Under the pieces are notes generated by a model. The model saw only the letters and a list, made by a program, of their open reading frames with translations, had not been told where the DNA came from and ran no database searches. A program made the translations under genes and the position numbers. From Halorussus caseinilyticus (GTDB taxonomy: Archaea; Halobacteriota; Halobacteria; Halobacteriales; Haladaptataceae), in contig NZ_CP119809.1 of NCBI RefSeq assembly GCF_029338395.1, positions 2,542,001 through 2,606,000 on the forward strand: a stretch of DNA of 64,000 bases, written 5' to 3'. This document shows, one piece after another, positions 1-64,000 of this stretch; position 1 is the first letter of the stretch; every line of letters begins with the position of its first letter.

Positions 1-29
1 TCGCGTTCTCCCGCCGAACGTTCGCAGAG

Positions 30-36
30 TTTATAC
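30..36 (+). promoter_or_regulatory. TATA-like promoter of the AglB-family gene
   Basis: TTTATAC lies 24 to 30 bases upstream of the ATG at 60 in an otherwise GC-rich stretch. This spacing is typical of haloarchaeal leaderless promoters. No BRE was assigned with confidence. Confidence 0.5.
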
Positions 37-59
37 GCTACTCACGACATTCGCCCACC

Positions 60-2435
60 ATGAATAGCGTACGCGAGGCGACCGACGACCTTCTCGCGGA
101 CCGGCCCGGACTCGAATCGGACCTCCGCGAACTCCTCGCGGTAGACGCCGACGCCGACGGGTGGGCCTTCGACGACGTGCCCCTCGACTCGGGGACCTTC
201 GGCGAGTTGGTCTCCCGCGACATCGTTGCCAAGGACGGCGACGAGTACGAAGTCGCCGACCCCGAGGCAGTCCGAGCGAGTCTCGACGGCGAGACCCCGC
301 CCGGCACCGAGTCGGCGGACGAGAGCGACGACTCGTCGTCGCTCTCGTCCGCGTCGGGGGTCTCGCTGTCGCTCCCGTCGCGGACGGAGACGGGCGCGCT
401 CGGGGTCGCGCTGGCGTTCGTCTTCCTGATGCGGACCTACGTCTTCCCGAGCGTCTTCCGGGGCGAGTACGTCGTCCTCCCCTCGAACGACCCCTACTAC
501 TACCGGTACTGGGTCGAACGACTCTCCGCGGAAGCGACCGGCGCGTTCGACTTCAGCGTCCTCTCGGGACTTCCCATCGAAGTGGCGAAGGGCGAACCGC
601 TGATGGTCGGGGCGCTGTGGTGGCTGACCAACCTGCTCGGCGGTGCCGACGCCGCCGGGTTCGTGCTGGCGTGGTACCCCGTCGTCTCGGCGCTCGTCGT
701 CGCCGCCCTCGTCTACGCGCTGGCGGTCCGCGTGACCGACGACCGGCGGGTCGCGCTGGCGTCGGTCGGCGTCCTCGCGGTGATTCCGGCGTTCGCCTAC
801 CGGACCGGTCTCGGCTTCGCCGACCACCACGCCTTCGACTACCCGTGGCTGGCGCTGACTGCGCTCTCGCTGGCGTGGGTGGCCGACGTGGACCGCGAGC
901 GCCTCTCGGCAGTTCGGCCGTGGGTCGCGGCGGGCGTGCTGGGGGTCGCAGTGGCCGGACAGGTGATGGCGTGGGAGGCCGGACCGCTCCTTATCGGTGC
1001 GCTCGGTGCCTACGTCGCGGTCCGGGCCGCCGCGGACGTGCGGGCCGACCGGTCGCCCCTCGTAGCCAGCGCGCCGATACTCGTGGGACTGGCGGTGGCG
1101 TCGGTGCTGTCGCACCTCGCTCACGCCGGGTTCGGGTGGCACACCGGCGTCGTGGCCTACTCGCCCGCGCTGTTGCTGGTCGGCGTGCTGGGCGTCTCGC
1201 TGGCGGGCGAGGCGGTCCGGCGGGCCGAGATGCCCGCGTTCGTTCTCGGCGGCGCGGAAGTCGCAGGCGGCCTGAGCGGACTCGTCCTGTTGCAGGTGTT
1301 TCTCCCCTCGTACGCCGCGCGACTCGGCGAGCGAGTCGGGTCGCTCCTCTTTTTCTCCGGGGCGGCCGAAACCCAGTCGCTGTTCGCTGGCGGTGCGCTC
1401 GGACTCCTCCTCGGGCCGATATTCGAACTCGGGTTGGCGTGGTTCTTCGCGTTGCCGGTACTCGCGGGGGTCGGCGCGCGCGCCTACCGGCGTAGCCACG
1501 CGCCGTGGCTGGTCGTCTGCACCTACGGCGGGTACTTCCTCGTGCTGGCGACGCTCCAGCGGCGGTTCGTCGGCGAGTTCGCGGCGTTCGCGGCGATACT
1601 GGCGGGCTACGGCTTCGTCGCCGCCGCCGCGAAACTCGACGTGATTTCCCCGCCCGCGTTCGGCGACGACGGGTCGCGCGACGGGACGCCGCTTCCGTCG
1701 CTCGAACTCCCCGACAGAGGGACGCTCACGGCGGTCCTCGTCCTGTTCGTGCTGGTCGCCAGCGTGGGCACGCTCCAGACCGCGGTCCGCCACCAGCAGG
1801 TGCAGATAGCCGACGACAAGTTCGAGGCCGCGGCGTGGATGGACGGCCACGCCGACGAGCAGGGGTGGGAGTACCCCCGGAACTACGTGCTGAGCAAGTG
1901 GGGTCGGAATCGGATGTACAACCATTTCGTGAGCGGCGAGGCGAAAGGCTACCACTTCGCCGAACAGCACTACGAACCGTTCCTCGCGTCGAAAGACCCC
2001 GAGGGACAGTACCGGGAGTTGCAGGGCAACGTCGGGTTCGTCGTCACCAAGGACCTCGACGTGCAGAAGGTGCCGAAAAACTCCAACTACGCCCGACTCC
2101 ACCTGCGATACGGGAGCGCCGGGCCGAACGGAGCGACCGGCGCGGGCCACTACCGGGCGCTGTACGCCAGCGACGACGGGTCGGTCAAGGTGTTCACGCC
2201 GGTTCCGGGCGCGAACGTCACCGGCGCGCGCTCGGCCAACGCGACCCTGACCGTCTCGAAGTCGGTGGAAATCGAGGGCGCGTCGTTCGAGTACCGGCGG
2301 AAGGTCTCGACCGGACCCGACGGCGAGTTCTCGGTGACGGTGCCGTACTCGGGGACCTACTCGGTCGGCAACCGAACGGTGGCGGTGCCAGAGAGTGCGG
2401 TCCAAAACGGCGGGAACGTCAGCGTCGGCGGGTAG
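60..2435 (+). CDS. aglB: AglB/STT3-family oligosaccharyltransferase paralogue with altered WWDYG site
   Basis: This 791-residue polytopic membrane protein belongs to the family that moves a lipid-linked glycan onto Asn in exported proteins. About 75 soluble N-terminal residues that look like a small winged-helix-like domain precede the first membrane helix at about residue 118. Catalytic elements of the STT3 fold are visible: an early loop SNDPYYYRYW with D144, the second loop FADHHAFDY with D255-H256-H257, and a later loop AAETQSLF with E437. Where AglB normally reads VLSWWDYG, residues 610-617 read VLSKWGRN. The acceptor-Ser/Thr pocket is therefore substituted while the metal-binding residues are kept. 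The soluble C-terminal part is shorter than in the roughly 1050-residue Haloferax AglB. The neighbours are glycan-assembly genes. It may be an STT3-like enzyme with a different acceptor; the family call is firm, the reaction is not. Confidence 0.85.
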   Translation: MNSVREATDDLLADRPGLESDLRELLAVDADADGWAFDDVPLDSGTFGELVSRDIVAKDGDEYEVADPEAVRASLDGETPPGTESADESDDSSSLSSASGVSLSLPSRTETGALGVALAFVFLMRTYVFPSVFRGEYVVLPSNDPYYYRYWVERLSAEATGAFDFSVLSGLPIEVAKGEPLMVGALWWLTNLLGGADAAGFVLAWYPVVSALVVAALVYALAVRVTDDRRVALASVGVLAVIPAFAYRTGLGFADHHAFDYPWLALTALSLAWVADVDRERLSAVRPWVAAGVLGVAVAGQVMAWEAGPLLIGALGAYVAVRAAADVRADRSPLVASAPILVGLAVASVLSHLAHAGFGWHTGVVAYSPALLLVGVLGVSLAGEAVRRAEMPAFVLGGAEVAGGLSGLVLLQVFLPSYAARLGERVGSLLFFSGAAETQSLFAGGALGLLLGPIFELGLAWFFALPVLAGVGARAYRRSHAPWLVVCTYGGYFLVLATLQRRFVGEFAAFAAILAGYGFVAAAAKLDVISPPAFGDDGSRDGTPLPSLELPDRGTLTAVLVLFVLVASVGTLQTAVRHQQVQIADDKFEAAAWMDGHADEQGWEYPRNYVLSKWGRNRMYNHFVSGEAKGYHFAEQHYEPFLASKDPEGQYRELQGNVGFVVTKDLDVQKVPKNSNYARLHLRYGSAGPNGATGAGHYRALYASDDGSVKVFTPVPGANVTGARSANATLTVSKSVEIEGASFEYRRKVSTGPDGEFSVTVPYSGTYSVGNRTVAVPESAVQNGGNVSVGG

Positions 2436-2454
2436 CGAAGTTCTATCTCCCTCG

Positions 2455-3747
2455 CTACCACGTCAGTCCCTCGTAGGTGATGCCCTCGCGCCGTTCCACG
2501 ATGCGCCGCCCGTCCACGACCACCGGGTCGGCCATCGCGTCGAAGGCGTCGTCCAGCGCCGCGAACTCGTCCCAGTCGGTGACGACGAGGGTCCCGTGCG
2601 CGCCGTCGAGGGCGTCGGCGGCCGACCGCGCGTACTCGATGTCGGGGAACCGCTCGCGCATGTTCTCGGTCGCTACCGGGTCGTAGGCGACGACTTCGGC
2701 ACCGCGCTCGCGCAGACCCTCGACGACCGGGATGGCGCGGGAGTTTCGCACGTCGTCGGTGCCGGGTTTGAACGCGAGTCCGAGGACCGCGACCCGCTTT
2801 CCGGCCGGGTCGAGGTGGGTTTCGAGCAAGTCGAGGAGTCGTTCGGGTTGCTCGTCGTTGACTTCGACGGCGGCCTCCAGCATGGCGGGGTCGTAGCCAG
2901 CGTCGCGGGCGGCGGCGATGAGGGCGGCCACGTCCTTCGGGAAGCAACTGCCGCCCCACCCGACGCCCGACCGGAGGAACCGAGCGCCGATGCGGTCGTC
3001 CAGTCCTAGCGCGTCGGCCACCTCGTAGGCGTCCACGCCGTACTCCTTGCAGACGTTCCCGAGTTCGTTGACGAGGCTGACCTTCGAGGCGAGGAAGGCG
3101 TTGTTGGCGTACTTCATCATCTCTGCCTCCCGAATCCCGGTCTCGACCAGTGCGGCGTCGGCGTCGGCGAGTAGGGGTTCGAACACCTCGCGGAGTCGGT
3201 CGCGCGCGAAGTCGGTGTCGGTGCCGAAGACTATTTTGTCGGGGTCACGGAAGTCGGCGACGGCGCTCCCCTCCCGCAGGAACTCGGGGTTCGCCGCCAC
3301 GTGGAGGTCCTCGCCCGGCGTCTTTCCGGACGCCTCGGCCAGCAACGGCGCGACGGTCTCCTCGGTGGTACCGGGGACGACGGTGGACTTGACCACGACG
3401 ACGTGCGGGTCGTCTTTCGACGCCAGCGCCTCGCCGAGCGACCGGACGCCCGCCTTCAGCACGCCGAGGTCGATGCGCCCGTCGTCGCCGGTGGGCGTCG
3501 GCAGTGCCAGAAACGTCACGTCGGTCTCGCGCACGGCGGCGTAGTCGGTGGTCGCTCGCAGGCGCTCGCCGCCGTACTCGGCCACGAGGTCCGCGAGTCC
3601 CGGTTCGTGAATCGGTGCCTCGCCGGACTCGATGGCCGCGACGACTCCCTCGTCTATGTCCACGTTCGTCACCTCGTGGCCGTAGTCGGCGAGACAGGCC
3701 GCGACGGTGGTGCCGACGTACCCGCTCCCGACGATGCTGACGTTCAT
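2455..3747 (-). CDS. aglM: UDP-glucose 6-dehydrogenase (AglM-like)
   Basis: This 430-residue cytoplasmic enzyme of the UDP-glucose/GDP-mannose dehydrogenase family should oxidise the C6 hydroxyl of a UDP-hexose to a uronic acid using two NAD+. It begins with a Rossmann motif (IVGSGYVGT, residues 5-13). The catalytic cysteine loop [12 protein letters not shown] is present with C268, followed by a central dimerisation region and the C-terminal UDP-binding domain ([18 protein letters not shown]). The start and overall sequence resemble Haloferax AglM. It is convergent with the AglB-like gene, 19 bases apart, and faces a long non-coding region on its 5' side. The product would supply hexuronic acid for the surface glycan. 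A UDP-N-acetylmannosamine dehydrogenase is a less likely alternative. Confidence 0.9.
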
Positions 3748-3793
3748 CGTGCGTCCCTGTCGCGGCGCGCGCCCTTCAGGATTCGGTTCGAGG

Positions 3794-3828
3794 TGTTCGT
3801 GGTCGTTCTAGATGTTCGTGGTCGTTCT
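3794..3828 (+). repeat. 16-base direct repeat upstream of aglM
   Basis: TGTTCGTGGTCGTTCT occurs at 3794-3809 and again, identical, at 3813-3828, with AGA between. It sits about 50 to 80 bases upstream of the aglM start, so a paired regulator-binding site is possible, but nothing else supports this. Confidence 0.6.
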
Positions 3829-3861
3829 CTCGGCGTCGGCGAATCGGCGGCGTCGGGATAA

Positions 3862-4107
3862 CGAGCGTTTGGAGAGTCTTCGCTCGCTCCGTGACAGCAT
3901 AGTAGCCGTAAGAGCTACCGAGACGAACGCTCGGAACACCCCCGCTCGCTCCGTGACAGCACCGCAACCGCCGGAAGGACTACCGAGAAGAAGTCTCAGA
4001 AAGCCCCCGCCCGCTCGCGGTCGCTCTGCGGGATATTCTCGCTCGCTTCGCTCGCTCGAATAGTGCCCGCAGAGGCGACCAAGCGGTGCGCGAGCGGGCG
4101 GCCCTTT
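3862..4107 (-). repeat. Dispersed repeat family A, copy 1 (inverted)
   Basis: The core at 3999-4107 is a nested inverted repeat. AAGCCCCCGCCCGCTCGCGG on the left pairs with CGCGAGCGGGCGGCCCTTT on the right, around an inner pair TATTCTCGC / GCTCGAATAG. Its reverse complement matches the copy at 4341. The flanking segment 3862-4000 carries two units about 62 bases apart that share CGCTCGCTCCGTGACAGCA followed by CTACCGAGA. There is no coding signal. It resembles a structured intergenic element more than a decayed gene. Confidence 0.65.
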
Positions 4108-4340
4108 CACCCACCCAAACTGGTGGTGAGTTTCGGCGGGCGTGTGCTGGTGGTTGGTTGCGGCGAGCGCCCGCCGATACCGGCGGGCGTGGGCACTCGA
4201 AACAATTCTCTTAGCAATATTTTTAATTATTTACCGTATCGAAGTATTTTCTAGAGCCATAAAAGAATGTCCGATAAGCGACTACCGAATGCCGGTGAAT
4301 CGTCCGCCGCCGCGACGACGGGCCGACTAGACCACCGGGT

Positions 4341-4556
4341 GGATAAAGGCCGCCCGCTCGCGGGTCGAAGACCCGTGGTCGTCTCAGCGACCCCTATTCG
4401 AGCGCCGAACGAAGTGAGGCGCGAGAATATGTCGCTGAGCGACCGCGAGCGGGCGGGGGCTTTCGAGACGTTCTTCGCTACGATTCCGGCGGTCGCACTC
4501 ACGTTTCCAACGATGCAGAGCGGGCGGGGGCTTTCGAGACGTTCGTCGTCTCGGTT
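4341..4556 (+). repeat. Dispersed repeat family A, copy 2
   Basis: The core 4346-4463 begins AAAGGCCGCCCGCTCGCGG and ends CCGCGAGCGGGCGGGGGC plus TTT, so it can fold back on itself. Inside are the pairs GTCTCAGCGAC / GTCGCTGAGCGAC and CTATTCGAGCG / CGCGAGAATA. Downstream the unit GAGCGGGCGGGGGCTTTCGA is repeated at 4447 and 4518. A near-identical sequence lies at 41731-41950 and an inverted relative at 3862-4107. No protein-coding character is seen. Confidence 0.75.
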
Positions 4557-4655
4557 GTCCCGGTTGCGGTAGTAATTCAGAACGAACGGACGAGAACGTC
4601 CGGTCCCCAACGACCCACCACCGAAACCCGACGACCCACCGCGCCGCTGGCGAGT

Positions 4656-4669
4656 CTAAAAATATTTAC
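4656..4669 (+). promoter_or_regulatory. TATA-like promoter of the AglF-like gene
   Basis: TAAAAATATTTACC ends 24 bases upstream of the GTG at 4694, stands out in GC-rich sequence, and supports a leaderless transcript from that start. Confidence 0.6.
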
Positions 4670-4693
4670 CACTCCAGCGACGTTCCGACGAAC

Positions 4694-5500
4694 GTGAAAG
4701 CCGTCGTACTCGCCGCCGGAGAGGGGACCCGCCTGCGGCCGCTGACCGACGAGAAGCCCAAAGGGATGGTCGAAGTGGACGGCAAGCCCATCCTGACGCG
4801 GTGTTTCGAGCAGTTGGCCGAGTTGGGTGCCGACGAGTTCGTCGTCGTGGTCGGCTACCGCAAGCAGGACATCATCAGTCACTACGGCGACGCGTTCGAG
4901 GGGATTCCCGTGACCTACGCCCACCAGCGCGAACAGAAGGGACTCGCCCACGCACTGCTGACCGTCGAGGAACACATCGACGGCGACTTCATGCTGATGT
5001 TGGGGGACAACGTGTTCGACGCGAACCTCGGCGACGTGGTGAAACGCCAGCGAGAGGACCGCGCGGACGCCGCGTTCCTCACCGAAGAAGTGCCCTACGA
5101 GGAGGCCGGACGCTACGGCGTCTGTGCGACCAACGACTACGGCGAGATTACCGACGTGGTAGAGAAACCCGAGAATCCGCCGTCGAACCTCGTGATGACC
5201 GGGTTCTACACGTTCACGCCCGCCATCTTCCACGCCTGTCACCTCGTCCAACCCTCCAACCGCGGCGAGTACGAAATCAGCGAGGCCATCGACCTGCTCA
5301 TCCAGAGCGGGCGCACCATCGACGCCATTCGGATGGACGGGTGGCGCGTGGACGTTGGCTACCCCGAGGACCGAAAGAAGGCCGAGCGACTTCTGAACGC
5401 CGACGAGGACGCAGACGCCGACGACGCGGACCCTGACGACGACGCCACCGACGACGACACCACCGCAGACGCCGATTCGACCGAAGCGTCGGCCAACTGA
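4694..5500 (+). CDS. aglF: Sugar-1-phosphate nucleotidyltransferase (AglF-like)
   Basis: This 268-residue cytoplasmic enzyme should join a hexose-1-phosphate to UTP or dTTP to make an activated sugar. It starts with the nucleotide-binding signature VVLAAGEGTRLRPLTDEKPK, followed by GMVEVDGKPIL and the metal site LGDN (in MLMLGDNVFD). The order and wording closely follow Haloferax AglF, a glucose-1-phosphate uridylyltransferase. No hexapeptide acyltransferase domain is attached. The last 33 or so residues are an Asp/Ala/Thr-rich tail unlike the core and probably disordered. GTG is taken as start because the motif begins at once and a TATA-like element lies 24 bases upstream. With the dehydrogenase and the epimerase beside it, it probably supplies UDP-glucose for glucuronic acid formation. 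Confidence 0.88.
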   Translation: MKAVVLAAGEGTRLRPLTDEKPKGMVEVDGKPILTRCFEQLAELGADEFVVVVGYRKQDIISHYGDAFEGIPVTYAHQREQKGLAHALLTVEEHIDGDFMLMLGDNVFDANLGDVVKRQREDRADAAFLTEEVPYEEAGRYGVCATNDYGEITDVVEKPENPPSNLVMTGFYTFTPAIFHACHLVQPSNRGEYEISEAIDLLIQSGRTIDAIRMDGWRVDVGYPEDRKKAERLLNADEDADADDADPDDDATDDDTTADADSTEASAN

Positions 5501-5589
5501 ACTCCCCCGGTCCCGCGAAAGGGTCAGTCGCCCGAACTTCCGGCCCGACTCGGTGGCTTTTTGCTAATCGCGTCTCGGAGAAGTAGGTA

Positions 5590-6576
5590 ATGCGAATACT
5601 CGTCACCGGCGGCGCGGGGTTCATCGGCGGCCACCTCGCCGAGGCGTTCGCCCGCGACGGCCACGACGTGGTGGCGCTCGACAACTTCGAGCCGTTCTAC
5701 GACGTTGGTCTCAAAGAACGCAACGTCGAGGCGGGCCGTCGAGCGGCCGCCGACGGCGACGGAAGCTACGAACTGGTCCGAGGCGACGTGCGCGAGGCGG
5801 ACCTCGTGGACGAACAGGTCGGCGACGCCGACGTAATCTTCCATCAGGCCGCCCAAGCGGGCGTCCGGACCAGCGTCGAAGAGCCACAGAAAGTCAACGA
5901 AATCAACGTCTCGGGCACGCTCAACGTGTTGGAGGCGGCCCGCGATTCGGACACCGAGCGCGTGGTGGTGGCGAGTTCCTCGTCGGTGTACGGCAAGCCC
6001 GAGTACCTGCCCTACGACGAGGACCACCCCAACACGCCGGTCAGTCCCTACGGCGCGTCGAAGGTGGCCCAAGAGCAGTACACTCGCGTCTACAACGAGG
6101 TGTACGGCCTGCCGACCGTCGCGCTCCGGTACTTCACCGTCTACGGCCCGCGGATGCGCCCGAACATGGCCATCTCGAACTTCGTCTCGCGGTGTCTGAA
6201 CGGCGAACCGCCGGTCGTCTACGGCGACGGGACCCAGACCCGCGACTTCACCTACGTCGGCGACGTGGTGCGGGCGAACCGGGCGCTTTTGGACACCGAC
6301 GCCGCCGACGGCGAGGCGATGAACGTCGGAAGCACCGACAACATCGAGATTCGGACGCTGGCCGAGGAGATTCGGGACCAACTCGCGCCGGACCTCGAAC
6401 TCGAATACGCCGAGCGAAACGACGCCGACTCCGAACACACCCACGCCGACATCTCGAAGGCCGACGAACTCGTCGGCTACGAACCCACCACGACCATCCG
6501 AGAGGGCGTAGAGCGGTTCACCGACTGGTACCGCGAGAACCGCGACTGGTACGAACCGCTGGTCCGGAACTCGTGA
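5590..6576 (+). CDS. NAD-dependent sugar-nucleotide epimerase/dehydratase
   Basis: This 328-residue extended short-chain dehydrogenase acts on a nucleotide sugar. The N-terminal Rossmann motif is VTGGAGFIG, and the catalytic Tyr-Lys pair sits in PYGASK as Y154 and K158, with the preceding SSSVYG serine segment. The substrate-domain motif RYFTVYGPRMRPNMA is typical of UDP-glucose or UDP-glucuronate 4-epimerases. Since a UDP-glucose dehydrogenase lies 2 kb away, UDP-glucuronate epimerisation is attractive, but substrate cannot be settled from sequence. It lies 89 bases downstream of the AglF-like gene on the same strand. An AT-rich box and GGAGAAG precede the ATG. Confidence 0.85.
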   Translation: MRILVTGGAGFIGGHLAEAFARDGHDVVALDNFEPFYDVGLKERNVEAGRRAAADGDGSYELVRGDVREADLVDEQVGDADVIFHQAAQAGVRTSVEEPQKVNEINVSGTLNVLEAARDSDTERVVVASSSSVYGKPEYLPYDEDHPNTPVSPYGASKVAQEQYTRVYNEVYGLPTVALRYFTVYGPRMRPNMAISNFVSRCLNGEPPVVYGDGTQTRDFTYVGDVVRANRALLDTDAADGEAMNVGSTDNIEIRTLAEEIRDQLAPDLELEYAERNDADSEHTHADISKADELVGYEPTTTIREGVERFTDWYRENRDWYEPLVRNS

Positions 6577-6580
6577 GATG

Positions 6581-6597
6581 TCAGAAAGCTTTTCTGA
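6581..6597 (+). repeat. Inverted repeat between epimerase and sugar-phosphate transferase genes
   Basis: TCAGAAA-GCT-TTTCTGA forms a perfect 7-base inverted repeat just after the epimerase stop and about 50 bases before the next gene. It could be a weak terminator or a regulator site overlapping the downstream promoter region. Confidence 0.4.
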
Positions 6598-6613
6598 ACG
6601 GCGGGATGGCAGG

Positions 6614-6619
6614 TTTTAA
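6614..6619 (+). promoter_or_regulatory. TATA-like element of the sugar-phosphate transferase gene
   Basis: TTTTAA lies 27 to 32 bases before the ATG at 6646, at leaderless-promoter spacing. Confidence 0.45.
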
Positions 6620-6645
6620 GCGAGCAGACTACGGGTGATAGTTTG

Positions 6646-8061
6646 ATGGTTTCGGGACATCGGTACCGAGTCGTGAGCGTCGTCGGGACCGCGCTCCTCG
6701 CGGTCGGGGCGGTCGTGGCCGCGAACCACCCGACGGCCCAGTCGCTCACGACAGCCGTGCCGGTGTTCCGAAGACTCCCCGCGGTCGTGTTGACCGGCGA
6801 CGCTCTCGTCCTCGCGGTCGTAACCACCGCGCTCATCGTGGTCGGGAGCCTCGTACCGCTGTACAAGCCCCGGCCCCGCCGGATTCTCGACACGCTCTTG
6901 CTGACCCAGAAGCGCGTCGTCGTCGCGGGGTTGGCGATGGCGACGGTGGGCTACTTCGACTACACCTACCCGCTCCCGCGTTCGACGCTCGCGCTCACGG
7001 TGGCCGGTCTGCTGGTCGTCCTCCCGACGTGGTTCGTCGCCATCCGTCACCGACCCTCCAGAGAGGAGCGGGTCGTCGTCGTCGGCGACGACCCCGACGA
7101 GATACGCGACGTACTCGACGCGACGGACGTGCCGGTCGTGGGCTACGTCTCGCCGCCGAGTCCCTACTACTCGGGCGACGACCCCGGCGTGGCGACCCCC
7201 GCAGTCGCCGACGGGAGCGGAAACGAGGCGCTACCGGACCTCGACTGTCTCGGCGGTCTCTCGCGCCTCGACGAGGTGTTGGTCGAGTACGACGTTGACA
7301 CTGCGGTTCTCGCGTTCGCCCGCCCCGACCGCGCGGAGTTCTTCGGCGCGCTGGACGCCTGCTACGAACACGGCGTAAACGCGAAGGTCCACCGCGACCA
7401 CGCCGACAGCGTTCTCACGGCGTCGGTCGGCGGCGGGAGCGAAATCGTGGACATCGAACTCGCGCCGTGGGACTGGCAGGACTACGCCTTCAAGCGCGCC
7501 TTCGACGTTGCCTTCGCCGTGGTCGGACTGGTGGCGTTCGCGCCGTTCATCGCGGTCGTCGCCGCCGCGGTCAAACTCGACAGTCCCGGCCCGGTGTTCT
7601 ACAGTCAAGAGCGCACCGCCGAACGCGGCGAGACGTTTGCGGTGTACAAGTTCCGGAGCATGGTCCCCGAGGGCGAGTCGGCGGTTCCGACCGACGACGA
7701 GGAGAACGACCGAATCACCCGCGTCGGCCGAATCCTGCGCCGGACCCACTTGGACGAGATTCCCCAACTCTGGTCCATCCTGACCGGCGAGATGAGTGTC
7801 GTCGGGCCGCGAGCGGTGTGGACCGACGAGGAGCCACTGCTCGAACAGACCGCCGACGCGTGGCGAAAGCGGTGGTTCGTCAAACCGGGACTGACCGGAC
7901 TCGCCCAGATACGCGAGGCCAACAGCACCGACCCGGAGGCCAAACTCCGGAGCGACTTGGAGTACATCCGGCGACAGTCGTTCTGGTTCGACGTGAAAAT
8001 CGTCGTCCGCCAGATTTGGAAGGTGTTGGTGGACGTGCGCGAGGTCCTCCGCGAGCGATAG
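6646..8061 (+). CDS. Polyprenyl-phosphate sugar-1-phosphate transferase
   Basis: This 471-residue membrane enzyme of the WbaP/polyprenyl glycosylphosphotransferase type starts glycan assembly by moving a sugar-1-phosphate from a nucleotide sugar to the lipid carrier. Four hydrophobic segments fill about the first 130 residues, then comes a CoA-binding-like region (VVVVGDDPDEI). The catalytic C-terminal domain runs from about residue 283 to the end: KRAFDV, a membrane hairpin, the P-rich break KLDSPGPVFYSQER, then KFRSM, the signature RVGRILRRTHLDEIPQL, MSVVGPRA and KPGLTGLAQI. An in-frame TTG just before the ATG is an alternative start; ATG is preferred. Archaeal N-glycans often start on dolichol phosphate, so the presence of this bacterial-type initiator is of interest. 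Confidence 0.9.
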   Translation: MVSGHRYRVVSVVGTALLAVGAVVAANHPTAQSLTTAVPVFRRLPAVVLTGDALVLAVVTTALIVVGSLVPLYKPRPRRILDTLLLTQKRVVVAGLAMATVGYFDYTYPLPRSTLALTVAGLLVVLPTWFVAIRHRPSREERVVVVGDDPDEIRDVLDATDVPVVGYVSPPSPYYSGDDPGVATPAVADGSGNEALPDLDCLGGLSRLDEVLVEYDVDTAVLAFARPDRAEFFGALDACYEHGVNAKVHRDHADSVLTASVGGGSEIVDIELAPWDWQDYAFKRAFDVAFAVVGLVAFAPFIAVVAAAVKLDSPGPVFYSQERTAERGETFAVYKFRSMVPEGESAVPTDDEENDRITRVGRILRRTHLDEIPQLWSILTGEMSVVGPRAVWTDEEPLLEQTADAWRKRWFVKPGLTGLAQIREANSTDPEAKLRSDLEYIRRQSFWFDVKIVVRQIWKVLVDVREVLRER

Positions 8062-8081
8062 CCGACCCGATACCAGTAGAG

Positions 8082-8087
8082 TATTAA
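8082..8087 (+). promoter_or_regulatory. TATA-like element of a glycosyltransferase gene
   Basis: TATTAA lies 26 to 31 bases upstream of the ATG at 8113 between two same-strand genes, so the glycosyltransferase may have its own promoter. Confidence 0.45.
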
Positions 8088-8112
8088 CCGTCGAACCGGA
8101 CCGAACGACCGA

Positions 8113-9234
8113 ATGCGGATTCTTCGCGTCGCACAGAAGGTGTATCCCGACGTTCCCGGTGGCGGCCCGTACCACGTCCACGCGATGAGCCGAGACCAAG
8201 CCGCGATGGGCCACGACGTGACGGTGCTGACCGTCGCCGCCGACGACAAGCCCAGACGGGAGGAACGCGACGGCTACACGCTCGTTCGCCGGTCGCCGAC
8301 CGCCGAACTCCTCGGCAACGAGATGTCGGCGGGCGTCGGCCGGTTCCTCGCCCGGACCGACGACTACGACGTGGTTCACGCCCACTCGCACCTGTACTTC
8401 TCGACCAACCTCGCGGCGGTGAAGCGACGACTCGGCGACACTCCATTGGCAATCACGAATCACGGTCTCTACTCCCAGAACGCCCCGGAGTGGCTCTTCG
8501 ACGCCTACCTCCGGACGGTCGGCCGGTGGACGTTCGACGCCGCGGACGTGGTGTTCTGCTACACCGGCGAGGACAGGGCGCGCGTCCGGGAGTTCGGCGT
8601 GAAAACCGACATCGAAGTCGTTGCGAACGGCATCGACCAGACCCGGTTCACTCCCGAGGGACCGGGCCACGACGGGATAGCCGCCGACGGGCCGGTGGTG
8701 CTGTTCGTCGGCCGGTTGGTGGACGGCAAGCGCCCGGCGGACGCAATCGAGGCGTTCGCGGGCGTCCGCGACGACCATCCCGACGCCGAACTCTACCTCT
8801 GTGGCGACGGGCCGCTTCGTAATGACCTTCGTACGCGCGCGACGGCCCTCGGCGTCGCCGACGCCGTGACGTTCCTCGGCCACCTCTCGTACGACGAGAT
8901 GCCGACGGTCTACCGGTCGGCGGACGTGCTGGTCCTTCCGAGTCGCGCGGAGGGGCTTCCCCGGACCGTCCTCGAATCGCTCGCGTCGGCGACCCCGGCA
9001 GTCACGAGCGACTTAGAGCAGGTTGCGCCGGTCGTGGAGGGGGCCGGAAAGACGTTCCCGGTCGGCGACGTGAGCGCGTTCGCGGACGCGCTCGACGCCC
9101 TGCTCTCGGACCCCGAACTGGCGAGGGCGCTCGGCGAGGCGGGCCGGGAGTCGGTAGACCGGCGATTCACGTGGGACCGGACCGTCGAGGAGACGACAGA
9201 CGCGATGGTGCGCCTCGCGAACCTAAAGGACTAA
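8113..9234 (+). CDS. Family 4-type glycosyltransferase (GT-B)
   Basis: This 373-residue cytoplasmic or membrane-associated transferase adds a sugar to the growing lipid-linked glycan. The acceptor-side N-terminal half begins MRILRVAQKVYPDVPGGGPY with the glycine-rich loop of GT4 enzymes. The donor-side half contains VVLFVGRLVDGKRP, YLCGDGP, VTFLGHLSYDEMP and the signature PSRAEGLPRTVLESLASATP with the conserved glutamates. No membrane helix is visible. It lies 51 bases downstream of the sugar-phosphate transferase and may act early in assembly. Donor and linkage cannot be read from sequence. Confidence 0.88.
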   Translation: MRILRVAQKVYPDVPGGGPYHVHAMSRDQAAMGHDVTVLTVAADDKPRREERDGYTLVRRSPTAELLGNEMSAGVGRFLARTDDYDVVHAHSHLYFSTNLAAVKRRLGDTPLAITNHGLYSQNAPEWLFDAYLRTVGRWTFDAADVVFCYTGEDRARVREFGVKTDIEVVANGIDQTRFTPEGPGHDGIAADGPVVLFVGRLVDGKRPADAIEAFAGVRDDHPDAELYLCGDGPLRNDLRTRATALGVADAVTFLGHLSYDEMPTVYRSADVLVLPSRAEGLPRTVLESLASATPAVTSDLEQVAPVVEGAGKTFPVGDVSAFADALDALLSDPELARALGEAGRESVDRRFTWDRTVEETTDAMVRLANLKD

Positions 9235-9259
9235 CTTCGACCGGCGTCCGATTCGACGT

Positions 9260-9433
9260 ATGGACGTAGTTCGGCGAGTGATACGGGGACTCGTCGCCGC
9301 CGCGGTAGTTCTCAGCACCGTCCGGGTCGCGCTCGCCGACCTCAACGCCGCCGTGAAGTTCCTGAGTTTCGCGGCCCTGTTTTTGCTCACCGTCGTCGTC
9401 GCGTCTCCGTTCACCGAACCGCCTTCGGAGTGA
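9260..9433 (+). CDS. Small two-helix membrane protein
   Basis: A 57-residue frame starts with ATG 25 bases after the glycosyltransferase stop and ends at a TGA. The product begins MDVVRRVIRGLVAAAVVLST. It has two hydrophobic stretches (about residues 9-26 and 34-50), a positively charged N-terminus and an acidic C-terminus, as in a real small membrane protein. The wobble-position GC bias matches the neighbours. No family is recognised. It is co-directional with the upstream glycosyltransferases and convergent with the next gene. Confidence 0.6.
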   Translation: MDVVRRVIRGLVAAAVVLSTVRVALADLNAAVKFLSFAALFLLTVVVASPFTEPPSE

Positions 9434-9457
9434 CCGCCGTCAGAACGTCAGTCGCCG

Positions 9458-10603
9458 TCAACGCGACTCTCCCCGGAGCGCCCGCCAGTGGCGCTCGACG
9501 ACGGGTGACGCGAACACGACCAGCAGGAACACGAACGGAACCCGGTGTCTGACGGTCGTCCCGAAGTTCGAGTCGATGAGACCGTAGCCGACGACGCCGC
9601 CGAGATACGCCGTGAGCAGGAGCGCCGAGACTCGCTGGTCGGTGTCGCACGCCGCCAGCGACCGGTACGCCGCGATTGCGAGGACCAGCAACACCGGGAG
9701 TTCGAGCGCGGCCAGCAGGTCGAACGCGGAGTCGACGTGGAGCGGAAACGGGGCGAACTGAAAGTAGACGGCCCGAACCGGCGCGAGGACCAGCACGTCG
9801 GCCCACGAGACGTACGAGAGACCGTCGAGGTACACCGCTCCGCCCACCGACCGGCGTTCGAGAACTCGATTGAGGTAGGCCAGCGGGAACTCGCGGGCGA
9901 ACAGCAGAAACCCGGTCACGCTCGCCGGGGAGACGGCCACCGTCAGCGACGCGAACGAAACGTCCCGGCGACCCACGGCGTCAAGAACCCACGCCACCCC
10001 CGCGGCGACGCTCCCGACGACGACGAGAAGCGCGAGTTCCGGACGGAGAGTCGAGAGGAGCGCCACCAGCGGAACCGCGACCACCGCGTGCCAGTGCCGG
10101 GAGGCGACGAACACGTCGGTCACGAGTCTGAGCGCGACGAAAAACAGGAGCGTCGAGAGCGCGTCCCGCATCGGGAGCGTCGAGAACAGGAACGCGAGCG
10201 GAGCGAACAGCACCAGCGCGGCCACCCCGTCGGTCGAATCGACGGCCGAGGGGTAGAGTCGCCGGGCCAGCGCGACGACCGGAATCGGGGTGAGGACCGC
10301 CAGCAGTCCGTTGACGACCGAGAGGGTCGTCGGCGTACTGCCGAAGACGACGTACAGGATGCCCTGAAACGCCGAAAACGCGTTCACGCTGGCGTAGGTC
10401 GAGGGGACCGACCCGGACGCGATTGCGGTCGCGGCCGCGTGAAATCGGTGTACGTCCCACCGGTAGGGGAGCGCCGGGACGACCAGCGCCAGCGCGAGGT
10501 GGCCCGCGAGCGCGGTCGTCGCCAACGCTCGGTACGCCCGACTCCGGGACCAGACCGCGAGCGCGAAGAGTAACAGGACGCTCGACACCGTTGCGAACAG
10601 CAT
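9458..10603 (-). CDS. Polytopic membrane protein, GT-C or polymerase-like
   Basis: This 381-residue protein has about ten hydrophobic helices and short loops. Possible functional residues are the charged first loop YRWDVHRFH and the late loop SNFGTTVRHRVPF, which resembles the end of haloarchaeal proteins annotated as family 39-type glycosyltransferases or O-antigen-polymerase-like. A conserved arginine (STLRPELALL) lies mid-protein. In a glycan cluster it could be a polyprenyl-phosphate-sugar-dependent transferase or a glycan ligase/polymerase; sequence alone does not decide. It follows the AsnB-like gene on the same strand, 55 bases downstream, suggesting one transcript. Confidence 0.7.
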   Translation of the reverse strand: MLFATVSSVLLLFALAVWSRSRAYRALATTALAGHLALALVVPALPYRWDVHRFHAAATAIASGSVPSTYASVNAFSAFQGILYVVFGSTPTTLSVVNGLLAVLTPIPVVALARRLYPSAVDSTDGVAALVLFAPLAFLFSTLPMRDALSTLLFFVALRLVTDVFVASRHWHAVVAVPLVALLSTLRPELALLVVVGSVAAGVAWVLDAVGRRDVSFASLTVAVSPASVTGFLLFAREFPLAYLNRVLERRSVGGAVYLDGLSYVSWADVLVLAPVRAVYFQFAPFPLHVDSAFDLLAALELPVLLVLAIAAYRSLAACDTDQRVSALLLTAYLGGVVGYGLIDSNFGTTVRHRVPFVFLLVVFASPVVERHWRALRGESR

Positions 10604-10658
10604 CTGACATGAAGGTGTCGGAAAGGGACCATATACGCACCGTTTTCGGGCGTCGGGG

Positions 10659-12560
10659 TCACTCGCTCAGGACGCCGCGGGCGCGCATCCGGTCCAGCCA
10701 CCGGGCGAACACGTAGACGCTCCAGAGGAACCGGGTGTGGTCGCGCGCGCCGTGGACGTGTTCCTCGAAAACGTCGAGAACCGCCCGCGCGTCGAACAGG
10801 TCGGTTTCGACCGTCTCGACCGTCCGTCGGAACTCGGCGGCGAAGTCGCGTTTCAGCCACTCGCCGATTGGCACGTCGAAGCCTCGCTTGGGTCGGTCGA
10901 GAATCGAGTCCGGAAGCACGTCGGCGAACGCGCGCTTCAGGACGCGCTTGCGGTCGCTCGCGGTAATCTTGTACTCGGTCGGCAGGCCCATCGCGTACTC
11001 CACGACGCCGGTGTCGAGGAAGGGGACCCGGACCTCCAGCGAGTTGTACATGCTCGCGCGGTCCACCTTCCGGAGCATCTGGTTGGGCAGGGAGTGAAAC
11101 GTATCGACGGCCTGCATCCGGGCGAGGGGGTCGCGTCTCGCCCGCGGTAGAAACGACTCGGCTTCGGCGTGGCGTTCGGCGAGGTCCGCTCGGCCGGACG
11201 CGACCGGGTTCGCGGCGTCGAACGCGCCGGTCGTCCGGTCGTCGGGGAGTCGAATCCACTCGAAGTGACGGTCGGGGACCGACTCGACGCCGCCGCGGAC
11301 GAACTTCTGGGCTTTCCGGGCGACTTCCCCGAGGTCGTTTCCGCGCGAGGCGGGCAGGCGGTCCACCGCGGGTTCGACCACCCGACTCCGGACCGGGCCG
11401 GGAATCGCCCGGTAGTACCGCGAGAAGTACTCGCCGCGGTACTTCTCGTACCCGGCGAACAGTTCGTCCGCGCCGTCGCCCGAGAGCGCGACTTTCACCT
11501 CGTCGCTGGTCTCGCGCGAGACGACGTAGGTCGGCAGAAGCGACGGGTCGGCGAACGGTTCGCCAATCGCGTCTACCACCTCCGGGACGACTTCCCGAAC
11601 GTCCGCGGGCGAGACGGTGAACTCGCGGTGGCGGGTGTCGTGGTAGTCGGCGACTTCGCGGGCGGCCCGCGACTCGTCGAACAGCGCCTCGTCGAACCCG
11701 ACCGTGAACGTCCGGACCGGCGTCTCGGACAGCGAGGCCATCGTTCCGACCACGACGCTGGAGTCGATGCCGCCGCTGAGGAAGGCCCCCAGCGGTACGT
11801 CGCTCACGAGTCTGCGCTCTACGGCCGCTTCGACGCGGGAGCGCAACTCGGTCGCGGCCGCGTCCAGCGAGGGCGGCGACTCCGGCGAGACCGACGGCGC
11901 GTAGAATCGCTCGCGGCGCATCCCCTCCGAGGTGAGTATCGCCATCGCCCCCGGACGGAGTTTCCGCACGTTCCGGAAGGGAGTGTGGGGCGCGGGGACG
12001 AACCCGAACGCGAAGTACCGGGCCATCGCGGTCCGGTCGAGACCGCCGGGTTCGACCCCGCTTTCGAGGACCGCCGGAATCTCGGACCCGAACGCGAACC
12101 GGCCTTCGTCGTCGGAGGCCACGACGAGCGGTTTGATTCCCATCCGGTCGCGCGCGAGGACGAGTCGCCCGCGGTCGGCGTCCCAGAGCGCGAACGCGAA
12201 CATGCCGTCCAGACGCTCTACGAGTTCGAGACCCTCCTCCTCGTAGAGGTGGACCAGCACCTCGGTGTCGGTGTCCGTCTCGAACCGATGACCCCTGCTC
12301 CGTAGGGACTCCCGAATCGACCGGTAGTTGTAGAGTTCGCCGTTGAACACGACGGCGACCGACCCGTCCTCGTTGAAAATCGGCTGTCGGCCGCTTTCGA
12401 GACCGATGACGCTGAGGCGGCGGTGGGCGAACCCGACCGGTCCGTCGCGGTAGACGCCCCTGTCGTCGGGTCCGCGATGCGTCTGGCAGTCGTTCATCCG
12501 GCGGAGAAGTTCCTCGTCGGGGGCGTCGGTCGGGTCGAAGACGCCAGCGATGCCACACAT
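10659..12560 (-). CDS. asnB: Glutamine-dependent asparagine synthase-like amidotransferase (first copy)
   Basis: This 633-residue AsnB-family protein starts MCGIAGVF, so the N-terminal nucleophile Cys2 of the glutaminase domain is present. RGPDDRG and FNGELYNY follow. The synthetase domain has the PPi-loop SGGIDSS at residues 262-268 and a second ATP-site motif LSGDGADELFAGY. Ammonia from glutamine would be used to amidate an adenylated carboxylate. In surface-polysaccharide clusters such enzymes amidate uronic acids (for example WbpS in Pseudomonas), so a sugar carboxylate is a likely target here, next to a UDP-glucose dehydrogenase. Free asparagine synthesis remains possible. It is divergent from the next glycosyltransferase. 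Confidence 0.9.
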   Translation of the reverse strand: MCGIAGVFDPTDAPDEELLRRMNDCQTHRGPDDRGVYRDGPVGFAHRRLSVIGLESGRQPIFNEDGSVAVVFNGELYNYRSIRESLRSRGHRFETDTDTEVLVHLYEEEGLELVERLDGMFAFALWDADRGRLVLARDRMGIKPLVVASDDEGRFAFGSEIPAVLESGVEPGGLDRTAMARYFAFGFVPAPHTPFRNVRKLRPGAMAILTSEGMRRERFYAPSVSPESPPSLDAAATELRSRVEAAVERRLVSDVPLGAFLSGGIDSSVVVGTMASLSETPVRTFTVGFDEALFDESRAAREVADYHDTRHREFTVSPADVREVVPEVVDAIGEPFADPSLLPTYVVSRETSDEVKVALSGDGADELFAGYEKYRGEYFSRYYRAIPGPVRSRVVEPAVDRLPASRGNDLGEVARKAQKFVRGGVESVPDRHFEWIRLPDDRTTGAFDAANPVASGRADLAERHAEAESFLPRARRDPLARMQAVDTFHSLPNQMLRKVDRASMYNSLEVRVPFLDTGVVEYAMGLPTEYKITASDRKRVLKRAFADVLPDSILDRPKRGFDVPIGEWLKRDFAAEFRRTVETVETDLFDARAVLDVFEEHVHGARDHTRFLWSVYVFARWLDRMRARGVLSE

Positions 12561-12668
12561 AATCGAGCGGTCCGAACCTGTGTTCGGGTGGTAGCCGCCT
12601 CGGAATAGCTGTTTCGCTTCGTAGCCCCGGCCGAGTCCGGCGACGGGTCTCTCGTCGCCGCGGGAGGA

Positions 12669-12704
12669 GTCGCCGAGACGACCGCTGGCGGTCGTCTCGG
12701 CGAC
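12669..12704 (+). repeat. Perfect long inverted repeat (hairpin)
   Basis: Two 17-base arms, GTCGCCGAGACGACCGC and its exact reverse complement, are separated by only TG. The hairpin sits between the divergent AsnB-like and glycosyltransferase genes, about 110 bases upstream of the AsnB-like ATG. It is too GC-rich and distant to be an ordinary intrinsic terminator of either gene. Confidence 0.75.
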
Positions 12705-12792
12705 GGCTATAGATGGTTAAATATTGCTAAAAGAAATGTTTTCCTTTCTTTAAGGGATGGATACGTTGGGTGAAGAACGGCCGACCCGAAGG

Positions 12793-12820
12793 GGAGTCGT
12801 TTTAGGGGTCGGACGACTCC
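12793..12820 (+). promoter_or_regulatory. Inverted repeat around a TATA-like box
   Basis: GGAGTCGT at 12793-12800 and ACGACTCC at 12813-12820 flank TTTAGGGG, about 19 to 46 bases before the ATG at 12839. A dimeric regulator could bind across the promoter of the glycosyltransferase gene. The evidence is only the symmetry and position. Confidence 0.4.
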
Positions 12821-12838
12821 ACCCGGACGAGACCGCTC

Positions 12839-13939
12839 ATGTCGGAGACCGAGGTCTGGTATCTCATCGGAACCTTGGCAGTCGGAGGCACAGAGCGCAC
12901 GCTGGTCGATTTGGTCAACGGTCTCGACCGGTCGCGGTTCGACCCGACGGTCTGGACGATAGCCGACCCCGGACCGCTCGCGTCGGACCTCGACGACGAC
13001 GTGACGCTCCGCTCGCTCGACGCCACCGGCAAGCACGACGTTCGCGCCCCGGTTCGGTTCGTCCGGGCGCTCCGGTCGGAGCGCCCGGACGTACTCCAGT
13101 CGTTCCTGTTTTTCGACAACATGCTCGCTCGACTCGCGGGTGCGTTCGCCCCCGGCGTGACCGTCGTCACCGGCGTCCGAGAGGTCCCCGAGAACCCTCG
13201 GCCCCTCCGGAGCGCGGTCCGACGCCTCACGCTCGCGCTGTCGGACCGAATCGTCTCGAACTCGGCGGCGGGCGCGCGCTTCGTCACCGACCGCGGGGCG
13301 AGCGACGGCGACGTGGACGTGATTCGGAACGGCCGGGACCTGAGCGTCTACGGGTCGGCGACTGCCTCCGAGGACCTCCGGGCCGAACTCGGCGTCCCGG
13401 CGGACGCGCCGCTGGTCGGAACCGTCGGCCGGTTGGTCGAGCGGAAGGGCCACCACGACCTGCTCGACGCGTGGCCCACGGTCCGGGAGTCCCACCCCGA
13501 CGCCCACCTCGTCGTCGTCGGCGACGGTCCCGAGCGCGATGCCCTCGAACGCCGCGCCCGGCGACTCGCCTGCGAGGAGTCGGTCCACCTGCCGGGGACC
13601 CGCGACGACGTGCCGGAACTGCTCGACGCCTTCGACCTGTTCGCGTTCCCCTCCCACTACGAGGGATTACCGGGCGCGCTCCTCGAAGCGATGGCGGCCG
13701 GACTCCCAATCGTCACGACGCCGGTGGACGGGAACGCGGAGCTAGTTCTCGACGGCCGGAGCGGGCGACACGTCCCGGTCCGGAGTCCCGAAGCGCTCGC
13801 CGGGGAAATCGCCGACCTGCTCTCGAACCCCGAGGACGCCGCCGAACTTGGAGCGGGTGCCCGACGACGCGCCGAATCCGAGTTCGCCCTCGACGCGATG
13901 GTCTCGCAGTTCGAGGACCTGTACGACGACCTCGGCTAA
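12839..13939 (+). CDS. Family 4-type glycosyltransferase (GT-B)
   Basis: This 366-residue transferase starts at an ATG preceded by a TATA-like box. The first half ends at about residue 160 with VIRNGRDLSVYG. The donor half shows LVGTVGRLVERKGHHDLL, VVVGDGPERDALE, VHLPGTRDDVPELL and the GT4 signature FPSHYEGLPGALLEAMAAGLP. The early TLAVGGTERTLVDL is the glycine-rich acceptor loop. It is alone on its strand between two AsnB-like genes and overlaps the end of the downstream one by four bases, tail to tail. It is probably one of the glycan-assembly transferases; the donor is unknown. Confidence 0.87.
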   Translation: MSETEVWYLIGTLAVGGTERTLVDLVNGLDRSRFDPTVWTIADPGPLASDLDDDVTLRSLDATGKHDVRAPVRFVRALRSERPDVLQSFLFFDNMLARLAGAFAPGVTVVTGVREVPENPRPLRSAVRRLTLALSDRIVSNSAAGARFVTDRGASDGDVDVIRNGRDLSVYGSATASEDLRAELGVPADAPLVGTVGRLVERKGHHDLLDAWPTVRESHPDAHLVVVGDGPERDALERRARRLACEESVHLPGTRDDVPELLDAFDLFAFPSHYEGLPGALLEAMAAGLPIVTTPVDGNAELVLDGRSGRHVPVRSPEALAGEIADLLSNPEDAAELGAGARRRAESEFALDAMVSQFEDLYDDLG

Positions 13940-15789
13940 CCGTCGATGAACCGCTCGTACCACTGTTCGAGCATCACGAGGTCCCAGAGCCGATAGCCGT
14001 GGTCTTCGCTCCCCCGGACGTGTTCGTCGAGCGTCACCCGGAGTCCGTCCGGGTCGAAGGCGGGTCGCGCCCCGAGACTGTCGAGGTTGTCGCGGGCGAA
14101 CTCCCGGAGTTCCCCGCGGAACCACTCGTTTATCGGGACGCCGAACCCCTGTTTCGACCGAGTGAGAACCTTCTCGGGCAGGAGGTCCTCGAACGCGCGC
14201 TTGAGAATCCACTTGCCCTCGCCGCGCCGCCACTTGTACTTCGAGGGGATGCGGGCGGCGAACTCCACGACTTCGTGGTCGAGGAACGGCGACCGAACTT
14301 CCAGCGAGTGGGCCATGCTCGCCCGGTCTACTTTCACCAGCAGGTCGTCGGGGAGGTAGGTCTGCAAATCGACGTGCGTCACCCGGTCGAGGCGCGTCGG
14401 GCCGTCAGAGCGTGCGAACGCGTCCCGCAACTGGGCGAGTTCGTCGTCGGGAACCGGGCCGTCCCACACCCGTTCGAGTTGTTCGCCGGTGGCGTGACAG
14501 ATGAAACGGGAGTACTGTTCGACCGGGTCGCCGTTGGCGATTTCGAGCGTCCGCCGGGCGAGGTGCGCGTGGCGTTGCTCGCGGACGGGTCTCGGCATCG
14601 ACCGAAGCGTCTTCGCCCCGAGTCGTCGGACCGGCCGCGGTATCTGTCTCGCCAGCGACACCACGCGGTCCCACGTGTACCGGTCGTAGCCCGCGAAGTT
14701 CTCGTCGCCCGCGTCACCCGTGAGCGCCACCGTGATGTCCTCGGAGGCGACCTGCGAGACGTAGTAGGTCGGGAGCGCCGAGGGGTCGCCGAAGGGCATC
14801 TCGTACTGGTCGATAATCTCGGGAAGCACGTCCATCGAATCGGGCGTCACCTCGTACTCGTGGTGGTCGGTGCCGTAGGCGTCGGCGACTTCGCGGGCGA
14901 ACTCCAGTTCGTCGTAGGCCTCCTTGTCGAACCCGATTGAGTAGGTTCCGATGGGGTCGTCGGCCACGTCGTCCATGAGCGCGGCGACCACCGACGAGTC
15001 GATGCCCCCCGAGAGAAAGACGCCCACGGGCACGTCGCTGCGCATCCGGAGTCGCGTGGCTTCCCGGAGTCGGTCCCGAAGTTCGTCGGCGAGTCGGGAC
15101 GGAGACTTCGAGGACTGGTTTCGGTACGAGAGACTCCAGTACCGGTCTCTGGTCGTGCCCCCCTCCGAGACCACCGCGTACTCGCCGGGCGCGAGTCGTT
15201 CGATGCCCCGAAAGCCCGTCTTCGGCGTGGGGACGTACTGGTAGTTGAGATACGACCGAATCGCGTCGTGGTCGGGCCGGGCCGACACGTCGTCGTCGGC
15301 GAGTATCGCCTTGATGCTCGACGCGAACCAGAAGCCGTCGTCGGTGTCCCGATAGAACAGCGGTTTCTGGCCGAGACGGTCGCGCGCCAGAAAGAGGCGC
15401 TCCGCTCGCTCGTCCCAGATGGCGAACGCGAACATCCCGCGGAGATACTGGAGGCAGTCGGTGCCGTACTCCTCGTAGAGATGCAGGAGGACTTCGGTGT
15501 CGGTCTCGGACCGAAACGAGTAGTCGTCTACCCGGTCGCGTAACTCCTTGTAGTTGTAAATCTCGCCGTTGAACACGATATGGACGGTCCCGTCGCCGTT
15601 CGCCATCGGTTGGCGTCCGGCCTCGCTCAGGTCGAGGATGCTCAACCGGCGGTGAGCGAGCAGTGCGGGACCCGACGCGTAGACGCCCTCCGCGTCCGGA
15701 CCCCGGTGGTCCATACACTCGTTCATCGCCTCCGCGAGCCCGGGGTCGGGGCGACCGTCGAACGAAATCTTTCCGCCGATTCCACACAT
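13936..15789 (-). CDS. asnB: Glutamine-dependent asparagine synthase-like amidotransferase (second copy)
   Basis: This 617-residue AsnB-family protein begins MCGIGGKISF with nucleophile Cys2, then RGPDAEGVY and FNGEIYNYKEL. The synthetase domain holds LSGGIDSS (serine 260 onward) and LTGDAGDENFAGYDRY. The second motif differs from the first copy (DAGDENFAG against DGADELFAG), so the two belong to different subfamilies and are not a recent duplication. The gene is last in a minus-strand run with a glycosyltransferase, a zinc-ribbon gene and RmlA, which supports a role in sugar amidation. Asparagine production cannot be excluded. Confidence 0.9.
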   Translation of the reverse strand: MCGIGGKISFDGRPDPGLAEAMNECMDHRGPDAEGVYASGPALLAHRRLSILDLSEAGRQPMANGDGTVHIVFNGEIYNYKELRDRVDDYSFRSETDTEVLLHLYEEYGTDCLQYLRGMFAFAIWDERAERLFLARDRLGQKPLFYRDTDDGFWFASSIKAILADDDVSARPDHDAIRSYLNYQYVPTPKTGFRGIERLAPGEYAVVSEGGTTRDRYWSLSYRNQSSKSPSRLADELRDRLREATRLRMRSDVPVGVFLSGGIDSSVVAALMDDVADDPIGTYSIGFDKEAYDELEFAREVADAYGTDHHEYEVTPDSMDVLPEIIDQYEMPFGDPSALPTYYVSQVASEDITVALTGDAGDENFAGYDRYTWDRVVSLARQIPRPVRRLGAKTLRSMPRPVREQRHAHLARRTLEIANGDPVEQYSRFICHATGEQLERVWDGPVPDDELAQLRDAFARSDGPTRLDRVTHVDLQTYLPDDLLVKVDRASMAHSLEVRSPFLDHEVVEFAARIPSKYKWRRGEGKWILKRAFEDLLPEKVLTRSKQGFGVPINEWFRGELREFARDNLDSLGARPAFDPDGLRVTLDEHVRGSEDHGYRLWDLVMLEQWYERFIDG

Positions 15790-15837
15790 GAGTTCTATCC
15801 CGGTAGTTCAGGGCAACCCCTCTTACCTTTGCTCATT

Positions 15838-16998
15838 TTACAACTCCCCGCGGAGGGCCGCCTCGTACTGGTCGGTGACCTGTTCGATACTGTGGTTCTC
15901 CACGAAGTACTCGTAGGCGTTGGTCAGATACCGACGACGACGTTCGTCGTCTCGAACGAGTTCCCCGAGTCGTTCGGCCATCTCGTCTACGGACCCGTCG
16001 GCGCAGTAGCCGATGTCGTTTTCCCGGAGGATGTCGTTGGGGTCGACGTTCAGACTGACCACCGCGGTTCGATTCGCCCACGACTGGAGGAACGTGTTCG
16101 GGAAGCCTTCGTCGGTCGAGGTGTTGAGGAACACGTCCGCACGAGCGAAGTACTCGTCCACGTTCTCGTAGGGAACGAACCCCTCGAACCGGACGTTCTC
16201 GGTCTCGTTCGCGGCCGCTTCGAACGAGTCGTACAGGTCGGGCGATTCCGACGCTCGGCCGCCGACCACGACGAACTCCGCGTCCGGAATCTCGGCCGCC
16301 AACTCCAACACGACTTCGGGTTGTTTCCACTCGCGCAACGTGGCGACCCAGAGTACCTTCGTCGGAGCATCGTCCGACCGGTCCGTCCGTGAGTCGGGGT
16401 CGCGGCCCGAGTCGCCGCCCGACTCCGGGTCGGGATAGCCGTTCCAGACGAGCGAGACGTTCGTTCCGGGGAAGCGTTCGCGGGCACGAGTGTACTGGAA
16501 GTCGTTTTGAGCGACGAGTACGTCCGCGGACCCGAGCGCCTTCTGCATCAGTCCCCAGTAGACCGCGTTGTCGCTCAGCGAACCGTCGAAGACCATGGGG
16601 TCGTCGGTGAGTTCGCTGTCGTGAGCGAAGTTGTAGACGAACCGGGTGTCCGTGACCGAACAGTACGCCGCGACCGGAAAGATGTCGAGGTTCGGAACCC
16701 GAGCGTAGACCGCATCGGGACCTATCTCCGAGAGCGTTCGGAGCGTGGAAGCAACGCGGGCCGGGAGACGAACCGGAAGGCTCCTGTCGGAGTGTTCGTC
16801 TTTCAGAACGACGCGGACGCCGTTTACCGCGGTCGCTTCTTTGAACGGCGCGTCGTTCTCGACGAAGGTGACTTCGTGACCGCGGTCGGCGAGTTCCTCG
16901 GCGATGAGCGCCTGCTGGAGTTGGGAACCGCCGACGTTTCCCTCGTGCCCTCCCGTGAGCATATCGTACGCGTTGAGCGAAAGGAAGGCGACGTGCAT
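15838..16998 (-). CDS. Family 4-type glycosyltransferase (GT-B)
   Basis: This 386-residue transferase has the GT-B layout. The N-terminal GGHEGNVGGSQLQQALIAEE is an acceptor-side loop. The donor domain includes KVLWVATLREWKQPEVVLEL, FVVVGGRASES, VRFEGFVPYENVDEYFARAD and the signature NTSTDEGFPNTFLQSWANR with the nucleotide-binding glutamate. There is no membrane segment. It lies 48 bases upstream of the second AsnB-like gene and downstream of the zinc-ribbon gene, so all are probably co-transcribed. Codon bias is slightly less GC-rich than at 0-15 kb, marking the approach to the variable segment. Confidence 0.87.
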   Translation of the reverse strand: MHVAFLSLNAYDMLTGGHEGNVGGSQLQQALIAEELADRGHEVTFVENDAPFKEATAVNGVRVVLKDEHSDRSLPVRLPARVASTLRTLSEIGPDAVYARVPNLDIFPVAAYCSVTDTRFVYNFAHDSELTDDPMVFDGSLSDNAVYWGLMQKALGSADVLVAQNDFQYTRARERFPGTNVSLVWNGYPDPESGGDSGRDPDSRTDRSDDAPTKVLWVATLREWKQPEVVLELAAEIPDAEFVVVGGRASESPDLYDSFEAAANETENVRFEGFVPYENVDEYFARADVFLNTSTDEGFPNTFLQSWANRTAVVSLNVDPNDILRENDIGYCADGSVDEMAERLGELVRDDERRRRYLTNAYEYFVENHSIEQVTDQYEAALRGEL

Positions 16999-17087
16999 AC
17001 TGGACGACTGTCAGGAAGTGTAGTTAGGTGTGTCGATAAGCGCTAGCAACGAACGTAGCTACTCCCCGAACACCGCCGCGCGACTCT

Positions 17088-17270
17088 CTACTCGACCCGG
17101 TAGTCGGTCCGGTTTTCGACGTAGTGGTCTTGCACAGCTTCGGGGAGGTCCTCGAATCGAAGGACCGATTCACAGCCGTTACCGGGACATTTCATGACTC
17201 GGTTCGACTCGAGGACGTTCGCCGCGACGACGGTGCGACAAACCGGGCAGGTAAGGGTTTCGATGCGCAT
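17088..17270 (-). CDS. Small zinc-ribbon protein
   Basis: The 60-residue product has two cysteine pairs, LTCPVC at residues 6-11 and MKCPGNGC further on, as expected for one zinc ribbon, and an acidic tail ending DYRVE. The start codon lies two bases after the RmlA stop, so the two are tightly linked and probably translated together. The function is unknown. Its place between RmlA and a glycosyltransferase suggests a service or regulatory role for the glycan operon, but small zinc ribbons are common in haloarchaea and the link may be loose. Confidence 0.75.
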   Translation of the reverse strand: MRIETLTCPVCRTVVAANVLESNRVMKCPGNGCESVLRFEDLPEAVQDHYVENRTDYRVE

Positions 17271-17272
17271 TG

Positions 17273-18346
17273 TTAGAGTTTCAGATTCGAGTTCTCGCCG
17301 ACGACGAGTCGTCGCCCCTCGGGGAGGAGGTCTTTCGAACTCCCGACGCTGGCCCCGCGACCGATGAGGCTATCGACGATTCTGCCATCGGTTGACAAGG
17401 TGCTTTCTCCGACGATGATGCTGTTCTCGATGTGAACGCCGTCGATTACCGAGTCGGGACCGATGGACGTGTACGGGCCGACGTAGCTTCCATCCTCGAT
17501 AACCGTCTCGGCGGCGATACTCACTGGCCCGCGGACCACGGCCCCCGACTCGATAGCGGCGTCCTCGTGGAGGTCGACGTGTCCCATAACGTCTGCCCCG
17601 CCGTCGATAGTTCCGTTCCGTGAGCCGGGTTTCTCCTCGAGGACCAATCGGTTGGCTTCGAGGATGTCCATCGGTTTCCCGGTATCCTTCCACCAGCCAT
17701 CCACGACGTGGGAGTCAATCGTTTCACCGCGTTCGATGAGTGCCTGAATAGCGTCGGTGATTTCGAGTTCACCCCTCCACGACGGTTCGAGGTCCGAAAT
17801 CACGTCGAAGACCTTCGGTGAGAAGATATAGATTCCGATGAGTGCCAAGTCAGACGGAGGGTCGGTGGGTTTCTCGACGAGGCGTGTGACGGTCCCGTCC
17901 GGTTCCACGTCGGCAACACCGAACTGCTGGGGGTTATCGACGTGCTGGAGTGCAATACCTGCGGCACAGTCCTCCGCGCGAAAACGCTCGACCATCTCCC
18001 CGATGCCCTGCTTGAGGATATTGTCTCCGAGATACATAACGAAGTCGTCACCGTCCACGAATTCCCGTGCGCATCCGACCGCATGTGCGAGTCCCAGCGG
18101 TTCGCCTTGGACGATGTACGTAATATCTACACCGAAGTCGGAGCCGTCACCGAGGAAGTTCTGTATCTCCTCACGACCTTTCGTTCCGAGAACCACCCCA
18201 ATCTCGTCGATTCCGACCGCCGCGAGGTCTTCGATACCGTATTGGATGACCGGCTTGTTCGCTACGGGGACGAGTTGTTTCGGTCCAGTGTGCGTAATCG
18301 GGCGAAGCCGTGACCCAGTTCCCCCCGCGAGTACCAGCCCTTTCAT
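17273..18346 (-). CDS. rmlA: Glucose-1-phosphate thymidylyltransferase, long form
   Basis: This 357-residue enzyme makes dTDP-glucose from dTTP and glucose-1-phosphate. It has LVLAGGTGSRLRPITHTGPK at the N-terminus, QGEPLGLAHAVGCAREF, MYLGDNILKQG (metal site) and a C-terminal left-handed beta-helix of hexapeptide repeats from about residue 240, as in archaeal long RmlA proteins. The ATG at 18346 is chosen over an in-frame TTG at 18367 because it is preceded by GGTGG at ribosome-binding distance and the motif then starts at residue 3. It is the first enzyme of the dTDP-sugar route whose other steps lie at 20.7-27.6 kb. A zinc-ribbon gene follows two bases later. Confidence 0.9.
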   Translation of the reverse strand: MKGLVLAGGTGSRLRPITHTGPKQLVPVANKPVIQYGIEDLAAVGIDEIGVVLGTKGREEIQNFLGDGSDFGVDITYIVQGEPLGLAHAVGCAREFVDGDDFVMYLGDNILKQGIGEMVERFRAEDCAAGIALQHVDNPQQFGVADVEPDGTVTRLVEKPTDPPSDLALIGIYIFSPKVFDVISDLEPSWRGELEITDAIQALIERGETIDSHVVDGWWKDTGKPMDILEANRLVLEEKPGSRNGTIDGGADVMGHVDLHEDAAIESGAVVRGPVSIAAETVIEDGSYVGPYTSIGPDSVIDGVHIENSIIVGESTLSTDGRIVDSLIGRGASVGSSKDLLPEGRRLVVGENSNLKL

Positions 18347-18665
18347 TCGTCTAAGTCCACCCGCCAATCAACCGAGATCTCGTCAGTGTCGTGTTCTGCG
18401 CGCCTCTCCTCCGTTTTCTCGTAGCCGCCGAGGTCCGACGGAGATTCATAACTAGCGGCTACTGGTTCTCGTCGGGACTTAAATCTACCAATCTTTATCC
18501 GGGATGGGAACGAACGCTTGGTTCTGCTCGCCGAGTACAAAGCCGTTCGACTCGTCTCCCAAAGAGGTACTCCGTTGTAGCCCTCAATACGGTCATTCGA
18601 AGAAAAGGTCTAGTCCAGTTGTCCGAACGCGGAGTCAAGGGCATGTACGGACTCCCGATTAGTTT
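18347..18665. other. Non-coding gap upstream of rmlA
   Basis: No gene is supported here. The only longer frame runs antisense to the transcripts and lacks acidic composition. An AT-richer patch at about 18470-18500 could hold a promoter for the rmlA operon with a long leader. Composition falls in GC across this gap, marking the edge of the variable segment. Confidence 0.5.
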
Positions 18666-19607
18666 TCAATAGGTTCCAATTGGAATCTCGTAGAAGTCGT
18701 GAACGACCCCTCGCCCCCCGAAGCCTTCCTTGAAGAACACCAGTCCTTCGTTGAGATACCGGCCAGCGTCTTCCGTGGAAATGCCTAAGTCAAGGTACTC
18801 GGTACTGATGAGGTTCCCGTGGATTAAGCGGTCGAAGACGATGTCCAATGCACCGACTTCACGGCCTCTGTTACTATTCGCGATATACTGGGTTCGGGCA
18901 ACTTGCTCGCTCTGATATATTACTACACCGCCAACCATCTGGCCCTCTTCGAAGGACGCAATTAGTCGGATGTTGTCCGGGAAACGGTCGTGGAGAAGTT
19001 CAATTTCTTCTAAGGTGTGGACGGGTTCTACGTCGTGTTCCTCGTCAAGGTTAATCTCGAGGATGTCCCAGTAGGTTTCGAAGTCGGTGGACTCACGCAC
19101 TTGGAGTCCAGCGTCTTCCGCATCGGCTATTTTCCGCCGTCGGTTCTTCTGGAACTCGGGGTGATTGGGACGGGAGATGACCGTTGTCACGTCACGCCTC
19201 GTCAAATGAGCGTCGTGCCGGAACAGTCCATATCGGTCTTCGGAGGCCGGATAGTTGTGGTAGATATATGGGATGCACTTGTAGATGATTCGCTCAAGTC
19301 CCTGCCGTTCTGCATAGGTAGTCAGTTCCTCGAAGAGTTCCATAATCTTCGGAGTCTTTACCCGGTTAGAGGTAAGGAAACCGCCAAACGTCAAGCCACC
19401 GTGGGAAATCATCTCGTTTTCGGTGACGTTCGCGGGAAACAGCGCGATTGGGTCGTTCTTATAGTAACAGATGAGCGATTTATCCTCGAAGCGGTCCGAG
19501 TGGTACTCCATGTATCCCCGATTGAACATAAAGGTAGCGTTCTTGGACCGTGCAACGAATTCGTTCCAGTCCGCCTCGAATTCAGGTGTGTATTCGACCA
19601 GTTCCAT
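18666..19607 (-). CDS. FemAB/GNAT-like acyltransferase
   Basis: This 313-residue soluble protein has the two-lobed GNAT layout of FemAB-type proteins: an early FMFNRGYMEYHSDRF, a basic stretch FQKNRRRKIADAEDAGLQV, and a late block VGGVVIYQ followed by DIVFDRLIHGNL and the C-terminal LGISTEDAGRYLNEGLVFFK. Proteins of this type in polysaccharide clusters are thought to acylate an amino sugar or add an amino-acid-like group, from acyl-CoA or aminoacyl-tRNA. It is last in the run fdtB-fdtA-acetyltransferase-propeller. GC is lower than in the flanking core genes. The fold is likely; the substrate is unknown. Confidence 0.7.
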   Translation of the reverse strand: MELVEYTPEFEADWNEFVARSKNATFMFNRGYMEYHSDRFEDKSLICYYKNDPIALFPANVTENEMISHGGLTFGGFLTSNRVKTPKIMELFEELTTYAERQGLERIIYKCIPYIYHNYPASEDRYGLFRHDAHLTRRDVTTVISRPNHPEFQKNRRRKIADAEDAGLQVRESTDFETYWDILEINLDEEHDVEPVHTLEEIELLHDRFPDNIRLIASFEEGQMVGGVVIYQSEQVARTQYIANSNRGREVGALDIVFDRLIHGNLISTEYLDLGISTEDAGRYLNEGLVFFKEGFGGRGVVHDFYEIPIGTY

Positions 19608-19658
19608 TCTCTGTTGTGGTTATGATTTGCTGAGTCTATTTACCATTGATGCTTCTCA

Positions 19659-20585
19659 TTATTCGAGTCTCGCAGCTCCGATTCCCGTTTTCCCGTATCC
19701 GTTCCCATTGTAGAACATGTATCGATGTCCGTCTCCGGCGTCTATCACGCCGGGAAAGCAGACCATTTCGGAATCCCACCCGGAGGGCGAAACATCGATA
19801 TCGACTTGTTCGTCCATTCGGACGAAATCCGTACCGTTGGTCGATTCGGCGTAGCCGATTCGATACCCCTTCGACCGCGTTCGAACCGAGTACCAAAGCT
19901 TCACCACGCCTTTCTCGTGAATAGCGAAGGGGCGACCGAAGCCGTACTCGTCCTCGCCGTCGAGTTCTAACACGGTCTCTCCGGGTCCGTCGTCCCAGTA
20001 TAATCCATCCGAAGATTGTTTATATTTCAGATTATATGTTGGGACTTTCTGGCCGTCGACCGCAATCCACTCATCCCCGGCGACGTAATACATGTGGTAT
20101 TTTCCGTTACATCGAATCACGAACGGCGCCGAACGGGCGTATCGTTCGCCCTCAATCGGCGGAAGGATTGGTTCGTCCGAGTAGCGCTGGAACGAATCGC
20201 CGCCATCGTTCGAGAGCGCCAATCCCGCGAACATCGTATAGCGGACTTCCTCGGGGCGGTCCCATCCGAAGTAAAACAGCCCCAACGAATCGCCTATCTC
20301 GACAACTGAGGCAGGTGAAACCCCGTAGTGGTCGAATGCGTTCCGGTCGCCAGTGTCGAGTACCGGTTCGGTAGCAGTATCTACAACCGTCGTCGGTTCG
20401 TCTGCATCAACGTCCACAAATCCGACACGTCCAACGTCATCCTCGTCTCGATAGGCACAGTATAGCCGAATACGGTCTTCCGAAACCCGGTATGGTGTCG
20501 GAACGTATGCGTAGGCGGACTTCCACGATTGCTGAGAATCGACGGCATATATTCTCCCCAACTTCTGGTAGTGATGCCTACTCAT
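19659..20585 (-). CDS. Five-bladed beta-propeller, glycosidase-like protein
   Basis: This 308-residue protein reads as repeated propeller blades: RIRLYCAYRDEDD, GLFYFGWD, YRMYYVAGDEWI-like YHMYYVAGDEWI, VKLWYSVRTRSKG and YRMFYNGNGYG. Such proteins resemble GH43/GH130-type folds and are often found in capsule or O-antigen clusters next to fdtA/fdtB-type genes. No signal peptide is visible, so it probably works inside the cell, perhaps as a phosphorylase-like or glycan-binding protein rather than a secreted glycosidase. The ATG at 20585 is preferred over an upstream TTG at 20636 because GAGG precedes it. Catalytic acids cannot be assigned. Confidence 0.65.
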   Translation of the reverse strand: MSRHHYQKLGRIYAVDSQQSWKSAYAYVPTPYRVSEDRIRLYCAYRDEDDVGRVGFVDVDADEPTTVVDTATEPVLDTGDRNAFDHYGVSPASVVEIGDSLGLFYFGWDRPEEVRYTMFAGLALSNDGGDSFQRYSDEPILPPIEGERYARSAPFVIRCNGKYHMYYVAGDEWIAVDGQKVPTYNLKYKQSSDGLYWDDGPGETVLELDGEDEYGFGRPFAIHEKGVVKLWYSVRTRSKGYRIGYAESTNGTDFVRMDEQVDIDVSPSGWDSEMVCFPGVIDAGDGHRYMFYNGNGYGKTGIGAARLE

Positions 20586-20669
20586 ACGATTCCTCTGGCC
20601 TCTATCGTTAAACACGTCTTGGTTCTCTCGCAACAAAGCCGCGGTCGAAAGGCCGTACCGATAGTCCGG

Positions 20670-21371
20670 TCATTCTTCCGGCCGTTCCATGCCCATCGAT
20701 TCGTAGCTGCTCTTCTCCAGTGGGGCGACCGGATTCCCGACGTAGACCTTCCCCTCTTTGAGGTCCCTGTGGACGACTCCGCCCGCTCCGACGATACAAT
20801 CGTTTCCGATAGAAGTCTCGTCGGCTATACAGGCATTAACGCCGATAAACGAGAACTCGCCAACGTCACAGAACCCGGAAATCACGGCGTGGGATGTGAT
20901 GAAACTGTGGTCGCCGATTCGACTTCGGTGTCCGACGTGGTTGCCGCTCCAGAGAACGACGTTATCACCAATCGTACAGTCGTGTTGCACCACGTTGTTC
21001 TCCAAGATGAACGCGTTTTCGCCGATTTCCGCGGTTCGCCACACGAAGGCGTCGGAACTCACGTAGGACACCAGCGAATAACCGTTCTCCTTCGTTCGCT
21101 CGTACAGGTCTTGGCGAACTCGGTTTAACTTCGTGGACGAGACGGCGACAAAGGCCGCGTACTCCGACGGGGGATACTTCTCAGCCAATTCACTAAACGG
21201 GACGACGGGGAGGCCCTGCACGGTCTCCGAATCGATGTACTCCTCTTCGGCACTGAAGGCATGCACCGTGTGCGGGGAGTCGAATCGAAAGTACTCGTGA
21301 GCAATTTTGGCAGTCTCCCCCGCGCCGACGATGATAAGGTCCCTGCCGTCCGTTCTCTCGGGTTGGTTCAT
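20670..21371 (-). CDS. Sugar O/N-acetyltransferase of the PglD/NeuD type
   Basis: The product (233 residues from this start) has an N-terminal Rossmann-like domain DLIIVGAGETAKIAHEYF and a C-terminal left-handed beta-helix of hexapeptide repeats from about residue 120 (AEIGENAFILENNVV, IGDHSFITSHAV, IGNDCIVGAGGVV). The His in VVQHDCTIGDNV matches the catalytic base position. It should transfer acetyl from acetyl-CoA to an amino sugar. Beside FdtA/FdtB homologues it probably finishes a dTDP-3-acetamido sugar. An ATG at 21410 would add 13 residues; the shorter start is preferred because TTTTTACTAC lies about 25 bases upstream of it and the added residues lack acidic character. Confidence 0.82.
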   Translation of the reverse strand: MNQPERTDGRDLIIVGAGETAKIAHEYFRFDSPHTVHAFSAEEEYIDSETVQGLPVVPFSELAEKYPPSEYAAFVAVSSTKLNRVRQDLYERTKENGYSLVSYVSSDAFVWRTAEIGENAFILENNVVQHDCTIGDNVVLWSGNHVGHRSRIGDHSFITSHAVISGFCDVGEFSFIGVNACIADETSIGNDCIVGAGGVVHRDLKEGKVYVGNPVAPLEKSSYESMGMERPEE

Positions 21372-21419
21372 ACGAAATCTGGATTGTTCCGTAGTAAAAA
21401 GGTGGTTCATCCGGCGGGA

Positions 21420-21848
21420 CTAGAGAGTGTCGTCGCGCCACTCCACGAACGCCTCGTAGTCCCGGATGTAATCGTCCTCGTCGTAGTGTTCGGACGCGAG
21501 GACGAGACACACCGACCCCGACGAGAAGTTCTCGAGTTCACGCCAGACGCCAGCGGGCATGTAGATTCCGTAATACGAGCGATTGAGGTGGATGCGCTCA
21601 CGGTCGGTTCCGTCGTCGAGTACGAGGTCGAAACTCCCGTTAGCGGCGATGATGAACTGTTCGAGTTCGCGGTGGGCGTGGCCGCCCCGAGACTCGCCGC
21701 CGGGTACGTCGTACAGGTAGTAGACGCGTTTGATTTCGAATGGGACGTGACCGTTTTGCTCGATGAAGGTGAGGTTCCCGCGCTCGTCGGCGATTTTCGG
21801 AAGGTCGATTCGGCGACCGATGGAGGGGTCATCACAGTCGTGATTCAT
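21420..21848 (-). CDS. fdtA: dTDP-4-keto-6-deoxyglucose 3,4-ketoisomerase (FdtA/QdtA type)
   Basis: This 142-residue single-domain cupin of the WxcM family has the expected motifs: DERGNLTFIE, VYYLYDVPGG, RGGHAHRELEQFI with the catalytic histidines, and YGIYMPAGVWRELENF. The enzyme shifts the keto group of dTDP-4-keto-6-deoxyglucose from C4 to C3, making the substrate for a 3-aminotransferase. Whether the product has the galacto (FdtA) or gluco (QdtA) configuration cannot be told by eye. The ATG overlaps the stop of the aminotransferase gene by four bases (ATGA), so the two are translationally coupled. Confidence 0.87.
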   Translation of the reverse strand: MNHDCDDPSIGRRIDLPKIADERGNLTFIEQNGHVPFEIKRVYYLYDVPGGESRGGHAHRELEQFIIAANGSFDLVLDDGTDRERIHLNRSYYGIYMPAGVWRELENFSSGSVCLVLASEHYDEDDYIRDYEAFVEWRDDTL

Positions 21849-22939
21849 GCCTCGAACTCCTCAATCAGTGCGGCGATGTACTCAATCTCGTCACTCCGGC
21901 ACCAAGGATGCATCGGGAGGGAGAGAATCCGGTCCGCGGTGCGCTCGGTCACAGACAGGTCTCCAGTACGCCCGATGTCCTCGTAGGCGGGTTGCTGGTG
22001 AATCGGCGTCGGATAGTGAATGAGGGTCTGGACGCCACTCTCGGAGAGGTGTTCCCGAAGTGCGTCCCGGTGAGGCGTCTGAACGACGTACAGGTGGTAG
22101 ACGTGCGATACGTCGTCGGCGACCGTCGGAGTGACGACACTTTCCAACAGAGAATCGTACTGTGCCGCGCAGTCACGCCGTCGCTGGTTGAACTCGTCTA
22201 AGTACTCGAGTTTCTCGTCGAGGAACGCCGCTTGGAACTCGTCGAGTCGGCTGTTCGACCCGACGAATTCGTACCGATACTTTCGGGGTGACCCGTACTC
22301 GCGGGCCATCCGAAGGTACTCGGCCAGTTCGTCGTCCGACGTTACGGCGATTCCCGCGTCGCCGTACGCGCCGAGGTTCTTGGTCGGATAGAGGCTGAAG
22401 CAACCAACGTCCCCGATGTCGCCGACGGGCCGATTCTTGTACGTAGCGCCGTGCGCCTGAGATGCGTCCTCGACGATTGCAAGGTCGTGTTCACGGGCGA
22501 GTTCGAGGAGCGGGTCCATATCCGCAGGCTGGCCGTAGAGGTGAACCGCGATAATCGCCGCAGTGTCCTCCGTGAGGTTCCGTTCGACGCTACTCGGGTC
22601 GATTGTGTACGTCTCCGGGTCGATGTCGACGAACACCGGGATTCCGCCGTTGTGGACAACTGCGTCCGCGGTCGATACGAACGTATGTGCGGGCAGAATT
22701 ACCTCGTCACCCGCCTCAATATCTACCGCGTCTAGTGCGAGGTTCAGGGCGTCCGAGCCGGAGTTCACCCCGATACCGTGGTCCGCATCGACGTACTCCG
22801 CAAAGTCCCGCTCGAACGCTTCGACCTGATTTCCGAGGATGTAGTCGCCCGAACTGAGTACGGTTTCTGCCGCCGCAAGCATCTCCGACCCGATTTCGTC
22901 GTACTCCCGCGAGAAATCCAGAAATGGGACCGTAGGCAT
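21845..22939 (-). CDS. fdtB: DegT/DnrJ/EryC1-type sugar aminotransferase (FdtB-like)
   Basis: This 364-residue PLP enzyme should transaminate dTDP-3-keto-6-deoxyhexose to the 3-amino sugar. Features are GVNSGSDALNLAL, the PLP-stacking AHTFVSTADAV, DASQAHGA and the Schiff-base lysine K187 in LYPTKNLGAYGDAG. The ATG at 22939 is chosen over one at 22996 because TATAAATTT lies 25 to 33 bases upstream of it, giving a good leaderless promoter, and family members begin MPTVPFLDF-like. It is first in the fdtB-fdtA-acetyltransferase-propeller-GNAT run. Confidence 0.9.
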   Translation of the reverse strand: MPTVPFLDFSREYDEIGSEMLAAAETVLSSGDYILGNQVEAFERDFAEYVDADHGIGVNSGSDALNLALDAVDIEAGDEVILPAHTFVSTADAVVHNGGIPVFVDIDPETYTIDPSSVERNLTEDTAAIIAVHLYGQPADMDPLLELAREHDLAIVEDASQAHGATYKNRPVGDIGDVGCFSLYPTKNLGAYGDAGIAVTSDDELAEYLRMAREYGSPRKYRYEFVGSNSRLDEFQAAFLDEKLEYLDEFNQRRRDCAAQYDSLLESVVTPTVADDVSHVYHLYVVQTPHRDALREHLSESGVQTLIHYPTPIHQQPAYEDIGRTGDLSVTERTADRILSLPMHPWCRSDEIEYIAALIEEFEA

Positions 22940-22963
22940 TAGTGAATCGTTACCCCGTCGGCC

Positions 22964-22972
22964 TATAAATTT
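22964..22972 (-). promoter_or_regulatory. TATA box of the fdtB operon
   Basis: On the minus strand AAATTTATA ends 25 bases before the ATG at 22939. It is the clearest TATA-like element in the variable segment and decides the start of fdtB. Confidence 0.65.
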
Positions 22973-23100
22973 GGCTTCTGGTTGACGTGGGCACACGACA
23001 CAGTAACGGACCTGCCGAGCGACCGCTTACGCGATAATCGGTAGTCGTTCGACGTTTAGTAGGAGATAAAGGGCAGAACTGTCTTACTCCGATTACCAGA

Positions 23101-24051
23101 ATGCCAGATTCCGAACCTCTAGTCTCGGTCTTTCTCCCCACGTACAACCACGAGAACTACGTCGAGGAGTCAATAGAGTCGGCCCTGCAACAGGAGTACG
23201 AGAATCTGGAAATCGTCATCGGAGACGACTGCTCGACGGACTCGACGTGGGACATCGTTTCTCGGTACGCCGCGGAGTATCCAGAGACTATTACGGCCTT
23301 CCGGAACGAGGAGAACCTCGGTATCACGGGGAACTGCAACGAAGTGCTTCGGCGCTGTTCGGGGAAATACGTCGTCTTTCACTCGGGTGACGACATCCTG
23401 CGTCCGGGAAAAATACGGTCACAGGTCGAGGTTCTCGAGTCAGACCCGGACTGCGCGCTATGTTATCACGATGTCGAAGTCTTCGACTCGGAGAACGGTG
23501 AAACCAAATTCTACTGGAATTCGGGTCCCGAAGGGACACCTCCCGTAGAGGGTGACACGGGAACGCTCGCCGAACAACTCGTAATTAAGGGCACGAGTTT
23601 CCTGTCTGCACAGAGCATCATGGTACGCCGGGAGGCTATCCCCGCAGACGGATACGACGAGCGCGTCCCCATCGCCTCAGACTGGCTCATGTGGATTGAA
23701 ACGTGCGCCACCACGGACGGGACGGTGAGGTACATCGACAGACCGATGGCGCGTTACCGAAAGCACAGCGAAAGTATCACTGAATCCGTCCAACACGATA
23801 TAGACAAATTTGTGACGCTCGCCATCGTCGAGAGCCGGTATCCCGAACTTTGCGATGCGGTTCGACACCGGAGAGGATACATGTACTACCGGAGGGCGGT
23901 GTCGGATATTCTCGCAAACGAGAACGAACGCGGCCGCCACAACCTGCTTAACAGCGTCCGATACTCCGTCTACTCGTGGAAGTGGATTGGATGGTGGGTG
24001 TATAGCTGGCTGAATCAGGTCGGACTCGGACCCACCAACGAGAGCAACTAG
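23101..24051 (+). CDS. Family 2 glycosyltransferase (GT-A)
   Basis: This 316-residue inverting glycosyltransferase begins with the GT2 signature VSVFLPTYNHENYVEESIES. It continues with IVIGDDCSTDST, the metal-binding FHSGDDILRPGK, and a downstream SAQSIMVRREAI / ASDWLMWIETC region expected near the acceptor site. The C-terminus WKWIGWWVYSWLNQ is aromatic and may touch the membrane. It is transcribed away from the fdtB operon. It is the only GT-A type transferase in the island; the others are GT-B. The sugar donor is unknown, and a dTDP-amino sugar is possible by context. Confidence 0.88.
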   Translation: MPDSEPLVSVFLPTYNHENYVEESIESALQQEYENLEIVIGDDCSTDSTWDIVSRYAAEYPETITAFRNEENLGITGNCNEVLRRCSGKYVVFHSGDDILRPGKIRSQVEVLESDPDCALCYHDVEVFDSENGETKFYWNSGPEGTPPVEGDTGTLAEQLVIKGTSFLSAQSIMVRREAIPADGYDERVPIASDWLMWIETCATTDGTVRYIDRPMARYRKHSESITESVQHDIDKFVTLAIVESRYPELCDAVRHRRGYMYYRRAVSDILANENERGRHNLLNSVRYSVYSWKWIGWWVYSWLNQVGLGPTNESN

Positions 24052-24102
24052 TAGCGAAGCAACACCGTGTTTCTTAACCGAATCGGGACGCCAGAGCAAG
24101 CC

Positions 24103-24339
24103 TTATCGGTACCCCAACTCTTCGAGTCTCCGTCGTGCCGATTCCGAGACCGGTTTGGTCGTCTCGTTGACTCGAATCTCGTCAACGTTCTTTAGATGCG
24201 ACCGGACGGTATCGAACAGTTCGGCAGGACAGTCGGAGACATCGCGTCGTTCACCGCTCCGAAACAGATACTCCTCGCCGTCGGAACGTCGTACCAGCTT
24301 CCACTCGTCCATATACCCGACTACGGTATGTATCGGCAT
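24103..24339 (-). CDS. Short ORF resembling the C-terminal tail of a sulfatase-like protein
   Basis: The 78-residue product contains DEWKLVRRSDGEEYLF and SGERRDVSDCPAELFDTV and ends ARRRLEELGYR. This pattern matches the C-terminal part of haloarchaeal sulfatase-superfamily proteins, which commonly end in LxxLGY; compare QLNALGYL of the sulfatase-like gene at 25489. No catalytic part lies upstream on this strand, where the GT2 and methyltransferase genes flank it. It is therefore probably the remnant of a gene removed by rearrangement, although a small functional protein cannot be excluded. Confidence 0.5.
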   Translation of the reverse strand: MPIHTVVGYMDEWKLVRRSDGEEYLFRSGERRDVSDCPAELFDTVRSHLKNVDEIRVNETTKPVSESARRRLEELGYR

Positions 24340-24406
24340 TACTGTGCTGAACTATGATAGTTACAGAATCACAAGGTATAAACGAAGTCACGGGGAGCGT
24401 TATACT

Positions 24407-25240
24407 ATGTCCACGTTGAATAGGCTCGGTAGTCTCTACGATACCTATCGCAACCTACTCTACGCCGCTAGCTGGCCGCTATACTTTGCACGCATATTCG
24501 GGTCAACCGGTCGGCGGGGACGGTCAGTGATGGACAATCTGTTATTGCTTGCACGGATGGCCCGGAATTACCGTTCTATTCCCGCTGGAATGAGATTCAG
24601 TGAGCAACTGTTACTTATCAGTGAGATTCTCACGCTTCCCCGGTCAAAAAAGGGCTGTATCGTCGAGTGCGGTTGTTACCTCGGGGGAACCACTGCAAAC
24701 CTTTCTCTCGCCGCAGAACTTACAGACCGCCACGTCCACGTGTTCGATTCCTTTGATGGAATGCCTGAAGATTCGACCCCTGAAGACGCACACATAGTCG
24801 GCGAGGGAGTCGGGTCAGAATCCGGATGGACCACAGACGACTACGTGGCGTCACGCGCTGATTTCGAGCGATACCTCCACCGCTACGGGTGCCCCCAACG
24901 AGTGACGATTCACGAAGGCCCGTTCGACGAGACTCTTCCGGAGTTCTCCGAGGAGTGCGCCCTCGGCTACGTCGATGCTGATTACCGAGACGCGAATGCC
25001 ATCGTGTTAGAGGAGCTTTGGCCCCAACTCAAAGAAGACTGCCGTATCTATACCCACGGTGCGGACTTTTATCCGGTGAGCCAGCTATATTTTGACCGAG
25101 ACTGGTGGCAAACGACATTGGATACCTCTCCGCCGGGTCTCGTCGGGGCGGGAAGTGGACTTGGTTGCATCCCCAGCGACGGGAGTAAAGGCTGGACAAG
25201 TAGCTTCGGATACGCAGTCAAAGAAGCCGACGGCCGTTAG
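24407..25240 (+). CDS. TylF/MycF-like O-methyltransferase
   Basis: This 277-residue SAM-dependent methyltransferase likely methylates a sugar hydroxyl. The SAM-binding region is GCIVECGCYLGGTTANLSL, followed by VHVFDSFDGMPE, and the metal-site motif is LGYVDADYRDA. These match the macrocin O-methyltransferase family. The ATG at 24407 is chosen over the 84-residue longer frame because GGGGAG lies about 8 bases upstream and the extra residues are basic and serine-rich, unlike this genome's proteins. The start follows the GT2 and a short sulfatase-like remnant on the opposite strand. Methylated terminal sugars are known in haloarchaeal glycans. Confidence 0.82.
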   Translation: MSTLNRLGSLYDTYRNLLYAASWPLYFARIFGSTGRRGRSVMDNLLLLARMARNYRSIPAGMRFSEQLLLISEILTLPRSKKGCIVECGCYLGGTTANLSLAAELTDRHVHVFDSFDGMPEDSTPEDAHIVGEGVGSESGWTTDDYVASRADFERYLHRYGCPQRVTIHEGPFDETLPEFSEECALGYVDADYRDANAIVLEELWPQLKEDCRIYTHGADFYPVSQLYFDRDWWQTTLDTSPPGLVGAGSGLGCIPSDGSKGWTSSFGYAVKEADGR

Positions 25241-25374
25241 GTGAGTTGCCGCCAGTTCCCGTTCAGTACAATCGAGAGATGCTAGTTCCCGACTCGCTCC
25301 CGAACCTGCGAAGTCTACGGTCGCACCGGAAAGGTACGGTCCGGTGGACTGAAACCCGTCGCCGGTACTCCTTC

Positions 25375-25391
25375 GTCTTCGTGTCGAAGAC
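25375..25391 (+). terminator. Hairpin between convergent genes
   Basis: GTCTTCG-TGT-CGAAGAC is a perfect 7-base inverted repeat midway between the convergent methyltransferase and sulfatase-like genes. It has no strong T-tract, so calling it a terminator is only a guess. The rest of the 248-base gap holds no supported gene. Confidence 0.3.
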
Positions 25392-25488
25392 ACGTACGTT
25401 CCCGGCCGTAACTCAGCTCCGCCATTTAACCGAGTTCTGAGGTGAGTCGGTAACACCGCTTGGATTGGTCACGTTTGACGGAATCTCG

Positions 25489-26625
25489 CTAGAGATAGCC
25501 GAGCGCGTTTAGTTGTTCTTCCGTAGTCCTGTTTTTTGTCTCATCTGCTTGAGCTACCGGCGGTTCGGCGGTAATCTCCCGTCGTCTGCCTTCGAATTCA
25601 ACCCACGGTACCTTCACCAGTTCGTCGGTATACACCTTATCCGGATGGAGGAACTCCCGCGTTGGAATTGGACCGGCACGGTCCAACAAGTGTTCGCCGT
25701 GGTCCGAACTGACCACAGTCTTTCCCGGCATTTTCTCAACCAGTTCCGCCGCTGCTTCCACTGCCATATCTACGTTTTCCCGGTACGCCTCCCGGAGCGT
25801 CGATACGGGTACATTGAGGTCACCCGTGAGTTTCGCCTGCCACGGTGCATCAACGTCGTCGTATAAACTACGGCCAGTTTCACCGAGATATGGGTCGTGT
25901 GGCTGCGTGATATGAATTAGAATACGCTTGTCAGGATGGTCTTCGACCGCCTCTAATGCCGGTTCAATCATTGTTTCGGCGGGCAACACCATGTCGGCCT
26001 CATCCCTCTCGATGAACGTCTCCACGGCTTGTTCTGGCGGGTCCATCCAGATATTTCTGAGTTCGTGAACATCAAGATTAAACCCGTATCGCTGCTGGCG
26101 TTTACTATCGCCGTTCTCAACGCCAAGGTACTGTGGCATCGCCGACGCCGAGACGTAGACGACATCGTAGAGTTGGCGGCCAGCAAAATTCGCGTAAAGC
26201 CACTCCGGAGTTTGAGAACCACGAGAGATACGAGATGTAATATTCCACTCAAGACCACGGCGGTCGATAGCCGCCCGCATTGCGTCGTATCGAAGCGCAT
26301 CAAGGATGACGAGGTTATCCCAGTCCTCACTGAAGATGTCGATACCACGAGGATTCCACGACCGCTTGTTTCCGCGACTATGATACAGTTTGTTTAGCTC
26401 CCTGCCAATATTGTGTCGCACCACTTCTTCGGTAACTAACTTTCGGAGTTTTAGCGGATTCGCAATTCCTCGCTTCACTAATCTGGCGATGCCCATACTG
26501 AACTCGTTTCCAAACGCGCCACGTATAAAGTCCGCGATGAGCCAACTGTACGGTTTTACATAGAGGGGATTGTCGTCCCGAGCTAACTTCCCAATTACGC
26601 TGTTTGCCGAAGTTGACAATATCAT
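25489..26625 (-). CDS. Sulfatase/alkaline-phosphatase superfamily protein
   Basis: The product (378 residues from this start) has the superfamily layout: an N-terminal strand NLVILDALRYDAM with D109 as a likely metal ligand, a middle segment ILIHITQPHDPYLGE, the C-terminal metal motif VVSSDHGEHLLD and the ending QLNALGYL. Relatives from haloarchaeal glycan clusters usually carry Cys or Ser after the first Asp; here residue 110 is Ala, so formylglycine-type sulfatase chemistry looks unlikely. Phosphotransferase or another role is possible. An ATG at 26691 and a longer frame to 26772 exist, but they run into the rmlB promoter and gene. The shorter start leaves room for a shared divergent promoter. 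Confidence 0.75.
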   Translation of the reverse strand: MILSTSANSVIGKLARDDNPLYVKPYSWLIADFIRGAFGNEFSMGIARLVKRGIANPLKLRKLVTEEVVRHNIGRELNKLYHSRGNKRSWNPRGIDIFSEDWDNLVILDALRYDAMRAAIDRRGLEWNITSRISRGSQTPEWLYANFAGRQLYDVVYVSASAMPQYLGVENGDSKRQQRYGFNLDVHELRNIWMDPPEQAVETFIERDEADMVLPAETMIEPALEAVEDHPDKRILIHITQPHDPYLGETGRSLYDDVDAPWQAKLTGDLNVPVSTLREAYRENVDMAVEAAAELVEKMPGKTVVSSDHGEHLLDRAGPIPTREFLHPDKVYTDELVKVPWVEFEGRRREITAEPPVAQADETKNRTTEEQLNALGYL

Positions 26626-26670
26626 ACCGAGCGGCCCGTTCGCCGACGAGGAGCGTGTTCCAACAAGAAT

Positions 26671-26678
26671 GTAAATAG
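26671..26678 (+). promoter_or_regulatory. TATA-like element of rmlB
   Basis: GTAAATAG lies 23 to 30 bases before the ATG at 26701. Its reverse complement, CTATTTAC, could also serve the divergent sulfatase-like gene. Confidence 0.5.
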
Positions 26679-26700
26679 ATGCCCCTAACATGGCCACAAT

Positions 26701-27627
26701 ATGCGCATCCTCGTCACTGGCGGCGCTGGGTTTATCGGGTCGAACTTCGTCCACTACGTTCTTGGCGAACACGACGACGCTGAAGTCGTCACGCTCGATG
26801 CACTGACGTACGCGGGTTCTCGAGACAATCTAGAGGGTGTCCTCGACGACCCTCGCCACGAATTCGTTCGAGGAGATGTCCGCGACCAAAACCTCGTCAC
26901 CGACCTCGTTGCAGACGTTGATGTGGTCGTCAACTTCGCGGCGGAGTCACACGTCGACCGCTCTATCGAGGGGGCGAAACCGTTCGTCTCGACGAACGTG
27001 CAAGGTACACAGACACTCCTCGATGCGGCTAAGGACGCCGGTATCGAGCGATTCCTTCAGGTTTCTACCGACGAGGTGTACGGTCAAGTACTCGACGGGA
27101 AATTCGCCGAAGACGACCCGCTGAATCCACGGAATCCCTACGCTGCGACGAAGGCAGGTGCCGACCTGCTCGCCCAGAGCTACGAGACAACTCACGACCT
27201 ACCGGTACTCGTCACGCGAACGTGCAACAACTTCGGTCCACGACAGCATTCCGAAAAGCTGATACCGAAGTTTATCCAGAACGCCGCCGCCGGTGAACCG
27301 TTGCCGCTGTACGGCGACGGGTCGAACGTCCGCGAGTGGCTATACGTCGAGGACAACTGCCGTGCGCTCGACCTCGTACTCCGGGATGGCAAGGTCGGCG
27401 AGGTCTACAACATCGGTAGTCACGACGAGAAGACGAACCTCGAAGTCACCGAGACGATTCTCGATGCCGTCGGTGCCTCAGATGAGCTAATCGAATTCGT
27501 CGAGGACCGTGCTGGCCACGACCAGCGGTACGCACTCGAAAGTGAAAAGATTCAATCACTCGGCTGGAAGCCCAGTTACTCCTTCGAGGACGCCCTCGAC
27601 TCGACTGTTAGCTACTATCTCGACTGA
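26701..27627 (+). CDS. rmlB: dTDP-glucose 4,6-dehydratase
   Basis: This 308-residue extended SDR enzyme converts dTDP-glucose to dTDP-4-keto-6-deoxyglucose. The Rossmann motif VTGGAGFIGSNFVHYVL is at the N-terminus. The signature LDALTYAGSRDNL is specific for this dehydratase, and STDEVYG carries the catalytic Asp-Glu pair. The Tyr-Lys pair is Y147 and K151 in NPYAATK. NNFGPRQHSEKLIP and YGDGSNVREWLYVEDNC also match RmlB. No rmlC or rmlD is present in the window, so the product is probably diverted to the FdtA/FdtB-type enzymes 4-5 kb away rather than to rhamnose. Confidence 0.93.
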   Translation: MRILVTGGAGFIGSNFVHYVLGEHDDAEVVTLDALTYAGSRDNLEGVLDDPRHEFVRGDVRDQNLVTDLVADVDVVVNFAAESHVDRSIEGAKPFVSTNVQGTQTLLDAAKDAGIERFLQVSTDEVYGQVLDGKFAEDDPLNPRNPYAATKAGADLLAQSYETTHDLPVLVTRTCNNFGPRQHSEKLIPKFIQNAAAGEPLPLYGDGSNVREWLYVEDNCRALDLVLRDGKVGEVYNIGSHDEKTNLEVTETILDAVGASDELIEFVEDRAGHDQRYALESEKIQSLGWKPSYSFEDALDSTVSYYLD

Positions 27628-27661
27628 TTCAGTTGTGTAGTCCCTCTGTTAACGGAACAGT

Positions 27662-29482
27662 TCACGTCTTCTCCGTACCTTGCGACTGCATGCTATACAG
27701 TTTCGCGTATTGTCCGTTTTTCGCAACGAGTTCCTCGTGTCTTCCGGTCTCGATGATTTCTCCCGAATCGACCGTGTGAATCCGGTCGGCATTCTGTACT
27801 GTCGATAGTCGATGGGCGATTCCAATCATCGCGTAGTCCGATTCCAGATTCTCGATGGACGTTTGCACCTCTTTCTCCAGCATCGAATCGAGATTACTCG
27901 TAGCCTCGTCGAGCACAAGCACGTCTGCTTCCTTCAGTAACGCTCGGGCTAACGCGACACGCTGTCGCTGTCCCCCCGAGAGACGCACACCGTGGTCCCC
28001 GAGTCGTGTGTCGTATCCCTCGGGCAGTTCGTCGAAGAACTCGTCTACCTTGGCAATCCGAGTAACTCTGTCCAACTTTTCCTCCGAGACATCCCGATTC
28101 CCGATGGTGAGGTTGTAGCGAAGCGTGTCGTTGAAGATAAACGGGTCCTGACGAACGACTGCAATCCGCTCGCGCCACTCGTCGATTGGCATTTCATCAA
28201 TCGGGTGACTGTTCGCCCGAACTTCACCGGAATCCGGTTCGTAAAAGCGGGCCAGTAACGAGACGATTGTTGATTTTCCAGCACCGGACTCACCGACGAT
28301 TCCCACGAATTCGCCTTTCTCGAGTTCTAGAGAGACACCCGACAGTACCTCCTCGTCCTGACCTCGATACGAGAAGTGAACATCGTCGAACGTAACCGTT
28401 CGCACTTCTTCAGGCACCGACTCTAACTCGACTTCCCGCTCTCGACTTTGGTCAAGTTCGTCGATGAACTGCTGCGTTCGAACGAGATGCGGGAGGTTGT
28501 TCTCTATCTTATAGAGTTTCGTGTTGAGATTACTCACCTTCGGTCCGAGTCTGAACATCGCAAAGAGGAAAACACCCAGTGCGCCAAGTGACATCTCGGC
28601 GAAATCTATAGCGAGATATATCAACAGGAATACCGAGATTGCCGTCAACAGGTTGTAGAAATTCTGTATCGCCTGCTGATTACGACGCTGTTTGATACTC
28701 GAACTGGCAAACTGTTCTACCGCATCCAAGAAATCACCGAAGAGTTCCCCTTTTAGCCCGAATAGCTTCGTGTCCCGAATTCCCTGTGTCCCTGCCTGTG
28801 CGGTCTGTTGGACGCGTTCGTTTGCGTCCGCAACCCGGTCGCCAATATCGTAGCCCGACTCCAAAACGTACCGGAACAGTATCGAAAAGCCACCGAGAAA
28901 CACGATGGCAAAGAGTGTCAGAAGCGGTGACAGCACGAACGCGACTGCGAGGTACATCAGACACAGCAGTCCCTGTTCGAGGAAGTTGACGACGAACTGT
29001 ATGACTCGACCGGCGTACTCGGCCTGAGTTACAATCGCGTTGAGAATATCGTCCGACCCCTCCCGGTCGAAGTACTCGACCCGCGCGTCGAGTGCATTTC
29101 CGAACGCCCGTGTTTGTAGTTCTCGCGTGTAGTTAACGGCCAAAACTCCGCGCAACCATCGGACGGCGAACGTCGAGGTCCACCGAACCGTAAGCACGAA
29201 ACTAACGCCCGCGACCACGGTAGCGAGCGTGAATGGAATTCCCAGCCGCTGATACGCCGCCACGAACACCAGTAGTACCCCCTCCGCGTTGGCCGCCGGA
29301 TTCCCCGGTGCCTGCACGATTTCGATGATTGGAAGAATGAAACTCAACCCGACCGCTTCGAGCGCCGCCGCAAAGACGCCAGCGACGATAATCGCCGCCG
29401 TAAATCCCGGTCTGTATCTGGCAACTCGCACTAGAGCTTGGAGTTGCTTCCGGTAGTGAATCCGCTCGGAGTCTGCATCCAT
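27662..29482 (-). CDS. ABC-type lipid-linked glycan flippase (PglK/MsbA-like)
   Basis: This 606-residue half-transporter fuses six membrane helices (about residues 30-320) to an ATPase domain. The ATPase has Walker A GIVGESGAGKST, the Q-loop AVVRQDPFIF, signature LSGGQRQRVALARALL, Walker B VLVLDEATS and the H-loop GIAHRLST. Homodimers of this type flip lipid-linked oligosaccharides (PglK) or lipids (MsbA) across the membrane. With the polyprenyl sugar transferase and the AglB-like enzyme in the same island, a glycan flippase is the natural reading. ATG at 29482 is preferred to the TTG three codons upstream. The gene is convergent with rmlB. Confidence 0.87.
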   Translation of the reverse strand: MDADSERIHYRKQLQALVRVARYRPGFTAAIIVAGVFAAALEAVGLSFILPIIEIVQAPGNPAANAEGVLLVFVAAYQRLGIPFTLATVVAGVSFVLTVRWTSTFAVRWLRGVLAVNYTRELQTRAFGNALDARVEYFDREGSDDILNAIVTQAEYAGRVIQFVVNFLEQGLLCLMYLAVAFVLSPLLTLFAIVFLGGFSILFRYVLESGYDIGDRVADANERVQQTAQAGTQGIRDTKLFGLKGELFGDFLDAVEQFASSSIKQRRNQQAIQNFYNLLTAISVFLLIYLAIDFAEMSLGALGVFLFAMFRLGPKVSNLNTKLYKIENNLPHLVRTQQFIDELDQSREREVELESVPEEVRTVTFDDVHFSYRGQDEEVLSGVSLELEKGEFVGIVGESGAGKSTIVSLLARFYEPDSGEVRANSHPIDEMPIDEWRERIAVVRQDPFIFNDTLRYNLTIGNRDVSEEKLDRVTRIAKVDEFFDELPEGYDTRLGDHGVRLSGGQRQRVALARALLKEADVLVLDEATSNLDSMLEKEVQTSIENLESDYAMIGIAHRLSTVQNADRIHTVDSGEIIETGRHEELVAKNGQYAKLYSMQSQGTEKT

Positions 29483-29537
29483 TCTACGCAAAGGACTTCC
29501 ATCCGAATAGAAAAACGATACGATACGGCCGTAACGC

Positions 29538-31328
29538 TCACTCTACGGTGACGCTCTTGGCGAGGTTCCGGGGCTTGTCGATGCTTCGGCCGAGTCGCTT
29601 GGCGACGTGGTAGGCGACCAACTGGAGTTGGACGTTCGCCAGCACCGGGGCCACGCGAGGGTGGGTCTCGGGAATCTCCAGCACCGCGTCGGCGAACCGG
29701 CCCGCGTCCGACGCGCCGTCCGTAACCGCCACGACCGGCGCGTCTCGGGCCTCAACTTCCTTGACGTTCCCGACGGTCTTGGTCGCCTCCGGGCCGTCGC
29801 CGGTCACGACGGCGAAGACGGGCGTCTCGTCGGTCACGAGCGCCAGCGGGCCGTGTTTGAGTTCGCCCGCCGGGAAACCCTCGGCGTGCTTGTACGTGAT
29901 TTCTTTCATCTTCAGCGCGCCCTCCAGCGCGACCGGGTAGTGGTGGCCCCGGCCGACGAAGAAGTAGCCCTCGCTATCGACGTACGTTTCGGCGACTTTC
30001 GCGGCCCGAGTGTCGTCCAGAATGGCCTGAACCTGCCCCGGCAGGTCGCGCAGGGCCTCGACAATCTCGCGGGCGTCGTCGCCGGACGCGACGACGCCCG
30101 CGAGCAGGTTCGCCGCGACGACCTGCGAGGAGAACGTCTTGGTCGCCGCGACCCCGATTTCCGGGCCAGCGCGGATGAACAGCGTCCGGTCGCACTCTCG
30201 GGCGGCGGTCGAACCCACCACGTTCGTCATCGCCAGCGTCTCGACGCCGCGGCGTCTGGCCTCCCGGAGCGCCGCGAGGGTGTCCGCGGTCTCGCCGCTC
30301 TGGGTGACGCCGACGACGAGACCGCCGTCGGAAATCGGCGGCGGCGCGGTGGCGTACTCGCTGGCGAGGAAAGCCTGCGCGTGGACGCCCGACTCGCGCA
30401 GGAGTCGGGCACCGAACAGCGCGGCGTGGTAGGAGGTACCGCAGGCGACGAACTGGACGGACTCGGGGTCGAGACCCGCTAACGACTCGACTTCGACCGA
30501 CCCCGTGAGTTCGTCCACCCGGCCACGCAGACACTTCCGGAGCGCGCGGGGTTGCTCGTGAATCTCCTTGAGCATGTAGTGGTCGTAGCCGCTCTTTGCG
30601 GTCTCCTCGGCGTCCCACGCGACCCGAGAGACCGACTTGTCGAGGAGTCGGCCCTCAGCGTCCGAGACGGTCCACGACCCGGATTCGAGGCGGGCGAACT
30701 CGCCGTCGTCCAGATACACCACGCGGTCGGTGTAGTCGAGGAACGCGGGCACGTCGCTGGCGAGGTAGGCGGCGTCGTCGCCGACGCCGACGACCAGCGG
30801 CGAGTCGTTTCGGGCGGCGAGGACGGCCTCCGAGTCTTTCGAGACGGCGGCCAGCGCGTAACTGCCCTCCAGTCGGGCGACCGCCGCGCGAAACGCCTCC
30901 TCGAAGGTCGCGCCGTCGGCGAGTCGGTCCTCGATTAGGTGGGGGACGACTTCGGTGTCGGTGTCGCTTTCGAACTCGTGGCCCGCCGCCCGGAGGTCCT
31001 CGCGGAGGTCGGCGTAGTTCTCCACGATGCCGTTGTGGACGACCGCAACGTCGCCCGCGCAGTCGGTGTGGGGGTGGGCGTTGTCGTCGCTCGGCGGGCC
31101 GTGGGTACTCCAGCGGGTGTGACCGATGCCGACCGGCCCGCCGAGGTCGGTGGCGACGGCACGCTGGAGTCGCTGTATCTCGCCCTCGCGCTTGCACACC
31201 GACAGGTCGCCGTTCGAGAGCGCGACCCCCGCGGAGTCGTAGCCGCGGTACTCCAGTCCTTCGAGACCCGACAGCAGAACGTCGAGCGTCTCGTCGCCGC
31301 GGCCGACGCAACCGATGATACCACACAT
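29538..31328 (-). CDS. glmS: Glutamine--fructose-6-phosphate aminotransferase (isomerising)
   Basis: This 596-residue cytoplasmic enzyme makes glucosamine-6-phosphate, the first step to UDP-GlcNAc. MCGIIGCVG provides the N-terminal cysteine nucleophile after Met removal. The glutaminase motif RGYDSAGVAL, then HTRWSTHG, are present, and two SIS domains follow (FVACGTSYHAALFG and YFFVGRGHHYPVALEGALKMKEITY), ending AKSVTVE. The ATG overlaps the stop of a tiny upstream ORF as TGATG. Upstream lies glmU on the same strand, so the three form a coupled operon for UDP-GlcNAc supply. Confidence 0.95.
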   Translation of the reverse strand: MCGIIGCVGRGDETLDVLLSGLEGLEYRGYDSAGVALSNGDLSVCKREGEIQRLQRAVATDLGGPVGIGHTRWSTHGPPSDDNAHPHTDCAGDVAVVHNGIVENYADLREDLRAAGHEFESDTDTEVVPHLIEDRLADGATFEEAFRAAVARLEGSYALAAVSKDSEAVLAARNDSPLVVGVGDDAAYLASDVPAFLDYTDRVVYLDDGEFARLESGSWTVSDAEGRLLDKSVSRVAWDAEETAKSGYDHYMLKEIHEQPRALRKCLRGRVDELTGSVEVESLAGLDPESVQFVACGTSYHAALFGARLLRESGVHAQAFLASEYATAPPPISDGGLVVGVTQSGETADTLAALREARRRGVETLAMTNVVGSTAARECDRTLFIRAGPEIGVAATKTFSSQVVAANLLAGVVASGDDAREIVEALRDLPGQVQAILDDTRAAKVAETYVDSEGYFFVGRGHHYPVALEGALKMKEITYKHAEGFPAGELKHGPLALVTDETPVFAVVTGDGPEATKTVGNVKEVEARDAPVVAVTDGASDAGRFADAVLEIPETHPRVAPVLANVQLQLVAYHVAKRLGRSIDKPRNLAKSVTVE

Positions 31329-31432
31329 CAGTCCGTACCCTCGTCCGTAGTCGCCGCCACCTCGGTCGCACTCGCCGCCACCTCGGTCGCACTCGCCGCC
31401 ACCTCGGTCGTAGTCACCGCAATCTCGTTCAT
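31328..31432 (-). CDS. 34-residue coupled ORF with seven-residue repeats between glmU and glmS
   Basis: The ATG lies one base after the glmU stop codon (TAA-C-ATG), and the TGA overlaps the glmS ATG as TGATG, so a ribosome could read glmU, this ORF and glmS in turn. The product begins MNEIAVTT and contains three copies of the heptad TTEVAAS/ATEVAAS/ATEVAAT, ending TDEGTD; it is acidic and alanine-rich with no known domain. Each repeat also carries GAGGTGG in the mRNA, which resembles a ribosome-binding site. It may be a leader that tunes glmS translation rather than a functional peptide. No homologue is known to me. Confidence 0.5.
   Translation of the reverse strand: MNEIAVTTTEVAASATEVAASATEVAATTDEGTD
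31349..31411 (-). repeat. Three-copy 21-base tandem repeat inside the small ORF
   Basis: Three adjacent 21-base units (31349-31369, 31370-31390, 31391-31411) differ from each other by one or two bases at the unit edges. Because the unit is a multiple of three, copy-number change would keep the reading frame and the stop/start overlap with glmS. Confidence 0.85.
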
Positions 31433-31433
31433 G

Positions 31434-32636
31434 TTAGCGGAACACGTCGGCGTGTTCGCTTATATTTTCGGACGCGGTGACGCCGGTTCGGAGGTGGGCG
31501 CTCGGTCCGACCAGTGTGCCGGGCGCGAAACTCACGTCGCCGTCGGCGCGCACCCGGTCTGCCAACAGCGCGCCGAGTCGCTGGCCCTCGAAAACCGTGT
31601 CGCCGACGCGCACGTCGCCCGGTCCGCCCGGAACCGTGGCGTTCGCGCCGAGCGAGACGCCCTGTCCGGTCACGCAGTCCAACAGGGTCGAGTTCGCGCC
31701 GACGCGGGTGTCGGTGTCGAGTACCGACCGGGAGACGACGGCGTTCGCGCCCACGGTGGCGTTCCGGCCGAGCGCGGCGTACGGGCCGACGACCGCGCCG
31801 GGTCGGACTTCCGTGTCGGGACCCACCACGACCGGACCTTGGAGCGTGGCGTCGTCGTGAACCGTCGCGCTGTCGGCGACCCACACCGACTCGCCGCGTT
31901 CGGGTTCGGTGACGCGCCCGCCGAGGAGCAGGTCGCGGGCCACGTCCAGCAGGTCCCACGGGTAGGTGGCGTCCTCCCAGAGTTCCTCGGTGACGACGCC
32001 CCGAACCGTCGCCTCGCGGTCGATGAGGCGGACCAGCGTGTCGGTCAGCGCGAGTTCCCCCTGCACACGCGGGGTCTCCTCGATGGCGTCGAAGATTGAG
32101 GGGTCGAAGGCGTACACTCCGGCGTTGAGCAGGCGGTAGTCGTCGGTCTCGGGTTTCTCGACCAACTCGACCACCCGGTCGCCGTCCATCACGACCGCGC
32201 CGTAGTGAGACACGTCGGCCCGCTCGGTCACGGCGAGGGTCGCGGCCCCGTCGGTCTCCTCGAATGCGTCGAGTACGTCGGCGACCATCTGGCGCTCGAT
32301 AACTTGGTCGCCGTTGACGACGAGGAAGCCGTCCTCGTCGGCGACGGCCTCTCTCGCCTGCAGGAGGGCGTGACCGCTCCCCAACTGCTTGTCTTGGGCG
32401 ACGTAGTTGACCGGGACGTTCCGGTAGGTCGGCCCGAAGTGGTCCTGCACCCGGTCGCGCTTGTAGCCGACGACGACGTGGAGGCGCTCGACTCCGGCCC
32501 CGATGAGCGCGTCGAAGACGTGTTCGAGAATCGGCCGGTCGGCGGCCGGAAGCATCGGTTTCGGACGGTTCCGAGTCAGCGGCCGTAGACGGGTCCCCTC
32601 TCCCGCGGCCAGCACGACGGCGGCGCGAACGGTCAT
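31434..32636 (-). CDS. glmU: Bifunctional GlmU-like sugar nucleotidyltransferase/acetyltransferase
   Basis: This 400-residue protein has an N-terminal nucleotidyltransferase domain (AVVLAAGEGTRLRPLTRNRPK, QLGSGHALLQAR, VVNGDQVI) and, from about residue 240, a left-handed beta-helix of hexapeptide repeats (VGPYAALGRNATVGANAVV and similar). Archaeal proteins of this layout act as glucosamine-1-phosphate acetyltransferase and GlcNAc-1-phosphate uridylyltransferase. Together with the coupled glmS downstream it would form UDP-GlcNAc, a donor or precursor for the glycans encoded in the island. A plain glucose-1-phosphate uridylyltransferase activity may also exist. Confidence 0.88.
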   Translation of the reverse strand: MTVRAAVVLAAGEGTRLRPLTRNRPKPMLPAADRPILEHVFDALIGAGVERLHVVVGYKRDRVQDHFGPTYRNVPVNYVAQDKQLGSGHALLQAREAVADEDGFLVVNGDQVIERQMVADVLDAFEETDGAATLAVTERADVSHYGAVVMDGDRVVELVEKPETDDYRLLNAGVYAFDPSIFDAIEETPRVQGELALTDTLVRLIDREATVRGVVTEELWEDATYPWDLLDVARDLLLGGRVTEPERGESVWVADSATVHDDATLQGPVVVGPDTEVRPGAVVGPYAALGRNATVGANAVVSRSVLDTDTRVGANSTLLDCVTGQGVSLGANATVPGGPGDVRVGDTVFEGQRLGALLADRVRADGDVSFAPGTLVGPSAHLRTGVTASENISEHADVFR

Positions 32637-32811
32637 GGGTTACGTATCGGCTACGGGCCGTATCAACTTTCGCCCTCGGGAGACGCCGCGAGACGACGAG
32701 CGGCGGCGGCGAGACGCGACCGTGGGCGCAACGAACGCTACCGCCGGAGCATCAATAGTTGTCGTTTGAGAACGAAATTTGATTGTTTAAGACGCTTCTG
32801 CAATTGTCACG

Positions 32812-33258
32812 TCACCCGGTATCCTCGTGGAGTCGTTCGACGCGCTCGCTAATCCAGTCGAGAACGGTGAACGCCACGTCGAGGTGGTGAGTACCGAGCG
32901 GCGAGTCCCGTGCGGTCCCCGCGTCCGGCGGCGGGTGGAAGTGCGTCCGCGGTGCGTCGGTTTTCGGATGGCGGTCCCACGGGCACTGATACCGCTCGTC
33001 TCCGCGCGTCTCGACGTAGTGGAAGTAGTAGTCGTCAGTCGTGAACCAGTGTACGTCGAGACGCGCGGCGTCCACGTCCCGCGGATACCCGTTCTGGTCT
33101 AGGCGCACTTCGAGTTCGCGCGGGGAGGCGCTACTCGGAACGAACTCCCACGACGCCACGAGCGGATGGCTATCGGCACGTCGGCCGATGGTCCGGAGCG
33201 TGGGCACGTCGAGTCGTCCCGTCGAAGTCGAGTCGTCGTCTCGCGGTGAGTCCCTCAT
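32812..33258 (-). CDS. TumE-like toxin candidate (haloarchaeal pair partner)
   Basis: The 148-residue acidic protein has a core with DVHWFTTDDYYFHYVETRG, then CPWDRHPKTDAPRTHFHPPP and a C-terminal helix DVAFTVLDWISERVERL. The aromatic/His-rich segment, a WD followed by spaced histidines, resembles the TumE (DUF6516) toxin core as I recall it. The ATG at 33258 is preferred over a longer frame that would overlap the upstream regulator and read as arginine-rich. It lies 26 bases downstream of a winged-helix gene that commonly accompanies this family in haloarchaea. The toxin role is inferred, and the activity is unknown. Confidence 0.65.
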   Translation of the reverse strand: MRDSPRDDDSTSTGRLDVPTLRTIGRRADSHPLVASWEFVPSSASPRELEVRLDQNGYPRDVDAARLDVHWFTTDDYYFHYVETRGDERYQCPWDRHPKTDAPRTHFHPPPDAGTARDSPLGTHHLDVAFTVLDWISERVERLHEDTG

Positions 33259-33284
33259 CGCGTTCCAACACCTCTTCGAGACGG

Positions 33285-33842
33285 TCAGACCGACACCGCG
33301 TCGTCGGCGTCGCCGCCGCGTCGTTCCGCGCGGTGTGCGGCGCGCTGGAATATCTCCAAGTCCCGACGCACGGTTCGCCACCGAGCGAGCGCGTCCCATC
33401 GGTCGTGAATCTCGTCGTGGTCGTTCGTCTCGAACGCCGCGGGAGAGACGGCTTCCGGGCCGGGCGCGTCGAATCGCTCGCGGAGACGCTCGTCCTCGGC
33501 GACGAGTTCGTCTATCCGGGCGCGGAGGTCGGCGACGGAGTTGTTCGTGGCGAGGTCTTCGATGCGCTTCCAGCGGAAGTACGAGTCGTTGCGCCGGTAC
33601 GTCGCCGGACGACCCTCTCGGCGTTCGACGATTCCCATCTCGACGAGTTGGTCGAGTGCGTCGCGCGCACCGTCGTCGGAACAGTCGGCGGTCTCAGCCA
33701 CGTCGCTGGCCGTCGCGTAGTCGGTCGTCCCGGTCATCACGTCGTAGACGCGCTGGAACGTCGTCCGGTCGTCGCGCCACCGTCGCGCGCTCTCGTCGGC
33801 GTGCGAGTCCGACGGCGTGGGTCCGGTCGGTCCGTCGCTCAT
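33285..33842 (-). CDS. Winged-helix regulator, likely antitoxin of the pair (DUF7342-like)
   Basis: This 185-residue protein carries an N-terminal winged helix: TTFQRVYDVMTGT, SDVAETADCSDDGARDALDQL (recognition-helix region) and MGIVERREGRPATYRRNDSYFRWKRIEDL. A coiled-coil-like acidic helix (about residues 105-130) and a C-terminal helical tail follow. It matches haloarchaeal DUF7342-type regulators. A perfect inverted repeat covers the TATA box 21 to 58 bases upstream, which fits autoregulation. The next gene is the TumE-like protein, giving regulator-first order as in many toxin-antitoxin operons. Confidence 0.8.
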   Translation of the reverse strand: MSDGPTGPTPSDSHADESARRWRDDRTTFQRVYDVMTGTTDYATASDVAETADCSDDGARDALDQLVEMGIVERREGRPATYRRNDSYFRWKRIEDLATNNSVADLRARIDELVAEDERLRERFDAPGPEAVSPAAFETNDHDEIHDRWDALARWRTVRRDLEIFQRAAHRAERRGGDADDAVSV

Positions 33843-33862
33843 GCACCGGGTTTCGACCCGTG

Positions 33863-33900
33863 AGAGGATATATCTTTTCCAAAGACGAGATATATCCTCT
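33863..33900 (-). promoter_or_regulatory. Inverted-repeat operator over the TATA box of the TA-like operon
   Basis: AGAGGATATATC at 33863-33874 and its exact reverse complement GATATATCCTCT at 33889-33900 flank 14 bases. The arm nearer the gene contains GATATATC, about 26 bases before the ATG at 33842, so it doubles as TATA box. The layout fits repression by the encoded winged-helix dimer. Confidence 0.7.
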
Positions 33901-33909
33901 TCGGACGAC

Positions 33910-34749
33910 TCACGCCGCCAGCGCCGCGCCGCCCAGAATCGCCAGCGCGCCCAGACCGACGCAGACGCCCCAGAACGGCACGCGCTTCACGACGCGCATC
34001 AGCGCGCCGATGGTCAGATAGCCGACAACCGCGGCGGTGACGACCGCCAGCGCCGCGGGGACCGGCGCGACCGCCGGGACGCCGGTGTCGGCCAGCACCA
34101 GCGCGCCAGCGCCGAGCGCGGCCGGAATCGACAGCAGGAACGAGAGTCGGAACGACGACGGCCCGTCGTGGCCCCGAAACAGGAGCGCCGAGGTGGTGGT
34201 GCCCGACCGCGAGACGCCCGGCAGGACGGCCAGACCCTGCAACGCGCCGACCAGCACCGCGTCGGCGAGGTCCGGCGACTCCCGGCCGCCGAGCGCGAAC
34301 CCGTCGGCGACTCGCTGGAGCAGGCCGGTCGCCACGAGCAAAACGCCGACGAGGGCGACCATCGCGCCGCCCGTGAGTTCCGAGACGACCGTCTCCAGCG
34401 TGGCGTAGGCCCCGATGCCGACGACGCCGGAGACCAGCGTGGCGACTCCCAGAAACGAGAGGGTCGCGCGCTCGCTCGCGCCCGACGCGCCAGCGTCGGG
34501 CGCGAACGCCTCGCGGGGTCGCCACCCGGCGAGCGCACCCGCCACGTCGCCCAACTCGTCGCGGTAGTAGACCGCCGCCGAGAGCGCGGTCCCGGCGTGG
34601 AGGAACAGCGAGAACTGAACCGCGGCCTCCGGCGAGGACCCGAGCGCGGTCAGGAAGACGGTGACGTTGCCCTCGCTGGAGATGGGCAACCACTCGAAGA
34701 CGCCCTGCAACGCGCCCGCGACGACGGCGACGAGCGACGAGCGATTCAT
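33910..34749 (-). CDS. uppP: Undecaprenyl-diphosphatase-like lipid carrier phosphatase
   Basis: This 279-residue polytopic membrane protein of the UppP/BacA family removes a phosphate from polyprenyl diphosphate so that the carrier can be reused in glycan assembly. Both signature loops are present: QGVFEWLPISSEGN near the N-terminus with catalytic glutamates and serine, and LPGVSRSGTTTSALL in the middle. About eight hydrophobic helices are predicted. TTTTTACC lies about 25 bases before the ATG, supporting the start. Its position beside the glycan island fits a bacterial-type polyprenyl-diphosphate cycle driven by the sugar-1-phosphate transferase at 6646. Confidence 0.9.
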   Translation of the reverse strand: MNRSSLVAVVAGALQGVFEWLPISSEGNVTVFLTALGSSPEAAVQFSLFLHAGTALSAAVYYRDELGDVAGALAGWRPREAFAPDAGASGASERATLSFLGVATLVSGVVGIGAYATLETVVSELTGGAMVALVGVLLVATGLLQRVADGFALGGRESPDLADAVLVGALQGLAVLPGVSRSGTTTSALLFRGHDGPSSFRLSFLLSIPAALGAGALVLADTGVPAVAPVPAALAVVTAAVVGYLTIGALMRVVKRVPFWGVCVGLGALAILGGAALAA

Positions 34750-34792
34750 ACTCGATGGGCGAACGCCCGCGGTAAAAACGGCGCGGAAATCG

Positions 34793-34825
34793 GTCGCGGA
34801 CGCTCCGTCGGGGAGCGTCCGCGAC
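34793..34825 (+). repeat. Perfect inverted repeat in divergent promoter region
   Basis: GTCGCGGACGCTCC and its exact reverse complement are separated by five bases (GTCGG). The hairpin lies between the divergent uppP and PKD-protein genes, just upstream of an AT-rich stretch at 34848-34900. Confidence 0.7.
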
Positions 34826-34951
34826 GGCGGTCGGGCGACCCGGGTACCAAAAATACTAGAATTTTGACTTTCAATTTGATTTCCAGTATTTTAATAAGGC
34901 ATTGGAGAAACCAACGGACAACGACCGTTCCGGTCGGCATGGCACGCACAC

Positions 34952-37900
34952 ATGGCACGCGAGCAAACCCCTCCCAGCGTCTCCAACAGCGGCGGCGCTC
35001 GCCCGACAGTCGTCGTCTTGGCGGCCGTTCTCCTCGTGGCGAGCGCCCTCGCGCCGGTATCGACCACCGCGGCCGTCGGCCCCGGCGACCGCGCTTCGGT
35101 CGTCGCGGCCGGAGGTAACGCGGAAGAAACGACCCTCGGTAACGATACGGCCGTGACCGTCGCGGACGAGACGACGACTGTCGCGGACGGCGAGACGACT
35201 ACCGACGACAGCGGCGGGAACACGACGACCACCACTACCACCACCACGACCACCAGCGACAGCGACGGGAACACTACCATCGACGGCACCGTCGCGGTCC
35301 GCGGACGGGTCGAGGACGCCGAGGGCGACCCGGTGGCGAACGACACCGTGCGACTCGGGTCGGCCGACCGGAACCGCACCGACGGCGAGGGACGCTTCCG
35401 CCTCGACGGCGAGACCGGCCGGGGCTACGACCTGACCTACCGGCAGACTGGCGCGAACGCGAGCGACGACTCGTCGGACGAGAGCGACGGTCGGCCCGCG
35501 GTCTACGCCGTCGGCCGGGTGAACGCCACGGAAGACCGGACGCGGAACGTCTCGCTCCCGGCGGCGTCGGTGCTGAACGTCACCGTGGTCGCCGAGAACC
35601 GGACCGCGGTGGAGAACGCGACGGTGCGACTCACCCACGCCAGCGAGGGCGCGAACGCGACGCTCGTCGGGCGGACGGACGCGCGCGGACGACTCACCGT
35701 CGGCGGGCGCGTCGGCGTCGAACTCGCCGGAAACGTCACCGTAGCGGTCGAAGCGCCGAACGCCTCGCTGTCGGACCGCGAAGTCTCGCTGTCGGTGACG
35801 AACGCGACCCACCGGCGGGTGGTCTTGGCGCTGAACGACAGCGACCCGCCGACACTCGACTACCGGGTCGCGCCCCGGACCGTCAACGTCTCGGAGGACG
35901 TGACCTTCGACGCGCGGGACGTGACCGACGAGTCTGGTATCGAGCGCACGACGTGGACGATTCGGGACCAACCGTGGGACACCCGTCTGCTCGACTACGC
36001 CTTCGCCGCGCCGGGGAACTACTCGGTCGAACTCGCGGCGACCGACTGGGCGGGCAACCCGAACGCGACGAACGTCACGATTTCGGTGGTGGACGAGCGA
36101 GCGCCGACGGCCGCGCTGTCGGCGAACGCGACGACCGTCGAGACCAACGAGTCGGTCCGGTTGAACGCCAGCGACTCCGACGACGGCCACCGAATCGCCG
36201 ACTACCGGTGGGACTTCGACGGCGACGGGACGACCGACCGGAACACCAGCGACCCGACCGTCGTCCACGAGTACGCCGAGAACGGGAGCTACGACGCAAC
36301 CGTGACCGTCGTAGACCCCACGGGTAACCGGGCGAACGCGACCGAGCAGGTGACGGTCGAACTCCCGCCGCCGACCGCGGCGTTCTCGGTGACGGAACTG
36401 TCACCCGACATCGGCGAGTCGGTCACGTTCGACGCCTCGCCGAGCAACGGGTCGGCGACCCTCACCAACTACTCGTGGACGTTCGAGGACGGCCCGGAGG
36501 TCCCCGACCAGCGCGTGGTCACGACGAGTTTCACCGACAGCGGAACCTACGACGTGACCCTGACCGTGACCGACGAGCGGGGTCGGACCGACCGGCGCAC
36601 CCGGACCGTCGAGGTGCCCAACGAACCGCCGGACGCCGACGCCGGGTCGAACCAGTCGGTCGTCGCCGGGACAGACCTCGCGCTCGACGGCCGGTACACG
36701 ACCGACCTCCACGACGGGTTCACCTACGACTGGAACCAGACCGCCGGACCCGCGGTGAACCTCTCGAACGAGTCGGCGGTCGCACCGACGTTCACCGCGC
36801 CGGAGGTCAACCGCACCCGGACGCTCCGGTTCGAGTTGACCGCCACCGACGACCACGGCGCGAACGACACCGACTCGGTGGCCGTCGCCGTCGTTCCGAA
36901 CGCCCTGCCGACCGTCTCGTACGCGCCCGACCGCCCGACGGTCAACGAGTCGGTCGTCTTCCGGGCGAACCGGACCGGCGAGTATCGCTGGGACTTCGAC
37001 GGCGACGGAACTCCCGAGGCGACCCCCGGCGACCCGAACGTGACGGGAGATAACGCGACCCACGGATTCGGCGCGCCGAGCGAGTACCGCGTGACCCTCG
37101 TGGACGCCGCGGGCCGAGAAGTCCACCGGAACGTGACCGTCGCCGCGAACGAATCGGAGTCCGGCGGTGGAATGGGCGGCGGCGGTGCCGGTGGCGGAAT
37201 GGGCGGTGGTGGCGGAATGGGCGGCGGAGGCGGCGGCGTCCAACCCGACGCAACCGGAGCCAACAGTGGCGGCAGTGGCGACACCGGTGGGTCGGCGAGC
37301 GAGGACGCGGACGACGAGCGGGAAGACGCAAAACAGCCGAAACAGACGGTGAGCGTCGAGCGCGTCGGCGGCGGCCGAGTAGTCGCGGCAGTCGAGAACG
37401 CCACGGCGGGCGAACCGGCCGCGGTCCGACTCCCGGAGAACTTCGGCGGGAATCGCTCGGCGTTCGAGTCGGTGTCGGTCGTCGCGGACGGCGCGTCGGA
37501 CTTCTCGCTGGCGGCGTCGGCGTCCGCCGACCGGCCCGGCGGGACGCCGAGTCCGGACGCGGGCGCGGTGCTGTCGTACCTCGAAGTCGAGGAGCGCAAC
37601 GTCTCCGACGCCGAAATCGGGACCGCACGGTTCCGGTTCCGGGTCGCAACTTCGGCGCTGGACGAGGCGGGCGTCTCGCCCGAGGCGGTCCGCCTCTACC
37701 GCTACCACGGCGGCGAGTGGCAGACGCTGGCGACGAGCCTCGGCGGGTCGGAAGACGGCTTCCACCGTTTCGAGGCCGTCTCGCCGGGGTTCTCTGTGTT
37801 CGCGGTGGGTCTGGACCGCGAGGCCGTGGCGTCGGCGAACGCGATGTCGCAAGCGAGTGACGCGACCCAATCCGGCGCGGACGACGGCGAGTCCGCCGGG

Positions 37901-38023
37901 GAGAACCAGTCGAACGACGCGGGCGCGAACGGTTCCGGCGGCGTGAACGGCGACGTACTCTCGCTGGGACTGTTCGCCGCGGCGTTGCTCGCGGCGGCGC
38001 TGTGGGGCTATCTGCTGAGTTGA
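34952..38023 (+). CDS. Large secreted PKD-domain surface glycoprotein
   Basis: This 1023-residue exported protein has a hydrophobic signal segment (about residues 17-42, PTVVVLAAVLLVASALAPVS), a Thr/Ser/Asp-rich linker with an eleven-Thr run, a carboxypeptidase-regulatory-like domain (VRGRVEDAEGDPVANDTVRL), then about five PKD-type domains with YRWDFDGDG or YSWTF signatures up to about residue 730. A Gly/Met-rich spacer (about 736-765), a PGF-pre-PGF-like domain ending VSPGFSVFAVGL, an acidic Ser/Gly linker and a final helix LGLFAAALLAAALWGYLLS follow. More than forty N-X-S/T sequons are present. No PGF motif precedes the last helix, so it is probably a plain membrane anchor. It is a likely substrate of the glycosylation island. 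Confidence 0.85.
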   Translation: MAREQTPPSVSNSGGARPTVVVLAAVLLVASALAPVSTTAAVGPGDRASVVAAGGNAEETTLGNDTAVTVADETTTVADGETTTDDSGGNTTTTTTTTTTTSDSDGNTTIDGTVAVRGRVEDAEGDPVANDTVRLGSADRNRTDGEGRFRLDGETGRGYDLTYRQTGANASDDSSDESDGRPAVYAVGRVNATEDRTRNVSLPAASVLNVTVVAENRTAVENATVRLTHASEGANATLVGRTDARGRLTVGGRVGVELAGNVTVAVEAPNASLSDREVSLSVTNATHRRVVLALNDSDPPTLDYRVAPRTVNVSEDVTFDARDVTDESGIERTTWTIRDQPWDTRLLDYAFAAPGNYSVELAATDWAGNPNATNVTISVVDERAPTAALSANATTVETNESVRLNASDSDDGHRIADYRWDFDGDGTTDRNTSDPTVVHEYAENGSYDATVTVVDPTGNRANATEQVTVELPPPTAAFSVTELSPDIGESVTFDASPSNGSATLTNYSWTFEDGPEVPDQRVVTTSFTDSGTYDVTLTVTDERGRTDRRTRTVEVPNEPPDADAGSNQSVVAGTDLALDGRYTTDLHDGFTYDWNQTAGPAVNLSNESAVAPTFTAPEVNRTRTLRFELTATDDHGANDTDSVAVAVVPNALPTVSYAPDRPTVNESVVFRANRTGEYRWDFDGDGTPEATPGDPNVTGDNATHGFGAPSEYRVTLVDAAGREVHRNVTVAANESESGGGMGGGGAGGGMGGGGGMGGGGGGVQPDATGANSGGSGDTGGSASEDADDEREDAKQPKQTVSVERVGGGRVVAAVENATAGEPAAVRLPENFGGNRSAFESVSVVADGASDFSLAASASADRPGGTPSPDAGAVLSYLEVEERNVSDAEIGTARFRFRVATSALDEAGVSPEAVRLYRYHGGEWQTLATSLGGSEDGFHRFEAVSPGFSVFAVGLDREAVASANAMSQASDATQSGADDGESAGENQSNDAGANGSGGVNGDVLSLGLFAAALLAAALWGYLLS

Positions 38024-38080
38024 CGGGCGGCGAGAACGGTACAAATTTATCCTTCGTCTGGTTGGGTTTCCGTAGTTACT

Positions 38081-41000
38081 ATGGCGGGGACGACAGACGC
38101 CGTTCGGGACGTGCTGACGGAGTTCGTTCACGACCTCTACGGACGGCTGGCCGAGCGCGACGACGTATCCGCAAGTCAGGAGTTGGAAGTCGTACTGTCC
38201 GACGACACCTACTCGCTGGAGAGCGCCGAACTCGGGAGTAGACCCGAGAGGTACGCCGAAGAGCAGTTGATTTATCCACTTCTCGAAGCGGTCGGACTCG
38301 AATGCGTCCGCCAACCCTACGGCGAGCGCGGGGGAACCGTGGTGTGGCCCGACTTCGAGGTGGCGAACCTCGACACGAAGGTCATCGGGGAGAACAAGCA
38401 ACTCAACCAGTTCGAGAACGCCGTCGGCCAAATTAAAGATTACCTCGACAGGAAGTCCATCGGCGCGGAGTACGGCATCGTCTCCGACGGGATTCGGTGG
38501 CAGGTGTTCAAAATCGAGTTGGGCGGCGACTTCACCGAGTATCCCGAAATCGAGCAGGCGAACGTGGACTTCCGAGACGCGCTGTTGGCCATCGCCCACG
38601 AGGAAAGACTCGTCGAGCAGTCGGGTCTCGACGCCGACCCCGACGAGAAAATCGCGGCGTTCGTCTCGGCGTTCGAGCGCGAGTCGTTCTCGGAACTGCT
38701 CTCGCAGACCGCGCCGCGGCGCATCCGCGACCGGAGAAAGCGGGACGTGGAAGCGTTCTACGAGTTGTACATCGAACTGCTGTTCGGCGAGAGCGACGAG
38801 TACGACTACGACACCTGCCTGATGGACGACATTCGGTTCGTCGGCGACGGCGAACCCTCGGTTCGGGAGCGGCGGCTGTTTGCGATTACGCTGGTGAATC
38901 GACTGTTGTTCGTCAAGTTTCTCGAAACGCGGTCGGTACTTCCCGAGGGGTTCCTGCGCGAGCGGGTCGAACACTACCGGGAGTACGGCGACGAGTTCGC
39001 GGGCAACCTCTACGAGACCCAGATTCGGCCGCTGTTCTACGAGTTGCTGAACACGCCCGAGGCGGACCGAGAACCGAAACACCGCGACCCCGACGGGTGG
39101 TTCCGCGAGGTGCCGTATCTCAACGGCGGCCTGTTCCGGGAGAACGTCGAGGGCGAGTCGCGCTACCGGGTTATCGACCGCATCCTGCCCGACGTGATTC
39201 GGGACCTCATCGAGGGGAGTCGGCTGGAGTTGGACGGCGACAGCTTCGACCCGGCGCTTCTGGGGAGCGTCTTCGAGAAGACCATCAACCACATCGAACA
39301 GGAGCGCACCCAGAAGGACATCGGGGCCTACTACACGCCAAACGACGTGACCGAAATCGTCACCGAGCAGTCCGTGGACCCCAAGATTCGGGACGTGTTG
39401 GTCGAGACGTTCGTGGAGTCGGTCGCGGACGGGGAGGGCGACGCCGCGGACGCCCGAAGCTATCTCGAAGAACTCCCGCTGGCCGAACTCCTCCAGAAGA
39501 TAGAGAAGTGCGACGAGGCGGTTTTCTCGCCCCGCGCAGACCAGACCCGCATCGACTTCGGCGACGACGAGACGATGGCGGCCGCCAAACAGAACCTGCG
39601 GGAGTTGAAGGTGCTGGACCCCGCGTGCGGGTCGGGCCACTTCCTGACGACCGCGATGGACGAGATTCACCGGGCGCAGGGGTCGATTCTGCGCGGACTC
39701 GCCGACGGCGAGGAACCCGACGACCGGACGCGCTTCGCCGAGAAGAAGGCGCTCGCGCTGAACGCCATCTACGGCGTGGACGTGGACCGCATCGCGGCGG
39801 AAATCGCAAAGCTCCGGGTGTGGCTCAAAATCGTGGAGGGCAACCAGTGGGAACCCGAGTTCGGCAAGCTACCGAACATCGACGTGAACATCACCCACGG
39901 GAACTCGCTGGTGGGTCTCCCGCTGGCGGGGTCGTTCGACGACGCCGACGTGTGGAACAACGACATCGGCGAAATCGAGCGCAAGCGCATCGAGTACAAG
40001 CGCGACGACGAGGGCGACCCCCGCGAAATCGAGCGGTATCTGGACGAGGAGATTCGGCCCGCGCTCGACCGGAAGTACCTCGAACTGTTCTCCAAGCCGG
40101 TCGAGACCAGCATCGAGACGGCCGCGGAGTTCGACGCCGTGGTCGAGTCCATCGACGCCGACACCCTCTACCCGACGTTCTCGCTGGTCCGGGTGAAACG
40201 CGAGGACGGCGCGGCCTTCTCGGAGGACGAGACCAAGCGACTGGAGGGGATGGGCTTCTCGGTGTACAAAAAGAGCGCCAAGCAGGACGTGGCGGAGTGG
40301 GAGCGGTCGCTCAAGACCAAGGAGAACGGCAACGGCGGATACGACAAGGCGATTCTGGCCGGAAAACTCCGGGACCTGCTCGAAGACGGCTACGTCTTCT
40401 CGGAGGTCCAGCGCCAACCGACCCAGCACGACTTGGACCGGATTCTGGGCAAGCCGTTCCACTGGGTCGCGGAGTTCCCGGAGGTGGCGGAGGAACGCGG
40501 AAACACCCACTCCATCGACTTCGACATCGTACTCGGGAACCCTCCCTACGGCGACCTGCTCTCGGACGAAGAGAAGATGTTCGTCTCGACGTACGAGACC
40601 AGCGGGATTCGGGACATCTCGGCGAACTTCGTGGAACGACAGTTGCAGTTGTTGGAAGAAGGCGGGTACTTCGGGAATATCACCACACTTCGTCTCGTCT
40701 ACCAGAGTGACCTTACCGAGTTCCACGACTACCTGCGGGACCACTTAGAGCAAACCGACATCGCCTGTTTTGCCCATCGTCCCCAACAGGTGTTCCCGAA
40801 CGCAATCGTCCGTATCGCTCTACTCTCGGGTCACAAAACGAATCCGGACGAACAGGGCGAGATTCGAACGACGAAGTTCCTCCAATTCGATGGGGAGAAC
40901 CGACAGGAGATACTTACAGACCCCTCCTACCGGAGCGTCGAAGGTCTCGAACTCAGGGAGAAAATCGGCGGCAACGACCGAAGCTACGAAGTGTTACCGA

Positions 41001-41587
41001 AAGTTGGCACGGGGACTATCGAGAACATCATCGTGAAACTCCGGGAGAAATCGAACCGAATCGTCGCAGATGCCGAGGCAGACGAAGAAACCGAGTACCC
41101 GGTCTTCCGTCGGCGCGGTGGCGGCTACTGGCTCAACGCTGTTCCGGAGAACGTACACGGAAACGCGACTACGATTGAGCCGATTTACTTCGACAACGAA
41201 CTAGAGTGTCAGATGGTATTTTTGACGGTCAACTCGTCGCTGTTCTATCTCTACTGGATGACGTACGCGGACTTCCGGCACCTCAACACGGGACACATCA
41301 CCCGATTCCCGTTGCCGGAACCGGACGAATTGGAAGCGTACAGAGACGAAATCGAAGAACTGGCTGACGAACTCTGGAGCAAGATGCAGAGTGTTCACGC
41401 TGGCGGAAACCGCGACCAGTTCGACATGCCGCAGGTAAAGCCGATAATCGACAAGACTGACGAACTCTTGGCGGAGATTTTCGACCTTAGCCAAGCAGAA
41501 CTCGACTTCCTTACCGATTACAACACCGAATACGGCCGCTCCGGCCCTGAGAACGAACAAATACCCGAAGCAGAAGCGGACGACTAA
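38081..41587 (+). CDS. Single-chain Eco57I-like (type IIG) restriction-modification enzyme
   Basis: This 1168-residue protein joins nuclease, methyltransferase and recognition functions. The N-terminal nuclease fits PD-(D/E)xK: D91 in WPDFEV and E104-N-K106 in IGENKQ. The methylase has motif I DPACGSGHFL from residue 513 and motif IV NPPYG at 820-824, an adenine-N6 type signature. DIGAYYTPNDVTEIVTEQ precedes motif I as usual for this family. The C-terminal roughly 300 residues (after about 40680) should hold the target-recognition domain. There the codons become less GC-rich, suggesting exchange of the specificity part. No separate specificity or methylase gene is nearby. A BREX PglX-like protein is an alternative, but no other BREX genes are present. 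Confidence 0.85.
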   Translation: MAGTTDAVRDVLTEFVHDLYGRLAERDDVSASQELEVVLSDDTYSLESAELGSRPERYAEEQLIYPLLEAVGLECVRQPYGERGGTVVWPDFEVANLDTKVIGENKQLNQFENAVGQIKDYLDRKSIGAEYGIVSDGIRWQVFKIELGGDFTEYPEIEQANVDFRDALLAIAHEERLVEQSGLDADPDEKIAAFVSAFERESFSELLSQTAPRRIRDRRKRDVEAFYELYIELLFGESDEYDYDTCLMDDIRFVGDGEPSVRERRLFAITLVNRLLFVKFLETRSVLPEGFLRERVEHYREYGDEFAGNLYETQIRPLFYELLNTPEADREPKHRDPDGWFREVPYLNGGLFRENVEGESRYRVIDRILPDVIRDLIEGSRLELDGDSFDPALLGSVFEKTINHIEQERTQKDIGAYYTPNDVTEIVTEQSVDPKIRDVLVETFVESVADGEGDAADARSYLEELPLAELLQKIEKCDEAVFSPRADQTRIDFGDDETMAAAKQNLRELKVLDPACGSGHFLTTAMDEIHRAQGSILRGLADGEEPDDRTRFAEKKALALNAIYGVDVDRIAAEIAKLRVWLKIVEGNQWEPEFGKLPNIDVNITHGNSLVGLPLAGSFDDADVWNNDIGEIERKRIEYKRDDEGDPREIERYLDEEIRPALDRKYLELFSKPVETSIETAAEFDAVVESIDADTLYPTFSLVRVKREDGAAFSEDETKRLEGMGFSVYKKSAKQDVAEWERSLKTKENGNGGYDKAILAGKLRDLLEDGYVFSEVQRQPTQHDLDRILGKPFHWVAEFPEVAEERGNTHSIDFDIVLGNPPYGDLLSDEEKMFVSTYETSGIRDISANFVERQLQLLEEGGYFGNITTLRLVYQSDLTEFHDYLRDHLEQTDIACFAHRPQQVFPNAIVRIALLSGHKTNPDEQGEIRTTKFLQFDGENRQEILTDPSYRSVEGLELREKIGGNDRSYEVLPKVGTGTIENIIVKLREKSNRIVADAEADEETEYPVFRRRGGGYWLNAVPENVHGNATTIEPIYFDNELECQMVFLTVNSSLFYLYWMTYADFRHLNTGHITRFPLPEPDELEAYRDEIEELADELWSKMQSVHAGGNRDQFDMPQVKPIIDKTDELLAEIFDLSQAELDFLTDYNTEYGRSGPENEQIPEAEADD

Positions 41588-42045
41588 CCCCTCTCCCTCT
41601 TCTCCGCACCGACCACGACGGCCGCACACGCCCGACTGACCAACCACCAGCGAACGCCCGGCCGACCAACCGACAGGACGCGCTCGGCCCATCAACCGAC
41701 AGGACGCGACGACGACCAACCGCCGTGGGTGGGATAAAGGGGCCGCCCGCTCGCGGGCCGCAGGCCTGTGGTCGTCTCAGCGACCCCTATTCGAGCGCCG
41801 AACGAAGTGAGGCGCGAGAATATGTCGCTGAACGACCGCGAGCGGGCGGGGGCTTTTGAAACGTTCTTCGCTCCGATACCTGCGGTCGCACTCACGTTTC
41901 CACCGATGCGTAGCGAGCGGGCGGGGGCTTTCGAGGACTTCTTCGCTCCGGTGTCACCGCGACGATTCCGACGACTCCTGACCGCCGACACAGCAACCGC
42001 TACCCGGCCAGCGACTCCGAAAACGAAAACCGAACGTCCCGATTC
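41588..42045. other. Non-coding region containing repeat family A copy 3
   Basis: These 458 bases between the restriction enzyme and the first winged-helix gene contain GACCAACC-type short repeats (41636-41722), the family A copy and a short AC-rich tail. No gene is supported. Confidence 0.6.
41731..41950 (+). repeat. Dispersed repeat family A, copy 3
   Basis: This copy matches 4341-4556 over about 200 bases. It includes identical stretches such as TCGAGCGCCGAACGAAGTGA and CGAGAATATGTCGCTGA, and the same fold-back arms GGCCGCCCGCTCGCGG / CCGCGAGCGGGCGGGGGC. The unit GAGCGGGCGGGGGCTTT recurs at 41840 and 41915. The two loci are 37 kb apart. Confidence 0.8.
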
Positions 42046-42324
42046 CTAGTCGCGGCTTTCGATGTCGCCCGCGTCGTACTCGCCGTCGAGGAACCGCTCG
42101 CCCTGTTCGGTGATGGCGTAGGTGCCGCCGCCGAGGTTGTCGAGCAGGCCGTAGTCGTCGAGTTCGCGGCAACGCATCCCGACGTGGTTGGCCGAGTAGT
42201 CGAGGTCGTCGCCGAGTTCGGCGAGGCGGTTGCGAATCGCCGTCGGCGGGTGGTTGCCGTGTTCGCGGATGAATTCGAGGATTCGCTCGTCGGTCTGGGT
42301 CAGCCAGCTAGCGTGCTTTCGCAT
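42046..42324 (-). CDS. PhiH1 repressor-like winged-helix protein (first of three)
   Basis: The 92-residue protein reads as one winged helix: LTQTDERILEFIREHG, PTAIRNRLAELG, NHVGMRCRELDDYGLLDNLG and a wing TYAITEQGERFL. This is the pattern of small MarR-like regulators named after the repressor of halovirus PhiH1. The tail EYDAGDIESRD is acidic. It is probably a DNA-binding repressor; the target is unknown. A paralogue lies 207 bases away at 42532. Confidence 0.85.
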   Translation of the reverse strand: MRKHASWLTQTDERILEFIREHGNHPPTAIRNRLAELGDDLDYSANHVGMRCRELDDYGLLDNLGGGTYAITEQGERFLDGEYDAGDIESRD

Positions 42325-42531
42325 AGTAGACCGAATTTCGGTGCCGAAGTATAAATAAGTACTCGTTTTAGCAATGTAGAGGTTTGTCTCGTCCGGAGAG
42401 AGATGGGTTTCGAGCGTAGATACATTGTCGCCGACCGTGATGAAAATTATCCGAGGAATAGCGGGGGTAGGAGAGCGAGGAACGAAAACCCGAGAGGATG
42501 CCGAACCGCCGAGGACGATGGCCCCGCGGAT

Positions 42532-42792
42532 TCACCCGTCGTTCCCTTCTAAGGTCGTCGCGTCTAGCTCTTCGTTCAGGTACGCCGCACCGAGGTCGGA
42601 GAGTCGATAGTACCCGCCCTCGCGCTTTTCGAGCAGGCCGTAACTCGTCAACTCCCGGCATCGCTCGCCCGCGTAGTTCCGGTGCATGTCCGTATTCCGG
42701 GCGACGACCGCAGGCGGGACCTCACCGGCGTCGCTGACGTATTCGAGGATAGCGTCGTCGGCCGGTTTCATCCACTCCGCACGCTGGCGCAT
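42532..42792 (-). CDS. PhiH1 repressor-like winged-helix protein (second of three)
   Basis: From the ATG at 42792 the product has 86 residues: MKPADDAILEYVSDAG, VPPAVVARNTDMHRNYAGERCRELTSYGLLEKREGG split over helix-turn-helix and wing, then YYRLSDLGAAYL. It is a clear paralogue of the protein at 42046. The longer frame to 42879 adds arginine-rich residues unlike a real N-terminus and is not used. It lies on the same strand as its paralogue but with a 207-base gap, so separate promoters are likely. Confidence 0.82.
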   Translation of the reverse strand: MRQRAEWMKPADDAILEYVSDAGEVPPAVVARNTDMHRNYAGERCRELTSYGLLEKREGGYYRLSDLGAAYLNEELDATTLEGNDG

Positions 42793-42916
42793 GACGAATA
42801 AGCGGCGAAACAGTCGGTTAACCGCTCCGGTGGAACGAGATTGCTTCCTAAATAGAATTCTACAGACTTGCGAACGCAAATCTTGAAGTGGTTATAGCGA
42901 GACAGTGACATCGTGC

Positions 42917-43015
42917 AAGTCCACTCCCGACGCGACCCGACGACCGACTCCCGTCGGAACCCGAAGACGCGACGGGCGACTCCACGACAAAAATGACACC
43001 CACTGACCGGACCGA
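42917..43015 (+). repeat. 99-base direct repeat, left copy
   Basis: This stretch is identical to 43569-43667 except for one base (T at 42981 against C at 43633). It covers the upstream leader and the first seven codons of the gene at 43645 and contains a small hairpin CCGAC-TCCC-GTCGG. Confidence 0.9.
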
Positions 43016-43110
43016 GAAGCATATCGGGGGGTTCCGCACCGAAACCGAACCATTGGCTGACGACGGGCGCGCCCCGTCGTTGTGGCCCGCCGGGGAGACG
43101 CTACCAAGGT
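42993..43110 (+). pseudogene. Internally deleted copy of the gene at 43645
   Basis: The first seven codons (MTPTDRT) and their leader are near-identical to the gene at 43645. After a few unrelated codons the frame continues with FRTETEPLADDGRAPS, matching FCAETDPWADDGRTPS at residues 72-87 of the full gene. The copy thus lacks about 58 internal codons, in frame. Similarity stops near 43110 and the frame then runs antisense through a winged-helix gene. It is a remnant of duplication followed by deletion. Confidence 0.7.
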
Positions 43111-43130
43111 TCACCGAGGCGACGCGGCGG

Positions 43131-43430
43131 TCACTCGGCGTCTCCGTCTGTCCGTTCTGCTTCGACCAGTGCGTCGAAGTCCACGTCGGGGTCGTCGTAC
43201 GCCTCGCGGTGGGCGAGTGCGACCCGCCCTTTCGGGGTGATTTCGTACAGGCCTGAGTTCTCGGCCGGGCCAATCTTCGTGACCAGTCCGTAGTCCGCCA
43301 GAATCGGGAGTCGGACGTTGACGTGCGACCGACTCTTGTCGATTTCCAGTGCGACGTTGGACGCGACGTTTCGGCCACCGTCGGCGAGTTGCTGGAGAAT
43401 CAGGAAATCGGTTGGCCGCTGGAGTTTCAC
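43131..43430 (-). CDS. PhiH1 repressor-like winged-helix protein (third of three)
   Basis: The 99-residue product has RPTDFLILQQLADGGRN, ALEIDKSRSHVNVRLPILADYGL and the wing GLYEITPKGRVALAH, a MarR/PhiH1-type winged helix, followed by an acidic tail FDALVEAERTDGDAE. It lies between the two copies of the 99-base repeat and antisense to the tail of the deleted gene copy, so it may be part of the duplicated module. It is less like the other two than they are like each other. Confidence 0.82.
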   Translation of the reverse strand: MKLQRPTDFLILQQLADGGRNVASNVALEIDKSRSHVNVRLPILADYGLVTKIGPAENSGLYEITPKGRVALAHREAYDDPDVDFDALVEAERTDGDAE

Positions 43431-43568
43431 AGTCTCACTACCCTATCGGGGTTTTTCGCTACCGACTTTTCACTCTGCCTACAACTATCGGTTGTTTCTT
43501 ATAGTAGCATGAGTTAGTAGTTGCCATCAGTAATTACTTGTTCGCCCGTCCACAATCGAGATGTGAGG

Positions 43569-43667
43569 AAGTCCACTCCCGACGCGACCCGACGACCGAC
43601 TCCCGTCGGAACCCGAAGACGCGACGGGCGACCCCACGACAAAAATGACACCCACTGACCGGACCGA
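43569..43667 (+). repeat. 99-base direct repeat, right copy
   Basis: It matches 42917-43015 with one mismatch, 652 bases downstream. Near-identity in non-coding leader sequence shows the duplication is recent or maintained by gene conversion. Confidence 0.9.
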
Positions 43668-44001
43668 CGAGTACGAACGCATCGCACGCGAGACAACGTG
43701 GCAGGTGGTGACTCGCCTCGCCGAGGATGCGACCGTCGCGGCCGACGAGACCGCCAGCGCGGTCTACCGGGACGGCGACCTCTCGGCCGAGCAGGTCGAA
43801 CGGATGCGCCAGACCGTCTTCGACCTCCGATACGCGACCGAGGAGTATCTCGCGCGGTTCTGCGCCGAGACCGACCCGTGGGCTGACGACGGGCGCACCC
43901 CGTCGTGGCGACCTACCGGGGAGACGCCGACGTGGTATCCCGAGGGTGAAACCTCGCGGACGGACGCCGAGCGCGGTAGTGAGGAACGAAATCGGGAATA
44001 G
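43645..44001 (+). CDS. Unknown acidic helical protein
   Basis: This 118-residue product is not recognised. Residues 8-75 look like a helical bundle (EYERIARETTWQVVTRLAED, then SAEQVERMRQTVFDLRYA); the rest is a Pro/Trp/Gly-rich tail WADDGRTPSWRPTGETP and a charged end. The start is supported by conservation of leader and first codons in the nearby remnant. The sequence before the ATG is GACAAAA without a clear ribosome-binding site. It belongs to the cluster of winged-helix genes; no function is proposed. Confidence 0.7.
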   Translation: MTPTDRTDEYERIARETTWQVVTRLAEDATVAADETASAVYRDGDLSAEQVERMRQTVFDLRYATEEYLARFCAETDPWADDGRTPSWRPTGETPTWYPEGETSRTDAERGSEERNRE

Positions 44002-44041
44002 CTAGTTCGGTCCCATCTCCCCCGCGAGACCCCGCCGGACC

Positions 44042-44428
44042 CTACTCGACGGGTTCGCGCCAGTGAATCGTGACGTTGTTCACCGCGAAACTGTCGTCAG
44101 TGGACTCGTCGCGACGGACCCGGAGCGTGTTCGCGCCCTCGTGGAGTTCGGTGTCGGTGATGGCGTCCTCCCAGTACTGCCACCCGTCGGCGGGCGGCAC
44201 GTCGAACCCGCCGAGCGACTCGTCGTTGATTTGGATTTCGTGGCCGTACTCACCGACGCGAAAGGCCTGCAAGCCGAGGTAGGGGTCGGTCGCGCGGTCG
44301 GTCGGGACCGTGAACTCGAACTCGGAGGTAGCGTCGCCGACGTACTCCGCCCACGGCACGTCCAGCGCGTCCTCGTCCCCGAGGTGGGCGCTCACGTTCA
44401 CCAGCGCGTAGTTGGCGCGGTAAGCCAT
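44042..44428 (-). CDS. DUF7383-like haloarchaeal protein, beta-sandwich
   Basis: The 128-residue protein alternates beta strands: RANYALVNVSAHL, DVPWAEYVGDATSEFEFTVP, YLGLQAFRVGEYGHEIQIN, FDVPPADGWQYWEDAI, GANTLRVRRDESTDDSFAV and VTIHWREPVE. This matches a haloarchaeal family I recall as DUF7383, with a jelly-roll or carbohydrate-binding-module-like look. No signal peptide is present. The function is unknown. Confidence 0.75.
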   Translation of the reverse strand: MAYRANYALVNVSAHLGDEDALDVPWAEYVGDATSEFEFTVPTDRATDPYLGLQAFRVGEYGHEIQINDESLGGFDVPPADGWQYWEDAITDTELHEGANTLRVRRDESTDDSFAVNNVTIHWREPVE

Positions 44429-44511
44429 ACCCCGTCCACGACGCGCGCCGTGAAATTCGTGGGGGTCGATGGGTCGGAGAGGGGTTTGGGTCCTTGTCGG
44501 TGGTGGTCGGT

Positions 44512-44603
44512 GTGGTGGTAGTCGTCTTCGGTGTGGTGGTCGGTAGTGGTGGTAGTCGTCTTCGGTGTGGTAGTCGGTAGTGGTGGTAGTCGTCTTCGGC
44601 GTT
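44512..44603 (+). repeat. 34-base tandem repeat, about 2.7 copies
   Basis: Units starting GTGGTGGTAGTCGTCTTCGG occur at 44512, 44546 and 44580; the first two continue TGTGGTGGTCGGTA / TGTGGTAGTCGGTA. The array lies in the non-coding gap 44429-44954, upstream of repeat family B. Nothing else in that gap looks like a gene. Confidence 0.85.
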
Positions 44604-44677
44604 CGTCGGTCCCGCTAGAGATGAGTCGGCACTACAGACGTAAGTTGTCGAGAGGAAGCTAACTTCAGGCTTGAACC

Positions 44678-44880
44678 GATGAAGACCGCAACCGCCCCGC
44701 ACCGCCACCGCGGGCCACACACCTCCCCAACCGACTCCCTCACTCGTACCCTTCGGGTACTCGTTCGGTCGTCCACCGGCAGACAATCCGGTCTGCCGAG
44801 CAGTCGGCGCACAGCGCCGACGACCTCGCGCGGATGGGCGCGGCCACTCGCGGGCCGCGCCCGCACGCGCCGGGGTGGAC
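44678..44880 (+). repeat. Dispersed repeat family B, copy 1
   Basis: It begins GATGAAGACCGCA, has GCCCCGCA, AACCGACT, a small palindrome GTACCCTTCGGGTAC, GTCGGCGC, and ends with the fold-back GCGCGGCCACTCGCGGGCCG plus CGCC...GGGTGGA. The same order recurs at 50529. There is no coding character. Confidence 0.65.
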
Positions 44881-44954
44881 GGTCGAGCGCGGGCGCACAC
44901 GCCGGAGTGGGCGTGTCGCACGCGAGCGCACGCTGGCGGAGAGAACAATCCCCC

Positions 44955-45290
44955 TCAGAGTCGGACGTAGGCGTACCCCTCGTCCTGCAACCGGGTGAGT
45001 TCGCCGACGCCCGACGAGACGACTTCGACTCCCTCCAGCAAGTCGGTCTCCGAGACCGCGGGGTGCCGTGCGGCGTTGCGACAGACCTTCAGACCGGCGC
45101 CTTCGCCGAGAAGGTCCCGGAGGTCCCCGGCGAGGTCCGAGTCGGCGTGGAGGCTGGCGATGGCCTCCCCGCGGTCGAAGACCGCCGCGACCGACTCCAT
45201 CTCGACCGACTCGTCGGCGAGCAGGTTCCGGACCTTGGCGACGACGACCCGCACGTCCTCGGGCGTCGAAACGTGGAAGACGGTTTGCAT
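44955..45290 (-). CDS. DsrE/DsrF-like family protein
   Basis: This 111-residue protein begins QTVFHVSTPEDVRVVVAKVRNLL, with SVAAVFDRGEAI and GAGLKVCRNAARHP including one cysteine, and ends LQDEGYAYVRL. This is the small alpha/beta layout of DsrE-like sulfur-relay or redox proteins; the single Cys in KVCRNA is at the usual active position. The ATG at 45290 is chosen; a far longer frame upstream is antisense to Pus10. It is divergent from pus10 with about 105 bases between. The cellular role in haloarchaea is not known. Confidence 0.82.
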   Translation of the reverse strand: MQTVFHVSTPEDVRVVVAKVRNLLADESVEMESVAAVFDRGEAIASLHADSDLAGDLRDLLGEGAGLKVCRNAARHPAVSETDLLEGVEVVSSGVGELTRLQDEGYAYVRL

Positions 45291-45395
45291 GCTCGGGGTC
45301 TCTCGCGGCGGGGCGAAAGGGGTTGCGGTGGCGTCGGACCGTCGCTTCGCGCCGAATGAGAAACCCGTAAACCGCCGCGTCGCCACCCTATCGAC

Positions 45396-46736
45396 ATGAC
45401 CATCCTCGAAGACGCTCGCCGGGTCGCCGAGAACGGCCCGGTCTGCGATTCCTGTCTGGGCCGGTGTTTCGCCGACCGGAGTTTCGGGCTGACCAACGAC
45501 GAACGCGGCCGCTCGCTCCGGGTCGCGGCCGCACTGGAGGACGACGACCCCTTCGACCCGACCGACCCCGAGACCTGCTGGGTGTGCGAGGGCGAGAGCC
45601 AGCGGTTCGACGAGTGGGCGCGGAAAGTCGCCGACTCGCTCGAAGGCTGGAACTTCGCCACCTATCAGGTCGGAACTCGGACCCCGCCGCTCATCGAGGA
45701 GAACGAGGCCCTGCTCCGTGAGTCCGCCGACCTGCCCGAGGACGCGGGCGAGTCGTTCAAGTCCGAGTTCAACCGGGAAGTCGGCAAGCGCGTCGGCCGA
45801 CTCACCGGGACCGAAGTGGACTTCGAGCGCCCCGACGTGTTGGCCCTGCTCAACGTCGAGGCCGCGCCGCGGGCGGGCGAGGAGGGAGAAATCTCGGACC
45901 ACGCGGTCGAGGTCCAAATCAACTCGGCGTTCGTCTACGGCCGGTACGAGAAACTGAAGCGCGACATCCCCCAGACCGAGTGGCCCTGCCGGGAGTGTGG
46001 CGGGTCGGGCAAGCAACTCGCGGAGGGCGGCGGCGAGGAACCCTGCGACCACTGCGGCGGGTCGGGCTATCTCTACGACGAGAGCGTCGAGCAACTCACC
46101 ACCCCGCCGGTCTTGGAGGCGATGGACGGCGAGGAGGCGCTGTTCCACGGCGCGGGCCGCGAGGACGTGGACGCCAAAATGCTCGGGACCGGCCGACCCT
46201 TCGTCATCGAAGTCAAGCGCCCCCGAACCCGGAGCGTGGACACCGACGCGCTCCAGCGGGAAATCAACGAGTTCGCCGACGGGAAGGTCGAAGTCACCGA
46301 CCTCGCGCTGGCGACTCACGAGATGGTCGAGCGCGTCAAGGAACTCGACGCGAGCAAGACCTACCGGATGGACGTTGCCTTCGAGGACGACGTGACCGAG
46401 CAGGCCCTCGAAGCGGCCATCGAGGAACTCCGAGGCGCTACCGTCGAACAGGACACTCCCCAGCGCGTGGACCACCGCCGGGCCTCGCTCACCCGGACCC
46501 GGAGCGTCTACGACATCGACGGCCACCTCGAAGACACCCGAACCGGCGAACTCGAAGTCCACGGCGAAGGCGGTCTCTACGTCAAGGAACTCGTCTCGGG
46601 CGACGACGGCCGGACAACCCCGAGTCTCGCGGGTCTGCTCGGCGTCGGCGCGGAGGTCACGGCGCTCGACGTAGTGGCCGTCGAGGGCGAAGACGAAGCG
46701 TTCGACGACCCCGAGTATCTGAAGGAAGCTGTCTGA
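45396..46736 (+). CDS. pus10: tRNA pseudouridine synthase Pus10
   Basis: This 446-residue archaeal Pus10 modifies U54 and U55 in the tRNA T-loop. The N-terminal THUMP-containing part has a zinc module (CDSCLGRCFADR and CWVCEGE). A second zinc-like insertion CRECGGSGKQL / CDHCGGSGYLY is seen in haloarchaeal members. The catalytic domain carries HGAGREDVDAKMLGTGRPF with the catalytic aspartate, RPRTRS, then a C-terminal QRVDHRRASLTRTR. There is no TruB-dependent context nearby. It is a housekeeping gene with strong GC-rich codon bias. Confidence 0.93.
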   Translation: MTILEDARRVAENGPVCDSCLGRCFADRSFGLTNDERGRSLRVAAALEDDDPFDPTDPETCWVCEGESQRFDEWARKVADSLEGWNFATYQVGTRTPPLIEENEALLRESADLPEDAGESFKSEFNREVGKRVGRLTGTEVDFERPDVLALLNVEAAPRAGEEGEISDHAVEVQINSAFVYGRYEKLKRDIPQTEWPCRECGGSGKQLAEGGGEEPCDHCGGSGYLYDESVEQLTTPPVLEAMDGEEALFHGAGREDVDAKMLGTGRPFVIEVKRPRTRSVDTDALQREINEFADGKVEVTDLALATHEMVERVKELDASKTYRMDVAFEDDVTEQALEAAIEELRGATVEQDTPQRVDHRRASLTRTRSVYDIDGHLEDTRTGELEVHGEGGLYVKELVSGDDGRTTPSLAGLLGVGAEVTALDVVAVEGEDEAFDDPEYLKEAV

Positions 46737-46818
46737 GGACTTCGGTCCGGAGACCGCGGTCCGACCGAGGCGACCGATGCGCCACAAACCGTAGATACCG
46801 AAACGGCGTACCGCCGAC

Positions 46819-47562
46819 ATGGGACCCGACGACCGGCCACACGGCAACGAAGACCGCGAAGAGATACCGGACGACGACCCCGGCGACCGGTTCGGACAGA
46901 ACGTCGGGGAGGCCGTCGCCAGCGACCCCTCGGCGATGACCGGGATGCTCGGCCACTTCTATCGGGGACAACTCCACCGCACGACGACGTGGCGGGGTCG
47001 TCTCGACCAGACATCCTACTGGGCGGTCACGATTATCGCCGCCCTGCTGACGTGGGTGTTCTCCAGTTCCGGCAACCCCCACTACCTCCTGCTCGTCGGG
47101 ATGGGCGCGATGGTGGTCTTTCTCGTGGTCGAGACCCGGCGCTACCGGGCCTACGACGTGTGGCGCGAGCGCGTCCGACTGCTCGAACAGGACCTGTTCG
47201 CGGGAGTGTTCGACCCCGAGAGCGAACCGACCCATCCCGACTGGCGGCAGCGTCTCGCCGCCGACCTCAGAGACCCGTCGGTCAAGACGCCGATGCTCGT
47301 CGCGCTGGCCCGGCGACTCCGGCGCATCTACTATCCGCTGTTGCTCGTCCTGCTGGCGTCGTGGCTGGTCCGAATCACGGTGTTCCAACCGAAGGAGACG
47401 TGGCGAACGACCGCCCGAATATTCGGCATCTCGGGCGCGACGGTGGTGATGGGCGTCGGCCTGTTCTACCTTGCGATGACGGCCGTCGTGGTCTACGGCG
47501 TCGTGAGTCGAGGCGAGCGCGAGTTCCACGAGCGCGAGCAGACCGACCCGTGGAGAGAGTGA
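46819..47562 (+). CDS. DUF2270-family membrane protein
   Basis: The 247-residue protein has a charged N-terminus, then FYRGQLHRTTTWRGRLDQTSYW, four hydrophobic segments (two near residues 70-105, two near 175-235), a conserved central VETRRYRAYDVWRERVRLLE and a charged C-terminus. It matches DUF2270, found widely in haloarchaea. The function is unknown. It follows pus10 after 82 bases and may be co-transcribed. Confidence 0.85.
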   Translation: MGPDDRPHGNEDREEIPDDDPGDRFGQNVGEAVASDPSAMTGMLGHFYRGQLHRTTTWRGRLDQTSYWAVTIIAALLTWVFSSSGNPHYLLLVGMGAMVVFLVVETRRYRAYDVWRERVRLLEQDLFAGVFDPESEPTHPDWRQRLAADLRDPSVKTPMLVALARRLRRIYYPLLLVLLASWLVRITVFQPKETWRTTARIFGISGATVVMGVGLFYLAMTAVVVYGVVSRGEREFHEREQTDPWRE

Positions 47563-47590
47563 CCGGCGCGGTCCCGCCGTTCGGCGTCGG

Positions 47591-47887
47591 TCACTCGACG
47601 GCGGACGAAACGGCGACCCGGCCGTCGGCGTGAATCCGAATCTCGTACCGTTCGACCGTGGCGGTGAACTGCCAGTCGGCGGTCTCGTTCGCCCGGAACA
47701 GGGCGTCGATGGCGTCCACGTCCACGCTGTCGTAGAGTGTGAGGTCGAGTTCCGACGGCGAGACGCCCTCGACGGCCGCGAGCGCGGTGTAGAGCGTCCT
47801 GCTTACCGGTTCCGAGTCGGTGGGGTCGTGGCGGGTGCGGTAGAGTGCCGTCGCGTCGGTCTCGGTCGAGTGAGTCGAAACTGCCAT
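47591..47887 (-). CDS. HalOD1 output-domain protein
   Basis: The 98-residue acidic product has ALYRTRHDPTDSEPVSRTLY, ALAAVEGVSPSELDLTLYDSVDVDAIDALF and the C-terminal block VERYEIRIHADGRVAVS, the pattern of the single-domain HalOD1 family. In haloarchaea this domain is found alone or as the output part of response regulators. No receiver or kinase gene is adjacent, so the partner is unknown. Confidence 0.85.
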   Translation of the reverse strand: MAVSTHSTETDATALYRTRHDPTDSEPVSRTLYTALAAVEGVSPSELDLTLYDSVDVDAIDALFRANETADWQFTATVERYEIRIHADGRVAVSSAVE

Positions 47888-47998
47888 ACCTGTCGGACGA
47901 CTTCCAGAGGCATCAATCTCCGGCAGACACCCGTCAGACGCTCTGTTCGTCCCGTCTGCGGGGGCGTGAAATTCCCGCGCTCGTGGCGATTGGGTCGT

Positions 47999-49441
47999 TC
48001 AATCGTCGGCGGGCGCGTCCGGTCGGAACTCCCGACTGATGGCCTTCCACTTGCCGGTCGAGAACCGGTAGTAGTTGATGACCGCTGGAACCGTCGTCTC
48101 GGCGACGAACGAGAGGTAGAGACCCATCAGTCCGAGCGACGTGGTGGCTCCGAGATACGCCACCGGGATGGCGACCCCGAACATGCCGACGACTTGACTG
48201 TAGAACGGCCAGCGCGTGTCGCCGCTGGCGTCGAGCGGTCCCGCGGTCGCGGCTTTGACGCCCTGTCCGACGGCGGCGACGCAGGCCGCGTAGACGAGTG
48301 CTACCGCGACCGGAATCGAGAGGTCGCTGGCGTCACCGACGAACAGGAGGACGATTGGTTCGGCGAACGCGCCCACCAGCGCCGCCGCGACGACGTAGGT
48401 AGCGACCGAGAAGACCACGATGTCCACGGCGTACTCCTCGGCGGCGCGTTCGTCGCCGGTGCCCAGTTCCTGACCGACGAGACTGCTCGCGGCCAGTCCG
48501 AAACCCCAACCGGGCGTGTTCATCAGTCCCCAGATGCGCCGACTGATGACGTAGGCCGCGACCACGCCGGGACCGAACAGCGCGACGATGGCGAGCATCG
48601 GGAACTTGGCGACGGTCCAGATTCCGTTGCGGCCCACGACCGGGAGACCGATGCGAACCAAGTCCACAATCGTCTCGCGGTCGAGGTAGGTGCCGACGGG
48701 ATTCACCTGCACGGGCAAGTCGCCGACGCCCGGGAGACGACCCCACACGAGACCCGCGACGAACGTCGCGGTCACGAGGACGTTCGCCAGCACGGTGCCG
48801 ACGGCGGCCCCGACGACGCCCGCGTCGAGACCGAAGATGAAGACGCCGCTGAGGACGACGTTGGCGAGTGCGCCGCCGCCGCGGACGACCATCGGCGTCC
48901 ACGCGTCGTCCGCGCCGATGTAGACCCGACTTCCGACGAGGTTGAGACCCGCGAACGGGACGCCGAACGCGAGAATCCGGAGGTAGTCCGCGCCGAGTTC
49001 GACCGCCCGCGCGTCGTCGGTCATCACCGCGATGAGGTCGGCGGGAAAGAGCCAGAAGGTCGCGGCCACGGGGAGCGACACCGCGACCACGACGGCGGCG
49101 CTGGCCCGGACCGCCTGTCCGAGTTCGTCGCGGGCGTCCGCGCCGTAGCGCTGGGAGACGAGCGCGATGGTCCCGCCCGCCATGCCGCCGCCGAGCGAGA
49201 ACGCGACGCCCCAGTAGGGACTGGCGAAACCGATGCCCGCGATTGCGACCGGGCCGATTGCCAACCCGACCATCGCCACGTCCACGGCGTTCTTCGACAT
49301 CCGCGCGAGTCCGGTGACGATGCGGGGCCACGCGAGGTCCGTCGTCCGACGGACTCGCTCCGGGGCGACGAGACCGACGCGAGCGAGCACCCAGCCGACC
49401 GCGAGGATGAGAAGTCGGACCGGATTCGGGAAGCGTACCAC
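47999..49441 (-). CDS. MATE-family multidrug/metabolite exporter
   Basis: This 480-residue polytopic exporter has twelve hydrophobic helices. It has the MATE hallmarks RVRRTTDLAWPRIVTGLARM, SPYWGVAFSLGGGMAGGTIALVSQRYGA, AGLNLVGSRVYIGADDAWTPM and the second-half repeat GWGFGLAASSLVGQELGTGD. It would exchange cationic compounds for Na+ or H+. A GTG at 49441 is chosen over the frame to 49600 because TATTTTAC lies about 30 bases upstream of it, and family members begin just before RFPNPVRLL; the extra residues would be unlike a membrane protein start. Confidence 0.88.
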   Translation of the reverse strand: MVRFPNPVRLLILAVGWVLARVGLVAPERVRRTTDLAWPRIVTGLARMSKNAVDVAMVGLAIGPVAIAGIGFASPYWGVAFSLGGGMAGGTIALVSQRYGADARDELGQAVRASAAVVVAVSLPVAATFWLFPADLIAVMTDDARAVELGADYLRILAFGVPFAGLNLVGSRVYIGADDAWTPMVVRGGGALANVVLSGVFIFGLDAGVVGAAVGTVLANVLVTATFVAGLVWGRLPGVGDLPVQVNPVGTYLDRETIVDLVRIGLPVVGRNGIWTVAKFPMLAIVALFGPGVVAAYVISRRIWGLMNTPGWGFGLAASSLVGQELGTGDERAAEEYAVDIVVFSVATYVVAAALVGAFAEPIVLLFVGDASDLSIPVAVALVYAACVAAVGQGVKAATAGPLDASGDTRWPFYSQVVGMFGVAIPVAYLGATTSLGLMGLYLSFVAETTVPAVINYYRFSTGKWKAISREFRPDAPADD

Positions 49442-49724
49442 GTTAGTCGGAGTATTTCGAATCGAAAGTAAAATAGTTTCTATGTGAGTGAGAGGCGTTC
49501 GGACGCGAACCGTGACGCGAGCGTTATCTCCGTCCCCGGCGCGCGCCGAGTCGAACGACGAACGTGCTTCGCGTGCCGGGACAGAACGGTCGTCCGGCAA
49601 GTTACAACAATTCTAAACATAACTATACAATTCTTTAACATTCCTATACAAACCTCAAGTCCTCCCGAACCGCACCCCGCCGACCATCGAAACAACCAAT
49701 TAGTCGCGCACAGACTTCGGGAGC

Positions 49725-50393
49725 GTGTTCGGAGTAGACGAAGCGGGAAAGGGTCCGGTCCTCGGGTCGATGTTCGCCGCCGCGGTCCGAGTCTCCGACT
49801 CGGACGCGCTCCCGGCGGGCATCGCCGACTCGAAGCGACTCGCCCCGAAGCGCCGCGAGCGCATCGCGGCCGAGTTGCGCGACGCCGACCGCATCGCGGT
49901 CGGCGTCGCCGAAGTCCCGGTCGAGCGAATCGACGGCGACGAGGACATGAACACCCTCACCGTGGCGGCCCACGCCGAGGCCGTCGGCGAAGTCGTCGGT
50001 CCGGACGAGCGCGCCCCGGAGGGCATCGCGGACGCGGGCGACACCAGCGAGGAACGTTTCGCCCGCAGAGTCGCCGACCGCGCACCCGCAGAGGTGTCGC
50101 TGACCGCGGAACACGGGGCCGACGACGAGTACGCCGTGGTCGGCGCGGCCAGCATCGTCGCCAAGGTCGAACGGGACGCCCACGTCGCAACGCTCGCCGA
50201 CCGCTACGCCGACGAGTACGGCCCGGAACTCGGGGACCTCGGGTCGGGCTATCCGAGCGACTCGACTACTCGGGAGTTTCTGGAGTCGTTCGTGGCCGCG
50301 GAGGGCCGTCTGCCCGACTGCGCGCGACGGAGTTGGTCCACCTGCGAGGACGTGCTGGCGGAGGCCGAGCAGTCTGGACTGGGGGAGTTTTAG
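49725..50393 (+). CDS. rnhB: Ribonuclease HII
   Basis: This 222-residue enzyme cleaves RNA in RNA/DNA hybrids. VDEAGKGPVLGSM gives catalytic D5 and E6. IADSKRLAPKRRERIA, VVGAASIVAKVERDAHV (further catalytic residues) and the C-terminal GSGYPSDSTTREFL match archaeal RnhB. A GTG start is used, 283 bases from the divergent exporter. The spacer contains AT-rich patches at 49611-49640 but no gene. Confidence 0.92.
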   Translation: MFGVDEAGKGPVLGSMFAAAVRVSDSDALPAGIADSKRLAPKRRERIAAELRDADRIAVGVAEVPVERIDGDEDMNTLTVAAHAEAVGEVVGPDERAPEGIADAGDTSEERFARRVADRAPAEVSLTAEHGADDEYAVVGAASIVAKVERDAHVATLADRYADEYGPELGDLGSGYPSDSTTREFLESFVAAEGRLPDCARRSWSTCEDVLAEAEQSGLGEF

Positions 50394-50450
50394 GTCGAGC
50401 AGGTCGGAGCGGGGAAAGTAGGCTTTTTCGAGGGGTTCGGACCTGTTACC

Positions 50451-50519
50451 GGCGGGTTTGCTACATCGGCGAGGTTTGCTACGCTGGCGGAGTTTGCTAC
50501 GGCGGTCAAGCTAGCTACT
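50451..50519 (+). repeat. Degenerate 18-base tandem repeat, about four copies
   Basis: Units GGCGGGTTTGCTACATC, GGCGAGGTTTGCTACGCT, GGCGGAGTTTGCTACGGC and GGTCAAGCTAGCTACTGC follow one another. They sit directly upstream of repeat family B copy 2, as another tandem array precedes copy 1. Confidence 0.75.
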
Positions 50520-50528
50520 GCCGACTCC

Positions 50529-50729
50529 GATGAAGACCGCACTGCACCGCCCCGCATCGCGAGGGCCACGTCCTCAACCGACTGCGTTGCCTGCGGTCGC
50601 AGGTCAGCGAGACGCGAAGCGTCTCGCAAGCCTCAGTCGCTTCGCTCCGGCCTGTGCTACTCGTCTCTCGCACGCCGTCGGCGCGGCCACTTGCGGGCCG
50701 CGCCAGCGCGCGCCGGGTGGAGAAGGACG
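50529..50729 (+). repeat. Dispersed repeat family B, copy 2
   Basis: GATGAAGACCGCA, GCCCCGCA, GGGCCACG, CAACCGACT, short palindromes (CTGCGGTCGCAG; GAGACGCGAAGCGTCTC), then GTCGGCGCGGCCACTTGCGG and GGCCGCGCCAGCG. Order and spacing match copy 1 at 44678-44880. The 50394-50816 gap has no supported gene besides these elements. Confidence 0.65.
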
Positions 50730-50816
50730 AGCGTCAATCGGCGTCGGGTGAGCTATCCTGAACTTTTTGGCGGTGGGGTTCGGACCGCGAAGTATGGTCC
50801 CCCACTGCTCGCGGCG

Positions 50817-50975
50817 ATGCCGAGTCCCTTCGAAGTCGTCTTCTTCGGTCTCTTCGCAGTCGCGGCGCTGTTGAAGTGGCGACTGTTGGACCGGTTGCTC
50901 TCCGGCGAGTTCTCGCCGTGGAACCTGCTCGGGGAGTACCGGGACGGGAAGCAATCTGCGGGAGACGACGAGTAA
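50817..50975 (+). CDS. Small single-helix membrane protein
   Basis: A 52-residue frame from the ATG at 50817: MPSPFEVVFFGLFAVAALLK forms a hydrophobic helix, followed by WRLLDRLLSGEFSPWNLLGE and an acidic end. An upstream frame would extend into repeat DNA and is not used. The gene is convergent with the MazF-like gene, five bases apart. The composition is that of a real haloarchaeal small protein, but no family is recognised. Confidence 0.5.
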   Translation: MPSPFEVVFFGLFAVAALLKWRLLDRLLSGEFSPWNLLGEYRDGKQSAGDDE

Positions 50976-50980
50976 GAGTC

Positions 50981-51334
50981 TTATATGTTCCGGAGTCCCA
51001 AACTGTACTCGAGAGCAGTATCGATTTCTTCCATCTTGTCGTCCGGAATCGCTCCGAGGTTCTCCCGAATCCGCTGGTCGATGGAGACCGTACGAATTTG
51101 GCTACAAACTGCAACCGAAGCTTCGCGGAGTGGGGACTCTTCAGTCGTTACTAGCACCTCGAACGGGTACAGTCTTTCGCCGAACGAAGTCGTGAACGGA
51201 ACGACGACAGTAGTCGGCGCGTTCTCGTTCCCGACATCGTTCTGAACGACCAAACACGGGCGGGTTCCTCGCTGTTCGGAACCACGAGTCGGGTCGAGTT
51301 CGACGACTACCACATCGCCACGACGAACCTGCAT
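50981..51334 (-). CDS. mazF: MazF/PemK-family toxin
   Basis: This 117-residue protein has the MazF layout: QVRRGDVVVVELDPTRGSEQ, TRPCLVVQNDVGN, TTVVVPFTTS, SVAVCSQIRTVS and IDTALEYSLGL. Members are sequence-specific endoribonucleases acting on mRNA. The catalytic-site arginine and the threonine/serine in CSQIRTVS are present. The gene follows the antitoxin gene after three bases, so the pair is co-translated. Confidence 0.9.
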   Translation of the reverse strand: MQVRRGDVVVVELDPTRGSEQRGTRPCLVVQNDVGNENAPTTVVVPFTTSFGERLYPFEVLVTTEESPLREASVAVCSQIRTVSIDQRIRENLGAIPDDKMEEIDTALEYSLGLRNI

Positions 51335-51337
51335 GAG

Positions 51338-51604
51338 TTACCAGTCGGGGACATCGCCCACTCTTTCAGCCGCTTCGCGTGAAACCCCGTCGAACGCGTC
51401 GGCGATTTCCCGGTCACGGTCCGCACGACGACGATACCCCTCCGCGAGGTCGGCCTCCGACACCGGCGTCTCGATGACGATTTTGTCGTCTTCCTCGCTG
51501 ACGATAACTTCGTCTCCACCGTGGATGCCGAACCGTTTCCGCAGGTCTTTGGGAAGCGTTATCTGTCCACGTTCCCCCACTTTTCGTTTTTCGCTCCCTC
51601 CCAT
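51338..51604 (-). CDS. mazE: AbrB/MazE-type antitoxin
   Basis: The 88-residue product has the swapped-hairpin DNA-binding motif VGERGQITLPKDLRKRFGI, then GDEVIVSEEDDKIVIETPV, and an acidic tail ending GDVPDW that should wrap the toxin. Antitoxins of this type bind their own promoter. Two abutting 11-base direct repeats lie just upstream of the ATG. Confidence 0.9.
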   Translation of the reverse strand: MGGSEKRKVGERGQITLPKDLRKRFGIHGGDEVIVSEEDDKIVIETPVSEADLAEGYRRRADRDREIADAFDGVSREAAERVGDVPDW

Positions 51605-51605
51605 A

Positions 51606-51627
51606 CCGATTCATATCCGATTCATAC
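51606..51627 (-). promoter_or_regulatory. 11-base direct repeat at the mazEF promoter
   Basis: On the plus strand CCGATTCATAT and CCGATTCATAC abut each other, ending one base before the mazE start codon, and overlap the expected transcription start; CATAAGTATG lies just upstream. A site for autorepression by MazE is likely. Confidence 0.55.
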
Positions 51628-51684
51628 TTATGTCTGTTTCGTTCGGGACGACGCCAGCGAGCGAAGAAGTGACGGAAAGCGAGT

Positions 51685-53274
51685 TTACTTCTCGGTCAGC
51701 AGACTCCGCAGGATGTCACCGTAGGCCGGGCGCGTCACCAGCACCCCGATGAGGACGCCGAGGATGGTGACGATGGCGAATCCTTGCAGGTCCCCGAGCG
51801 AGAGGACCGCCAGCGGACTCATGGCGATGATGGTCGTCGCCGCGGCGGCACCGATGACCCAGAACGCCTTGCGGAAGCGGCTCTGGAACACCCGCGAGGA
51901 AGACACGTCGCCTTCCGACATCACCTCGTCGGCGATGATGATGAGGTCGTCCACCCCGGTCCCGATGACCGCGATGAACCCGGCGATGTGCGAGAGGTCC
52001 AGCGGCAGTTGGACCGCGGCCGCAAACCCGAGCAGGATGACGACTTCCGAAAGCGCCGTCACCAGCATCGGCGCGGCGACCTTCGGGTCTCCGTACCGGA
52101 GGAAGACCACGGCGCTGACCGCGCCGACCGCGACCAGTCCGGTGATGAGCGAGTAGAGTTTGAACTCCTCGGCCAGACTCGGCGCGAGGAAGTACGACGT
52201 GCCCTGCTCCATGTTCAGCGAGGCGGGGAGCGCACCCGCGTTCAGGTGAATCTGGAGTTCACGCGCCTCGGACATGTTCGTCGTAGTCATGACGAAGCTC
52301 GGACTCTGGGTGAACTTCTCTTGGCGGAAGGTTCCCGCGAGTCGCTCGCCCATGCTCGCGGCGTAGACGGTTTCGCCGTCCTTAACGGTGTACAGGCAGT
52401 ATCCGGGGTCCTCGGGGTTCGTCCGCCAGCGACACTGGCCGACGCCTTCGGTGACGAACCCGAACTTCCGCATCGCGTTCGAGAAGTTCTCGGCGGCCTG
52501 CTGATTCAGAACGACAGGAACATTTGGACCACTCGTGGAACTCTCTTGAGCAGTTCCGATGCTACTGAAGTCGCCCTGCGAGAGCAGGGGCACTTGGCGG
52601 TACTGGGTGCCGTTGCCGGTCTGGTTGTCGGCCGGGAACGTGGCGACGACTTCGACCTTCCCGCGTTCGGTCACGAGGTCCTCGACTTCGGTCCGGTTGG
52701 TGTTGGGCATCTCGATGACCACGAAGTGCTGGTTGTCCGCGGTTTCGACCTCTTGGACGCGGCCGCCCGAGAGTCCGGCCTTCGAAATCTTGTCCCGGAG
52801 GATGCGCACGACCGTACTTCGGGTCTCCTCGGTGACGCCCTGTCGGACGGTGGTGTCGTCCGCGTAGTATCCGGCCTGCTGGAGGGCGCTTGCGAACTCG
52901 TCTTCGGTAACGTTGTCGCTGAACACTTCGACGGTAGTCGTCTCGTTGGCCGCGGCCGCGAGGCGCACGGTCACGTCGGAAGCGGTGACGCCCGAGATGT
53001 TCCCAGCGACCCGTCGCTCTACGGTGAGCGGTTGGGTCCCCCGCGGCACGTCCACGTTCTCGGCCGTGAGTCCGTTGACGGGCGCGCGGATGCGAGTCCC
53101 ACCGGAGAGTTCGAGACCGAACTGGAGGTTGGTCGGGCCGCTACTGGTCTCCTCTACGACTGCGCCGTCGCCGCCACCGGCGTCGCCACCGACGCCGGGC
53201 GAGAACAGCGCGAACGTGCTGACCACGAGGAAGACGACGAGCAGGATGACTCGCCAGTTGTCTCGGAAGTCCAT
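51685..53274 (-). CDS. secD: Protein-export membrane protein SecD
   Basis: This 529-residue RND-type subunit helps Sec-dependent export using the ion gradient. There is one N-terminal helix (WRVILLVVFLVVSTFALF), an extended outer-face domain with LQFGLELSGGTRIRAPV, and five C-terminal helices including the signature GTGVDDLIIIADEVMSEGD. An unusual stretch GVGQCRWRTNPEDPGYC in the outer domain has two cysteines. Its ATG follows the SecF stop codon directly (TAG then ATG). Confidence 0.93.
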   Translation of the reverse strand: MDFRDNWRVILLVVFLVVSTFALFSPGVGGDAGGGDGAVVEETSSGPTNLQFGLELSGGTRIRAPVNGLTAENVDVPRGTQPLTVERRVAGNISGVTASDVTVRLAAAANETTTVEVFSDNVTEDEFASALQQAGYYADDTTVRQGVTEETRSTVVRILRDKISKAGLSGGRVQEVETADNQHFVVIEMPNTNRTEVEDLVTERGKVEVVATFPADNQTGNGTQYRQVPLLSQGDFSSIGTAQESSTSGPNVPVVLNQQAAENFSNAMRKFGFVTEGVGQCRWRTNPEDPGYCLYTVKDGETVYAASMGERLAGTFRQEKFTQSPSFVMTTTNMSEARELQIHLNAGALPASLNMEQGTSYFLAPSLAEEFKLYSLITGLVAVGAVSAVVFLRYGDPKVAAPMLVTALSEVVILLGFAAAVQLPLDLSHIAGFIAVIGTGVDDLIIIADEVMSEGDVSSSRVFQSRFRKAFWVIGAAAATTIIAMSPLAVLSLGDLQGFAIVTILGVLIGVLVTRPAYGDILRSLLTEK

Positions 53275-54156
53275 CTATCGAGACACCCCCTCGTACTTGT
53301 ACCAGCGAAGCAGGCTGAGGTTGAGCATGTACGTGTTCATCAGGTCGGTCGCCAGACCGAGGACGAGGACGATACCGATGGACGCCAGCAGGTCGATGCC
53401 GAAGAAGTAGGCGACAACCGACATGACGGCCATCGCCGACAGCGACGTGACGGTCATCGTCACGCCGGTCCGCATCGCGCGGTGGGTGGACTCGTAGAAC
53501 CCACCCGACCGGCGGAGGATGTGGTTGTTCAGCAGGATGTCGGAGTCCACCGAGTACCCGATGAGCATCAGCAGGGCCGCGACCGTACCCAGCGACAGCG
53601 GGATGCCCAGCAGGTTCATCAGCGCGACCGGAATCACGATGTCACTGAACGCCGAGATGACCACCGCGATGGAGGGTACGAACGTCCGGAACATGAGGAA
53701 GACGAGGACGCTCATGCCGACGAACGCGAGACCGATGCCCATCAGCGCGAGTCGCTGGGTCGATTCACCGAAACTCGCGGAGGTCCCCTGCACGGACTTC
53801 ACCATGTCCGCGGTGGACTGGCCCTGTACCGGTTCTAAGTTGTTTCGCGCCTGCTGAGCGATGTCTTCGGCCTCAGGCGGGAACGTCACGATGTAGGTGT
53901 TCGCGGAGGTCTGGACGGGCGTGACCGTCGCCTCCTCGTCGAACGCCGTGGAAATTTCGGAGGGCGGTGTCGAAGTCTGGACGCGTAGCTCCGTGCCACC
54001 AGTAAACTCCATACCGAGCCGTACCGGTGCGCCAGTGGTGAGTTGCCACCCGAGGATAACCAGCAGTGCGACGGCGAGAACTGCGAGGGGTATCGCCGCC
54101 AACTGCCGGTTGGTGTACTGGGTGTAGTCCACCTCCGGCACTTCGAACGCTACCAT
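53275..54156 (-). CDS. secF: Protein-export membrane protein SecF
   Basis: This 293-residue partner of SecD has one N-terminal helix (AAIPLAVLAVALLVILGWQL), GMEFTGGTELRVQ at the start of the outer domain, and the C-terminal helices with SDIVIPVALMNLLGIPLSL and the signature LMLIGYSVDSDILLNNHILR. The ATG at 54156 is chosen; the longer frame reads arginine/serine-rich. The order secF-secD is the archaeal one, inverted from bacteria. A divergent hypothetical gene starts 112 bases away. Confidence 0.92.
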   Translation of the reverse strand: MVAFEVPEVDYTQYTNRQLAAIPLAVLAVALLVILGWQLTTGAPVRLGMEFTGGTELRVQTSTPPSEISTAFDEEATVTPVQTSANTYIVTFPPEAEDIAQQARNNLEPVQGQSTADMVKSVQGTSASFGESTQRLALMGIGLAFVGMSVLVFLMFRTFVPSIAVVISAFSDIVIPVALMNLLGIPLSLGTVAALLMLIGYSVDSDILLNNHILRRSGGFYESTHRAMRTGVTMTVTSLSAMAVMSVVAYFFGIDLLASIGIVLVLGLATDLMNTYMLNLSLLRWYKYEGVSR

Positions 54157-54268
54157 ATGGGTGTGGAATGTGGTACGGCCGTGAATAAGTGTTCTTATAC
54201 AGTTCGCTTTCACGTGAGATGTTCCCGCGGGAAGAAGGCTCAAACCCTTCGCCCGCGTAGTCGGAGAC

Positions 54269-54649
54269 ATGGGAACAGATACCGACGAGACGGCGACAGG
54301 AGACGAGAACCTACGCGAGCGACACGAGAACCTCACGCCCGCCGACCGCGTGGTGGTCTCGTATCCCGAGGACCTGAGCGACTGGGGACGGTTTCAGGTC
54401 GAGAAGGACGCGTTCGTCGCGTACCTCCGCAAGACCAAGACCGACCGGGTTCGGCAGGGCGACGTTTTCGAGGAGTTCGTCGGCGTCGGATGCTGTGGCA
54501 GTACCTTAGACGTGCCGCTCCGAATCGAGGAAATCGAGGGCGGCGAGACGTTCGGCCCGGACACGGCAGTCGAGTTCTCGGTCCGGGAGGCCTGCGGGAT
54601 TCAGGGTGGCTGGCAGGTCCAGAGCGAGGGCGGACCGAACGAAGTGTAA
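54269..54649 (+). CDS. Conserved-looking hypothetical protein with CCG motif
   Basis: This 126-residue acidic protein has the middle segment DWGRFQVEKDAFVAYLRKTK, then FVGVGCCGSTLDVPLRIEEI, and a later VREACGIQGGWQVQ. The three cysteines (CC and AC) are spaced as a possible metal or iron-sulfur site. It is divergent from secF, an arrangement I recall for other haloarchaea, but the function is unknown. TTCGCCCGCGTAGTC before the ATG lacks a clear TATA box. Confidence 0.75.
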   Translation: MGTDTDETATGDENLRERHENLTPADRVVVSYPEDLSDWGRFQVEKDAFVAYLRKTKTDRVRQGDVFEEFVGVGCCGSTLDVPLRIEEIEGGETFGPDTAVEFSVREACGIQGGWQVQSEGGPNEV

Positions 54650-54658
54650 CTCGCTCCG

Positions 54659-55138
54659 CTACGGCATGTAGCGCACGCTGACGACGCCTTCCTCCGCGCG
54701 GACTTCGACGCGCGAGACGCCGAGTCGGGCCGCCCGCGAGAGCGTTCCCTCGTCGTCCAGTACGTCCGCCACCGCGTCCTCGGTGTCCTCGGGCGGGACC
54801 GAGAGGACGTGAATCTCGCCGTCTCCGGCGCGTTCTTCGCGGGCGACTTCGCCGACTTCCTGTTCGTCGGCGAGTTCGCGCTCTTGGACCGTCGGGGGTT
54901 CCTCGCTTCGCTCCGTCGAGAGGGTGCGGCGCTCTTGGACTTCCACGACCGACCACGTGAGATTCATCGGCGGGTCGGGCGCGACGGTGGCCTCCACCGC
55001 GTCAGTCTCTTCGACGCCGGGGTTCGAGGAGAGCGTGTGAACTTGCCCGTCGCGTACGTCCTTCAGGACTGCCGAATTACCCTCGGCGTGGGTGACGAGG
55101 AAGGTACTCGTCTTCTCGCTGGGGTCGGAGTCGCTCAT
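54659..55138 (-). CDS. DUF5812-like haloarchaeal protein
   Basis: This 159-residue very acidic protein begins KTSTFLVTHAEGNSAVLKDV. It has PGVEETDAVEATVAPDPP, a charged central linker rich in Glu/Arg, and a C-terminal GEIHVLSVPPEDTEDAVADV plus VSVRYMP. It matches a haloarchaeal family I recall as DUF5812. The function is unknown. It is convergent with the preceding gene, nine bases apart. Confidence 0.75.
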   Translation of the reverse strand: MSDSDPSEKTSTFLVTHAEGNSAVLKDVRDGQVHTLSSNPGVEETDAVEATVAPDPPMNLTWSVVEVQERRTLSTERSEEPPTVQERELADEQEVGEVAREERAGDGEIHVLSVPPEDTEDAVADVLDDEGTLSRAARLGVSRVEVRAEEGVVSVRYMP

Positions 55139-55195
55139 AATTCGACCTACGGAGGCCGCGCTTTTCCCGGTTGCGCTTGCCCCCGCAGGCGACCG

Positions 55196-55735
55196 CTATC
55201 GCGCGAATCGGTGGACGGCGGCGACCAGCGCCGCGGCCAGCAGTGGCGGCGCGACGGCGTAGACCGACGGGAGCGAGTAGAGAAACTCCACCGCGGGCGC
55301 GACCAGCGCGGGCGGGGTCTCGCGTTGACCCGGCGGAGCCGAAATCAGAAGCGAGACGTACAGCGACAGGACGAACAGGTAGCCCGAGAGCGCGAGCGTC
55401 GCGTCCGCGCGGACGCTCGCGGTCCCGCGGGCGTGCCGCCGCCCGGACGAGTAGACGGGCGCGACCAGCACCACCAGCAGGAGGACCCCGCCGACGACGA
55501 GGAACGCCCGCGAGAAGGTGGCGAGTTCCGACCCGCCGGTGGTGTTGAACACCCACACCGGGAACGCCAGCAGGAGCAGAATCGACGTGAGCGCGCCGAG
55601 AAGCGCGCTCACGACGGCGTAGGACTTGAGCAGTCGGGAGTCGGTCTCGGCGAACGCTCGGCGGAACGCGCCGACCACGACGCTCCGGGACCCGGACGGT
55701 TCGGCGGGGTCGCTCTCGGTTCGGGTGTCGCCCAT
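55196..55735 (-). CDS. Four-helix membrane protein
   Basis: The 179-residue product has a charged N-terminus with FRRAFAETDSRLLKSYAV, then four hydrophobic helices (about 43-66, 75-97, 113-133, 150-175) joined by short loops, ending VHRFAR. No catalytic motif or known family is recognised. It lies upstream of the DUF5812-like gene on the same strand, 57 bases apart, and may share its transcript. Confidence 0.72.
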   Translation of the reverse strand: MGDTRTESDPAEPSGSRSVVVGAFRRAFAETDSRLLKSYAVVSALLGALTSILLLLAFPVWVFNTTGGSELATFSRAFLVVGGVLLLVVLVAPVYSSGRRHARGTASVRADATLALSGYLFVLSLYVSLLISAPPGQRETPPALVAPAVEFLYSLPSVYAVAPPLLAAALVAAVHRFAR

Positions 55736-55799
55736 CTCATCGAGAGGTTGGGAGTGCGAGGTGAAAAGGGGTGCGATGAAAGGGCCTGCTCGGAGTCAG

Positions 55800-57227
55800 T
55801 CAAGGTTTCGGCATCAAGGTCGCCTCTAGGTGAACGGTGCCCTCGTCCCTGTCGCCGTCGTCGTTGTCTTCGGCGACGGCTTTGAACTGGATTGTCTCGC
55901 CGTCGCGCAGTCCGTCAACCACGGCCGTAAATTCGCCGGGTGACGATAGTGATTGCCTGCCGGTCGTGTGCGGGAAGCCCTCGTTCTGGAAGCCCCATGC
56001 GAACCACACGTCCGCGGAGTTTGCGCCAGCACCCATGTCGTGCAGTTCGCCGTACATGGTGACACTCCCCTGTCCGGGGACACCGCCGTCGGTAGTCACG
56101 GAGGGGTCTTCCCTGCCGACCGCCGCCTTGGCGTCGAGCAGACCGGCACCCTGTTCGTCGTTTCCGAGACCGATGTCTTCGGCCGTCTCCGCGAGCGTGT
56201 AGCGGGCGTTCGAGTTGCTCGCGCCGTTCGCCATGAGTTGGCCGCCCGCGCCAGCGACGTGCGGGCAGGCCATCGAGGTCCCCGAGAGCGTGTCGTAGCC
56301 GCCACCGACGTACGTCGAGTAGACGTTGGAACCGGGTGCGGCGATGTCGACTTCCGGACCCGTGCTGGAGAAACTCGACAGGCCGTCGCTGGAGTTGGTC
56401 GAACTGACCGCCATGACTTCCGGGTAGGCCGCGGGATAGCCCACGCAGTCCGAACATGGCCCGGAGTTGCCCGCCGCGGCGACGAGGAACACGCCGTTGT
56501 TCCGGGCGTACTCGACCGCATCCTGAAGCGCCGAACTCCCGGTGGAATCGCCGAGCGACATCGACCCTACGTCCCAGCCCTGATTGGCGACGTACTCGAT
56601 GCCCGCGGCAACGTCGGAAAACACGCCGCTTCCGCTACTGTAGAGAACCTTGACGGAGTGAAGGGTGGCTTCGGTGGAGACGCCGACGACGCCTTGGCTA
56701 TTGTTGATGGCGTTGGCAATTCCGGCACAGTGGGTGCCGTGACCGTTGTCGTCGTCCCACGTTCCGGTGCCGGTGAAATCCTTGCCGGTTCCGAGGTTGG
56801 CTTGCAGGTCGGGGTGGTCGTCGTCGATTCCCGTGTCGAGGATAGCGATGTCTGCGCCGTTACCTGTCTCGCCGTTACTGTGTAGCACGTCGGCGTCCAC
56901 GCGGTCGACGCCCCACGGCAGGGTTTGGGACAGCGCCCGTACCGTGCCGTCGTCCTCGACGTACCGGACCTTGGGGTTCTTCCGGAGACCCTTCAGGGCC
57001 TTCTCGGAGAACGTGCCAGCGACTGCCTTCCCGACGGAACCGAAGTCGAGTTCGCGGTACACGTCGTCGGCCGCGTCCCGTGCCCGGTCGAAGGACTCGT
57101 CGGCCCTCAGACCGACGATTTTCCGGGTCGGGCGCTTCGTGGTTGCCGCGCCCGCAAGTCCCGTAGTGGCCGTACCTGCGGCGATTCCGTGGAGCACCTG
57201 ACGGCGAGTCAGGGTAGTGTCAATCAT
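55800..57227 (-). CDS. Halolysin-type secreted subtilisin-like protease
   Basis: This 475-residue exported serine protease has a Tat signal (TLTRRQVLHG, residues 5-14, with an alanine-rich stretch after), an inhibitor-like propeptide (to about residue 105), and the S8 domain with catalytic D131 (ILDTGID), H163 (GHGTHC) and S318 (GTSMACPH); the oxyanion Asn is in AAAGNSG. A C-terminal beta domain of about 110 residues (GQGSVTMYGELHDMG to the end) is typical of halolysins. Haloarchaeal relatives are secreted in late growth. An AT-rich stretch at 57230-57265 precedes the start. Confidence 0.92.
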   Translation of the reverse strand: MIDTTLTRRQVLHGIAAGTATTGLAGAATTKRPTRKIVGLRADESFDRARDAADDVYRELDFGSVGKAVAGTFSEKALKGLRKNPKVRYVEDDGTVRALSQTLPWGVDRVDADVLHSNGETGNGADIAILDTGIDDDHPDLQANLGTGKDFTGTGTWDDDNGHGTHCAGIANAINNSQGVVGVSTEATLHSVKVLYSSGSGVFSDVAAGIEYVANQGWDVGSMSLGDSTGSSALQDAVEYARNNGVFLVAAAGNSGPCSDCVGYPAAYPEVMAVSSTNSSDGLSSFSSTGPEVDIAAPGSNVYSTYVGGGYDTLSGTSMACPHVAGAGGQLMANGASNSNARYTLAETAEDIGLGNDEQGAGLLDAKAAVGREDPSVTTDGGVPGQGSVTMYGELHDMGAGANSADVWFAWGFQNEGFPHTTGRQSLSSPGEFTAVVDGLRDGETIQFKAVAEDNDDGDRDEGTVHLEATLMPKP

Positions 57228-57420
57228 TTTATTTTCTCTCCTAAATATACAAATACTAACAGCTACTTAAAACTTCACCTTGAACTGATATTCTAACAAA
57301 CTAGTAGGCGCAGTTAGACGAAAAAGCCGGTCCCGAATCGAGCTACATCGCGGCTGTCGGGAACTACGAGCGCCGAACACCACCTCAATTTTAGTCCTAC
57401 GCCGTCGCGGATAGGGGTAC

Positions 57421-58713
57421 ATGCGAGTTGACCTCGGCAACGCACTGTCGGAAGTCGCCGACCCCGGACTCACCAGCACCGAACTCGACGAACTCGACGA
57501 GCGAGTCGCCGACGCCCACGAGCGAATCCAGCGCGGCCGCGAGGACGCCGAACACGGCTACGCCGCGCTGAACCTGCCCGACACCGCCGACCCCGACGCG
57601 ATTCGGGCCGCGGTCGAACCGTTCGCCGACGCCGACGCCCTCGTGACCGTCGGCATCGGCGGGTCGGCGCTCGGGGCCGCGACCCTCGCAAACGGCCTGC
57701 CCTCCGAGACCGACGCCTACTTCCTCGACAACGTGGACCCCGAACACGTCACCCGGTTGCTCGACTCCCTGCCGCTCGACTCGACGGCGGTCAACGTGGT
57801 TTCGCGCTCCGGAACCACCGCCGAGACGCTCGCCAACTTCCTCGTCGTCCGCGAGGCGATGGCCGACGTGGGCGTCGATTGGACCGACCGGACCTTCGTC
57901 ACGACCGGCGAGGAGGGCAACCTCCGGCGACTCGCCGAGAAGGAAGACCTGCCCGCGCTCTCGGTCCCCGACGGCGTGCCCGGTCGGTTCTCGGTCCTCT
58001 CGACGGTCGGACTCGCCTGCGCCGCGATTTGCGGCCACGACCTCGACGCGATTCTGGCGGGCGCGAGCGACGAGGCGGACCGCCTCGCAGGGTCGCTCTA
58101 CGAGAGTCCGGCCTACGCCTACGGCGCGACCTCTTACGCCCTCGAAGAGCGCGGTGCCGGAGTCAACGCCGTGATGCCCTACGCCGAGTCGCTCGAAACG
58201 TTCGCCGAGTGGTTCGCCCAGTTGTGGGCCGAGAGCCTCGGTAAGGACGGGCGGGGACAGACTCCCGCCCGCGCGCTCGGCGCGACCGACCAGCACTCTC
58301 AGCTTCAACTCTACCGCGCGGGACCCCACGACAAGATGGTCACGCTCGTCCGCCCGGAAGAGCGCGCCGACCGCGAGATTCCCGAGACGGACCTCGACGG
58401 CCTGTCGTACCTCGGCGGGTCGTCGCTCGGCGAACTGCTGGACGCCGAGTTCGAGGCCACCGAAGCGAGTCTGGCCGCCGCGAGCCAACCCAACGTCCGG
58501 GTCGAAATCGACCGGATTGACGAGCGAAGCCTCGGCGAACTCCTCTACGGCATGGAGGCCGCCTGCGTCGTCTACGGCGAACTCGCCGACGTTTCGACGT
58601 TCACCCAACCCGCGGTCGAGTGGGGCAAGAAGGCCGCCCGCGGTCTGCTGGGCGGCGGGGACTTCGAGGAGGCCGACGCCGTGGCCGAGAAGACGACGCT
58701 GACGGTCGAGTAA
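57421..58713 (+). CDS. pgi: Glucose-6-phosphate isomerase
   Basis: This 430-residue two-SIS-domain enzyme interconverts glucose-6-phosphate and fructose-6-phosphate. VTVGIGGSALGAATLANGL is the first phosphate-binding signature, VVSRSGTTAETLANF the second, and the C-terminal region has GATDQHSQLQLYRAGPHD with the catalytic residues. It is shorter than bacterial Pgi (about 550) but normal for archaeal Pgi-superfamily members. AATTTTAG lies about 28 bases before the ATG. The product fructose-6-phosphate also feeds GlmS. Confidence 0.93.
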   Translation: MRVDLGNALSEVADPGLTSTELDELDERVADAHERIQRGREDAEHGYAALNLPDTADPDAIRAAVEPFADADALVTVGIGGSALGAATLANGLPSETDAYFLDNVDPEHVTRLLDSLPLDSTAVNVVSRSGTTAETLANFLVVREAMADVGVDWTDRTFVTTGEEGNLRRLAEKEDLPALSVPDGVPGRFSVLSTVGLACAAICGHDLDAILAGASDEADRLAGSLYESPAYAYGATSYALEERGAGVNAVMPYAESLETFAEWFAQLWAESLGKDGRGQTPARALGATDQHSQLQLYRAGPHDKMVTLVRPEERADREIPETDLDGLSYLGGSSLGELLDAEFEATEASLAAASQPNVRVEIDRIDERSLGELLYGMEAACVVYGELADVSTFTQPAVEWGKKAARGLLGGGDFEEADAVAEKTTLTVE

Positions 58714-58821
58714 TCTCGTAGTATCGCGGAACCGTCGGTCGGGTTCGCGCTGGCGCGGCGCGACCGACACCCGCCGCGCCCAAGCATAGGGACTTTAGCC
58801 CGGCCGGTCCTTGTCCGAGGT

Positions 58822-59931
58822 ATGGAAGACCGTTCTGCCGCGAGCGTCGGCGTCGTGTTGGCCGGACTCGCTCTCGCGGCCGCCGCGTTCCCGTGGGGGA
58901 CCGTCGGGGTCGGCCCGGTCGAAAACGTCGTCCTCGCGGTCCTCGGCACCGCCGCCTTCGGCGCGTTCGCCCTCCGTCGGCGCGACTTGCTCGCCCGCGG
59001 TTCGGGGTCGCTCGTCGCTGGCGTCGCCAGTCTCGGTATCGTCGGCTACGTCGGCGTAGCGACCGCGGGCACGCTCGCTGGCACGAGCGCACCCGTCGCA
59101 GAAGCACCGACTCTCTCGCCGTGGGGCGTGACGCTCGCGTTCGTCGGCGGTATCGGCGGCGTCATCGCGGCCTATGGCGACGGCAGGGGACTCCCCGAGT
59201 CGCTCGGGCGCGCCGCGAAGGAAGTCGCGTGGAGTCTCACAGTCGGCTTCGCGGGCTTGTTCGCAATCTCGCTGTGGGGGAGTCTCCTGCTCGGTATCGC
59301 GGGAGGAGTTCTCCCCGGCGAACCCGGCACCGGCGTCCAACTCGCCATCGGCGCAGTCGCACTCGGGTTCGGCACCGGAACCGTCGCGCTCGTCTACTTC
59401 CAGTGGACGGACAAGACGCTCGCGTACCTCGACTTCCGCGTGCCGGACCTGCGGGACCTCGGCTACACCGTCGTCGGCGTGGTCGCACTGTTCGGGTTGC
59501 AACTGCTCGTCGCGGCCGTCTTCTCGGAACTCGGCGTGAGTACCGCCGACCACAGCGTCCAACAGGCCGCCTCGGGCGGCAACCCCCAAGTCCTCCTGCT
59601 GTTGATTCCGGCGTCGTGGCTCCTCATCGGACCCGGCGAGGAGTTGCTCTACCGCAACATCATCCAGAAGTCGTTGTACGGCACCTTCGGCGAGTGGGGC
59701 GGCGTGCTGGTCGCCAGCGTCGTGTTCGCGCTGGCGCACATCCCGGCGTACGCGGCCGGGGCCGACCTCCCCGGACTGGTGAGTACGCTCGTAGTCATCT
59801 TCTTCCTCTCGCTCGTCCTCGGGGCGTCGTACCTCCTGACCGACAATCTCACGGTCCCCGCCGCGATTCACGGCACCTTCGACGCGGTTATCTTCGCGGC
59901 GATGTACCTCCAGATGTCGGGCGGCGTGTAG
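58822..59931 (+). CDS. CPBP-family intramembrane metalloprotease
   Basis: This 369-residue polytopic protein has about eight hydrophobic helices. The CPBP/Abi motifs are present in the C-terminal third: GPGEELLYRNIIQ (EExxxR), FALAHIPAYAAG with the metal-binding His, and HGTFDAVIF. Members include Rce1-like prenyl-protein proteases and bacteriocin-immunity proteins. The substrate is unknown. It starts 108 bases after pgi on the same strand. Confidence 0.88.
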   Translation: MEDRSAASVGVVLAGLALAAAAFPWGTVGVGPVENVVLAVLGTAAFGAFALRRRDLLARGSGSLVAGVASLGIVGYVGVATAGTLAGTSAPVAEAPTLSPWGVTLAFVGGIGGVIAAYGDGRGLPESLGRAAKEVAWSLTVGFAGLFAISLWGSLLLGIAGGVLPGEPGTGVQLAIGAVALGFGTGTVALVYFQWTDKTLAYLDFRVPDLRDLGYTVVGVVALFGLQLLVAAVFSELGVSTADHSVQQAASGGNPQVLLLLIPASWLLIGPGEELLYRNIIQKSLYGTFGEWGGVLVASVVFALAHIPAYAAGADLPGLVSTLVVIFFLSLVLGASYLLTDNLTVPAAIHGTFDAVIFAAMYLQMSGGV

Positions 59932-60045
59932 CCGACGACCCGGCGCGGTTTGGGTCGCAAAACGACGGCGTGTGCTGTGCGTCTGTCCCGCGTCCGCCTC
60001 GCGTCTGACGTAGATTTAACAGCTCCAATCACTTTCGAAAATTGC

Positions 60046-60189
60046 ATGGAGCGTCGCTATTCGTTCACGTGCGAGCGGGACCTCGCCGAGCGCATCGAGG
60101 CGCTGGCCCGCGAGTACGACCTGACGACTCAAGAGGTCCTCCAGCAACTCGTCACGGTGGGTCTCGAAGAAATACAGACCGACGAGTAG
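60046..60189 (+). CDS. Small ribbon-helix-helix-like protein
   Basis: The 47-residue product MERRYSFTCERDLAERIEAL followed by AREYDLTTQEVLQQLVTVGL and EEIQTDE has a basic strand, then two helices with a turn, as in CopG/Arc-type ribbon-helix-helix regulators. GATTTAAC lies about 26 bases before the ATG, supporting this start over a longer frame to 59950. No toxin partner is adjacent. It could bind DNA as a dimer; the target is unknown. Confidence 0.65.
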   Translation: MERRYSFTCERDLAERIEALAREYDLTTQEVLQQLVTVGLEEIQTDE

Positions 60190-60274
60190 TCCAGCCTCGG
60201 TCGGCCGTCGCCGACCGATTCCGGAACTCGGGCGTCGGCGAAGTCGTCCGGTAACACCGGATAGGTCGAGTGAA

Positions 60275-60739
60275 TCAGGCGTTCGAGGGGTTCTTGCGCG
60301 TGAGTTCGCTCCCGCAGATTGGGCACCGGTCTTTGTTCTCGTCGAACTCGCGGCCGCATCCCTGACACTGGAAGAGCCAATCGCGCTGTTCGGAGATGCC
60401 GTCTTGAGCGATGATGTCGACGCTCACGTCCATGTGTTCGGCCACGTTCTGCATGGCGTAGTCGTCGGTGACGAGGGTCGCGTCAAGTTCGAAGGCGGCC
60501 GCGATGAGGCGGATGTCGGTGGTCGAGAGTTCCTCGGCGTCGCCGGTCTCCCCGGCGGCCCGGCGGACTCGCTCGACCGCACCGTCCTGCGGGATGTGGA
60601 TGTGCATCCCGGAGCCTTCCATCGCGTCGAAGCGATAGGCGCTCTCGTCTTCTAGTTCCTCGCGGACCATCGGAATGGTCGCCGTGTCCGCGCTGGTGTG
60701 ATACTCGTTGATGAAGGCTGAGGCGTCTAGAACGTACAT
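60275..60739 (-). CDS. nob1: Nob1-type PIN endonuclease with zinc ribbon
   Basis: This 154-residue protein should cut the 3' end of pre-16S rRNA. The PIN domain has YVLDASAFINEY with the first metal aspartate, VREELEDESAYR, STTDIRLIAAAFEL and LVTDDYAMQNVA with further acidic ligands. The C-terminal zinc ribbon is FQCQGCGREF / DRCPICGSEL. Its ATG follows directly on the stop of the PRC-barrel gene (TAA then ATG), so the two are coupled. Confidence 0.9.
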   Translation of the reverse strand: MYVLDASAFINEYHTSADTATIPMVREELEDESAYRFDAMEGSGMHIHIPQDGAVERVRRAAGETGDAEELSTTDIRLIAAAFELDATLVTDDYAMQNVAEHMDVSVDIIAQDGISEQRDWLFQCQGCGREFDENKDRCPICGSELTRKNPSNA

Positions 60740-60985
60740 TTACCGCTGAACGACGATGTAATCTTTTACTGCCTGCACTCGTTGCACGGGGACCTGAAAT
60801 CGACCCTGTTCGTCGGAGCCGAACTCCACCGCGTCACTGTTCAACTGTTCGTCCGGTTCGACGAGCAAGTCCGAGAGTTCGCCCGTCTTGAGGTCCATGG
60901 TGATGTTGTACAACATACCCAGTTCTGTCCCGTCTGACCCCATGACGGCCTTCCCCGAGAGGTTTTCGGCGAGGATTTCGGACAT
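60740..60985 (-). CDS. PRC-barrel domain protein
   Basis: This 81-residue protein is a single PRC-barrel: [38 protein letters not shown], and [19 protein letters not shown]. Such small barrels occur in rRNA processing factors and archaeal division proteins (CdpB type). Its direct coupling to nob1 suggests a role in ribosome maturation, although division-linked homologues exist. The ATG at 60985 is chosen; the longer upstream frame lies antisense to infB. Confidence 0.88.
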
Positions 60986-61205
60986 ACGGGGGGTTACTGA
61001 GCGCTCCCATATAAAGGATAGGGGGAACGCGGTCTTCGGTGTAGTTCCTTTCGGACTCGCGTCGTCCCGGAAGTCGTCTCGGTGGTCTGCTGGTCGGCCG
61101 GGCGCGTCGGCGGCGTCTCGCTCGCAGAGACCTAGCCTCGCAAAAGTTAAATGCCGCGCGAAGTACCTCTTGAGTAAGAAACCTTCTTTCCCCCGGTGGT
61201 AGCCT

Positions 61206-63008
61206 ATGCCTGACACAGATACACGCGATAGCGAACAAGGTCTGCGAACCCCAATCGTCGCCGTACTGGGGCACGTAGACCACGGCAAGACTAGTCTACT
61301 GGACAAAATCCGCGGTTCGACCGTCATCGAAGGCGAGGCGGGCGCGATTACCCAGCACATCGGAGCGACCGCCATCCCCCTCGACGTGGTGTCGAAGGTG
61401 GCGGGAAGCCTCATCGACCCGAGCGACTTCGACCTGCCCGGCCTGCTCTTTATCGACACGCCGGGCCACCACTCGTTCACGACGCTCCGGTCGCGCGGCG
61501 GCGCACTGGCCGACATCGCCATCCTCGTCGTGGACGTGAACGACGGCTTCCAACCCCAGACGCTCGAAGCCATCAGCATCCTCAAGCAGTCCCAGACGCC
61601 GTTCGTCGTGGCCGCGAACAAAATCGACACGATACCGGGGTGGAAGCCCAACGAGGACGCGCCGGTCCAACAGACCAAGGAGGCCCAGAGCGACCGTGCG
61701 AACTCGAAACTGGACGAGGAACTCTACGAAATCATCGGCGAATTGAGCGACGAGGGCTTCTCGGCCGACATGTACTGGCGAGTGCAGGACTTCCGCGGGA
61801 ACATCGGCGTGGTCCCCGTCAGCGCCGAGACCGGCGAGGGGATTCCCGACCTCCTGACCGTCCTGATGGGACTGGCCCAGCGGTACATGAAAGAGGACAT
61901 GGCCATCGACGTGACGGGTCCCGGCGCGGGCACCGTCCTCGAAGTCAAAGAGGAGAAGGGCTTCGGGACCACCCTCGACGTGGTGCTGTACGACGGCACC
62001 ATCCGCGAGGACGAGACCATCGTCGTCGGCGGTCTGGACGAACCCATCGTGACCGACGTGCGGGCCATCCTGAAGCCCCGACCGCTCGCGGAGATTCGGA
62101 CCGAAGACCGCTTCGAGAAGGTCGAGGAAATCGCGGCCGCGTCCGGCGTCAAAATCGCCGCGCCAGACCTCGGGAAGGCGATGGCGGGCGCGCCCGTCCG
62201 GGTCGTCCGGGACCGCGACATCGAGGAAGTCATCGCGGAGGTCCGAGCCGAACTCTCCGAAATCGAGGTCCAGACCCAAGAGCAGGGCGTCGTCGTGAAG
62301 GCCGACACTCTCGGCAGTCTGGAGGCCATCGCCAACGCGATGGACGAGGCCGAAATCCCCATCATGCGGGCGGAAGTCGGCGACGTGGCACCGCGGGACA
62401 TCAGCGTGGCTTCGACCGCCAACGAGGACAAGCACAAGACCATCCTCGCGTTCAACGTGGACGTACTCGCCGACGCCGAGCGGAAAGTCGAGGAGACCGA
62501 CGTGAAGGTGTTCGAGAGCGGCGTCATCTACCGACTCATCGAGGAGTACGAGGAGTACGTCGAGGAACTCGAACGCGCCCAACAGGAGACGGTGCTGGAC
62601 AACATCACCCGGCCCGCCCGGTTCCAGATTCTGCAGGACCACACATTCCGACAGAACGACCCCGCGGTGGTCGGCGTCGAGATTCTCTCGGGGACCGTCA
62701 AGAAGAACAGCAACGTCGTGAAGTTCGAGGGCAACGACCCGACGCGGGTCGGCCAGTTGAAAGGGATTCAGGAGCAGGGCGACGACGTAGACGAGGCCCG
62801 GAGCGGAAATCGCGTGAGCGTCGCCATCGACGGTCCGACGGTGGGTCGCCAAATCGAGGAAGGCGACGAACTCTGGATGGAGATTCCCGAGAAGCACGCC
62901 AAAATCCTAGAGCAGGAACTCGCCGACGACATCCCGGTGGACGAGTTGGAAGCCCTCCAGATGTACCTCGACAAACAGCGCAAGCGCGACCCCTTCTGGG
63001 GGAAGTAG
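61206..63008 (+). CDS. infB: Translation initiation factor aIF5B (IF-2)
   Basis: This 600-residue GTPase promotes subunit joining. The G domain has [10 protein letters not shown] (residues 21-30), the switch region [22 protein letters not shown] and [10 protein letters not shown] beta-barrel, the alpha/beta/alpha domain III with [15 protein letters not shown], and a C-terminal barrel that binds initiator tRNA follow, ending [24 protein letters not shown] upstream gives a ribosome-binding site. It is divergent from the PRC-barrel/nob1 pair. Confidence 0.95.
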
Positions 63009-63173
63009 GAAATCGGTTCGGATTCGTCGGAGCGAACGGACGCGGATTTTCGATTTCGAGACCGTCGTCGCTTCGACTGGTCTCGCCGAGACGAGAACCA
63101 CGACTTGAGAGCTACTACTGAGCAATAACTTTTAGTCGAAAGAGACCCGACAGTCCCACCGGACGGTGATTTC

Positions 63174-63425
63174 ATGCTCGGGCGAATCCAACTACCCAGT
63201 GGTAACGCCGGAGTACCGAACGTCTCCTACTACGACCTCGCGCTCGCAGTCCTGCCGCTTCCGTTGCTGGTCGGACTGCTCGTCGGAAAACTGTTCTCCG
63301 TCCCGACGCAAGTCGGCGTCTCGGCAGGTGCGGCGCTGTCCGCGATTGCGCTCGGCCATCTCCTCTTCCGTGACCCACCGACGCGGCGCGGTCCGCGCGG
63401 GCCGGTCGGCGGGTCGTCGGCGTAG
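63174..63425 (+). CDS. Small two-helix membrane protein
   Basis: The 83-residue protein has a short polar start ending NVSYYDLALAVLPLPLLVGL, then a second helix VGVSAGAALSAIALGHLLF, and a basic Arg/Pro/Gly-rich tail on the inner side. AATAACTTTTAG lies 39 to 50 bases before the ATG. No family is assigned with confidence. It is convergent with the next gene, two bases apart. Confidence 0.7.
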   Translation: MLGRIQLPSGNAGVPNVSYYDLALAVLPLPLLVGLLVGKLFSVPTQVGVSAGAALSAIALGHLLFRDPPTRRGPRGPVGGSSA

Positions 63426-63427
63426 CC

Positions 63428-63820
63428 TTATCGACCGGTCGGGGTGATGTTGTCGCCCATCATCTGCTTGACCTGCATGGCGGCGCTGGCCGCGAGACCG
63501 CGAGCGACTTCCGCCTCCTCGTGGGTGTCTAGGTCGTCGCCGTCGAAGTCCTCGATGCTGGGGCTGAAACCGGCGCTGACCGGGTGGCCGACCGGCGGTT
63601 GGACCGACACCTGCGCCTGCGGTCCGTTACCGTCGTCGGCGACCTTCGACCCGACGACGTACTCGTCGGGGAGGAACTCGCGGGTCCGGGACGCGATGTC
63701 GGTGATGCTGTCACGAAGCGACTGCTTCTGCTCGGGGGAGAGGTCCGGCACGTCGGCGTTCGCGCGCTGACCTGCCTGCGTCTTGCCGGGGACGCCCGCG
63801 TAGGGGGTGTTTCCGTTCAT
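63428..63820 (-). CDS. DUF5811-like haloarchaeal protein
   Basis: This 130-residue acidic protein begins MNGNTPYAGVPG and has LSPEQKQSLRDSITDIASRT, FLPDEYVVGSKV, AQVSVQPPVGHPVSAGFSP and a C-terminal helix EVARGLAASAAMQVKQMM. It matches a haloarchaeal family I recall as DUF5811. The function is unknown. TATTATAAAAG at about 63850-63860 provides a TATA-like element upstream. Confidence 0.78.
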   Translation of the reverse strand: MNGNTPYAGVPGKTQAGQRANADVPDLSPEQKQSLRDSITDIASRTREFLPDEYVVGSKVADDGNGPQAQVSVQPPVGHPVSAGFSPSIEDFDGDDLDTHEEAEVARGLAASAAMQVKQMMGDNITPTGR

Positions 63821-63906
63821 CTGTCTAACGCCAGTGGGTTAGGGCCGGATATTATAAAAGCCCTCGGCTTCGGGAAAGGATGTCACGGTAAACGAGCGCA
63901 CCCTCG

Positions 63907-64000
63907 TCAGCAAATCGGCTCGCTCTCGCCGTAGGCCGCTATCACGACCGCCGAAGCGTAGGTTCCGGCGTCGGGGTCGATGGTCGCGGTTTCGATGCGC
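63907..64000 (-). CDS. 3' end of a CDS running off the window
   Basis: On the minus strand an open frame enters from the window edge and reads RIETATIDPDAGTYASAVV then IAAYGESEPIC before a TGA at 63907-63909. Codon bias and the start of the next gene about 85 bases further fit a real gene end. About 30 residues are too few to name the protein. Confidence 0.5.
   Translation of the reverse strand, partial: RIETATIDPDAGTYASAVVIAAYGESEPIC

Follow-up and report, generated by a model that had tools for sequence, protein, structure and literature searches.

The small mobile repeat SMR-A of Haloquadratum walsbyi is about 110 bp long, has inverted terminal repeats and is present in tens of copies with no transposase and an 'enigmatic' mover; members of a single type are almost the same in sequence, and they insert, without target duplication, into the palindromes of PATE/IS605 elements (PMC3119063). 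The BOX repeats of Streptococcus pneumoniae are linked to an insertion sequence through their terminal repeats (PMC3049150), and for REPINs the partner is a RAYT transposase of the Y1 type (PMC3116915). Here we describe a repeat family recognized in a 64,000-nucleotide stretch of the Halorussus caseinilyticus genome (the window), of which a literature search of open-licence papers returned no description. The family is dispersed, intergenic and has a conserved, strand-specific structure, and we consider it probable that it consists of small non-autonomous mobile structured repeats of Halobacteria.

Anatomy of the repeat unit

The unit is a core of 115-140 bp, a single strand of which folds into a three-way junction. 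Around it there are usually head units of ~26 nt upstream and often tail units of ~70 nt downstream, the latter repeating the 3' half of the P1 stem; the numbers of both vary between copies, making the repeat a modular composite. The refined core bounds of the three window copies, A, B and C, were taken from a covariance model trained on 63 copies, and the parts are as follows:

3861..3996, minus strand: copy A tail, made of imperfect 62-65-nt units (direct repeats D2/D3)
3997..4115, minus strand: copy A core, covariance-model match of 121.8 bits, fold of -70.4 kcal/mol, three-way-junction hairpin
4116..4198, minus strand: copy A head, degenerate CGGC..CCAACC..CACCAG-type units, read by analogy with other heads
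4199..4266, no strand: AT-rich spacer separating the diverging copies A and B, as read by eye
4300..4336, plus strand: copy B head, apparently about one unit with the end ACCACCGGGTGG
4337..4466, plus strand: copy B core, covariance-model match of 120.3 bits, fold of -81.0 kcal/mol
4350..4363, plus strand: copy B P1 5' arm, complement of 4443-4456
4362..4374, plus strand: copy B P2 hairpin, GGGTC-GAA-GACCC with a GNA triloop, from the fold
4377..4442, plus strand: copy B P3 arm, with a CCC/T internal loop, tandem GA/GA motifs and a C-GAA-G apical loop, from fold and covariation
4443..4456, plus strand: copy B P1 3' arm, followed by the terminal motif GGGGGCTTTC
4467..4567, plus strand: copy B tail, second unit at 4518-4567, direct repeat D1
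41620..41727, plus strand: copy C head, read as tandem CTCGGCCGACCAACCGACAGGACGCG units
41728..41859, plus strand: copy C core, covariance-model match of 124.8 bits, 89% identity to copy B
41860..41960, plus strand: copy C tail, with a second unit that appears to start at ~41912

On the strand reading 4337->4466 the core comprises, in order, GGGTGGGACTGAAAG, GGG, the P1 5' arm, the optional P2, P3, the P1 3' arm, GGG and CTTTC. Its conserved ends are GGGTGGGACTGAAAGGGG ... GGGGGCTTTC, and in many own-genome copies the starting GGGTGGGACTGAAAG is replaced by GGGTGGATAAAG. The P1 arms of copy B, CCGCCCGCTCGCGG (4350-4363) and CCGCGAGCGGGCGG (4443-4456), are 100% complementary; across the family the outer P1 arms form imperfect inverted ends, and P1 contains a symmetrical GGG/GGG internal loop. 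P3 has the form GGTCG. CTCAGCGAC ccc TATCC ... GGATA t GTCGCTGAG CGACC, in which the CCC/T loop is asymmetrical; the upper part of the arm in many copies consists of tandem GA/GA steps about a C-GNA-G triloop, and in many copies of other Halorussus species of a CCGGGCGKTGC.GAGAGG loop. P2 is reduced in copy A, the own-genome copies at 2401225, 463905, 472268 and 2274195 have extra hairpins at the junction, and the copy at 2279893 lacks P3. The copy upstream of hisG (C1:2736492; locus L130:3001-3127) has an inverted upper P3 compared with the other copies read, which looks like a flipped hairpin.

A preliminary description of the window had reported three long fold-back copies with arms and an inner pair, a 118-base core and tails of imperfect ~70-base units. 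All three copies are present with these arms and inner pairs, the 118 bases lie close to the natural unit as bounded by the covariance model, and the tail unit of copy B recurs (4447-4496 and 4518-4567) at a spacing of 71 nt with 80% identity. Copies A and B are inverted relative to each other (44 nt at 93%), and the AT-rich spacer between them may be a promoter region. The fold of 4335-4570 is better than that of shuffled sequences on both strands (z -3.5 and -4.3; 0 of 200 as good).

Several sequences adjoin or resemble the unit. Elements at three loci (L254, L255 and L267) have the outer ends GGGACTGAAAGGGGCC ... GGGGGCTTTC with a wholly different interior, which suggests a superfamily with common termini. 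Simple-repeat runs, (CGACTC)n or (GTCTCC)n, begin within the tails of several copies (L021, L022, L029). A second intergenic repeat family, GCGCGAGGGAYGAG...GAATCGGTTGGGGAGGCGTGTGGC..GCGGTGCGGT, often takes the place of the head directly upstream of the core (L178:1150-1310, L070, L078, L046, L086); it also occurs at L224:1670-1790, and shows presence/absence polymorphism between the two closest Halorussus species, G003 and G014.

Covariation and strand specificity of the fold

Covariation, which the preliminary description had named as a check on the predicted fold, is strong. In a sequence-only alignment (A1) standard pairs make up 98.2% of cells, and double-sided changes are seen in 16 of the 35 pairs, with 163 double-change cells against 41 in shuffles. 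The covariation score is 0.242 versus 0.078 for shuffles, none of 500 shuffles scoring as high and all slid controls scoring lower, with contributions from P1, lower P3 and upper P3. Unpaired positions and loops are conserved as well. The fold is specific to one strand: among P2 triloops 38 are of the GNA type and 4 of the TNC type, the apical loop of P3 reads C-GNA-G in 75 of 172 cases and has the reverse form in 2, and G-T exceeds A-C by about 2:1 (91 vs 45), these loop and wobble counts being slightly inflated by a few duplicate loci in the sets counted. Loops of the C-GNA-G type are unusually stable in DNA. Watson-Crick pairs account for ~96% of the counted cells and G-U (G-T) for 1.3-1.9%; such scarce wobble combined with frequent double changes would be less expected of a long-lived RNA helix than of a DNA fold or of copies that swap entire arms. 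Self-correction of the palindrome as the sole cause of the covariation is disfavoured because the internal GGG/GGG and CCC/T mismatches are conserved instead of being erased.

Dispersal, turnover and homogenisation of copies

In the 4.39 Mb genome of H. caseinilyticus a BLAST search with copy 4341-4570 gave 43 matches, and the covariance model gave 114, or 105 when the E threshold was tightened from 0.01 to 1e-6, so the genome-wide search that had been proposed for the core places the family far above chance. Across 18 congeners the number of model matches ranges from 0 to at least 145, the top count coming near the limit of 150 that were scored; the values in other Halorussus genomes are at least 145, 101, 98, 82, 67, 58, 51, 51, 43, 41, 30, 28, 10, 10, 6, 1 and 0. 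In a class-wide sample matches were recovered from 38 of 116 members and 19 of 45 genera, and most named records that match the core's 3' end come from Halorussus, others from Haladaptatus and Haloarcula. Neither a search of viral contigs with a 25-base end pattern nor a phage BLAST search recovered a carrier of the repeat.

The copies are predominantly intergenic (78 of the 87 examined, with a coding fraction of 0.79 in the window), and no strict rule of orientation or position relative to genes was found among the copies examined: in the own genome the same/opposite counts are 41/36 for upstream and 48/30 for downstream genes, and some copies stand between convergent genes. The runs of orientation along the own genome are uneven and the GC skew is weak; with the origin unmapped, a replication-strand bias is uninterpretable. 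The window copies do lie beside glycan and restriction genes, as had been pointed out in favour of a hypervariable setting, but elsewhere copies adjoin housekeeping genes read as aroA/aroC, hisG and pheA. The facing pair A/B had likewise been proposed as a meaningful, potentially invertible arrangement. Facing or close pairs are not in excess across the own genome (5 adjacent gaps below 2 kb against 6.2 expected under uniform spacing), and no inversion was seen. Both the facing copies and the glycan/restriction neighbourhood are hence best regarded as incidental to this locus.

Comparison of orthologous loci from 16-17 congeners for three own copies, at aroA/aroC, upstream of hisG and at pheA/hsp20 (gene names as read), shows that copies come and go between related species as insertion polymorphisms. 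At all three sites the element is present in the own genome only; in relatives that keep the gene order the pheA/hsp20 gap typically measures from some tens to ~110 bp versus ~350 bp here, and one congener (G010) has a different copy upstream of aroC, with unrelated flanks. Turnover is not always fast, since the closest pair of species, G003 and G014, have about five of ten copies in common; at one locus of this pair different copies are found and the remaining intergenic region is unalignable. Neither a precise empty site nor a target duplication could be identified at the own sites, where the aroC relatives are ~90% identical at best and intergenic DNA is often unalignable, and no exact ends emerged from G003/G014 and G010, where the intergenic DNA is unalignable or the flanks are duplicated together with the core. 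The range of copy number among congeners and the three sites unshared with relatives support the earlier suggestion of a non-autonomous mobile palindrome.

Within genomes there is homogenisation limited to the core. In the own genome the copies at 1923783, 1928488 and 1930918 share one core sequence of 124 bp, and the cores at 463905 and 472268 also match each other exactly; past the core ends the heads and tails of these copies are mostly unrelated, one pair sharing a further 26 nt of head. The first three belong to a cluster of four copies within 8 kb (C1:1918000-1936000, L138) that surrounds genes read as functioning in aromatic amino acid biosynthesis. Two copies in another species (G005), ~4.4 kb apart, have cores 98.3% identical and unrelated flanks. 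Four of the five own pairs that are at least 95% identical lie within 10 kb of each other, a distance at which only 0.5% of all pairs are found. Near-identity of the core, unrelated flanks and proximity together suggest one of two local processes: gene conversion confined to the homologous core, or hopping of a core whose ends are defined.

Plasmid copies, rival explanations and known systems

In Haloarcula the core is found in one conserved place, ~500 bp upstream of a gene annotated as SOSS complex subunit B family, on replicons typed MPF_T (e.g. pNG500, pHH126, pHsi139). The protein encoded beside it has a Pfam OB-fold match of E 0.004, below the curated cut-off. In 11 Haloarcula sequences identity is 92.9% over the core but 76.3% immediately upstream of it and 56.7% downstream, the P1 arms and ends being near-invariant and the tip of P3 varying in paired fashion; a TATATAAA-like box upstream is, from a reading of the alignment, conserved among all 11. 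A second GC-rich block adjoins the plasmid core (L251:2731-2883) and recurs on the small plasmids pNB101 (L274:2196-2334) and pHLAJ5II (L275); it is probably a structured noncoding element shared by small haloarchaeal plasmids and the conjugative plasmids of Haloarcula. The fixed place and the conservation of the core above its flanks suggest that it is used on these plasmids, rather than being purely parasitic, and we would guess at a role in initiation on the entry strand or as a noncoding transcript.

These features bear on the alternatives to a mobile repeat. The core might have begun as a plasmid-borne single-strand signal, i.e. an ssDNA initiation or transfer site, that was amplified in chromosomes: its constant position upstream of the SOSS-B-like gene, its conservation relative to the flanks, the neighbouring block common to small plasmids and the suitability of strand-specific GNA-loop hairpins for folded ssDNA all agree with this. 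Most copies, however, stand in chromosomal intergenic DNA and are not accompanied by plasmid genes, the OB-fold assignment is weak and the core is without known origin activity, so that such an origin seems improbable. A further conjecture, which we regard as quite unlikely, is that the core is a strand-specific ssDNA (or primer RNA) signal of the entry region of haloarchaeal conjugative plasmids, beside the gene for a single-strand-binding protein, and that it turned into a selfish or domesticated chromosomal repeat of a hundred copies, spreading by virtue of its fold without a Y1 transposase or reverse transcriptase. The preliminary description had also considered a structured RNA, and for its 'structured' part the covariation provides strong support. 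That the fold is selected as RNA, with dispersal reflecting duplication of a useful regulatory module (a UTR element or small RNA), draws on this covariation, on the conserved unpaired positions, the strand-specific loops and the excess of G-T over A-C, and on the conserved box upstream of the structured region on Haloarcula plasmids. Against it stand the lack of a fixed orientation to neighbouring genes and the copies between convergent genes, the absence of site conservation between species and the rarity of G-U, of which RNA helices usually tolerate more; we therefore consider it unlikely. A known structured RNA was rejected, since no Rfam 15 family matched either at the gathering score or with E values as high as 5.

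Known mobilisers fare no better. The repeats are palindromic, intergenic, dispersed, hairpin-forming and in some cases in inverted pairs, as would be expected of a REPIN or an IS200/IS605-derived PATE moved by a Y1 transposase. Yet the Y1 transposase domain (PF01797) has 0 matches in the own genome with its ~105 copies and is also absent from G001, G002, G009, G010 and G016, which have 30-82 copies each, and copy number is uncorrelated with Y1 number (Spearman 0.21, p 0.41). Such an origin is largely refuted and scarcely credible. None of the 21 genomes searched, the own among them, has a match to the reverse transcriptase family PF00078, which makes retro-mobility unlikely too; no mobilising gene was found in searches for these two domains.

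Under the favoured reading, that of a small non-autonomous mobile repeat, the core, bounded by its conserved ends, folds on one defined strand into P1, the optional P2 and the long P3. Copies would insert into intergenic DNA and build up differently in each species, and nearby copies would overwrite each other's cores by gene conversion or local hopping. The single-stranded fold, more likely of DNA than of RNA, may be read by a host or transposon protein during movement, and plasmids may help to move the family between species. With ~100 copies per genome, and from 0 to at least 145 depending on species, the family offers a system for mapping the mover by comparing rich with empty species; it also marks unannotated constrained sites on conjugative plasmids and supplies an archaeal counterpart to the REP and BOX repeats.

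On the best account available, drawn from likeness of behaviour and not homology, the closest known systems would be the small mobile repeats of Haloquadratum (PMC3119063) and pneumococcal BOX (PMC3049150). With the former the family has in common a haloarchaeal host, terminal inverted repeats and no transposase gene, the SMRs being ~80-110 bp and the core here 115-140 bp; unlike SMR-A, as judged from the descriptions, the Halorussus copies differ from one another, come with arrays of head and tail units, and occupy ordinary intergenic positions in a genome that has no Y1 transposase. BOX, thought to be a non-autonomous parasite (PMC3049150), is likewise an intergenic modular composite with a variable number of units and a stable fold, but its sequence and host are unrelated, and the three-way junction and strand-specific loops are particular to the Halorussus family. 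REPINs resemble it as dispersed palindromes that form single-strand hairpins and spread within genomes (PMC3116915), and differ in the Y1-type RAYT that the own genome lacks. MITEs, which share their terminal repeats with a resident DDE transposon and make target duplications, are also short, non-coding and mobile with terminal inverted repeats, whereas the Halorussus arms covary and their internal mismatches are conserved. The family would therefore seem to represent a little-known type of mobile DNA.
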